DNA of 64,000 bases from Tubulanus polymorphus (Eukaryota; Nemertea; Palaeonemertea; Tubulaniformes; Tubulanidae): NCBI RefSeq assembly GCF_964204645.1, contig NC_134030.1, positions 9,236,278 through 9,300,277 on the forward strand, written 5' to 3'. This document shows, in pieces, positions 1 to 64,000 of the stretch. Made by a program: the position numbers and the translations under genes. The notes under the pieces were generated by a model. The model saw only the letters and a program-made list of their open reading frames with translations, had not been told where the DNA came from and did no database searches. The first letter of the stretch is position 1, and every line of letters starts with the position of its first letter.

Positions 1-42
1 TTTAAAATCATTTAAAGGCTGATGATCCCTGATATAGTTTAC

Positions 43-201
43 GGTGTATATTGCGATTTCAGTTTCGACTATTCGTATGCATTCATTACCGAAGTCTTTC
101 GAGCCAAGGCCACTTGCTTTCAGTATTTTCACCAGCAGCCGTTTATCTTGTCGGTTGAAAACATCAGAGACGCGGAGGGTACGCGACTGACCCGCTGGCA
201 A
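43..201 (-). CDS. C2CD2L: C2CD2L-like exon 7: start of the C2 domain
   Basis: This exon has 53 codons. It is preceded by an AG acceptor after TGATTTTTC and ends at GTAAAC, phase 0 on both sides. It encodes LPAGQSRTLRVSDVFNRQDK followed by RLLVKILKASGLGSKDFGNE, a classic first C2 strand and loop, then ECIRIVETEIAIYT. The match to the recalled human segment RLFLRQLRASHLG fixes both the identity and the minus strand. The remaining C2 strands and the C terminus must lie beyond base 1. Confidence 0.78.
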
Positions 202-3200
202 CTGAAAAATCATTGAATATTCAAGAAAATGATGAATACAAATAAGCAGGTACTGCCTGATTACAGGTATGCTAAAATTTCACACAAATCTCTACGAATT
301 AACAGACGAAATTCTTCTTAACACCAAATGAACTAATGTAGCTTGAAATTCAATGAATACTGGGAATAATTCTCAAACAGCAAGTAGGAAAACATTTTCT
401 TAAAAGAATAATCTTCCTCAATTCTTCACTCTTCCCTGGCAGGGATTCGAACCTGATGGTATCGAGTCGCCACCGTACAAAATCTGCCGCGCTAGACAAG
501 GTGTGCAGCTACATGGGCAGCTAAAATGATGCCAATCAGAAATCCCATTTGTTTCCATTTATAGTTTATCCGCAAAATTTGCCTCAGTGATTAAACAACG
601 GCGGCAATTTGGGCATGTAACTGCGCACCCGGTCTAGTGCGACAGTGTCGTGGCTGAGTCTAGAGATACCATCACGTTTGAATCCCTGCCTGGGGAGGAT
701 GCTATCCACTAACATATGAGTGAAAACATGAAAACAAGACAATTAAAAAGCATCTAAAGAGTATTTCATATACCAATAATGTTTTAAAAGCTGAAAAATA
801 TCTTTAAAAACATCTTGATAAAGCTATTTGTAGCATCTGAAGAATGTGAGACAGTACAACAAGGTATAAATAAAGCCACGCCCAAAATATATCAATTAAT
901 ACAAAGTTTACAAGAATCTTAATTGACTCTGAATATTTCAATGGGAATTCAGATAAGCAATTGCCAGATACCTCTGAATCTGAGAACTAAATATTGGAAG
1001 TAACAGAAGACAGAAATAGCCCCAGAACGTATATCAGATATCTGAATGGATAGATGAAGAGCCCCCACCTAGTCCGCAATCTCCTTTCAAGAGGGGAAAT
1101 CATAATACGTCTGCGAGTGATCTTATTACACAAACATCACGCTGTTGTCCAGAAACCATAGCAGAAACTGATTAACGAAAACTAGAGAATGGCAAGCAGT
1201 ATATAACCTTGGTGTAATCATTGAATCACTCCGAAGTACAACCCTGTCTACTTTTCTATCTCCACAGTCCGCTCGTTTTCTCTCCGCTGCATGTCCATCC
1301 ACTTACAATCCTTGTCGCCCAACTCCCGAGCTCTGTGTATCTGTCGCTCCCTGTCACCGTCTCATCCCGGGCTCAAATATGACTTATCTTAGGATTCGAA
1401 CGTGTGTTTTAGAGTTCATAACCGGGATCAAACGTAGACGATTTGGCCTGGGCCAAATTGGCGCGGATCAGGCTTAATTAGAGAGCGCGTTCAACCACGC
1501 GTTCGATACAAAACAATGCTTAAACAAAGCTCTGTAAGTAATTAACGGAACCAGTTGCAATTCACATGCCCAATTTTACCCGTTCCAAAATTCTGACCCA
1601 GGACAAACAGCCACGGGCCCATTTGGCACCTGTGTGAACGGTCGTTCTGGGCCAAATTTTGTCGCTTGGGCCAAAAACGCTCGAGGAACCAGACCCAGGT
1701 ATTCACTAAAGTTCTACAACGCTAGATAAACAATTGTACAACAATTAGGCAAAACTTCGTGAAGAACTGAGTGCTAGATAAACGAAACGCGCAATATTTT
1801 ATCAACTGTGTTTATAATGCTCTTTATGTGAAGAATTTGAGCATATATTTGCAAACGTTCTCAGTTACAAGAGGCGTAAATATGTAATATGGCAAAGATT
1901 ACAGGTTTTTCTCAAGAGAAAGTGATAATTCTATATAGACCAGAGGTGTAGATATTTATAGAATTGTATGCATATATACCTAATACTTATCAGATGGCTT
2001 TGTGGAGATTTTCTCTTGGGGAGCATCCTACCGCGGCAAACGAGCGCATGAAAAATTGTAAAAAACGCTTTGCCACGCGATCGGGCTAACCAAATAACAA
2101 AACTCAAAAGTCGAAGTTCAGAAATAAGAATGCTAAAAATCATGCGATTGCAAAATTCCTGATTTGGTTAGATTCCAATGAGTAAGGAAAATTGAAAGGG
2201 TTTTAAAGGAGTTTTAGTCATTTTGCTTAAATCGAAGGCATTTCAGGCACCTTTAAGAGCATTTTCTGTTTATGAGTTTTTTTAGGAATCAAGGAGTCGC
2301 AAGAACCCCGAAATTTATGTCGGTTAAACGCTTAAACGTTGCAATAAAACTATCCAGACACCTCGGTAGGTTTTAAGGCCATGCAGCAATTTCATTTCTA
2401 GTGCCGCGCAGTAATTTGATTTGATTTGATTTGCGGCAAAGCGCGTCGTGCGCCGGAAAATGTGAAAAATCACTCGCATAAATTGACGCCCAGACGCGTT
2501 GTCTGGTCTTTCCATCAGACTAAGATGTCTTCTCGGCGGCGCGCGACGAGCAACGTTTCAACACTACATGTCCACGACAACGATGATCGTCGGGTATGAG
2601 ATAAGCGTTTATCAATCGGTCACCATGGCGATGACGATGATGCAAAAGGTTACAAAGACGAACGTTTGTCCTCCGTCTGCACGTAGCAAATATCACTCAT
2701 TGAGAGAAACCCGCGCGATATCAATTTAAACAACTGTCACAATTTCAACAATCACTACGTATATTGTCCGGATTATAGAATGACGTTATAGTATGAACAA
2801 CTCACTCGCGGAGCCTTATATGTAGATCATAATCAGGACGGAAACTGATCCAGATTAAGTGATCAATATTATGGAGGTTTTGATTGACGGTAGACGACAT
2901 TGCGGAGTGGTGTGGGCGAGTGGTTAGAGCGTTTGAGTTTTTGGGAAGTCAGGTCGTGGGTTTGAAACCTGTACATTACAATAGTGTAATGTAGTGTAAC
3001 CCCCTCCCCCCCCCTGGGCAAGACACTCATCCCCATTTGTCTCTCTCCACCCAGGAGTGAGCAGGTACCTGGCGTGATAGATGACTCCTACGCGCCTAGC
3101 AGCTGCTCGGATGTTACTTCTCCCCAGGGAGAGATGGCTGATACATGGTTTGAGATATAGGCTAGGGGTAATAATACCAACTAATGAAAGCACTGTTGAA

Positions 3201-6200
3201 TATTGTATCATAGTGAAAAAAATTGTTTTACTATTATATACATATTATTATTCATTATTATTATCAATTATTATTATTCTTTATTATTCTTATCTATTAT
3301 TATTATTATTATTGTAGTCATTATCATTATCATTATTTATTATGATTATAATCTTAATCATCGTTATTATTATTATCATTACTATGACTACAATCAGGGG
3401 CTATCGTGTGTGCGAATAGAAATCAGGATTTAACCGATCCGGATTACGCACGTTTAGCGAATAAGGAGCATCTATTCTCTATTCGCAGTAGTTATCATTA
3501 CTTCACTATCAATAACGACGACGGCCGCGACTCCAGAGATGGATTAGCGTCGCTTTCATCGACGGTTCAACGCCATGAAATCTGAACTCCGGAGACTGGA
3601 ACGAATCCGATACGTAATTCATACGGGCGCAAAAAAGCCAATACGTATCGCTACGTCGACGTCGCTCGCCGAAACCGAAATTAACACCGTTACACGTTCC
3701 GTATACAATGTCAAACGAACATAAAAAATTAACGACGTCGGCAGCTAAGCGTTTAGCGATGCGGATTACACGGTTTTCGTTACAGACGAAATCAATGAGA
3801 CTCTATCGACTATAGCTATGAACACACGCGACTACTGGGAAGAAGATAACCCGTACTATGATATGCGAAAGATTGAAAAGAGGCGGTGGTGTGCGTGGGT
3901 ACTAATTCTATGCCAAAGCCCGGCGTACATCGACGAAATCATTGGCGACAACTAAAAAGGCAGATTTTCGGCATATGGGAAGAACTGGCTGGGTCAGTTG
4001 CTTGAATGAGTCAATGTGCACGAGCTTGCGATCTATCTCCAGTTCCGACAAGTTGTTCATGTTCTACTTTTGAGCAACTGGTTGTACTCAAGATTCACCG
4101 ATATTCGCGCTACATAATCCACAACGCATGGTGCAACTGACTTAAACAAAGCAAAATGAGACGTAACTTTGGGATGTCCTCTAGAATATTTGCTAGACAA
4201 CACATCCCAGTTATCGTCAGAAACTGGTCTGTGAGGGTTGTTGGAATAGGGTTTCTTACTATCAACTCAACGGGATCCATGCAATGAGCCGCTAAGTCGT
4301 GACTGGACCTGTAGACTACGCCCTGCAATATGAAACCCGCACATAAATGTTTTAGGCGCCTCATTGTCATTGCTTTCACGCGAAAATACATAGCAAACAC
4401 GAAAAAAAAGAACATAAAACAAGTTTTTAGGTATAAATTCGGTAAGCAAACTAGCACGAGATCCATCTAGAAAAAAAGTAACTAAAATAAAACGTGCAAG
4501 TTTTTAGTTAACGACCGGTGAGCAAACAAACACGATGCAGAATAATACGCAATCCTCGCCTGCCAGGGCTGGAATGGATCATACGCGACTCGGGCAAGCG
4601 AGGAGGGCTTTATATAACATCAACAATTGTGAGTCAGTATAAATAACAACCATATATTTATGAATGAACAAATTCATTAGAAAATACATCAAGCTACAGA
4701 TAACAGAGGAATAGATGGATTATAGATAGATAGGGGACAAGATCGTGAACCCTGACAAATTTCGGTATCAATCCACAGAACGGATGATGATCGTTACTTC
4801 ATCCGCCGCTTGAAGAGTCGTGATCAATTTGATATTTTCGATATGTTCTAAACAGTTGTACGATAAATGCGTGCCGAATAAAGAGATTCGTCGTATTAAC
4901 GAACATGATGTGTAGAGCTTACATAATAGTTCTTTCTCCCCGCTTGCCAGGGACTCTTTCCTTTCTGCGAATGTTATGCCACGAATGAATTTCCTCGATG
5001 TATTCTCGATGATACAATGATCTGCAGTCCCTTCGCCCAGTTAGAACGCGAGTAGTGTCCGTAGCTGAATCGAGCTCCGATACGCGCACCCATGCTCCTA
5101 ACGACAAGGGACTGCTGATCTCCATACATAAGCCGCGATCACACGGAGACGATTTGGCCCGAGCCAAATTGGCACGCATCAGGTTCCCAAGTCAAATTTA
5201 GGTCGTGCCTAATTAGAGTGCGTGTTCACACTTAAACCACTCACTCGATATCAAACATTCCTTAAGCAAAGCGAAGTGAGCGGAACTAGTTAGCATTCAC
5301 ATTCAGCGATTTAACCCGCGCTTAGATTTAGCACGGGCCTGCTTCGAATTTTTTTACCCGGGTCTAATAGGCACTGGCACCCGCGTGAATGGGCCTAATC
5401 TGGCACGGGCATGAAAAAATGTTTGCGCAATCGCGGCTATAAGGTTGAGAGAAAGATCTTGATTACCGGGTATTCAAAACTGTGACATACACTCTGCGCA
5501 AGGACAGAACGCTGGATTTGCTTGATTTGCTCGTTTCATTATGAACCCTCTCCACTTCTGCATGATTAAGTTAGGAAACGTCTAAACGTTACCCATTGTT
5601 TTACCATTTAGAAGTCAGGTCCATATATTTTTCGCTGGCAAGCGAGGATTGTATTCGAACAAAAGACCAAACAAAGATTTCCGTTTAAAAATATCATATA
5701 TATATATATATATAAAATCTGACACCGAATACTTTCGATAGTATAGAGAGACAATACTCACAATTTGTTGGGTCTTTAAATGGCGGGGCGTTTTTTCCGG
5801 CACATCACGTTTCGACGGCGTTATTTCGATAAAGCTTTGATTTTCGAACAGCTCTAGAACGTCGGGTTTCTGCGTCTGCGAAGGATCAGAGATTTGGATT
5901 TTGTTGATTTCAGAAGAAGGGGCACGGCGGGATGAGGTAAGCGGGATAGGTGACGACGACCCGTCGAAACTACCGGCGTCGGGGTCGGGCGTCGAATTCT
6001 CAACGTCCGCGCGTCGAGGTGAAAAATCGTCACCGTTCTCCCGAACCGGACCACGTCTTGCACTTTCACCTTTTACCTGAACCTGAACGAACTGACCGAC
6101 GGAGGCGAAATTTTCAACTCGAGCGGGCGCCGTCGAATTTTCTGAGGCCCGATCCCGAACTACAGCGGGTGCATTTTCATCGCCGGGGAGATCGTGCGAG

Positions 6201-9200
6201 AAATTATCATTATCAGGCGCGTTAGCGTCATAGGACATAGGGGTAGTAGCATTAGAATCGACAATAACGATACCGGGTACACCTGATTTTTTATTCAGAT
6301 TATCATCATCAGCCGCGAAAGCGGGAAAATCATCGCCGCGATTTCGATCGACGACGCGAACCCCTTCGACATCGTCGACCGAATCGTCGCGCTTATTTTT
6401 AGAATCTACGACTATTTCTTCGACGGAAATCAAACTTACGGGATGATGCTGATCGTAGTCGCGAGGCGGCGCCACCGCCAACGAGCCGTACGAGCCCGTG
6501 ATGCATGCGTTCATTATCGGTTCCTCGGTGAACAGCGGCGCTATCGCGACGCCGGCTGACGGCGGCTTGGCGCCGCCGTACGTCGCGGCATCGGCTCGCC
6601 GGTTACCAAAACTCCGATCGGAGCGCTCCGCCCTATTGCTGCTCATGATCGATCCGTTCGTTTTCAATTTGGACGGCGACGGCTGTTCGGTTACGTGGAC
6701 TGATTGGTGCGTATGATTGCGGGCGGAGGTGGTAGTCGAAACGAAATCATCGCGTTCGAAATCATCCGCATCACCGGGAGGAGGGCCCGCAACCGAGGAC
6801 GATACGTTATTCGCAGGTGCAGAAAGGTCGGAATGAAACGGGGTCGAGGAGGACGGGTGATCCTGGGTAGATCATCGGATAACATAGGGTCGGAGGAGTA
6901 GATTGAAGGGAGAAGGAAAAAAAGAAAAAAAGTATATAATATTTAAGCATGCAGTTATTCAGGAACAACTCAAAAACAATACAGAACAATAGTTGCAACA
7001 ATGACCTGGAGAGTCTACTACTAATTAATACCATTCTACCACTGCCTTGGTTTCATTGCAGACAATGCTCCATTGAAATCATAAATTGGACTCAATTTCT
7101 AACTTAATATGTTAAGCATTTTGCTGCAATTCAATATTAAGAGTTGACATACGTGCTATTCTCCAGTCCTTAATCTGCGGTCTATCAAGCCCAATGCACA
7201 CGACACAGGAAAACACAAAAACATGTGACAGGAATGTGTTTCCAAGCATTTCCCTGTGTCATGTACGTTTAGGTGAAATGAGAAACATGGTATGGGAAAC
7301 GATGTTTCCACGATCAAACAGGTTTGATTTTGTGCTTCCATGTTTTCCTACATTATGCGCAACTTGCCCCACGACTGAACTTGTCATTAGTATTCATCAA
7401 CTCTCCAGGCAAAACAATATTTCTATTACTGAGGCCAGGAACTCAATGCTAACCGGTTCAATGGTATTTCACTGTTTTACCGTGGTATCTCAACACCATT
7501 TCCACAACACTAGAATCAACTAATTTTCAAATTGAATCAAATTCTAACTTTAAACAGAAGACATTCAACCACCGCTAGATAAACAACCTACCCTATAAAA
7601 GGACTTATCAAATCTTGGTTTACTGAAAATGATGCTATTCAATACCCTGTGAAAACCTTATGACAAAAGCTTAAAATTTAATTCTTTTTTATTGATAAAC
7701 CGTGTCCTGGCCCCAGGATTTTCACTACATTTTACATGACAATAGCATTAAATTTACAGCCTTCAAGTCCACGATATCTGATTAATCGGTCTCGAGTTAA
7801 TAGTTATTACTGACTCTTCAAAGGACATGACATTGTTACAACATGCTGCTGATTAAACGGTATTCCGATCGAATCGGGTTTAGAATGGGAACTGCCGAGA
7901 AATTGATTCGGTACAAACACAAAACGCAAAATGGTATTTTTGATTAGAATGCGATAAAATCTCTCGTTATCTCTACAACAACTCTGCTCCGTTGTGTACG
8001 AATCCAATTCGCACGCTTTCGACAATCGAAATTCGAATCCGGTTTTTCGTTTATTGAGATATTTCCGCCGTTGCTATAGTAACAGTCCCTCGACGTGCGG
8101 GGAAATGAATTTTATTTTACGAAAATAATGAGGCTTCCATTGTGCAAACCGAGTCCTTCGAGCTCAAAGCGTCAAATTCGATTGATAGAAATTTCATATC
8201 ATTTTTAAAGAGACACTATCCGCTCATGTTGTTTATGATGACGACGACGTGCAGGCTGTTCATTTAGAGAAATTGAATCTGTGCTGTAAATTGAGATTTA
8301 CGTACATCAGTGTGTAAAGAACGGCTTTGAAAATCTGTATTCAATAGCGGGCCTATGTATTGCAGTAAAACAATAGCAAAATAAACATGAAACATTGTTC
8401 TTGCCTATTTCAGGGTGGCCACTTAAAATGACTTGCTTATATTGTGACATGCACGTCGTTTTCTACTGGACTAGATCAGCTAAAGCCTAGCACACATCGA
8501 CACTGCGATTGGAGACAACTAGTTGCAAGGCAGTTTTCGGCGCATGAAAGGAACTGGCTGGATACGATCAGTTGCTTGAATGTGTCGATGTGAGCGAGCT
8601 TACGATTGGTAAGCGTCGATCTATCTCCAGTTCCAGCCAGTTGCCCATGCTCTACTTTTGAGCAACTGGTTGTACTCAATCGCAGTCATATCCGTCGATG
8701 TGCGCGCTCTGGATCTCGACGATCGACACGCGCCATGCAGTTGCTGCAACTGACCGGTTGTAACTAGATTTCGATGTGCGCGGGGTAATCGTTCGGTAGC
8801 AACTAGTTGTCTCCAATCGCAGTGTCGATGTGCGCTAGGCTTAAGAATCCAATCGATTAACGCAAATCAAATATGTAAGACATAGACGGAACCCGTTTCA
8901 TTCGCACTCTAGCAATCTCAGCAAATTTGAACCGACATATTCATGATTTTGAGCTCTTTTGCTAATTTTTTTAAGAAAAGAAAATTCCCAGATTTTCCCT
9001 GATTTCCAGTTAAGTGGCGCCACCCTGTTATTTCATCACCATGAGCAACGCTGAATGAGGTATCGGCGCTGCTACTGTGGCAAGCGAGGATTCCACAAGG
9101 TACGCCGGTAACCGCGCTTCCATTCCTTTTCGCATTTCAATTAAGTTCCGATCAACTTATCTCATTAGTGAAGCGATTTTCGGCGAAATCTATACCATAC

Positions 9201-12200
9201 ATTCACCGTAAAACATCCACTAAAATCTTAAATAAATTCGACGCCTCGTTTGATAGCGATAAAATTCCAGTTCTATGTTTATCCAAAAAATGAATTAACT
9301 TTCGCTACCCTGGAATTTAATTGCTTCCACATTTCAATTAAGTTCGCATCAACTTTTCTCATTAGTGAAAATTGCTTGAACCATAGCTGTGTGATAGAAT
9401 TTGGATTTCAGAGCGTAACGAACCAGTTCTGTTGAAATTGAACTAATTTTAATTACCCAGGGCGCGAAAGTATAACCGAAAGTACTGTCGCACACTCTAG
9501 TGTGTGCCGATACACCATTTTACAATATTTTCCCTAATCGCCAATTTATCTTAATCTTCTCTGTTCGTAGAAGGTTAGTACGTTTAGTCGGTGTGAATGA
9601 GACATTCCACGTATTAGGCGCCGAAAGGGCCATCGCGACGTTAAACTTTCCAAAAGATTTCAACGACATCATGCCGACCAAAGAGGATTAGCATCTCGGG
9701 CGACGGAAATTGAGTGCGGCGTAATCCACCGCGATCGTCCCTAAATCGTGTTCACGAATCAGACGAGATCGATTCAAAGAAAAATCTATCGAGTACCAAA
9801 AGCGTAACCACAAACATTTCTATACCAAGATCTACAGATGATTATTCTTTTTGCATTATAACACAACGATTAAAAGATGATTTCATTTGCAAAATTTGAA
9901 AAGTCAATTTTCGACCTTCCTAGTGGATGCACGACTTACAAAAACCTTACAAAAGGAACCCATGCTACGAGCGATGAATCAGGCAATCCGACTGAAGAAG
10001 GCTACCCGGTTCTAAGACAAAACTTTTTTTTCTATTTATTTTGTTTCGTTCGACTATCGTCCGTTCGATACGAATACTATTAGATTATTGAAAGCACAGC
10101 GAAAGAACTGAAATTCATCATGAGAACGTACGTAAACTACACACGATATCACGAAAGCGAGTAGGAAAAAAAGGAAAAACGAACGGAATACGTTTATCGA
10201 TTAAAACGTCGTCGCGAAACAGCCGCTGAAAATACTTACTGGAACGTGGTTTTGCATAGCGGTCATCGATTCTCGCACGATCGAAGGCATTCCGGGAAGA
10301 CCAGCGATCGCCTGCGTAGACAGCTGAAAGTGTGTCACCGACGCCGTTATGTACCGTCGGATCATGTCTTCCACTTGCTGCGTATTAATCGGTTGCTGGA
10401 AAAAGATGAAAATCCATTAAACGTGTCTACACTGCGGTGCGGTGGATAACAGTGATGGACTTTGCTAATACACCGCACCACGGTGTATTGATAGTAATCG
10501 GTTATTATCTTCATTGAAAGATGGCAGCAACTGTCTAACATAGTAAAATAACTAACGCTCAACCTTGAGCCAGAATGGGATTCTCATAGCAGGGAGGTGG
10601 TGGTAGAAAACCTCGCCGCTCATAGTTCAAAGACCTATGCAGTAATCAAGCAATTCTGTTAATGGCTTCTTACCTGACCCTTGACCGAGTGTGGCTTGAC
10701 GACCAACACAACCTCTGGAGCACCTTCAAATTTAACAAAAACGTGGACCTCATCTTGAGCTAATCTAACTTCCGACTTCAACTGCAGAAAATAAAGAAAA
10801 ATTGAGCTGTTTTATGATAGAGCGAATGCTTTTTTCATAGATCAAATCTTATTCCAGTCGGAGTTTCTTGCTAGTCCTCGTGTAAATAAAAGACATTGAC
10901 AAAAAAAACACCATAGACATCAAACAACGGCTAACATGGAGATATATACTGGTAAAAGCATATATAATTGATCGGGGTCGATGGCAAGGATTGCCGCGAT
11001 ATTACGTCTCTGAAAAACCAATTCGATAGATCATTAAATAATACAGACACACCAAACAGCGGAGGAAAATAATTTATTGACAGTAGGTCTACATTAAACG
11101 CGCCAGGCCCAGTTACCCGATATACGTAAGAGAACTACAGAATACGCGAATACTAGTACATAATTAAACCAGTACTGTAGCTTTAGTAGCTTGAATTTGG
11201 ATGGCTAAAAATTCCGAAATTTGGATATAGAAGAAATGGATTGGTTCCCCGAAGAAAAAATCGAAGGAGCAGAAAATCTAACCAGACATGATAGCCGCGA
11301 TCACACGAACACGATTTGGCCCGGGCCAAATTGGCACGGATCAGGCTCGGGCCATATTTGGCCCGTGCTTAATTAGAGAGTTGCGTTAATTCACACGCAA
11401 ACCATTCACTCGATACTAAACAATGCTCAAACAAAGCGAAGTGGGTCATTTCCGGTGCCAGTTGCAATTCAAACGCAATCATTTGTCTGGTGCTAAAATT
11501 TGGCTCGGGCCTGGTCCGACATTTTTGGTCGGGTCAAATTTGGCCCGGGCCAAACAGGCTCGGGCCCATTTGGCACCCGTGTGAACAGTTGTTCCTGGCC
11601 AAATTTGGCAGAGGCAGGAAAATTCTCGTGTGATCACGGCTGATGATAATATACATCATCCCGTAGACGAATTTCAAATCAGAAATCCGAGATATCCCTC
11701 GCCGTATAATCCAACCGAACGTATAAATTCACATCAGGACAATTGCATTTCCTCGAAGTCACGTGAAATGTGCGTCTGGGATATCGCCGTACATCGGTTT
11801 TATTTTGTATTCATTTATCAGGATTCCCGAAATGAGCTCGCGGCTAGCTTTCGGCTATTATTATTCATTCCCGTGTATACAAAAGCTCGGAGAGATTGGC
11901 TGAGGTTGAGAAAGCGATAATGAACGAATGAGATGTAGTTATTGCCAGGTAATACCAACTACTACCAACACTGTACAACCGTACTACCAGTACAACCGTA
12001 TTCATGAGATAATTGACACCGAACAATCTCGCTTGCGGTACAATATGGACACAGAGAATTGATTGCTAAATCAAAAGCCACTATATATACAACTTAAAAT
12101 AAAATTTTTGACGCCATAAAAGCTGTATCAATAATGTTTATATACATCGATACCTAGTATGCGCTGTTTAAGGGGTTCTGTGCGAGTCGATGTGCACTTT

Positions 12201-15200
12201 GTCATCATTACTGGTGTTCACAAAACATCGACTAAAATTATGAATTTTGGCATTTATTTTATAACTTAATAGGCCTATCATGTCTCTTATTTCCTATTCT
12301 ATAAATTTCCATGTCTTTTTAATAATCAATTTTGAGTGCGATCGTCATCAATGTTGGGCTAGACTGGTTAGACTGCTTAAACTGCAGGAACACAGTAAGC
12401 TACTTGCTTGGTGATGTCGTTATTAGCCAATCGGAGATCCCGTTTTATTTTAGTCCGGGTTTTTAGTTTATCCATGAAATTTGCCCCAGTGTTTATACAA
12501 ACTGATTTGTCGCAAGTTTTCTTGCGGCAAACCTGGCTATATAGCTATGCACCGGGTCCAGTGTGGCAGTGCTTCGTGCCGTGGCGAGTCTCGATGTCTA
12601 CTGGTTCAAATCCCTGTCGGGGGGGGGGGGGGAGGATTGGATGGGTGGCTATTGGAAGTTCTGGAGATGTAATCGGCGTGGTTTCATACCTCATGAGCAT
12701 GCATAGCTTTGACCCGAGCTTTTATATGGTATTAATCCCATAATAGATGGCATGTGGTATACACATCATATGAAACCATGATTAGTAGCTTTTAACCTCT
12801 GATGCAAATTGATTCTACGCAAACATTGTACGCATGTAAGAACTTCATTTTCATGTCTTTTTGATAATGAATTTCGAGTGTGGTCGTCATCAATATTGGG
12901 CTAGCCTGGTTAGACACGGCTAAACTGCAGGATCACCGTCGGTTACACTGCGCTAATAACTTAACTCCACTTTCGATCGTCTCCAGGTGAAATTCTACTC
13001 GGTAAATCATCGGTAAATCTTACTCAAACACTGGCGTATTGTGGCAATCATTTGCAGAGCTTTCGCTGGCGGTAACTGCCATTTATCAGATGTATTCAAT
13101 AAGAACGCCTGCTACTGCCAGTGAATTACGAGAGAGTATCTCCAGATAATTAATTTGACCATACGTATCATATGTTACCCGAGCTAAATAAGGACAGCGC
13201 ATAATGAGCCGGTGTACATTGTGACTACAGAAATGTTTGAAATGTAATAATCCTACTAGTAGACAGATATTAATCTCAAAATTCAGAGATCGTTTAAAAA
13301 TCCATAGAAGAACAAACAGTTTCATTTTTCAAATATCATGTTGAATAAGTCGAACGTTTTCGGGTTAACATATACCCCTTCTCAAGACAAGTCACAAACG
13401 ATGCGAAACTGCAGTACATTAAGATATGAATTTAACAGAAACAGGTCTATAGTGGTGCTTAAAATAATAATAATAATTATAATTTATTTTCTTATAAAGC
13501 CCAAGTCTAAAACATAATCATTGCGCTTGCCATTAAAAAGAAAACATACATAAAATAGAGACACATATTTAAAAAAATAGCGGGAGGTTAGTCAAAAACT
13601 TCCTGAAACTGCTGGAATGAATCGTCAAAAATTCATCACCACATGTGGGATTTTCTCAGTAATAATCCTAGTCGCAAAAAGGATAAATAAATGCAATATG
13701 GGATGTGAGAAAACTTAGTTGTTTTGTACCCCTGTTGTTTTTATGACCGACCGATGAGCTAGAATGCCTCATTAACGCTCTAATAGAATAGACCTATCGA
13801 AACATGGATACTGGACTCTCCGACTCCTGCGCATAGATCCTTCACATTATTTGCAGCCATAACCAACTAGCCTACAAGATAAGTGTAGTTGACTAAATCA
13901 GCTACTTCGACAGAATTGGCTCTTAACTCATAAGCCCCAAGACGAAAGTGGTGGATTAGCCACGAATTTAATGCCAGACTTGCCCCGAACATTGAATCGA
14001 GAAAGCTCGGTGGAAGAACCGGACAGCTGCTGCTGTGATAAACACACGCGCGTATGTACAGATTTGGTCGAATGCTTTGACAGTATTGAGCGACACGTCT
14101 CGGCCCAGGCTGTCACAAATAAGCTGTCACAAGCCGCAATCACACGGAGACAATTTGGCCCAGACCAAATTGGCACAGATCAATGAATTTGGCCAGTACC
14201 TAATTAGAGAGCACGTTCACACAAAAACCACTCACTCAATACTAAACAATGCTCAAATAAGCGAGTGCTAAAATTTGGCTGGGTTCATTTGGACATGGAG
14301 TGAACAGTTGTTCCGTGCCAAATTTCGCCTGGGCCAAAAATGCTCATGTGATACAAATGCTATTGAGACAGTTCGGTGGAAGGACAGGGCAGCTGTTGTA
14401 AAAAACCGAAAGTATACTCGCGCACTATGTACGGATTTGGTCGAATGCTTTGACAGTATCGAGCGACACATGTCTCGACTGTGGCTGTCACAAATAACCG
14501 AGTTTCCGTCATATTACGTTAGAAATGGCGATGACACTCTATTAATGGAACATCATGAAATTAATTAGCGAATGCCAGTTCCCAGCTGTCGCAGAGCTGA
14601 AGAAACAGTGAAATAATGAACACCGAACAAAATTACGCTACATAGACCTAACAGGCGATGTTCAGCGATGCGGAAGAGTGCAGAGCGACGAATAAAAAAT
14701 AAGGCCCGTAAATATCAAGTTTGTCAAAACAGAAGCCGTTCCATTAAACCAAAAGTTATTGCTGTAAAACCGCGCGCTTCGGTCGGAAGATAATAAGCCG
14801 GTGCTCGAGCTGTCGCGCGTCGTAAGGATGATAATACCGTTGAATCGGAAGTTGCTTAAGCAGTAAAACAAAACGAGCACCGTCGATTAGATAACGCATC
14901 ATACTGACATCAATGCGTAGTGTACAGAAAAACCCATCAATGATATTTTCCATGATGAGAACATGAAATATGCAGTATTTAGTTAACAACGACCGATACA
15001 CGTAGCTCATAACCGGTCTATTTGCATCACACTCGTAACTGTACAAACATCGAAAGCGAGCCGATTTTTCTAGTAGCATTAGTAGCAACCGTCACTCGTC
15101 TGCTGCGGGAGTATCGGAATAAAAGGTGCGCAGGGACAGCGCGGGCTACACAACTGGTTCAATGAACGAATAGCGCGTCTGCGAGGAGCTGATAAAACGT

Positions 15201-18200
15201 CCTCCCACATTGTATTAAGAGGTTTACACTCAAATCAGACATCAGCACACGCGCCCGATCAATAGTACTTAAACAACCAACCAGCCTGTCGGAAAAAACC
15301 TAGCTCGAGGCACACTTTCCGACTGACTGACTCGGATGAAGAGTACTTTTATACCTTCAAACCGTGTTCACTGTTTTAAGCTCTTGCATACTTGAAAGCG
15401 TCAATGCAAAATTGAGGTGGCTACCATCCTACCCTGGCAGGAATTTGAACCTGATAACACGGAGACGCGTATGAAACCCTGCCGCACTGCTACATGCGCA
15501 GCTTGGATGATGCCATTATTAGCCAAACAGATATCCCATTTTATTTTAGCCCAGGTTTTATAGTTTATAGTTTATTTATAGTTTATCCTAAAATTTGTCT
15601 CAGTGTTTATACAGCAGGCAAACTGATTTGCCGCAAGGCGGCAAACCTGAGCACCAGGTCTAGTGCGGCAGGGTTTCCTACTGTGGTCAGTCTCGATACC
15701 ATCAGGCTCAAATCCCTGCCAGAGGATGGGTGGCTACATGCACCAGTTCTGGAGATGAAATCAGAGTGGTTGACCAGAGCTTTTATTCGGTATAAACCGC
15801 ATAAATGATAGCATGGTATCGAATACAAATCATGAAACCATGATTAATAGCTTTTAACCTCTGATGCTAATTGATTCTACGCAAACAATATACCCATATA
15901 AGAACATTACGCTGGCAATATTGCGTGTTTGATGTCCATAACATTTTAATTCTACCTAACATGTACTGGAAAACATCTGTACAACAACCACAGTGGTACT
16001 TTATTCGACGACGGATCCGAGTCCATGTTTGTACAACTATATCTCAATCAGTTAATGATTAATGTATGTTCTATACCTGCAGCTGTTAGTAGGTATTCCC
16101 GACGTTTAGTCACCTATCATAATCAAATATCTATCACTTCGACCATTTCTCGTAATTCACTTTCAGGGCTGATTAACATTGAGAATCACCTTATTACCGC
16201 AGTGGTCATAAAGCTATTCTAAGTTATTCTACTTCAGCAAATCTCAGTTTCATCAGTTAGTAGGGTTTAAATCTGGAGACGCATAAAGTTACGTTTTGAT
16301 ACTAATGCTTAAGCATATGGTTGATGACGTCATCAGGTCAACGACTGCATAAGCTCGCTAGATGTTGTAAAAACTGATAACTTAAAATCTTAAAATTGTT
16401 CATCGAAGTTTATCGAACACCGCTAAAAATTGCGCGGCATATTATGTGTACAGGGGCGGATCCAGAGCAAAGGGGTCAGGTTGCCCTTCTCCAGGAAAAT
16501 ATTGAAAAAGATACAGATGCCATTTCCGAGATTTGAGCTTGTTTCAACCAAAGAAAAATACATAGGAGCCTTTAGAAGTCGTCAACAGTACCAAATTTTT
16601 CACAGGATATGATTTTCCGGGGCCAACTGAAAATCTAGACGGTAGCGACTATTTCCATGGTATATGGTGGAAAATACAGTATTTAAAATTAATTACATAA
16701 ACGGTTATAAAAGCTTTTAAAAAACTTAATAAGGTAGCACGGGCCCCAGGTGCTACCCCTGGATCTGCGCCTGGTATAGCATGGGCTTTAGTCTGTAAAA
16801 TGGCCAGGCACTTCTATAGCATCTCCGAACACAGCTTACGTTCCGAATTCCATCCACGCCATAATTTCTATAATAATATAACGGTGACAGCGCTGTTGAG
16901 CCTTTATCTAGCCACGCCACTACAGTGACACTCTAGTCCCATTCACGCTTCTCAGAAGATGGCTTAGATCCAGATATCAATACATCACGAGATTCCTGCC
17001 ACTGCGGAACGCTGCAGACTGTAGTATGGTCCTCCCCCCCCCCCCCCCGTCTCAATTCCTAGACATGACTGTATAAAGATACTCATCGCCCTGTGGAGAC
17101 ATGCCACACAAACCTTCTACGGTGAGTTTTACAAAAGAAATTAACGCTTTAATCAATCTTAATTGATGAATTGATATTGAATATATCTTTTCATATAGAG
17201 CGTTTAACTTTTTCGTGAGACTGGGCCCGAGCTGATCATTCAATCATGGGTATCATTACAGTCATTGCCCGTCTCAGACGTCTGGCCAAATATGACTGCA
17301 ACAGCATGACAAATCTAACACGCAACTGCAATATGCGCACATTGTCCTGCATTGGCGAAGCCCACAAATGGTGACTCTTAACCTAGAATCGTCAATTCCA
17401 ACTGCATGCTTTTCTAAACCTTTAAATAGGGATGCTTTTCCCTTTATTCATTTGATTTGGTTCTTAGGTTTGATGACCATTACAACCTCACCACATCTGC
17501 TGTGAACATTACGAGAGTTTGACTCTGAATCAGAAAACAAAGTACAGATATAGTTGGACTTTACAGATGATATTTCCTAAAATCTCTTAACTTTGAAATA
17601 GGGATGCTTGCCCCTTTATTCATTTGATCTGGTTCTTAGGTTTGAGGACCATTACAACCTCACCACATCTGCTGCGAACATTACGAGTTTGATAATTGGG
17701 AATTTCAGTTCCGGTTTGTGCTAGCGATCTAGATGGTTTTTTAGGCAACATCGGCCCACGTACCTGGCCGTTATAACCATAAAAAAAACCCACCAGTTAT
17801 TCATGCAATATCAGACAAACACATGCGGCGCGTAGAACCCGAGGGCAAAACATGCTTCAGCCTCATCTTCCTTAATCTAATCTGTACAACACATAGTGGA
17901 ACAGTAATTGGTGCCATCGGTCATCTCGCGTTTCATCCGCCACGAAACCCAGCACTGAAGAAGGACATATCATGATAAGTAGAAGATAAACTACTAACAG
18001 ACAGACATAAACCTACCTACCGAGATAGAAAGAAGGAGCGGACATGAAAGGCTGAAGATAATAAGATCAGTCTCGACTGGGAGCAAATTCAGGGTTATAG
18101 AAACAACTGGAAAATTCATTTACGTCCGTTACACTGATCGTATAGATCGGGGAAAAAATTTTGGCGTGTACACTCGATGGCGGTCATGTTTACCGAAACT

Positions 18201-21200
18201 GAAGATTTAACGGATGAGGCATGGCAAGTAATGAGCCAGATATCGCTACAACCAAGCATCGAGCAGAATCGCCATAAGATCGCATCGATTTCAAATAAAC
18301 TTACATGGAAACCGACGAAATAAAGCCAGACGACGTGCTTGAGAAGTTAATCTCAATGTTTCGTTTTAGTTGTAAGAAATACTCATACGGGATACACGTC
18401 CACTCAATACTGTAGATGAGTTTAGAAAAGTACGCTTCTCCAAATGGAAACTGGATTGGGTAGAAGACTTAAACAGTTTCATGGCTAAAGCAACGCTTGG
18501 GGATAGTATTTCAAGCATTAGATAATTCGTTATTCAGCCGAAATAGTTGGTAGCGAGTTTCTGCATACCTCATAATTCTACACAATCGGATTGCTCGGCA
18601 CAGGCATCGCAAACCATTTCCATGGATAGGAGTAGCCGCTGATAATCAGGGATAGTTGGCAGCAGGTGTCAAACCATGGTTCTAGTATCAGCAAGATTTC
18701 TAACAACCTAATAAATAAATCTGAACAGCGCAGCCTAGCAAGCTATACTTAGGACATCGTAACCAGTTTTCCCTGAGAGAAGATGAAAGCTAGGGACAAA
18801 TCTTTCACCGAGAACCTCTTCTAGAATTCAAAGCCTAAGAAACCCTGCCAAGTGAAAACCAGTTTGAGAAGCTATGTCATCACAAATGGTTATGGCAATA
18901 AACCAATTTGTGGTTTTGTAGACCAATAACATTGATTTGATTTAGATGATAAGTGGTTGGTTACCTAGCGTAGATGACCAGTTGTACTGACACACACCTG
19001 GTGGACTGACGAGTGCCAAAGGAAGAATCCCCAACTGCCGCAGTAGCCCGCATGCACGCAACATTAAGCACCCATCATATCACCACGACAATAACAGTTG
19101 CATGTACATCATCATCAAAACGTATGGAGATAGTTATTGAGAAAGGTATGCAGTGGTTAGAGGACACATTCAGAGTCATCTCCAGTCGGTATTTAGGATG
19201 GATGAGCTTATTTCCTGGCGCAGCAACGACAATTTCCGGTGCCGATGATAAAAAGCGTATAGTACAAGTTGTTAAGTCGCAGCCGATACATGCTGCACGC
19301 ACAGTGGTCAGTCGTATGACAATATGTACTGACAACAAAGAAAATATTTGATGTTACAAGACATTCGTTGCATCAGTTGTAGCTTATAGAATGTTGTCAA
19401 GAGTTCTTTTATTCCGAGTTTTTCAGCCGAAGGTAACTGTAATATCCATGTGTCAATGACTTCAACCGTGATTTCGCAGATTTTGATGCATGACACCAAA
19501 GGAGCGAGTCACCGCATCCCAACACCAAACCAATGCCACGCAGTGTGTCAGAAAATATAAGTTTAATTCTTAATCAAAAATGAACACAAGGGGGCCAGGT
19601 TGTGAAGTCATGGCTTTAACTTAAGACCAGTACAAGACCAACTATAGCCCATCTAACAACTTAAGACTAGTCTTAAGAAGATTTTAAGACCACTTTTGTA
19701 AGTCATGACTGTGCAAATTACTGAAGGTTCCTCATCGTTTCAACGAGGACAATTCATGCATAGCCATATCAATCGAAACATTAACCAGACAGGGAGCTCA
19801 ACAGTTCTGAATGAAATAAACCAATGAAAATTAACCCACAGCTGCGGAACTATAGTTGCCTATTCCTGGAGCCAGGTGTAACAAAAGCATTCAACACTAA
19901 TTTTACGTTATTCATAGTCGGTTACTTCATATTTTCAGAGCCGAATTATTCCGGGCAAATGGAAGAGAATCTTGTATCATTAATAAGAAGTTTTTGCCAT
20001 TTGTGACATTATGATATTTTTTCTTCAATTTCATTTTTCTATTGGGTGAATGTGGGCGTGTATAATGTGATTGCCTGATTGAAGCAGTGTGCGCTGAGGA
20101 GACCGAAGCATTTTGCTTCCTGGGCACCTTCGATGACATTACAGCTCCTGTAATATGTTCATATATGTATTTGATTAAATATCTATAAAAACACCTGTTG
20201 TATCATGTTACAATTTCAATATAAATTAAGATTATTATCATCATTATTTATCACACAAATATATAGCAGACTTCGGATATTTTGTAACCATAAAAATGTG
20301 TCCATCTAGAGTCGTATCCGAGATTACGTATTTCATATAGTGCCCGACTGAAAATATTCAAAAACATCTGAGTTGAACGGTTATCCGAGTTGGGTAGGGT
20401 CGATCTTATCCGGTTTACAATGGAACGAACTCTTTCTTTCGCTCACGCTCTCACGTAAATAATACCGCAGCAGCGTCTAGGAATAGCAACACGGCGAGAG
20501 AATTGATCAGTAACAGAGCGAGATCATTATTCCTCATCTCATCATCGATACACAGACAGATACATCGGTGAATCAGTATTCAGCCACGTACTAAAGACTC
20601 CGCTAGCCGACAACTACAACGCATTCTTCGGCTAGGATTCCACCAGCTCCGTTTAGCAGCAGCAGCAGCTCTGATCGAGGTTTACGCTAATAGTCGGTCT
20701 GCTACTTTTTACGAGAGTTCATCTGCATACGAGTTCCTCCTATGACTATGCGATTACATACAACCGTTCTAGACTTCATAGTATTACAAAATCACTTGTA
20801 TCTTAAAAAAACAAGCAAAAATGAGTCCTTTCCATGGCGCATTCCTCTACCGTCTGCATATCAGCCCACCGACCGGTGATCAATTGCAGTCGGAAAGCGA
20901 ACGACTGTACCTGGGAAGCCGACAGATCATTTTCACGGTAAATACTCCAGCCCAAATTTGACTCGCTGGCTCATTAAACTACCTAGTATCTAGTATTCAG
21001 CTCACCAATTGGGAATGAATTTACAATGTAAATCATCTTACAATGAAGCAATTACTCTTGGTTCTGCCAGAGCAGACAATACAGAATGAATGTCTCCCTA
21101 TGTTTTCCACCAGAGGAGAAACGCTTCTTTATATGCCCTCGATATACTGATTACCAAGTTTTTTGGTGCTTTTATCTGTAATCATGAGTGACTGCCCGAC

Positions 21201-24200
21201 TTTTTTAACTGCTATTTTGGTAGGTTCTTTGTTTAGATCACCTCGATAGCAGCAGCAGCAGCAGCAGCACCACCACCACCACCCCCCCCCCCCCACCACC
21301 ACCACCACCACCCCCCCACCACCACCACCAGCAACAGCAGCTGCCTCTGGTTTATTACGCTTACAAATAAAACTGTATCAACAGCCAGTTCTCAACAACC
21401 AGTTCTCAGTGGTGAAGACATTATGTGTAAGATAACATAGGTGCAAATTACGCAACCTATCACATAAAACAATAATTTTGCAATACCAACTGCAGAATGT
21501 TGTCAATATGGGTTTTCCAGTGCAAATGCATATATAGGGTGTCATGAGCTATTAGTTGTAAACTGAGAAATTAGGCTTTAAACACACAAGTTTCGATCGC
21601 CAGGACCAGGTTCCACAGGTGTGAGCTAAGATCTGACCCAGAGTTTGAAAATGAACTAATTGTAACTCAAGAATTTATTCTGGACCAGGACTCAATAGAT
21701 ATTGGAGCAAAAATTCAGCATTTGGGAGAGGGGGAATTCTGAATATTGTAAGTAACAAATTTGATGCGCGTAAAATAAGCTAGATGGTACAAAAGAATTG
21801 ATAATCAAGCCCTGCAGAGTGTCAGTATAATAGATTATGAGAAAGACACGCAACTCCTTTCGCGATCTAGAACTTTCATCATATACAGTCGACATCATAC
21901 TGGAATAGAACTGAAGTTCAGACAAAGCGGCGAACAACCAGACCTGAAATCCGAGTATTTCTTCAATTGCTCGATTCTGCAATTTTAAACACCTCTCTGT
22001 AGCGCCATAAGATGCGATTCGAAACGCGTGTAGGTAGGTGTTCTCGAGCATTAGTCAGGTAGCTGGAATTTGCAGTACATCGATACAAAGTATAGCTTCG
22101 CAAATTTCATCGCACCTACAATAACAGAAATTCCCACGAATTTCAAGGATCGGTTTCAAAGTTCTTCGTCGATAAATTCGACTCCGTATCTACATCAGTT
22201 CATTTCTTATAACATGGTCCCTACAGATCAGTCATTCCCGGATGTGCAGAGTATTCAAGGAGTTTTAAAGGAGAAAATTTCAAATTTCCAGGAAGCGTCT
22301 GCATCACTGAATTGGTTGAGGTTATTAAATCACAATCGTGAAGTCTAACTGTACTGACGTTTCGTGACCCATCAGGACACTTTATCAAAGCTGAATGACG
22401 TTGTCATTCAATAGACCACCAACTGGCGTGGTGGTCAACTGCTCGGTCCAGATGTGACTGAGCTCGTTACCCCCCCCCCCCCCTCGCCTCTGTTGATGTT
22501 AGGGGTCTTTCGGATCCAGATGGCTTCCTTGATCCACCAAATCAGTTTGCAGTGGATTGCTTTCGAGTCTAACCATCTGCATCACTTACATATCACAATC
22601 ACAGTGTTTAACTAATCATCTCATTCCGGGGTTTTGTAAGCACATTCTTATCCTATTCACTACCTAAACTTGCTTTCTAATTTCATAAACGCCTAACTTG
22701 GTAGAAAAATCCTGGCACCGATTTCTAGGCGTAGTGTACAACTACAAACTAGACAATCATTACTAATTGCTTATTTCCCAAAATTGAAGGAGTTTCGGAC
22801 ATTTCGATTGAATTAAAGCAGTTTCAAGCTCCTTTCAGAGCATTTTCCATTTATGAGGAGGTTTCAAGGAATCGAGGAGTCATAGGGACCCTGAATAAGT
22901 CAGCTTTACGGAGCTAAAAATCTCGGTAACCGGGTACGAAAGAATACAAAAAAAAATTTCGTTAATTTCAATTCGATTTGACATTTTCGACGGCGATGAA
23001 TGGAATCGGCTTAGACGATATTTCCTCTAGCGATCTGGGATGACAAAACGTTGCCGGAAATGTCACGACTTTGTCAACCTTGTATTTCTCCGAGGAATGA
23101 TTAGAACGCTTGTACGACAGATAATCAATACATCAATTGCAAACAAAATTCAGCACGCGATCAGCCGATCCGCGATCAAACGAAATTCTGCAGCGTCAAG
23201 CGTTATCGTGGGTAAGTAACGGCGTAGAACTGGATTCTAGACGACCAGGTCGGATTCTGGCCGACCAGGTCTACATCCCGGAGGCGAGGTATATACAACC
23301 TTTAATGCTGACGGACCAGTTACACAGCAACGGCTATGATCTAACACCGGTCTAAGACAACTTTAGTTCAATCTAACAAATTTAGAATGGCAGTCATAAT
23401 ATTTCAAAAAATTAAAATTAAAATTTTATAAACCTTTGGACTTGAGTCACAACAGTGCAACTGGGCCCAGAGAAAATCATTATGGCGAGTAAAGTCATGG
23501 TGTAGACCTGGATTCTGGACCACCAGGGCCAGTTGTACAGTCATGGCTTAGACTTAAGACCAGTCCATAAGACCATCCTTATTCTATAGCCAATCTAACA
23601 GTCTTAAGATTCAAGACCACTTAAGACTTAAGTCATGACTGTGCAATTGGCCCCAGGAAATGGATATTTAGGATGATCATGAATATCATTATGGCGAGTA
23701 AAGTAATGGTGTAGACCTGGATTCTGGACCGGATCTACATCCCAGAGGCAAGGTATTCACAATCCTCTCTATACCAAGGGATCAGTTATACAGTAACAGC
23801 TAAGATCTTAGACCTATCTTAGACTGTCTTCTTAGTTCTTTAGCCAATCTAAAAACTAAAGAATCACAGTCTTAAGTTTTCAGAAAACTTGTGACACAAT
23901 GACGCAACTGGGCACTGGAGAAAATGTACATCGGGTCGCGATCTTCTCGCGTTGTGCCTAAGCCATCTAATTGAGTTTTACTAATCGAGTTTTAACAGTT
24001 CAAATGTCAAATTTAGGTCGACATCATTGGATAGCTTCGAAAATGCTGGCTTAAGCGATAGTAGTAGTCGCCGGCTGAAATTTATTCTGTTTGGCGACGA
24101 ACGCAAACTTAACCATCATCGTAGATATATCTTATCTGACATCTTCGGCGAATCAAATCGATCCGCGCGTCGAAGGAATCATTAATTGATCGGGACGAAT

Positions 24201-27200
24201 CCGACAACATTCCCGACATACTGACTCGTCTTAATTGAACCCATACACGAAAATCTAATTTGACACTTGTGTTCAATCGACGATGTCGGAGAGGAGCGCT
24301 CGAACGAATAGGAAATGATGATCGCGACTATCTAAGGCAAACTAATTGATGACCTGTTAAAACCAGTTCAATAAGACTCAAACCATCGGTCAATTATCGA
24401 TCGTTTAGGCGAGCGGAGTTCGATTTCTTACACACACGGCAGAATTCTTATTCCCGGGATGATGACGTTTAATTCCTGAATGGTGCATTAGCCATGAATC
24501 GGTGGCCAGGGCCGATGATGATGGCTGAGGGAATACGTCTAAACGGCCAGATTTTGATATTTAACCCCTTAATGTCTACTATCATAGATGAATGCAAACA
24601 TAATGCGTTGAAACAATTGCAAGAACTACTATCATTTCCAGATAAATTTCCAGAACGCCTAGATGCAAATATCGTCTTTTCTAGGAAAGAAATAGTAAAC
24701 ACCATTGTTCTTGCGTGAAAACAGCAACAAATCAGCGTACTCAACCAGAGGTTTTAGATGGTGACCATCACTGTCCACAGTAGTAAGTTTATGTGATGGA
24801 TAGCAGCAAATTCTACCAAAAACACATGCTCAATTTTCAATATATTGGAAAATAAAAGCTTTGTGACTAGCATCTGGCATCGACAATGTCGCTAATAAAG
24901 AATGAATGTAGCCCCTCTAAAAATCAGCATTAAGAAGAACACAACAAGACCAAATACATTCATGTCAAATCTTTCATCGATCACCCCGCCAGAGGCCACT
25001 CAGGAATTCAAAGAATCATCCCCTGATTAAGGGGGCAGAGGGCAGAGAAGAAACCTTCAACCAAGAACCTCAAACCACCACCAGGGTTTCGAACCCAAGA
25101 ACCCGGGAATGCTGACCTTTAACGGCTCAGCCAATACACCTCGTTATTTACCCTTTAAGTGTGTCTACACCACAGTGCAGTGTATACATCAGTGATGGAC
25201 TTTGCTAGTACACCGCATCAGGGTGTATTGGTGTTAATAGTAACTAGTTTTTTTCGCTAATGAAAGATGGCAGCACCTGTCAAACATAGTGGAGGAATAT
25301 TTGTCACTAGCAATACATAGCGATACACCGCGCCACGGTGTAGATACATTAAAGTGATGTGTCTGTGATTTAGAACACTGGGGAGGGATTTTCTTTAAAT
25401 TTCAAATCTCCAGCACTTTTGGATATTTTTTTAGTCAACACTGAAAGGGATTTGTTTTTAAAAATCTAAATTAGTCCTTCTAATTCTGATTTATACCTTT
25501 ATGTTATTACAATATAATACAATAACGTTTAGAACGAATATTACATCTGTTACAAAAGCTTGCAAAAAATTTAACGATCAACATCGAAGCAAAAACAAAA
25601 GCAGCCACAAATATTATACACATATAGACGAACATTCATTGTGACAACGATGATTATGTGCTTACCGTGACTTGAATCTGGCGATGTGAAGCGTGTTAAA
25701 ATGATACAGGAAAATAGAAATATCTTTACGCGAATCGAATAATGGAAATATCCAGACGACGTTTATTTATTGATTATCTCGATTTTTAAGAAACCGATTA
25801 CGACGAGGCACGACTGTATAAATCGTAAAATATGAAGTACGTAAACATGTTCGCACGGAATTCGTCGCCGAAATCGATGACAACAGCTTGCGCGTACGCG
25901 ATGGCTGTAATCAACGGTTGTACGGGTGTATAACGTCTCATAACTGGGCCGATTATCGGTGATCTTAAAAACTGCTCCGATGACTTAGTAATCATCAGCG
26001 ACGACATCTCGTAGAGAAATTCGATTTCTCGCTATAAGACTTGATGATTTCAATGCTCGCGAGTTTTTGTCGATCGCTTCACAAGCAATCCGCGTACTTA
26101 ATATTAATAATTCTTGTGGAGTGCTTTAATTTGACGCCACAAAGAGATCCAGCAACTCAGAAGAGCTGCATATTGTTCTTGAATACGGGGAAAGGGGAAG
26201 CCCTTAAATCTGCACAGTTTTCTTCATAAGCCGCAATCACGTGGAGACGGTTCGACCCTTGGCTCAGGCCTTGTCTGACATTTTTGCTCGCGTCAAACAG
26301 GCACGACCCCTTTGGCACCGGTGTGAATGGTTTTTCCAAGCCTAATTTGGCACGGGCCAAAAACGCTAGTGTGATCGCGCCTATTCGCATTTATCTTAAT
26401 AATGCATCGATACGTGTCCGTGGGTGATATGCTACCATGACCATGGACTCCCCGAGTTAGACTCTATCCATGCACTTGCCGCAATTCAAAATTTTGTATT
26501 TTCATTGAGGTTTCAATTTTTAAAAGTAATCATTCAAGTCAAGAAATAGGCTACTGAATTGAAATTTATACGCACGTTGCTGATGAAAATTCGATCTACT
26601 ATACGCGAAAGCCGATTTATTTGTCTGTCTCTGCTCTGTCAGTCGATCTACTCAGACTCCGCCAGCAGCAGCGCGTTGAACTGGGTTAATTATCCAATTT
26701 GTCGGTTGTCAACTTTTCTTTCAATTTATAGAAATCACGCAGACAACGCGACACAGGCCTAGTCAGTTTAATCACTAGAATCTAACCATTTCAGTGTGTC
26801 TACACCGCAGTGCGGCGTACTAATGGCTGATAGATTTAGCTAGTACACTGCACTGTGACGTATTGATATAATTACTAATTAGTTATTATCTCTAATGAAA
26901 GATGGCAGTACCTGTCAAATGAGGTTAAATATGAATAACTAATGATACACCGTAGAGCAGTGTAGATGCATTATAGCGGTATGCCTACTATAAGATGCAC
27001 TGGGGTGTATTTTCTAAATTTTCAAATAATTTCCCAGCTCCTTAGGGTATTAATTAGTCAGTACTGAACGCGTTAAAGCGTTTCAAAAATGCCATTAGCA
27101 GCGTGGGCATTTTCTAGGTCTATACGTGAGTTGACACACCCACAGATCAAAATCCATTACCCAAAATCCCAGGATCCGAGGTCATTTCTGACCTACTGCT

Positions 27201-30200
27201 GTAACAAATGTCGCAGGCACAATGCCAAAGTTTATTCCACTAAAAATTTTGGTAAATCGAAATTTCTCGATATTTTCCTTGGCTTACCCCCTTTCACCTT
27301 CAAGAGGGTGGTCATAAAAAAACTACTCATGCGAAATCAGAACTTTCATTTTTCAGTTTTTTTAGGGTATTGAATTTCCTGATGCCGAGTTGAGATATTC
27401 CAGGGCCGGTTCCATAGTCATGGCTTAGACTTAAGCCAGTCTAAGACTATCTTAGTTATATAGCTTATCTAACAGCTCAAGACCAGTCTTAAGATTTAAA
27501 ACGACTTTTGGACTTAAGTCCCAACTATGGAACCGCCACTAGAGCGTAAGTTCTACAATTTCATAGTGCTCTCAGAGTGCTGAAACCCGTTCTCCTGAAA
27601 CAAAGTAAATTGAGTAATTCGGCTCGCTACTTTAAACGGAAGCGACTGAGCCTGCTTAAAACGTCAGCGCAGCTGAGGTAACAATTCGATCTCTCGATAC
27701 CCTCGCGGCGGCGCTAATTAAACAGTATATTCTCACTTGCAGCGAACAAGAGACGAGGGAGTCCACCATCGACCCATATGATTTATTGATGATTAATAGT
27801 GGGTGGATGCGCGGTGATTAATAAAACCGTTCCGGAAAATGTGTGTGCTCTCATTCGCGCTCCTGATAGATGAGTAAACGAGAAAAATGTTTCGTAATGC
27901 TCTCTCTCGCCCTCCCTCTCTCTCACACACTCTCTCTCTGCTTTGATAATAGCACGATCTATCACACCCCCGCCCAGCAGTTCGTCTGTGCACATACACA
28001 GACCAGCTGTCGTATCGAAGTGAGTTTAGCTCACAACAATCAATTAGATATCGACCAGTCATCGAACATCTAGTGAGAATTGTATACACGCAGCATGATA
28101 TTTTTACGCCATTTCACTATATTCTAAATTAAATTCTAAAGATAAGGGCGGCCGTGTTTTTTTCCGGTCGATAAGAGCGCATGCACCTGTAGCGATCAAA
28201 TCGAAGTTCCCAGTGGCGTTGGAACCGTAGCGACTGCAACAATTTACTGGATGACATTGTTTTTCTTTCTCTATGACGAAATTGAAGTACACAATAAAAG
28301 TAATAAGAAAAACGTGTCAAAAATTGGCCGCGGCATTCAAAAATTGCTTCCAATGCACCTGGTTCCAACAGCGTACGCACCACTTATAGTGGAAGAGTTA
28401 ACATTACATATTATGAAAATCCCACAATATATAAGAAAAAAAAAAGACCAAAAATGTTTCCTTAAGCTGGTTGTTTTATTCAACGTTTCGACTATAAACC
28501 AACAGTGGTCTTCAGGAATACTGAGATACAACAGAAATTGTGAAAAATATATACAATCCAGAACAAAGAGAAAGAACGAAGTCTCTTAGTTCTGGAACGT
28601 ATATATTTTACACAATTTTTCTGTTGTATCGCAGTATTCCTGAAGGTGACTACCAGTTTATAAAGTCGAAACGTTGAATAAAACTACCAGCTTACGCAAA
28701 CATTTCCTCATCAATGGTAAACATATCACATGATATCAACGAAGCATCCTATTGGTCGATAAAAATCAATCACTGGCAGATTCACAGGCGACCCGATTGC
28801 CGACGTAGATAATTGGTCGAAAATGTGTCAAACACGTTCGATACGGGTGATTTTTCCATGCGATTGGGTCGGCCGAATATGTCGGTTGCCTGAGCACACG
28901 GACGGATTTTTAGGGCAATTCATGAATGTTGTTACGCGATTGGGCGAAAGAATATGCACGCGTGTCCCTACCTTTAGATATTAATAGGACCGCCGCATGT
29001 TTCGAGCTATTTTTCGGAAAAATTTCTCTCGAGATAGGAGAGAAAATGTTCTAGTTGATCAGAGCGATGATAAGAGCCACAGCAACATCTTTCATCAATC
29101 AAATCAGTATGTCTCGCGATAAAATGATGACAAAATATGGAAAATCGCGAACGGTTGTCAGTTCCGATAGTCAACCATAGTCATAGATGATTAAATTAAG
29201 TCATTCGTGTTAACAGCTGCAAGTACGCTACATATCAACGCATAACGGCAGACACTACGGTCCTTTTGAAAACACTAAGTCAATATCTAAAGCCGCCTGC
29301 ACACTAACGAGTATTGCGTACCGAAAGTTCGTACGGATTTAGCGTAGAATGTACGAGCCAAAAAATGCGTTCCGACAAGGGAGCTGTGGCAAGCGTGTAT
29401 GCATTGTACGAGCATATTCAGCTCATATCTGCAACATTTACAAGCCCCATTTCATAGGACTTGTAAACATTGCAGATACATCATGAATATAGTTGTTATG
29501 CATGCCGCACATTTGCCACAATTCTATCCCCCTTGTCGCGCTTATTTGGATGCAAATGAATTCTTCGGTTGCTTTTACTTCTCCCCTTCGCGAAAATCCC
29601 GATTGCAAGGGTCTTGCACCAGGAGTATTTTCTATTAATTCTAGTAGGCCCATATTATGCAGAAAGTGAGAATCAATGACTTTCTTTTCCGAAATCGATA
29701 TGCTAGCCGCTTTCATCAGTTTTTGTGTTATCATGCATATGCATATCAATGTCGAAAGCGCCGGAAAGTGCGCAGAATTCCCCGCACATCTGAGCGTACT
29801 TTGCGCCACGTCGAGAATTATCAAAAATGTTAGATACGTATCTGGCGACGGGCAAAATATGCTAGAAAATCACCCGCCACACACTCGATATTCGTACGGG
29901 AGCCTTGAAAAAAAACTACCGGTAAACTTCAACCCTACAGCCGTTTAAGCGTAATTCCAACAGATCAATCGAACCGTCATTAAATGAAGGAACGCACGAC
30001 GTAAAATTGAATTAAATTTTACGCGCCACGAAATTCAATCATCAATTCCTGAAACTCATCCATTTTCGTAACCGGCTCAACTCCCCGCGGATAGAAAAAC
30101 AAGACTAGGAGACGATCGCGACACTGCACGTGCAAAATCGATTTTCGGAACACCGACGGGCTCAGAAGATTATCGCGAATTATCAAAACTGAAAAAAATT

Positions 30201-33200
30201 CTTGTTTTTATCGCGCGTCGACTTACCGGTCCGCGTAGTAGTTTGACATTTACGTCGCAATTAGTTAGTTCAACTTTAGTAGGCGTTTCCTGCGACACGA
30301 GAACCTGGAATGCCAGCTCTGATGAATCTATTATTCCGTGTATCACCTGGAACGGGTAAAAACAGTTTCGACTGAACCAACGGATGAGATAATAACTGGA
30401 TGCATCATAGAAGTAAAGTCTGTACTATATCTTGTTGAAATAATTGGATGCATCATAGAAGCAAAGTCTCTAATACAAGTTGCTGCAATAATTGAGCTAT
30501 TATTTTTAAAGTAATGTATGGCGTTCTAGCTTTGTAAAATGGTGTTCTTTGTTAACAGCAGTTAGCTGTTGCTATCATCTGAAGAATTTACAGAATCTTG
30601 AAAGTTTGCATAATACAGACCTACAAGTACACTGGATGAACTTTATTATATTGACTTGAGGCTGTTAGCATGAAAAAATATGGCGGTAAAACTCTATCTT
30701 ATCTTGAAATACAGATATTTAAGGTAGTTGAGTATAAAATTTGGGTCCCTTAAAGAGTTGTTTAAGAAAAAGTGGTCATCTGTCTACCATCAATTTTTAG
30801 GCGTATTGAATGAGACATAATTCTTGATATCAAGTAATGATACCACTCTATATCTGCTGCGTTTTTTAAATGTACATGTAACAAGTTCAAATTCGGTGAT
30901 GCGTAACCTGACACTCAAAAAATATTACAATTTTATAAAGCCTTATACCAGATTTATTGAAATCAGAGAAACGTCGTGTAGAAAAAATGGATTTCTTTGT
31001 GGTGCTAAGGACTAGTCTTTATCGGCGATCACATAGACACCGATGTTCAAACAGTGAATTCAATAACCACAACATAAACAAGATGAACTTACACTGATAA
31101 TGACAAATACAAGGTCGGACAAATTGTCATGATAAGTTATCTAGCTGATAAAAAAGGTGAAATAAAATTCACATTCAAGCCTACCCGAATATAGAAATGT
31201 AGTAGGCCTATGCTCATATAAGGCATGTATATGGAATTGCAGTAGCGATTACAATATTATCATATGAAGAGGATAAGTGTTATCCGAGTGGATGAATATA
31301 CTTACAAATGTTTCTTTAGACGCTACTTCCGTATGAACATTAGTAACTCTTGGGGGGAGACTGCCAGCTAGTATCCGATCGAAACGCACCGACAGAGAGC
31401 TCTACAAAAATTTTAAAAAAAAACAGATTTTGAGCCGAAGAATTCCATCATTCACATTTATAAAGTCTACTTCTAGTAACCCAGAATATTTCTAACTCTT
31501 CTTCGTCAACAGACTGGGGTTCAGTGTCAGAGTCCCTACAGATCAGTCATTCCTGGATATAAGGAGTTTCCAAGGAGTTTTAAAGGAAAAAGTTTCAAAT
31601 TTCGAGGAAGCAACTGCTTCACTTTCATATCCCAATTACTGTAGACGCCTCCTAAATCGTTACTGTTTAAACATGTTAATTTGGTGGTTTTGTAAGCAAA
31701 CTTTTTATCCCATACACTACTAAACTTTCTAATTCTGTAACCTCCTAAAAAGATCCTGGTTCCAGCTATAGGGGTTGTCTACTGTATAACTACAACCAAG
31801 ACAAACATTTCTAATGGCCTATTTCTCAAAATTGACAGGAGTTTTGGGTATTTTGCTCGAATTAAAGGAGTTTCATGCGCTTTTAAAAGGATTTGGTTCA
31901 GAAGAAGTTTTCATGGAATCAAGGAGTCGTAGGGCCCTGAGTGTGTTGGCTTCCATCTTGTCAAATCTTCTGATAAAACCAGCCCAAATTAGTTAATTAG
32001 TTACTTTGCAATAGCATTAATCTAAATAAAAGGCATATCATAAATCAAATTCAAGCTAAAAAGACAGAAAAGAATGTTTCTTAGACTTTACATGTGAATC
32101 GAAAGGGAGGGAGTCGAAAGGGAGGGGGTGTGAAGGATCTTGAGTTCTACATCAAACCTAAATCATGACAAGAATCTATTCTTTCAAAATCTTCACAATT
32201 TTCATTTTCAATGAAAAATTCTATCCAAACTGCAAACTGAGAACAATCTAGGATAAAATGTTGTTCAAAATCGTGCTTCTCGACAGGCAGACACAGTCAG
32301 CGAGCGTTGAATCAGATAAGTTAAGTGTGCATTTCTAAGAATAAATCGACCTCTACTAATGCTAAGCAGTACATAAACAACAGATCTAGTTCTCCATTTT
32401 TTAATGACCGACGTCTTGTTCTCGATTTTTTATAAGAACGGAAAAATCAATGACCAAAAAGACAATGCATCATTATACGATTCAATCCATCAACAATATC
32501 GCTTTTACTCGTTTATGATGAGAGGCTACCGATGGATTCTAAGAAGCTATAGTTTTGGCGCCGTAAAATAGTGAAGGATAAGAGGGTGGTGGGTGAAGTT
32601 AGGCTACATTCAATTGAGGAACATAACAAATTTGAAAGTATCCTATCCAAAGTCAGATAAACAGCAGCATTAGACATTATTCATAGACTGTTAATCTGAG
32701 TATTTCAGATTTCATGAGCAAAAACCCACGGTTGATAATTTGACAATCTATTCATTTATTAATGCTTCTCTGAAGTTTAGTTAAAACTAGTCATAAAGGA
32801 AAATATCAGAATAATTAGTTAAATCATGAACCGTGGTTTTTGCTCATCAAAGCCGCAGTTGGATCATTCGAGAAGGGTCATCCTTATTACCGAGATGATG
32901 TATTTTACCGAGATGAACCGAGATGAAATTAAATATAACATATCTATTTATTCCTTATCGATTTTAACACTTGAAATCACGTTATATCAGTAATAAATAC
33001 CTCCTAGAGTCATATTTTACATATTTTTTTATTTAAAAAAATTTTGACTCAAAAAACGTAAACTCGGTTAGCAATAAAATTTCATTGAATTTGATTGATC
33101 GACGATCTCATCTCGGTAAAGTTAAAAGTTATTTTTCCAAAAATATCCGACAAAATATATAAAATATGAACCCAGCAGGCATTTATTACTGATATAATAT

Positions 33201-34128
33201 GATTTCAATGGTTAAAATCGATATGGAATAAATAAATATGTTATATTTAATTTCATCTCGGTTCATCTCGGTTCATCTCAGTAAAATACATCATCTCGGT
33301 AATAAGGATGACCGTTTGAGAACAATGAAATTAAGCTAGTTTACGAAAATCAGGATCAAACACCCTATTTTTCAGGATTATATCAAAATCCGAATGAAAG
33401 CATAGTCTATCAGATAGTTGCCTCATCTTTGGGGTTTAACTTTTATAACGGATGAGGCTTAAATACATATACATCTCGGCCCAATTGCACAGTTAGGATT
33501 TTTAAGTCCGTAAGCGGTCTCAAATGATAAGACGGGTCTTAGAATCAGGGTGGTCTAAGACGTGTCTTTAATCTAAAACTTTTTGAAATGACTGCGCCTT
33601 GGACTGGTTTCCGTGGTTCGATCATGAACACAAATCCAGTTGCTGGATATTCCACATTTATAACTGATGCCAAATTCAAAACTATTCTAAAAAAAATCTT
33701 ACCTGTGACTTTTTAGCTTCATCATTCAACGCGGCTAACCAGTTCTGAATAAATCCCGGCGTTGTAGAATAGTTCAAGTAAATCCAATTTATTGCTGAAT
33801 TAAGCCACTGACAGCTCTCTGTAGCGTAATGTATACCCGGACGACTAGCAACACCCGAGGAAGATGGGGACGAGCCGCCGGCTCGTTGTTGCCGCCTAGA
33901 ATCTTGCGAATTTTTCGGCTTCCCCGCGAAAATCTTTAAATACAATTGCAGCGTCCCGACGACGACGCAGGCAAACACGATCCAACCGACGAAAAACATG
34001 TCGACAATATCCACTCGACGTATGTCAAAGGTTCGATACCATTCTAAAAATCTCCCATACCGGTCGGCCATGTTAGACCGAGTCTCCCCGAGCTTGTACC
34101 AAATTAACTTTAACGTTATATCAGCCAT
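43..34128 (-). CDS. C2CD2L: C2CD2/C2CD2L (TMEM24)-like lipid-transfer protein, 7 exons, 3' end off the left edge
   Basis: Exons in transcript order are 33703..34128, 31306..31401, 30227..30346, 10674..10781, 10240..10395, 5762..6862 and 43..201. All junctions are GT-AG and phase 0, giving 722 residues before the window ends. The start ATG at 34126-34128 has a strong ACCATGG context. The order is an N-terminal membrane segment (around residues 40-65), an SMP/TULIP-type lipid-binding region (about 110-300), a long acidic/Ser-rich linker and the beginning of a C2 domain. Similarity to human C2CD2L as recalled: FIQNWLAALNDEA, SLPPRVTNVHTEV, VRLAQDEVHVFV and RLLVKILKASGLG each fall at the expected place. 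Known role of the family: anchoring in the ER at plasma-membrane contacts and moving phosphoinositides. Whether this is closer to C2CD2 or C2CD2L cannot be decided here; the symbol marks the family. Confidence 0.85.
434..700. repeat. Palindromic repeat with B-box-like termini, copy 1
   Basis: The left end reads CCTGGCAGGGATTCGAACC and the right end TTTGAATCCCTGCCTGGG, so the ends are inverted repeats. A second near-full copy lies at 15432-15722. A right-hand part lies at about 12413-12620, and an end-only fragment at about 52476-52555. GGATTCGAACC is the reverse complement of a tRNA B-box-like motif, so a tRNA-derived origin is possible, but the foldback structure fits a MITE better. Confidence 0.65.
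1415..1690. repeat. GATTTGGCC MITE family, copy A (degraded)
   Basis: This copy contains GACGATTTGGCC..GGGCCAAATTGGC near the left end and GGGCCAAAAACGCTCG near the right, plus the shared internal ACAATGCTTAAACAAAGC. It matches the better-preserved copies at 5131-5438 and 11293-11641. Its outer ends are worn, so the limits are approximate. Confidence 0.6.
2905..3175 (+). repeat. tRNA-derived SINE-like element
   Basis: TGGTTAGAGCG (A-box-like) is followed about 40 bp later by GGGTTTGAAACC (B-box-like), as in a tRNA-derived Pol III promoter. The tail GGGCAAGACACTCATCCCC..CACCCAGGAGTGAGCAGGTACC resembles SINE bodies common in marine invertebrates. A poly-C run interrupts it at 3001-3014. It is followed by the TTA-rich microsatellite, a common neighbour of a SINE tail. 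Confidence 0.6.
3222..3412. repeat. TTA/TAT-rich microsatellite
   Basis: About 190 bp is made of imperfect ATT/TTA triplets with some CAT interruptions. Short predicted Tyr/Ile-rich frames across it are artefacts of the repeat. Confidence 0.85.
3955..4120. repeat. Fragment related to the 8482-8843 MITE
   Basis: The string from GGCAGATTTTCGGCAT through ACTTTTGAGCAACTGGTTG tracks the central part of the 8482-8843 element (about 8530-8670) with scattered substitutions. The terminal inverted repeats are missing here, so this is a divergent or internal-only copy. Confidence 0.6.
5131..5438. repeat. GATTTGGCC MITE family, copy B with 3-bp TSD
   Basis: Termini AGCCGCGATCACAC and GCGCAATCGCGGCT are inverted repeats. 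The bases ATA flank both sides (5128-5130 and 5439-5441), a 3-bp target-site duplication. There is no coding capacity. A 3-bp duplication suggests PIF/Harbinger-type mobilisation, which is inference. Confidence 0.75.
5762..6862 (-). CDS. C2CD2L: C2CD2L-like exon 6: 367-codon low-complexity acidic/Ser linker
   Basis: An acceptor (CTACCCAG, pyrimidine-rich upstream) at 6863-6864 and a GTGAGT donor at 5756-5761 enclose 1101 bp with no stop, in phase 0 with the exons on either side. The product is rich in Asp, Ser, Asn, Pro and Ala and has no recognised fold. Landmarks are VSLISVEEIVVDSKNKRDD, GVPGIVIVDSNATTPM and DVLELFENQSFIEITPSKRD. The region is CpG-rich compared with its flanks. From memory, vertebrate C2CD2L has only a short Pro-rich linker between SMP and C2. 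The downstream part could be skipped or spliced alternatively; this cannot be told from sequence. Confidence 0.72.
6863..10239. other. Intron 5 of the C2CD2L-like gene
   Basis: A large MITE occupies 8482-8843. The rest has no recognised exon. CpG-rich patches near 7860-8230 and 9560-9790 have short open frames on both strands, but none could be tied to a known protein or to consistent splice phases. Confidence 0.5.
8482..8843. repeat. 362-bp MITE with about 43-bp terminal inverted repeats
   Basis: The left arm begins AGCCTAGCACACATCGACAC and the right arm ends GTGTCGATGTGCGCTAGGCT. Over about 43 bp the arms are exact reverse complements except for one position. TA-rich flanks border the ends. 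The interior contains a second inverted motif (CAGTTGC..GCAACTG). A diverged internal copy is at 3955-4120. Confidence 0.85.
10240..10781 (-). CDS. C2CD2L: C2CD2L-like exons 4 and 5: end of the SMP domain
   Basis: Exon 4 is 10674..10781 (36 codons, LKSEVRLAQDEVHVFVKF through KPHSVKGQ). Exon 5 is 10240..10395 (52 codons, QPINTQQVEDMIRRYITASV through SMTAMQNHVP). Both are phase 0 on each side. They align with the recalled human strand LEVNLEEIPGEGLLI and the helix STIEELIKDAIVST. The preceding intron is 19.4 kb (10782-30226), unusually long next to the other introns of the window. Confidence 0.83.
10414..10556. repeat. Truncated copy of the GTGTCTACAC(C/T)GC repeat family
   Basis: It starts GTGTCTACACTGCGGTGCGG and shares GTGATGGACTTTGCTA..ACACCGCACCACGGTGTATTG and GAAAGATGGCAGCA with the fuller copies at 25158-25352 and 26790-26970. 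The right terminal repeat is missing. Confidence 0.7.
11293..11641. repeat. GATTTGGCC MITE family, copy C with 3-bp TSD
   Basis: Left terminus AGCCGCGATCACACG and right terminus CGTGTGATCACGGCT are 15-bp inverted repeats with one mismatch. GAT flanks both ends (11290-11292 and 11642-11644). Inside are alternating GGCCCGGGCCAAAT-type palindromes. This is the best-preserved copy of the family. Confidence 0.8.
14132..14352. repeat. GATTTGGCC MITE family, copy D (shortened)
   Basis: AGCCGCAATCACACGGAGAC at the left and GGGCCAAAAATGCTCATGTG at the right match copies B and C. The middle is about 100 bp shorter. A 70-bp stretch around the element is partly duplicated: TTTGGTCGAATGCTTTGACA occurs at about 14065 and again at about 14436. 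Confidence 0.65.
15432..15722. repeat. Palindromic repeat with B-box-like termini, copy 2
   Basis: Ends are CCTGGCAGGAATTTGAACC and CTCAAATCCCTGCCAG, in the same arrangement as 434-700. Internal TTATTTTAGCCCAGGTTTTA and CAAACTGATTTG strings are shared with the part copy at about 12413-12620. Confidence 0.65.
17420..17692. repeat. Direct duplication, about 105 bp, offset 172 bp
   Basis: AATAGGGATGCTT..CCTTTATTCATTTGAT..GGTTCTTAGGTTTGA and CATTACAACCTCACCACATC occur twice, at about 17425-17523 and 17597-17690, in the same orientation with a few substitutions. Confidence 0.8.
19591..19716. repeat. TTAAGACC foldback MITE, copy 1
   Basis: The left end GGGGCCAGGT..AGTCATGGCTTTAACTTAAG and the right end AAGTCATGACTGTGCAA are imperfect inverted repeats. 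Further copies are at 23527-23656, 23779-23914, 27403-27540 and 33479-33598. The interior repeats AAGAC and its complement GTCTT. Confidence 0.7.
20821..20937 (+). CDS. Candidate first coding exon, unknown protein, antisense inside the C2CD2L-like intron
   Basis: ATG in an AAAATGA context opens 39 codons (MSPFHGAFLYRLHISPPTGD, then QLQSESERLYLGSRQIIFT) that end exactly at a GGTAAAT donor in phase 0. The upstream 400 bp (20400-20800) is richer in CpG than the surroundings and contains CAGCAG and CTCACG motifs, as a promoter/5' UTR might. The protein was not recognised and no second exon was found. A minus-strand reading (SFAFRLQLITGRWADMQT) is also open, so even the strand is uncertain. Confidence 0.35.
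21247..21345. repeat. CAG/CAC/C compound microsatellite
   Basis: Seven or so AGC triplets pass into CAC triplets, then a 13-base C run, more CAC, a short C run, then CAC and AGC again. Glycine/cysteine frames read through it are artefacts. Confidence 0.9.
22205..22905. repeat. Dispersed repeat related to 31530-31985 and 48330-48440
   Basis: CTACAGATCAGTCATTCC..GGAGTTTTAAAGGA..AAATTTC (about 22221-22290) recurs at about 31535-31610 and 48335-48400. A partner segment, CAAAATTGA-AGGAGTTT..GGAATC-AGGAGTC-TAGG, occurs here at 22775-22905, at 31830-31945 and at 2170-2315. The two segments keep the same order here and at 31.5 kb, so they belong to one longer element. A poly-C run lies at 22471-22483. 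Confidence 0.6.
23206..23914. repeat. Complex of direct duplications and two TTAAGACC MITEs
   Basis: GTAGA-CTGGATTCT-GACCA..GGTCTACATCCC-GAGGC-AGGTAT occurs at about 23224-23300 and again at 23710-23760. ATCATTATGGCGAGTAAAGT-ATGGTGTAGACCTGG occurs at 23476-23512 and 23687-23725. Between and after them lie foldback MITEs at 23527-23656 and 23779-23914. Nested insertion followed by local duplication explains the pattern. Confidence 0.65.
25158..25352. repeat. GTGTCTACAC(C/T)GC inverted-repeat element, copy 2
   Basis: It begins GTGTCTACACCACAGTGCAG and ends CACCGCGCCACGGTGTAGATAC, so the ends are imperfect inverted repeats. It shares GATGGACTTTGCTAGTACACC and GAAAGATGGCAGCACCTGTC with the other copies (10414-10556 and 26790-26970). 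Confidence 0.75.
26229..26385. repeat. GATTTGGCC MITE family, copy E (internally deleted)
   Basis: AGCCGCAATCACGTGGAGAC at the left and GGGCCAAAAACGCTAGTGTG then ATCGCG at the right match the family termini. Only about 157 bp remain, roughly half the full length. Confidence 0.65.
26790..26970. repeat. GTGTCTACAC(C/T)GC inverted-repeat element, copy 3
   Basis: It begins GTGTCTACACCGCAGTGCGG and ends GATACACCGTAGAGCAGTGTAG, with the shared interior AAAGATGGCAGTACCTGTCA. Confidence 0.75.
27403..27540. repeat. TTAAGACC foldback MITE, copy with well-kept ends
   Basis: GGGCCGGTTCCATAGTCATG at the left is answered by CAACTATGGAACCGCC at the right. The interior has GACTTAAGCCAGTCTAAGAC and its inverted counterpart. 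Confidence 0.75.
28455..28705. repeat. About 250-bp palindromic element
   Basis: The left arm (AAGCTGG..TTTTATTCAACGTTTCGACT..GGTCTTCAGGAATACTG..ACAACAGAAATTGTG, about 28462-28547) is the reverse complement of the right arm (CACAATTTTTCTGTTGTATC..AGTATTCCTGAAG..AAGTCGAAACGTTGAATAAA..CCAGCTT, about 28610-28693) with few differences. Short open frames on both strands are shadows of this symmetry. Confidence 0.85.
30227..31401 (-). CDS. C2CD2L: C2CD2L-like exons 2 and 3: SMP-domain core
   Basis: Exon 2 is 31306..31401 (32 codons, SSLSVRFDRILAG through ASKETF). Exon 3 is 30227..30346 (40 codons, VIHGIIDSSELAFQVLV through VKLLRGP). Both have clean AG acceptors and GTAAGT donors in phase 0. They match the recalled C2CD2L stretch in which a VxF strand, an LPPR turn and a strand pair follow the NEQ-type helix. 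The 960-bp intron between them holds a 57-bp direct duplication (about 30395-30490) and no other recognisable gene. Confidence 0.85.
30347..31305. other. Intron 2 of the C2CD2L-like gene
   Basis: It contains a tandem pair of about 57 bp (GGATGCATCATAGAAG-AAAGTCT at 30397 and again at 30450). No exon or RNA gene was seen. Confidence 0.5.
32713..32858. repeat. Short inverted-repeat element
   Basis: ATGAGCAAAAACCCACGGTT at the left and AACCGTGGTTTTTGCTCAT at the right are inverted copies with one extra base. The AT-rich centre is about 100 bp. Confidence 0.8.
32877..33313. repeat. 436-bp palindromic MITE with arms over 120 bp
   Basis: The left arm begins GGTCATCCTTATTACCGAGA and the right arm ends TCTCGGTAATAAGGATGACC. 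The match continues through GATGTATTTTACCGAGATGA and AATTAAATATAACATAT into TTTATTCC and beyond, interrupted by one extra TTCATCTCGG unit on the right. The core is AT-rich and has no open frame. CATCTCGG is itself a small internal tandem repeat. Confidence 0.88.
33479..33598. repeat. TTAAGACC foldback MITE, divergent copy
   Basis: CCAATTGCACAGTTAGGATT at the left and AAATGACTGCGCC at the right are weak inverted ends. The interior GTCTTAGAATC..GGTCTAAGACG resembles the other copies. Confidence 0.5.
33703..34128 (-). CDS. C2CD2L: C2CD2L-like exon 1: ER membrane anchor and start of the SMP domain
   Basis: This exon has 142 codons and ends AAGTCACAG before GTAAGA. It encodes a hydrophobic stretch (DMFFVGWIVFACVVVGTLQL) flanked by charged residues, typical of an N-terminal ER anchor. 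A basic/Ser-rich spacer with RRQQRAGGSSPSSSG follows, then the segment INWIYLNYSTTPGFIQNWL that opens the lipid-binding domain. The C2CD2 family has the same anchor-then-SMP order. An in-frame TTG lies upstream, but the ACCATGG context supports the internal ATG. Confidence 0.85.
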
Positions 34129-34983
34129 GGTTGCACGGCGCCCAATCAACGAGCTAGTTAAATAAAACTATTCCATAAACGGTCTACTTACCGCCTCTCG
34201 CACTCTCAGTACTATATACCTTCACACGCCGGTAAAAAGGTAATTCGATACCGCCCGAGTATGCTGCACATTATTTACATCACTTTCTCCCCAGTTCCGT
34301 CGAAAGGGGTTTCCTAGTTCCGCCTTGTTGACGTCATTATGAGTGATGGAATTCCCAAATGAAATTGAGAACTTACGCACGCCACGACGGCGTCAAAGCG
34401 GCGGGCGGAGCCGTCCTCATTGTTAATGTGTACTTCGTTTACGTTTAAAATCAATATCCGTGCTAAAATCAATCGATGGATGAATATAAATAAATGGATA
34501 TCTATCGCATCGTTCGTTCTTGCAATAAAACGGAAGTTTTTTTAGAGTGCCTGCTGCCTCGGTGTTTCCTTTTGTTCGGGTAATTTGACTAGACAGTAAT
34601 GGCCATAAGAATTTTCGTGAAAATATATCTAAACAGGCCGCGTGTGTGTGGGAAGACATAATTCAGTTTACCTAAATGAACTTAATATATGGATAACGAA
34701 TTCTCCACCTGGTCCCGATAACTGGAATTCCAGTTTTGCGTGGAAATGTCGAGTCAATTCAAAGCCATCGGTTCATGCGATTGTTACTAAAACTTGAGTT
34801 GAGTGTGTGTATGTGACTGGTAACTCCATGGCAACGTTGTGTCATGGCCGACGGTGACAGTATTGTAAACACTGAAACACTTAGTGTTAGGCAGACAACT
34901 ATTCGTGTCGTTTTGTAGAGAACGCGAGCGTTATAGAAATTGTTTCGAAATCGTGCGTTCAAATACTCATTCTCGTCATCATC
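34129..34983. promoter_or_regulatory. Shared head-to-head promoter interval of the C2CD2L-like gene and CFAP68
   Basis: The start codons of the two genes point away from each other and lie 855 bp apart. The interval must hold both 5' UTRs and both promoters. No TATA box is obvious at either end. CpG is locally frequent around 34180-34400. It is called from gene geometry only; start sites are unknown. Confidence 0.45.
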
Positions 34984-35998
34984 ATGAGTCAGTTCGAATA
35001 CGAAAAAGACCCTCCGTTTCGAGAGATGGTTCGGGCATCGGGACAGGCTGAGGTTTGGACTCATACTCACGACGAACTGAAATTCACGCAGTTCGGCTGG
35101 CGAAGTACAACGAAGGATACCGCCTACGGAACTCCGACTTTGATCGGGAATTGGAACGAAAAACGATTCGATATAGGAGAATTGAAAAAGAGCAAGAGAT
35201 TGCCGTCACAGGTAAAAAAGGAAATCGATATCTTATCAATTTTTGGAGTTTAATTCTAATCAAATGTTTATTCTTCAAACAACGGTTTTTAAAATAGAAA
35301 AAAAAACAAATCTTGAGTTTTTTTTCCAAGAAACTATCTATACCAGTAAGTTCTTTCCAAGAAACAATCCATATCATGGGGTCCACAAAAAATATTTCTT
35401 TCCATTTGATTAATTATTAATCTGATTTCGGCAGCCCTGTGTTAGAGTTAAATTTTTTATCCGTGAATTTTCAGGAGTTCCACAGTGAATAAAAGTAATA
35501 ATCGAAATCTATAATAACGCATCCATTTTTTCTTTCTGAAATAAATTTATCATTGCCATTTTATTCATTGCCAATTTCCTGTCTATCAGCCGACCATAGA
35601 CGGGACTAGTACTTTCGTAATGTAAAAAAAGATAGAAAAATGTCGGAAAGTTTAATCTGTTTTTTACAATCTTTTTTTACATTGATACATTTTCAGTACG
35701 ACCATTATTTCGAAACAACTTACAAAAATAGCTACAATCTTGGACCGCACCAAGTTCCAGAGGAGTTAAAGCACCTTAAAGGTATTTTTTCGAGAGGTTG
35801 ATATTGAAATTAAAATCAACGTTTGATATTTCATCGAGGCATTTTTTTGTAATTGCAGCTCGCCATCCGCATGCACATCCGGCTCACCAACCAGAATTAG
35901 ACAGCAAAGAACTGAAAAGCATTTATAACAGTTTCGAAACCACTCAACGTGCATCGTACATGCATCCAACGGTCAGAAAAACTCCGTTGAGTAAATGA
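34984..35998 (+). CDS. CFAP68: CFAP68 (C11orf1 family), complete, 3 exons
   Basis: Exons 34984..35211, 35697..35781 and 35859..35998 (TGA at 35996-35998) join in phase to 150 codons plus stop. The product matches recalled human C11orf1 closely: AEVWTHTHDELKFTQFGWRS, LIGNWNEKRFDIG, LPSQ|YDHYFETTYKNSYN and AHQPELD against human GEVWTDWNN, QYGWRCTT, LMGNWNQERYDL, LPSQFGHYFETTYDTSYN and GHQPELD. The family is a microtubule inner protein of motile-cilium doublets. The exon 1 donor follows CCGTCACAG. The ATG follows a run of CATC repeats. Introns are 485 and 77 bp, and an AATAAA lies about 107 bp past the stop. Confidence 0.92.
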
Positions 35999-36104
35999 TA
36001 CCATGTACGTGTCCGTTTGGACCAGAGCAAGATCTTAGAATAAGATCCCTAATGTGTGCGATTTCCAGTGTGTGACTTTGGGTGCTATTTTTAGTTTAGG
36101 TGTA

Positions 36105-36110
36105 AATAAA
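36105..36110 (+). terminator. Polyadenylation signal of CFAP68
   Basis: AATAAA lies 107 bp after the CFAP68 stop codon in GGTGTAAATAAAAAG. It is the first such hexamer downstream on this strand. Confidence 0.65.
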
Positions 36111-37053
36111 AAGTATTATCTAACGTGATCTTGTTTGTTTTCCGGCTCCGTAACTTCTTTAAACACTATCCTATTTATTGGATAAAAGCTTATTATTGCG
36201 TCATCGGCTCTTCACTCGCGGTTGGACGCGACCAAGCCCTGGCAAGCAAGGATGATTGAAATTGCACACCACACGTCAAAGCGAGCGATGTTAGAGTGCT
36301 GTAGGAAATATTTTTACAGGAAATTATTCTTTTTCACAGTAGAGTGTCTGCCCTTCCGTTGTTTGCTCCGTCACTGGCGACCGGCCGAAATGCACTAAAA
36401 CAAATCTGCAACACTTGAAACGATAAAACATCCGGCGCAATATATTTAGAATATTTTTATTTAGAACATTTTTAAATCACTTACTGGCAGACGGCTATCC
36501 AATCGATGTTCATTTTGACTTACATAGTTCAACGTGTCCGGGAAATGAAATAGGGCTACTGAAATAAAATCGAACGGGGTTTGCATTCTACTGAAACGAT
36601 TCGTTAATGATTAGTTTATGTTGCAGTTAGCGCCAAATGTCATAACTAAAGCTGAATATTTTGTGGAGTGAATGTAGTTTGTTTTTAAATAGAAATAAAT
36701 TAATAAGTCCGGTGTCACCTTAGTCAGGCTTACAGTGCATTATCTCACGGCTTTCCCTGAACCGGCAAACGATTCAGAGGGGTTTGTCAGTTGGGAGGCC
36801 CGGCCGGTTTATAGATTATAATGAATCACCATTCCCGGTACTGAACAAGATAGAAATGTAGATCTATCGATACATTATAATACAAAGTTACTTGATTAAA
36901 GTGTAAAAATAAAAAACGACGATATCTATTTCAGAATTCACTCATCGGCATGTGAGGATCTTCCTGAGGAGTACTCCGACCGTAATCGGGAGCATTGCGG
37001 TTAGATTCAGATGCTACACACGAGAGAGGGCAGCACTTTGTTTACTAACAACC
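36111..37053. other. Intergenic interval between CFAP68 and HOATZ
   Basis: No gene was seen. HOATZ 5' UTR and promoter should lie in the right part (about 36900-37053). Repeats here were not matched to others in the window. Confidence 0.4.
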
Positions 37054-38885
37054 ATGGCAGCCACGACGGTTGTCAATTTGGGTATGCCCAGAGAAACTAC
37101 CGAGTTTTCGGGCTCGTCGCAGGAAGATGTGGTGCACGCAAAAAATTTCTGGCAATCGTTGCAACTTCATCCACCGATGGAATCGCGTCTGGTGTCGAGC
37201 GATATCCGACAAAGATTGAAGAAAGCACCTGTGGGCCGCCAACGTAAGATCTCTGTCGTCGACTCTCTGCGACTCCTGTCCTGACCCTTATTATCCTCCT
37301 CGACCTCAGCAGTCAGTCAATCAAAATTATTTCTAATTGAATGCAAACTTCTGCAACCTACACCCATTCATTTTCTTCGTGACAGTTGCCACAATTGTCA
37401 AGAACGTTGTAAATTCAACATAGCCAAAAAGCACGGCCGGTTGCTCAAAAGTTGGTTAGAGTTAACCAGTGGATAGTTGATATGGTGACAATTGAAATTT
37501 CATTGTTACTATGGTATTTAACGGCCGGTTATCTTAAACCAACTTTTGAGCAACTGGCCCCTGGTTTTCAAGAGTCGCTTTTTAGCACAATTTCTCAGCC
37601 CTGCAATATGGTTTCCTGCAGAAACAGCAATTTTCACTGTACCGGTAGTTCTCATTAGGGAATCGCTTCTGAAAACGCATGTCATTGATTTTGAATTCTA
37701 TTGACCTGGTACACATGTGCTTGATTTGCAATTAGCCACTCTTGGCTTTTCTCATGTAGCAAAAAGCTTCCTGAAACCAGCCTTAAATCAGGAGTGGATC
37801 TTTTTCGGAAAATGGGAAGATGGCAGCCTCAAGTTACAATATGTTCCCAAAAGTCCTTAAGGGCCCGACAAACAGTGATCCATTATTATAGCATTCCTAC
37901 TTGTAATTCTTTCAAGCTGCGCCATCTCATAATAATAATCTAACTTCATTGTTCCATTTTAGCCAAGAATTATGTCTATGTTCCGATACAAGAAGATGAA
38001 AGTAAGTGGCCCGATCTCCAAACAAATTTGAAATACGGTATAGAATACCGATCTAAAACTAATAGGAATTCACTTGGGTTTCAGAATTAAAAAACTTTTT
38101 ACTGAAAGCTAAACACGAGGAACACCAGGTTCAAATGAAACGAATCAGAGAATTGGCGCTAAAAAAACAGGAGACTAGATCTTTGCTATCAGCTCAACGG
38201 GTTCATAGAATGCAGGTAAACTGAATGAAAGATTCAGACTATTTTCAGCCTACTCGAGCTTATCCTTGTCAGTTATTGATTAGACTGTGTATAACTACTG
38301 TGGTTTTGTCAGTAACTGGACTATTAACGATGCAGTCATCAAACAGACTAGTCACTAAGTCAGTAACCGAACTCTGATGAAGTTAGTAATTGGACTATGG
38401 CTCAGTCAGTAAAGCAAACTTAGTAACTTGATCGCGTAAGAAGTTAGTGACTGGACTGATGTATTTTCTCGATATTTTCAAAAGGTTTCAGTTTATAATA
38501 TATCAAAACCTTCATGCCAATGAAAGATACTACCATACCTAGGCAACTCATCAATAATCAACATCCTCAGGCTTTTTAGAATAACTGATTTCCATTTTAC
38601 AAAAATTAAGATATATTTCTTAAATCCACTTTAAAATGCATTTCTTCAATCCTGTGGCCGTAATTTTACTATTTCGGTGAATGTATAAATTTAAATCGGA
38701 TGATCTTAATTTTGTAGCAAGAACTGATTTCGAATCACGTCGGTTTGAAACCGATCGATCCACCACGGTCGGGACCAGCTCGAGTAACGCCGACCGACGA
38801 AATCAATCCGCAAGATTGCCTTAAACAACTCGACGAATTCGATGAAAACAGAACGTTAGAAAATACGAATAAAATCAGTAGTTGA
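37054..38885 (+). CDS. HOATZ: HOATZ (C11orf88)-like cilia protein, complete, 4 exons
   Basis: Exons 37054..37243, 37963..38001, 38085..38215 and 38718..38885 give 175 residues plus stop (528 bp, in frame). The ATG has an ACCATGG context. An upstream in-frame frame begins only at GTG and was not used. Compared with recalled human [21 protein letters not shown] lines up with [25 protein letters not shown] with YPPSESQLV, and the helix [16 protein letters not shown] through QELIS with EKVKYLQKAKTREE through KELIS. HOATZ is needed for motile cilia and flagella in mouse. The C-terminal tail ([18 protein letters not shown]) is not conserved in my memory of the human protein. Intron 1 carries a MITE and intron 3 degenerate CAGTAACTGGAC repeats. 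Confidence 0.8.
37435..37562. repeat. MITE inside HOATZ intron 1
   Basis: GGCCGGTTGCTCAAAAGTTG at the left and CAACTTTTGAGCAACTGGCC at the right are inverted repeats of about 25 bp. The same TTTTGAGCAACTGG string appears in the elements at 3955 and 8482, suggesting shared ends. Confidence 0.75.
38255..38465 (+). repeat. Degenerate CAGTAACTGGAC tandem units in HOATZ intron 3
   Basis: Variants of AGTCAGTAACTGGACT recur about six times at roughly 25-40 bp spacing (TCAGTAACTGGACTATT, TCAGTAACCGAACTCTG, TTAGTAATTGGACTATG, TTAGTGACTGGACTGAT). There is no coding sense. Confidence 0.55.
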
Positions 38886-40248
38886 TGTCTATACTCAGTA
38901 AATCCTAGCGACGACTAAAATTTGATTATCACTTAACTGATCATTCGTTTGGGGTCATGTATGAAATATGTGCACTTTACTTTCTAACCCTATCCTACAT
39001 ATTACCCAACATCTAATCGGCTTGCAGATTATAGGCCTAGTGGAACCTTGTTAGAACGATTCTGTTAGACTCGTTTATTACGATGATTTCCGGCATGTCC
39101 CAGCTAAGATGTTTAAGCTTAGGATACTATGAAACCGGTTAGATACGGCAATTTCCCATTGGCCCACTCGTATCGAGGTTCCGCTGTATTTGGTGATAAA
39201 ATATATGTGTATTTGTGGAGAAAGTAGTTGAGGTTGCCAGGGGAATTCTTTAAATATCCTAAGTACCAATATATCAATTGAATATAAGATTAAGGTTACC
39301 GTTTTACACTGCATTTTTTAGAAAAATGTAAAGCCTCCAAAGCAATGATGTGGAAATGATATGAAGCAGGTTCAGTCTTTAATTGAGTGTGCACATATTT
39401 CAAAGATACCCGTCATGTCGAAATTCAACTGTTCTTGCTCCAGAGCGCTGAATGTGATGTACATAACACTTTCCTTTGAAAATAAATTTTTAATTTTTTG
39501 TAACGAATAAACCGGCTTCTTTCTTGTATGAAAATGTCAGCTGTGAATATCAACCCAGAAATGAGAACAAAAAATACATCACAACGTTCTTAATATCAAT
39601 ATAAAAGACATATATTACCATAGTATATAAATACATTATACAGGACACGCACATGGTATTACTAATGAGAATATAGGCTTACAGTAAAAATCTGCCTCAT
39701 CCAGAACAATGACATCATATTTTACGTAAATGGTACATTCATGTAAACAGGGAGGTAACTGAATTGTTACCAGATTTAATAAACAGATACCGATGAAGCG
39801 GGATCAACTGTTAGTTCAAAATGGCTTTGAGATGCTTAAAACTACGTACACATATCTACATTGTCGCAAAAAAGGCTAACTTTACTACTTTAAAGCTACT
39901 TAGATGTTTTGAACTATTTTTAGATTGCACGTACTGCTAATATGAGTAAAGTATCTGATTAATTCGCAGATTCATCTACAGGTAAGCACTGACTGACTTT
40001 TGTAAACCGATGGACGAGGATTTTTCACCCAGACTTTTGGACAATATCCAGATTTCGTACTATGGATGAATATAGGCATCGAGCATTACTATATTTCTAA
40101 CACTGAAATATTTTGAATCGCGAGTTAAGTGAACTTGACTTGCAGTTGACATAACCAAGACCAGTAAACTAACGTTGAAATATCTTTCGATCCAGTTATT
40201 CCAAATAACCGTAAATGCAAATTTTCTTTCAGCTTTATCTCGATATAG
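38886..40248. other. Convergent intergenic interval: 3' UTRs of HOATZ and SMARCC
   Basis: HOATZ and SMARCC point towards each other. Two plus-strand AATAAA hexamers at 39481-39486 and 39506-39511 are candidates for HOATZ polyadenylation, implying a 3' UTR of about 600 bp. No good minus-strand hexamer was identified near the SMARCC stop. No other gene was seen. Confidence 0.5.
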
Positions 40249-53658
<13,410 letters not shown>

Positions 53659-54336
53659 TTTGTATTTCGCTGCATATCGCCGGAGCCATCCTTGTTAGGC
53701 GCCGTAGGTGCAATCGACAGACTCCGCATGACTCCGATCACTTTGATCAGCCGTCTCATAATCATTCCAAATGCCTAATGTTTGCCATGAAATGCAAGTT
53801 GATATTTTCATCGAATTATATATTAAACTAAATAAGTGCAAACCTTGTTCAAGGTCTTTTCTATCTTTTTCCTTAATCTTGAAATATACCGGTGTCATTG
53901 TTTCCTTTTGTAATTCGTTAATTCGTAGTCCATGCCCATAAGAAAATGTCGGCGTTTGAAATGAGATTACACTATTTTGATCATTTTACGATGCTTGAGA
54001 AGTCTGTTCAATAGATAAGAGGTGCCAATATTCGTGTTAAGGTTAAAACTTTGTCGAATCGGGTATCTGACAGAGGTGTCTATATCGGATATTGCTTTTT
54101 CGCCATGCGGTTCTCTCTTTGAATTCGTGGAGCACTTCAATCGTATATTTTACTCATGAAGTACTCTTTTGTATTGTTTCGTCGTCAATTACTTCCAAAC
54201 TATCTCGTATTTTCTCTGATACCGCGATACAACGCTTCCTAAGTCGACCACTCAAGCTGCCGATATAAATAAAAACGTGAATCTACATGAAATAATCGTA
54301 TTCCACGTATTAACGCTGAATGAAGCTCACGCGAAA
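53659..54336. promoter_or_regulatory. Head-to-head interval between SMARCC and the first lectin gene
   Basis: Start codons diverge and are 678 bp apart. A TATAAAT motif at 54264-54270, 67 bp before the lectin ATG, fits a focused promoter for the secreted gene. SMARCC has no obvious TATA, as expected for a broadly expressed gene. Start sites are inferred only. Confidence 0.4.
54264..54270 (+). promoter_or_regulatory. Candidate TATA box of the mucin-lectin gene
   Basis: TATAAAT within CCGATATAAATAAAAACG would place transcription start near 54295, leaving a 5' UTR of about 40 bp before the signal-peptide ATG at 54337. No other strong core element was seen in this interval. Confidence 0.4.
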
Positions 54337-57300
54337 ATGGTTTCGTCTTTTGTGAGAATATCAGCGATTGTTATGTTATTATTTTCTGCGAAAATAAACG
54401 CAAACTCTAAAGCCCGACGCAATTTCATCTCGGTGCCGAAGTTACCTGGAAATGAATACTACCAATGTCCAGACGAAGAGACATTGGAAATCAACTGCGC
54501 CGGAAAATGCACAAGGCTTGGAAACAAAGATTGTGTGGGATTCTTTTTTAGTGACCAGAAATCATCCGGTGTTCGGTGCTTTCTGATAATGGAAAGAAAA
54601 GAAGATTGTAGCAGAGCACAACAACTAGAAAACGTCAAAGGTTCCATCTACGTCAATGTTGGTATGTATGTTAAACAGTTATATTAATTCCTTCAAGTAA
54701 AGTCGCCGTACATTAGAAACAAATCAGATAATCCTTTATTTCACCTTATATTAGTTGAGATTTATTCTGAAATATACACGTAGACCTACATGTAGGATGG
54801 AAATTGTTCTGTTTCATTGCCGCCAATCTAACTATCCCAGTATTTTTAGTGCCGTTTTTTTCATTAGTTCGATTACGGAAACACCGACGAACTTTTCCGA
54901 TTGCTAGGCATAAAAAAAAAAATTTAATTTTCATTTCCCCCCCGCCCCTCATTATTAAACGTAGATATGAACATAGAAATAAACAGCTATAACTTTTTCC
55001 ACTGCCACATAATCCTTTGACATCACGCACAAAAATTGCAGTGGACAATGGTGTTCTAATGGTAATATATATTTGTTGGGTTCGTTCAGTGAATAGCGTC
55101 TCTTGTAAAATGACGGCGTCAGTTATGTGTGTAGGCAATAAACAGACAATATTCGGGTATCAAGACGACCTCAAAATTAAGCAAATTTTTATTCATTTTT
55201 CAAATTCCACTCCCCGATCACTTCATTCATTCTCCTTTTATTGTTTTTCTTTTATTGCGCATCCTTTTTGTTTTTGTCTGTTTGTTGTTATTGTTGTTTT
55301 CTTCATTTACAATCTTATACTTTTGATCTATGAGGAATAAATTGAAATTGGATTTGTTTAAAGAAATATTTTTCTTTTTGATTAAACTCCAAAGTCCACC
55401 AAATCCGTAATCCAACTTAAAATGTGAAAAATTACGTCCCAAGGATAATAAACGAGTAATTGTACGGCTCCAAACTATGTATGTACATCATGGTTTGTGC
55501 ATATTCCAAAGCGCGAGTGTAGACTATAAATTATTATATTACTTCCGTTGATATGCGGTGTCGTCTTTTTTCAGATATCGCATACAACATGTCATTGTTA
55601 ACAGAAGTAACCCCTCAAACAACTACTCATGTTGGTGCAGGCTCTAGTCTAATGACAACAGAACCTACTGCATCAAAGACTGAATTGACTAGAGGAGCTA
55701 GCATCGGAACAGCAACAACCGTAAGAACAACTTCTACACCTCGAGCTGAATTGACTAGTGGAGCCAGCATGGGAACAGCAACAACTGTAAGAGCGACTTC
55801 CACATCTCAGACTGAATCGACTAGTGGAGCTAGCATCGGAACAACTACAACTGTAAGAACAACTTCTACACCTCAAGCTGAATCGACTAGAGGGGCTAGC
55901 ATGGGAACAGCAACAACTGTAAAAACACCTTCCACATCTCAAGCTGAATCGACGAGTGGCGTCAGCGTAGGAACAGCAACAACTGTAAGAACAACTTCTA
56001 CACCTCAAGCTGAATCGACTAGTGGAGCCAGCATCGGAACAGCAACAACTGTAAGAGCGACTTCCACATCTCAGACTGAATCGACTAGTGGAGCTAGCAT
56101 CGGAACAACTACAACTGTAAGAACAACTTCTACACCTCAAGCTGAATCGACTAGAGGGGCTAGCATGGGAACAGCAACAACTGTAAAAACACCTTCCACA
56201 TCTCAAGCTGAATCGACGAGTGGCGTCAGCGTAGGAACAGCAACAACTGTAAGAACAACTTCTACACCTCAAGCTGAATCGACTAGTGGAGCCAGCATCG
56301 GAACAGCAACAACTGTAAGAGCGACTTCCACATCTCAGACTGAATCGACTAGTGGAGCTAGCATCGGAACAACTACAACTGTAAGAACAACTTCTACACC
56401 TCAAGCTGAATCGACTAGAGGGGCTAGCATGGGAACAGCAACAACTGTAAAAACACCTTCCACATCTCAAGCTGAATCGACGAGTGGCGTCAGCGTAGGA
56501 ACAGCAACAACTGTAAGAACAACTTCTACACCTCAAGCTGAATCGACTAGTGGAGCCAGCATCGGAACAGCAACAACTGTAAGAGCGACTTCCGCATCTC
56601 AGACTGAATCGACCAGCAGAGCTAGTATAAGAACAGCAACAACTGTAAGAACAACTTCCACATCTCAGACCGAATCGATTGGTGGAACAAGCATAGGAAC
56701 AACTACACGTTTAGAAGCAACTTCCAACTCTCAACCTGAATCGACGAGTGGCGTCAGCGTGGGAACAGCAACAACTGTAGGAGCGACTTCTACATCTAGT
56801 CCTAAATCGACCAGCGGAGCTAGCACGGGGACAGCTTCAACTGTAGGAGATGGTGCCAGTACATCGACAGCGATGGCGCCTGGAACCACAAAAACTACTG
56901 CAACTATTATGAAAACTGCTTCAACCGTAGGAATTCCTAGTACATCGTCAACTGCCACATCGGGACCGACTGATGATTCAAGCAAGGGAACAACTACAAC
57001 TGTAGGAGCTGGTTTATCGCCAACGACGATGCCTGAAACCAAAAAAATGAATGCAGCTAGTACGGGAACAATAACGACTGGAGGAGCTTCATCTGGACCG
57101 ACAAGTGCAGCTAGCATGGGAACAACTGATCGAGCAGTTACGGGTTCTATCGTATCGACAACGGTAACTCAATCAACTACCGTAAGTAGCATAGGGACAA
57201 CTACAGCCGTAGGAGCTGGTTCTAGTATATTCACAGCTGCTACCTCCCAAACTGACCCAACTAGTGTAGCATCCACGGGGACGACTTCCGCCATAGATGT

Positions 57301-58615
57301 GGGCAGTAGCGATTCAACAACAACAACAACAACAACAACCAGAAGTGAAGAATCAACCAGTACAAGTGCAACTATCAAAGCAACAACAAATTCAGCAGGT
57401 GTTAATTCTAGCGTATCGATAACTACATCTCAAACAAGCGCAGCTAACATTGGAACAGTCACAAATGTAGGCGATAGTGCGAGTGTTTCGGCAACCATGT
57501 CTACATCTGAAACAACTTCTTGGGAGAATATACCTACAACGTTACCAACTACTGCTACAGTGGATGGGGGTACAAGTAAAATAATAACCTCCGCACATCA
57601 AAGTACAGTTAGTGCAGATTTGAGCACTGACGCGATAGTTGGCACGTCTAAAACTGGAACAACAGAAACTGTGGTATTGGAAACTACCTATTCAAAAATG
57701 GATGCTGCGCCAACGGTGCTAACTGACACAGTAGGTACTAAAACCCCCTCTAGCATAACAAACACTATTGCTACCACGTCTTCAACTGCCAGCATCAAGA
57801 CTTCATCAGGGGTAACAAGCCAAGCGATTACTAAATCTGTTTCACCAACTGTAACGACAACCGCATCTATAGTATCGTCAACTACAGCTGCTAATCATAC
57901 GAAACGTTGTGCGTCGGGTTTCAAGAAAGTCACTACAGCCAATGGTGATTTGGCGTGTTTCAAATTGTTCGGCTGGGATCGTTTATCATGGAACGCGGCG
58001 CGTGCGGCCTGCCATCACAACGGAGCCAAGCTGGCCGAACCGCAAACTGTAGAGATGTTCGACAAACTGGTGTATGAATTTTTCACAGGTTCAGATGCGA
58101 TAAACCAAACAGGTAACATATTTGGGAAATATTTGATTCTTGGGTTGCTGGATTATGTAACAACCAGTGATTGTAAGGGTATGCTGTTGCAGCCTGTGTA
58201 ACATTCTTAATCTATTTATTGACAAAAGTTAGACAAGGGACGCTTTGCATTTTCCGATGAATCCTATGCATATTTCGTTTTCATAATTGATATGAGCTCT
58301 ATTATTACCAATGTTTTATTTTGAATAAGACCATGTGTTTTCCTATTCTGTTTACTAACTCACCTCATGAATCTTATTTCTTATTGCAAAGAAGCTGTCG
58401 GTACTTCACTCATCTGGCTGGGCTTGTTCGATGAAGATAAGTCGGGACCTGCACCATCGAAGTGGCAGACCACGGGAAAGATGATCGAGTACACAAACCG
58501 ATGGGATGAAGAAAACCCTATTTCGGGTTGTTCTTGCAAGGGCATTCGAAGACCTTCCTACCGATTAGCTGGGGGAAAGTGCAGGGTAATAATGCCATAT
58601 ATTTGCGAACAATAG
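54337..58615 (+). CDS. Secreted PAN-mucin-C-type lectin protein, complete, 3 exons
   Basis: Exons 54337..54661, 55575..58112 and 58392..58615 sum to 3087 bp (1028 residues plus TAG), with both introns in phase 1. The order is a signal peptide (VRISAIVMLLFSAKINANS), a PAN/apple-like cysteine domain (about 40-105, with YQCPDEE, CAGKCTRLGNKDCVGF, VRCFLI), about 760 residues of Thr/Ser/Ala repeats expected to carry O-glycans, and a C-type lectin domain (about 886-1028: CASGFKKVTT, LACFKLFGWDRLSWNAARAA, SLIWLGLFDED, GGKCRVIMPYICEQ). The calcium/sugar motif is not canonical: DEENPIS stands where EPN or QPD is usual. Likely an extracellular mucus or immune-recognition protein; the ligand cannot be inferred. 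The ATG was chosen because it immediately precedes the hydrophobic leader. Confidence 0.85.
55680..56830 (+). repeat. 66-bp coding tandem repeat with 264-bp higher-order unit
   Basis: The 22-residue unit (ESTSGASIGTATTVRATSTS type) repeats about 17 times. Sets of four units form a 264-bp block: GAGCGACTTCC occurs at 55791, 56055, 56319 and 56583, exactly 264 bp apart, and blocks are nearly identical over about 800 bp. Units at both ends of the array are more diverged, the usual sign of unequal exchange in the middle. Copy number may be collapsed or expanded in assembly. Confidence 0.93.
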
Positions 58616-59048
58616 AACTAATCAATGTTTGATTATTAAGTACTTCAACATGATGCTGGCTGTTTGTACTGTACAATTTTACACGAATTTTGAACATAAA
58701 CATAATAATGGAATATTACTCATTTTTGGTCTTAAATATGCCTGTGGTCTCTGATGTAATAAACAATATCATGCACTTCTGTCTGTTAGTCTGGATTTGC
58801 CTTGTATTTTAGTGTCTACGTCAAAGCATGTAATTACGCAGGCAAGTGATTTGCCAACGAAAGTCATTAGAACCTAACAGCTAACAGCATGATACGCGAA
58901 TAGACCTTTTTGGTCTTGCGCGGTAAACCGATATGACAATTATGATTATTTGATAATTAATAGAACATCGATAGCGTACAGCTACATTTATGATGTGATG
59001 AAGTTGATACATAATATCCCTATTACTGTTCTCGCTCTCTCGTCGGAA
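58616..59048. other. Intergenic interval in the lectin cluster with polyadenylation signal
   Basis: AATAAA at 58758-58763, 143 bp after the stop, is the likely 3' processing signal of the upstream gene. The remainder must contain the promoter of the second lectin gene; no clear TATA box was seen. Confidence 0.5.
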
Positions 59049-61023
59049 ATGACACCTACGACGCTGATACAGATGGTTTTACTGGTATCCGCAGCATTTA
59101 GCCAGGATCAAGCGGATTTCATTCAGGTCACAGGTTACTCCGAAAGCGGATATCTATGTCCGATTGATGCGAAAACCGAGGTCCAATGCGGTAGTATGTG
59201 TTTAAGGTTAGAAACAGCCAAATGTTTCGGGTTCGCATTTGATAAAAAGCGATGTTTGCTATTCACACATGCAGCGTGCGTGTCAACAACATGTTTTGAA
59301 GATGTCGACATTCCCGTATATATTTCTTCTGATGACGGTAAGGAGACTTTTTAAGATTTTTGCAAGCTTCAAATATGATCTAGGTCTACAACATTTCATG
59401 CCTGCCTCACCCATGTATATGCAGAAAGATAGAGTCTAAGAGGGAATATCCATAAAAAGAAACGTTTTTCTAACCGAATACTACTCAACCTCTAGACAGA
59501 ACAACGCATGAAAAAAAAAGTTTTGTGCAAAACGTGTTTTCTGTTTTGATAAAACCAACGTTTTGTCGTGTGAGTTTGGCTTCAATGGTTTATTTCCAAG
59601 TTCTGTGGTTCAAAATCTCATAGATGACAACATCTGTGTGAAATGCCCTGATGAATTAATTCGTAGCTTGATTTTCAGACGGTGTATTTGCAAGCTCTTC
59701 GATTGCCGCTGTCACCAGCCCAATCTCTGAATCGACCAATTCTACGACGTCAGAAGATGCATGTAAATCTGACTTCAGAAGGGTAACGACGTCCGAGGGA
59801 GAATCTTCTTGTTTTAGATTGAACGGTTGGTCGGAACCGACCGACCGCTTGAGCTGGGACGATGCAGTGTCATTCTGCCAGGATACCGGAGACAAATTAG
59901 CCGAACCAGTAACCGTTGAGATGTACGATGAATCTGACCAGCTATTCTGTATCTGTTATCTTTTTAATGATTTGGAAAATCTTAGTACACTTACTGTCTT
60001 ATTTCACCCGAAGAAGAACCGTTTATTTGCACGACAGATTATGACCTTGGATGAATACTAGCACAGGCCTAGGTATGACTTCCCAAGAACCTTAGTGTCT
60101 GATGAACCACAGGTGGGTACACGTAAGGAGCGTAGACCGACGGAGATCACTCTTGAAATAACCACTTCCAAGTGGCCGAAGTTATGACCAGCGCGACGGA
60201 TTAGCTAAGATACTCATTATACGGTCCCTGTTCCTTTTCGTTCCATTCCGGGAAGTATCATATGCCAGTTTAAACATTAATTCTACATGAACGGATATAC
60301 TTCAATCTAATCACGTTTCTAATCACTCATCGCTCGATATTGGCCATAGTTCAATGAACGGTCATTTGAATAATGAAGATAGGTGTACTTGATCCGGTGG
60401 GCGTGTGATATAGGTGATAACGAGATGCGCTCCTATAGTTTCGTTTGAAATTCATACCAGATAAATCCATAAAATATGTCTATACAGTCTATGTTAGCGG
60501 TAATCGGTCATGTTCAAGAACGAATCTTAAATGAGAAGACGCGAGTTTAGTTCACTGGGATTCTAAAAGATTTTCCCGTTTTAAGGTTCTCGACAATCCA
60601 CTTCTGATTTTTGAACTGGGTCCTAAGAGGCGAATTCACCGTTTGATTTGAACTTGAAATATAGAACGAGAAGGATTTTGATGGGACGTTACCCGTTACC
60701 TGGGGCATCGACCTCGAAGAGCGCGAGTGCTGAAAGTAAATAATGACCGCTGGTGTCCGCCAACGAGCTTTCATAAACAATGTAATGAAACAGAATGTGG
60801 AGTCCCCAATATATCAGTGATACTTGTAATATCTTTGGTTTTAGGTGATGGACCACCTAAACTGACTTGGCTGGGTCTCAAAGACCGAGACGGAAATGGA
60901 CCAAATTTACCAGTTTGGCAGAGCATAAACACGAGCATCGGTTACACAAACCGCTGGGACGACGACCCACAATTTCAAAAAGAATGTATAATTCAATTCA
61001 ATTCAATCTTTATTCAGCATTAA
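59049..61023 (+). pseudogene. Second PAN/C-type lectin paralogue, lectin domain truncated by a retrotransposon
   Basis: Exon 1 59049..59337 encodes a leader (LIQMVLLVSAAFSQDQ) and PAN-like domain (CGSMCLRLETAKCFGFAFDK). Exon 2 59679..59948 carries a short Ser/Thr linker and the first half of a C-type lectin domain (CKSDFRRVTTSEGESSC, LSWDDAVSFCQDTGDKLAEP). Exon 3 begins 60845 (LTWLGLKDRDGNG, TNRWDDDPQFQKEC) and is cut at about 60987 by a non-LTR element. The frame then takes 11 element-derived residues and stops at 61021-61023. Phases match the upstream paralogue (phase 1). The exon 2 donor (CTGTATCT) is weak. A shortened secreted protein is still possible, so 'pseudogene' is a best guess; no internal stop is present before the insertion. 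Confidence 0.65.
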
Positions 61024-62365
61024 CATTAATAAAACATTGTTTGCAACTGATACAAATTCGGTAAAATCAAGTATATACATAATAGGAGATAAACAAATAA
61101 TAAAATGAAGCATAATTAACACTAATTACAGATGAGTTAAAACATAATTGAAAATATACAGAACATTAATCGAAGAAATATTAGGACAATGGCAGACCGA
61201 GTTTAATAAATTTGGCTAGCTGAACAATGCTGGTTGTAGGGTTTAGGTTGTCGAAAGTGGAGATTAAACTATTAACGTCTAAGATAGCTATATTTAATTC
61301 CTTTCTCAGATTGGCAACTCTTTTACAAGGGAACAAAAAGTGACATTCATCGTCCAACACATTACAAATATTGCACAAACGATTTTCCTTTTCTATACCG
61401 CGGTGTCTACCTTTTTCAATAATTAAGCTGTGAGTAGACGTCCGTAATTTAGCAACAGCATTTCTGAGGTTAAAATCTTTTAGCACTAATAAATATTTTT
61501 CTAACTTAAAACTTACTTTAACTGCTTTATAAAAATTATAACGGGAATGATCACTTGATCTTATGTCCTTATGCCAGAGATCCACAAAGATAGCTGACAG
61601 ACGCTTTCTAATACCCAGAATAATGCTATTCGAATAATGCCCCAAGTTGTTCCAAACATTTGAGTACCCTAAATTTGATAGAATTGATTTAACGGTAGAT
61701 ATATAATTGAATTTGCCCTCCCTGTCATCTTCATATTGTTCTAGAAAAGACAAGTAGATCAATGATTTGCTATTACCCGACGACATAACTGACCTCCAGT
61801 ACTTCAAAGCTGACATAGTAATCTCAATATAAAGTGGAACCTCTCCCAAGTCACCAAGAATAGGTAAAATTGGAGCCTTAGAATGAAGACCCATTATGAA
61901 CCTAAAAAATCTTGACTGCAGCTTTTGCACTACCCATTTGTTATATGGTAAACCCATATCCGTGAGTGACCCATTTGGTTTCTTTAGAAATGACATATAG
62001 GGCACAACTCCCCAAACTTCACTACCATACATAACTATCGGTTTGAGTAAACTGTTAAAAAGCTGTAGTTGTTGTAGAATACATAAATCCTTGAAACCAG
62101 GCATTTTAGTTAGATTGAAAAGCCCTCTTAAACCCTTACTCAACAGTGAGTCTTGTAGCAGATTGAATTTGCCATTACAATGGATGTTGAAACCCAGATA
62201 GTTGCAACTTTTAACACAATCTATAACATCATCGTTAAAAATGTAGCTATTTGTGCAGTCTAATTTACCCGCTTTGTTAAATTCAACAATACACGATTTA
62301 GGAACATTTACTTCCAGCCCCCAGAATTTACAATAAAGCTCAAGCTTAGACTTACTAGACAGACA
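60987..62365 (-). mobile_element. 5'-truncated non-LTR retrotransposon (LINE), reverse-transcriptase C-terminal part
   Basis: From about 62363 to 61181 the minus strand is open for about 394 codons. It includes ELYCKFWGLEVNVPKSCIVE and a YLGFNIHCNGKF motif typical of the end of LINE reverse transcriptase (the NxxKS and YLG blocks). A long C-terminal region follows, ending in a cysteine/histidine motif (CNICNVLDDECHFLFPC). The 3' tail is ATTGAATTGAATTGAATT, a short tandem tail as in CR1/Rex/RTE-like elements. The open frame without stops suggests recent insertion. Clade assignment is uncertain. No clear target-site duplication was seen. Confidence 0.85.
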
Positions 62366-62419
62366 TTATCTGGAGGATTGTGTTGGAAACAACGTCCTTT
62401 CATCTGCGAACAGTTGTGA
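62366..62419 (+). pseudogene. Separated 3' end of the second lectin's terminal exon
   Basis: Right after the retrotransposon, the plus strand reads LSGGLCWKQRPFICEQL and stop. This matches the end of the upstream paralogue (LAGGKC..MPYICEQ) with the last conserved cysteines. It is the missing end of the lectin domain, about 1.38 kb from its other half. Confidence 0.82.
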
Positions 62420-63417
62420 ATTCAAATATATGTACTTTCTCCCATTCATTTATTATCAGTTGGAAAGTTTGAATAAGTAATGAAGATATAATAAGTATCG
62501 TGTAAATTTGCGAACAAAGATCAAATACATTAAATTTAATGTACACTTTTTGTCATATTCGTGGTAAGTTCTCGTGTATCACTCAACTCCGCAATATCGC
62601 TTTCAGCTTCCTGTGTATATTGTGCTGGTTGGTGACGTGTAATATTTACCTTTCGAGAGGTGGAAAGCAAAATATACACATTCGGTTTCCTTCGATGCCG
62701 TGCTTTAAATGAGTTGCCTGCTCCTTACATGAAATGTTATAATATGAACATTCCAACAGAAACCCGATGACTACTTAAGAATACAGACAAGCGATATGCG
62801 GTACTACGACTTTTGCTTTAGATAGGGCATACGGCATTGACCATTTTTATCAGGAAATTCATCGAAATCAACCATCGTATTTAGAAAAGCATCTTTATAT
62901 CTCGTATTCGTTAACGCATGAATGCATCTAGAGATTTGCGGGGAGCATATATTTTGGGAAGGGCAACGTATCAAAAAGTGTGAACCCTAAACATTGACAA
63001 ATACGATGCATGTTGTTATTTCATTCAGATACATCAGGTAGATGAAACAAGAAATGATACAATATACACATTTCTACGTTTAAAGTGGGCTACAATTTGT
63101 CTGGATATTTTCAATACTTATTACATAACTTCGATTTTCGATAATATACAAACAGAAAACACAATATTCTGTACGTCATTGTAAAAACGATAGCACTTCT
63201 GTTACTCTAGTTGTTGTGTCTTATTCGACGAATTCCAAGTGTATTCCTGCGCGACTGAATGTACTATATCCGGTATCTAACTTCTGAAGTGACGTAACAT
63301 TTGCACTAATAAACCAATATCCTGACTATCGTGTGAGTTTTGAGAGCGTACATATTCGCAAATATTGGCACAAGAACATTGTTAATGTGATCCATTCTCA
63401 GGTCGGCCACCTTCGGA
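62420..63417. other. Intergenic interval before the third lectin gene
   Basis: No gene was seen. A long AT-rich stretch leads to the third leader exon. The original 3' UTR of the broken second gene should start here. Confidence 0.4.
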
Positions 63418-63715
63418 ATGATACATGTAACCGTTTTACAGTTATTTCTACTGGTGTCCTCAGCCTTAGGCGAGGACCAGGGTGATTTCGTTCTAGTAAC
63501 ACATTTTCCTAAATGCGCATACCGCTGTCTCAGCGATGCGAGAACCGAGGCCCAATGCGGTAGTCTGTGTTTGAGGTTAGGTTTGGCCGAATGTTTGGGG
63601 TTCGCATACGATGGACAGCGATGTTCGATACTGACAAACGTAGCGTGCGCATCGGCGACACGGGAAATGGAATTAAACACCGTCGCAAGATCGATCTACG
63701 TAGTCTCTAAATGCG
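63418..63715 (+). CDS. Third lectin-cluster gene, first exon only (leader plus PAN-like domain)
   Basis: ATG at 63418 opens a leader (VTVLQLFLLVSSALGEDQ) and a PAN/apple-like domain (YRCLSDARTEAQCGSLC, LGLAECLGFAYDGQRCSIL). It ends at GCGGTAAGAG in phase 1 after 99 codons, the same phase as the first exons at 54337 and 59049. It is closer to the second paralogue than the first (shared DFxxVT, CGSxCLRL, FA-D--RC). Later exons, with a lectin domain predicted by analogy, would lie beyond base 64000. Confidence 0.78.
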
Positions 63716-63789
63716 GTAAGAGTATTTCCGATTGTATCTTCGATTTTAATGTATGAAATGATTGGGGAGCTGCCCACGCCAGCTATACC

Positions 63790-64000
63790 CGCCAGACGTC
63801 AAGACAAGCACTCATACCTAAATCTACGACGAATTACCCGGTACATGCGTATTCTATTTGAATGTCCCAAATTAAACGATATTTGAAGAGCTCTCCTCGC
63901 ACCTTCTAACACTGTTCAAATGTCACAATTCCCAAATGCTGTAAATAATAGTATCCTAATTAAACTCGCTAGATTTGTAAATATTGGCCTCAAATTACAT
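63790..64000 (+). mobile_element. Decayed LINE C-terminal fragment, related to the 60987-62365 element
   Basis: The plus strand reads RRITRYMRILFECPKLNDI, stop, then RALLAPSNTVQMSQFPNAVN and SILIKLARFVNIGLKLH. This parallels the end of the other element (HFLFPCKRVANLR..TTSIVQLAKFIKLGLPLS). It has an internal stop and much divergence, so it is an older copy. It lies in the first intron of the third lectin gene and is cut by the window edge. Confidence 0.65.

Follow-up and report, generated by a model that had tools for sequence, protein, structure and literature searches.

The locus described here raises the question of what becomes of a gene when a LINE enters its last coding exon and supplies, from its own tail, a stop codon followed by an AATAAA hexamer. 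It lies in a 64,000-nucleotide stretch of Tubulanus polymorphus DNA, the whole of which is referred to below as the window (contig C6, positions 9236278-9300277). The sequence-only reading had suggested that the truncated transcript could be stably made, yielding a secreted protein with a PAN domain and half a C-type lectin. We favour a different outcome, with a probability of roughly 0.78: the interrupted gene, gene B, would be a loss-of-function copy, either a null allele or a fresh pseudogene, that carries a recent LINE insertion and a second lesion.

Gene B belongs to a row of seven related genes (A to G) in tandem, and is the one hit by the LINE. The last exons of gene A lie at ~57.9-58.6 kb of the window, gene C starts at 63.4 kb and extends past the window's end, and genes D, E, F and G follow just beyond it on the same contig. 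Genes B to G share an arrangement of three exons. The first encodes a cysteine-rich PAN-like domain; a lectin-like domain is divided between the other two, with its first half and a linker in the second exon and its second half in the third. The exon ends were inferred from reading frames, GT/AG dinucleotides and the sister genes rather than from RNA. The closest sister of gene B is gene E, with 73% identity in exon 1 and, where the two can be matched, 68% in exon 2 and 67% in exon 3; exon 1 of gene B is 45-73% identical to its counterparts in five array sisters.

The translation of gene B begins at an ATG at 59049-59051. Exon 1 (59049-59337, plus strand) encodes, as judged from sequence and translation, a hydrophobic N terminus, recognised by eye, and the cysteine-rich PAN-like domain, and ends in a phase 1 donor (ACG/GTAAGG, score 9.7). 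The part of exon 2 that is homologous to the six sisters (59679-59932, plus strand), delimited by tblastn and pairwise alignment with gene E, contains a Ser/Thr-rich linker and the first lectin-like half, and its acceptor is intact. Exon 3 is preceded by a TTTTAG acceptor and is found in two pieces, both on the plus strand. Its 5' part (60845-60989) is open through the second lectin-like half as far as cysteine C2 in QFQKEC, the TGT of which lies at 60985-60987, and two further bases. The 3' part (62350-62419) encodes LTRQTLSGGLCWKQRPFICEQL, including lectin cysteines C3 and C4, and closes with a TGA at 62417-62419. The exon 3 ends are intact in all six other genes of the array.

Several other features of the array were observed. 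Gene A contains a very long, repetitive, Ser/Thr-rich (mucin-like) open stretch (55523-58201) ahead of the same lectin half-domain, where its sisters have a short linker. Exon 2 of gene F (L017, ~2846-3040) lacks both early lectin cysteines (AILLGF and SSSFKL, vs AC..GF and SSCFKL in the sisters), a paired absence consistent with a single disulfide having been lost. Intron 2 of gene B holds an old dispersed repeat of ~88 bp (60083-60170, no strand assigned), which is 77-89% identical to at least 49 other matches with 40 of 167 candidates scored. A second short dispersed repeat in a gene B intron (59513-59590) has at least 38 other genome matches at 77-89% identity, with 40 candidates scored.

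That the reversed 3' tail of a LINE splits the last lectin-like exon after QFQKEC, as the sequence-only reading had it, was confirmed by the sequence and by sister copies of the element. The inserted copy occupies 60990-62349 on the minus strand, antisense to gene B, carries the C-terminal part of a reverse-transcriptase protein, and has an open frame at 61181-62365 of that strand. At its left end lies the 3' tail of the element, which reads (AATTC)n on the plus strand. The 268 Mb genome holds at least 46 matches to the element, the window copy included (40 of 71 candidates scored), and 13 of the 45 others listed are 98-99% identical to it. The sister copies L002, L003, L004, L006 and L007 are 98.7-99.2% identical to the window copy over their common parts. 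Because L002, L005 and L006 continue beyond the equivalent of 62349, the window copy is 5'-truncated; the matches of L003, L004, L007 and L008 terminate at other points. The tail is repeated (AATTC)n in five of seven copies and about one unit in L005, and L006 stops short of it. The copies thus display the common 3' end and variable 5' truncation of a LINE family.

Reverse transcriptase was recognised by Pfam in L002 (RVT_1, E 6.1e-29); it was not listed for the window copy, which is truncated downstream of that domain. An APE-type endonuclease was recognised in L026 (Exo_endo_phos, E 7.7e-10), which is 97% identical to L002 over a 212-residue stretch of the reverse transcriptase. Inspection of the reading frames, without a Pfam scan, revealed no recognisable endonuclease-like frame in the 3.5 kb upstream of L002 (L024). 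By its predicted reverse transcriptase and endonuclease, the element is a LINE of the APE-type non-LTR kind.

In the 1318 alignment columns for which four or more of the six sequences (one of them the window copy) have a base, four substitutions are private to the window copy (0.30%, 95% Poisson range 0.08-0.78%). Judging from these figures, the LINE family is young and the insertion recent, as far as the assembly can show. Within-species diversity of many invertebrates exceeds 0.30%. Since the private divergence lies below that level, it is plausible that the insertion is still polymorphic in the species. Against this part of our explanation stands the lack of a second allele in the assembly: neither flank detected an empty site elsewhere in it (stretches of N and missing haplotypes being possible), and a genome search with the exon 3 peptide gave seven matches, all in this array.

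The site of insertion can be read from gene E, which is unbroken there (TGTATGGGCCACAGACTTACC), while gene B has TGTAT, the element, and ACTTACT. Two bases at the 5' junction of the LINE, AG, are common to element and host, and the host bases missing between the halves of gene B number nine, or seven if AG is counted as host, a figure taken from a sister gene and not from an ancestral B sequence or an empty allele. The end of the lectin-like domain, which was said to sit intact on the far side from 62366, is indeed present and open to its TGA; GGLCW starts at 62372, and between the halves 7-9 bases that gene E has are missing. Through the insertion ~26 C-terminal codons are predicted to be out of frame, 22 of which are still there past the element.

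No target-site duplication, which was looked for as a mark of LINEs, was found: there is no flanking repeat of at least 14 nt, and a search at the junctions for repeats down to 4 nt, with shifts of a few bases allowed, gave none either. As outlined in part of a published account (PMC2881922), duplication is one of several outcomes of non-LTR insertion, and target-site deletion and 5' truncation are also described. The cases of target-primed reverse transcription with deletion presented there likewise involve loss of target bases, a truncated 5' end and a short overlap at the 5' junction; against them as outlined, we noted no notable difference, except that the size of the deletion is here drawn from a sister gene instead of an empty allele. 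The insertion most likely arose by reverse transcription of the RNA of a young APE-endonuclease LINE at a site in the last exon of gene B, in antisense orientation and 5'-truncated, with a target deletion of 7-9 bases, a two-base AG overlap and no duplication. The element's tail would then supply the stop, and the ~26 C-terminal codons would leave the frame.

The Lectin_C model of Pfam gave 20.3 bits (E 0.00096) for exon 3 of gene E alone and 15 bits for the predicted product of gene B, both under the cut-off of 22.6, and the array was not among the 63 matches listed in a genome-wide Lectin_C search (150 of 342 candidates scored). The joined lectin exons of gene E matched nine solved sequences at E <= 0.1, the best being 1bj3_A (E 0.00026), with which the three cysteines of the second half (C2, C3 and C4) are aligned. 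We therefore write "lectin-like", as the Pfam cut-off is not reached and the label derives mainly from the solved-lectin match. The N-terminal domain is called only "PAN-like" because its PAN_1 score (PF00024, 15.9 bits) is under the cut-off of 21.4; a PF00024 match at E <= 1 was obtained for two of six array members. The labels "C-type lectin" and "PAN" originally applied to the gene accordingly stand in this weakened form. A limited literature search found no published account joining a C-type lectin, a PAN domain and a tandem layout in an invertebrate.

By the alignment of gene E to the solved lectin, C3 and C4 of gene B are placed beyond the insertion. We take the four cysteines, named C1 to C4, to pair as C1-C4 and C2-C3, in which case a half-lectin ending in the element would hold C1 and C2 without their partners C4 and C3. 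A folded half-lectin is unlikely from this arrangement. The N-terminal domain of gene B could fold alone.

The element's contribution to the reading frame is as originally located. Eleven new codons (IIQFNSIFIQH) and a TAA at 61021-61023 span 60988-61023 on the plus strand and come from the LINE tail; an AATAAA at 61028-61033, also on the plus strand and antisense to the element, follows within that tail. The TAA depends on the T at 61021, a base private to the window copy among those compared. In all four young copies that extend over this position (L002, L003, L004 and L007) it is A, with which the stop in the frame of gene B would come two codons further on. The hexamer is present at the equivalent position in two of six other copies (L002 and L004), replaced by AATGAA in L003 and L007, and not there in L005 and L008. 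The idea that stop and AATAAA form a fixed device of the LINE family is ruled out by the private T and by the presence of the hexamer in only two of the six copies.

The plus strand of the LINE copy contains five AATAAA in total. When positions 60990-61400 were shuffled 5000 times with dinucleotides preserved, a stop occurred within 11 codons in 55% of shuffles, and an AATAAA followed the first stop within 100 nt in 23% and within 10 nt in 1.4%. A stop is to be expected from such an insertion; the tight spacing of stop and AATAAA is mildly unusual, but it was chosen after the fact. Among the other genes of the array, an AATAAA lies in the 500 nt behind the stop of A, D and E, and this interval is free of AATAAA and ATTAAA in C, F and G; because three of six lack both, AATAAA is no reliable guide to transcript ends in this array. 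The hexamer at 61028 is a possible polyadenylation signal. In general, where an element is AT-rich, a stop with an AATAAA close by argues only weakly for a new functional transcript end, and both vary among the sister copies here. Premature polyadenylation by LINE sequence is reportedly dealt with by Perepelitsa-Belancio and Deininger (2003) and Han et al. (2004).

The insertion is accompanied by a second lesion, at the end of exon 2. The tail of that exon (LVYEFFTGPSAV..SG or close to it) and the CAG/GT donor behind it are kept in six of six sisters and absent in gene B, where they are replaced by a non-homologous stretch (59933-60061, plus strand) that is open to a TAG at 60059-60061. Over the first 29 bases past the break, gene B agrees with gene E at nine positions, vs 23-27 in the five other sisters. 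Nothing clearly related to the replacing sequence, 59933-60360, was seen elsewhere in the array. Intron 2 of gene B contains no clear copy of the missing tail, the best tblastn match there being nine residues long (E 0.037). A mobile element at the break was also considered: a genome search with 59900-60843 returned the locus itself and the repeat at ~60083-60170, which lies off the break (40 of 167 candidates scored).

The absence of a repeat that would explain the break at 59932/59933 is what one might see if one or both lesions were assembly errors, for example a haplotype mis-join at 59933. This we regard as very unlikely, given that weak homology to the gene E intron resumes at ~60361 (66% identity), and that the LINE junctions look biological, with the tail at the family's 3' end, a 5' truncation and a short overlap.

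Donor strength was scored with approximate weights, and at every expected exon end the highest-scoring GT was treated as the donor. On this scale the exon 2 donors of the sisters score 7.0-12.8 (the best GT of each expected stretch), and the GTs of the 30-kb array have a median of -1.04 and a 90th percentile of 3.9. Between the break and the TAG, gene B has four in-phase GTs (-2.35, -5.04, -3.69 and -5.46); two GC dinucleotides lie in 59933-60061, neither of them in a donor context. Of the GTs with higher scores, 60073 (5.7) is past the stop and 59783 (5.5) is out of phase. Two more, at 59763 (4.0) and 59826 (4.5), are in phase inside exon 2; both are also present in gene E, and their use would take out much of the first lectin half. 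Splicing over the element was assessed in the same way. The four GTs at 60850-61023 in exon 3 form 11 frame-keeping GT-AG pairs with AGs at 62301-62413, two of which (from GT 60986) create a stop at the join. These GTs score -0.5 to -3.3, vs 7.0 to 12.8 for 12 putative donors of the family. As all four donors score below zero, splicing over the element to any AG in 62301-62413 is unlikely.

For the stable protein first proposed, exons 1, 2 and 3 would have to be spliced, the element's TAA used, the transcript cleaved after the AATAAA at 61028 and nonsense-mediated decay (NMD) escaped, to give a secreted PAN plus half-lectin product. Parts of this account stand: the stop and the hexamer are in place, presumably the stop would be downstream of every exon junction, intron 2 has neither AATAAA nor ATTAAA, a splice over the element looks unlikely, and L1s, as described in part of PMC6466679, carry polyadenylation signals in both directions. 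The product itself is a different matter. It would need one of the four poor donors (-2.35 to -5.46) in place of the lost exon 2 donor, it would lack C3 and C4, its stop is private, and its AATAAA is not kept among the sister LINE copies. We consider such a protein highly improbable.

Other routes from gene B can be predicted. Reading through exon 2 ends at the TAG at 60059-60061, ahead of exon 3 and the element, and gives 223 residues. Were exon 2 left out, exon 1 would run on in phase into exon 3 and translation would end at the stop in the element, after 155 residues; a shortened exon 2 would also reach this stop. By every route the predicted lectin-like domain is without C3 and C4. Skipping of exon 2, or cutting it at 59763 or 59826, with the element's stop and perhaps its AATAAA, would leave an N-terminal domain with a scrap of lectin. 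The inferred phase 1 introns, which keep exons 1 and 3 in frame, the good exon 1 donor (9.7), the TTTTAG acceptor of exon 3, and internal GTs whose scores of 4.0 and 4.5 exceed the array's 90th percentile would all permit it. We hold this to be unlikely, since the exon 2 acceptor is intact, retention of intron 2 with its stop at 60059-60061 is as likely, and the two internal sites are present in gene E as well.

Because gene B combines the insertion with the lost exon 2 end and donor, and its sisters keep intact exon 3 ends, it is most likely a loss-of-function copy. We infer that the two lesions abolish the protein, as we do the splicing and the polymorphism of the insertion. Two further observations count against this explanation: the in-phase GTs inside exon 2 (4.0 and 4.5) could give an in-frame message, and the coding remnants of gene B show no decay.

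The remnants are open throughout, in exon 1, in exon 2 to 59932 and in both halves of exon 3. Of the changes that could be polarised over 203 codons, 18 nonsynonymous and 6 synonymous fell to gene B and 27 and 8 to gene E; these numbers are small, and 50 of the 109 differences between the two genes were left without direction. The counts contain no signal of relaxed selection in gene B over these codons. Of the differences between the two genes over these 203 codons (59085-62416 in gene B), 72 are nonsynonymous and 37 synonymous, which would indicate fast protein change. The lack of decay implies either that both lesions are recent or that some product is kept, and speaks, as far as these exons tell, against gene B being an old pseudogene. 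It is also compatible with a remodelled gene, in which exon 2 is skipped or shortened in phase and the LINE tail acts as the terminator. Such remodelling seems to us a most improbable outcome; if true, a tandem lectin-like gene would, after the loss of its exon 2 donor, have come to encode a short secreted PAN-like protein whose C terminus is new.

As a loss-of-function copy, gene B shows plainly how a LINE breaks a gene within a tandem lectin-like family that changes fast, with an unbroken sister nearby against which the insertion can be read. The insertion is best read as a known kind of event, an ordinary loss of function in one tandem copy. Mouse germ-line insertions of B1 and B2 into exons that truncate genes are listed in PMC6466679, and for one B2 insertion, antisense in an exon, neither mRNA nor protein was detected. 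Gene B resembles these cases in having a non-LTR element in a coding exon, which in the mouse led to protein truncation or loss of mRNA. It differs in that the element is the LINE itself, that the gene is a member of a tandem family and carries a second lesion, and that the event is known from DNA alone. Premature polyadenylation by LINE sequence within genes, through the sense-strand signals of intronic L1, is described in the part of PMC3192792 that bears on it. As in those cases, a LINE poly(A) signal could end the host transcript; unlike them, gene B has a single antisense hexamer, variable among copies of the element, that lies in an exon.
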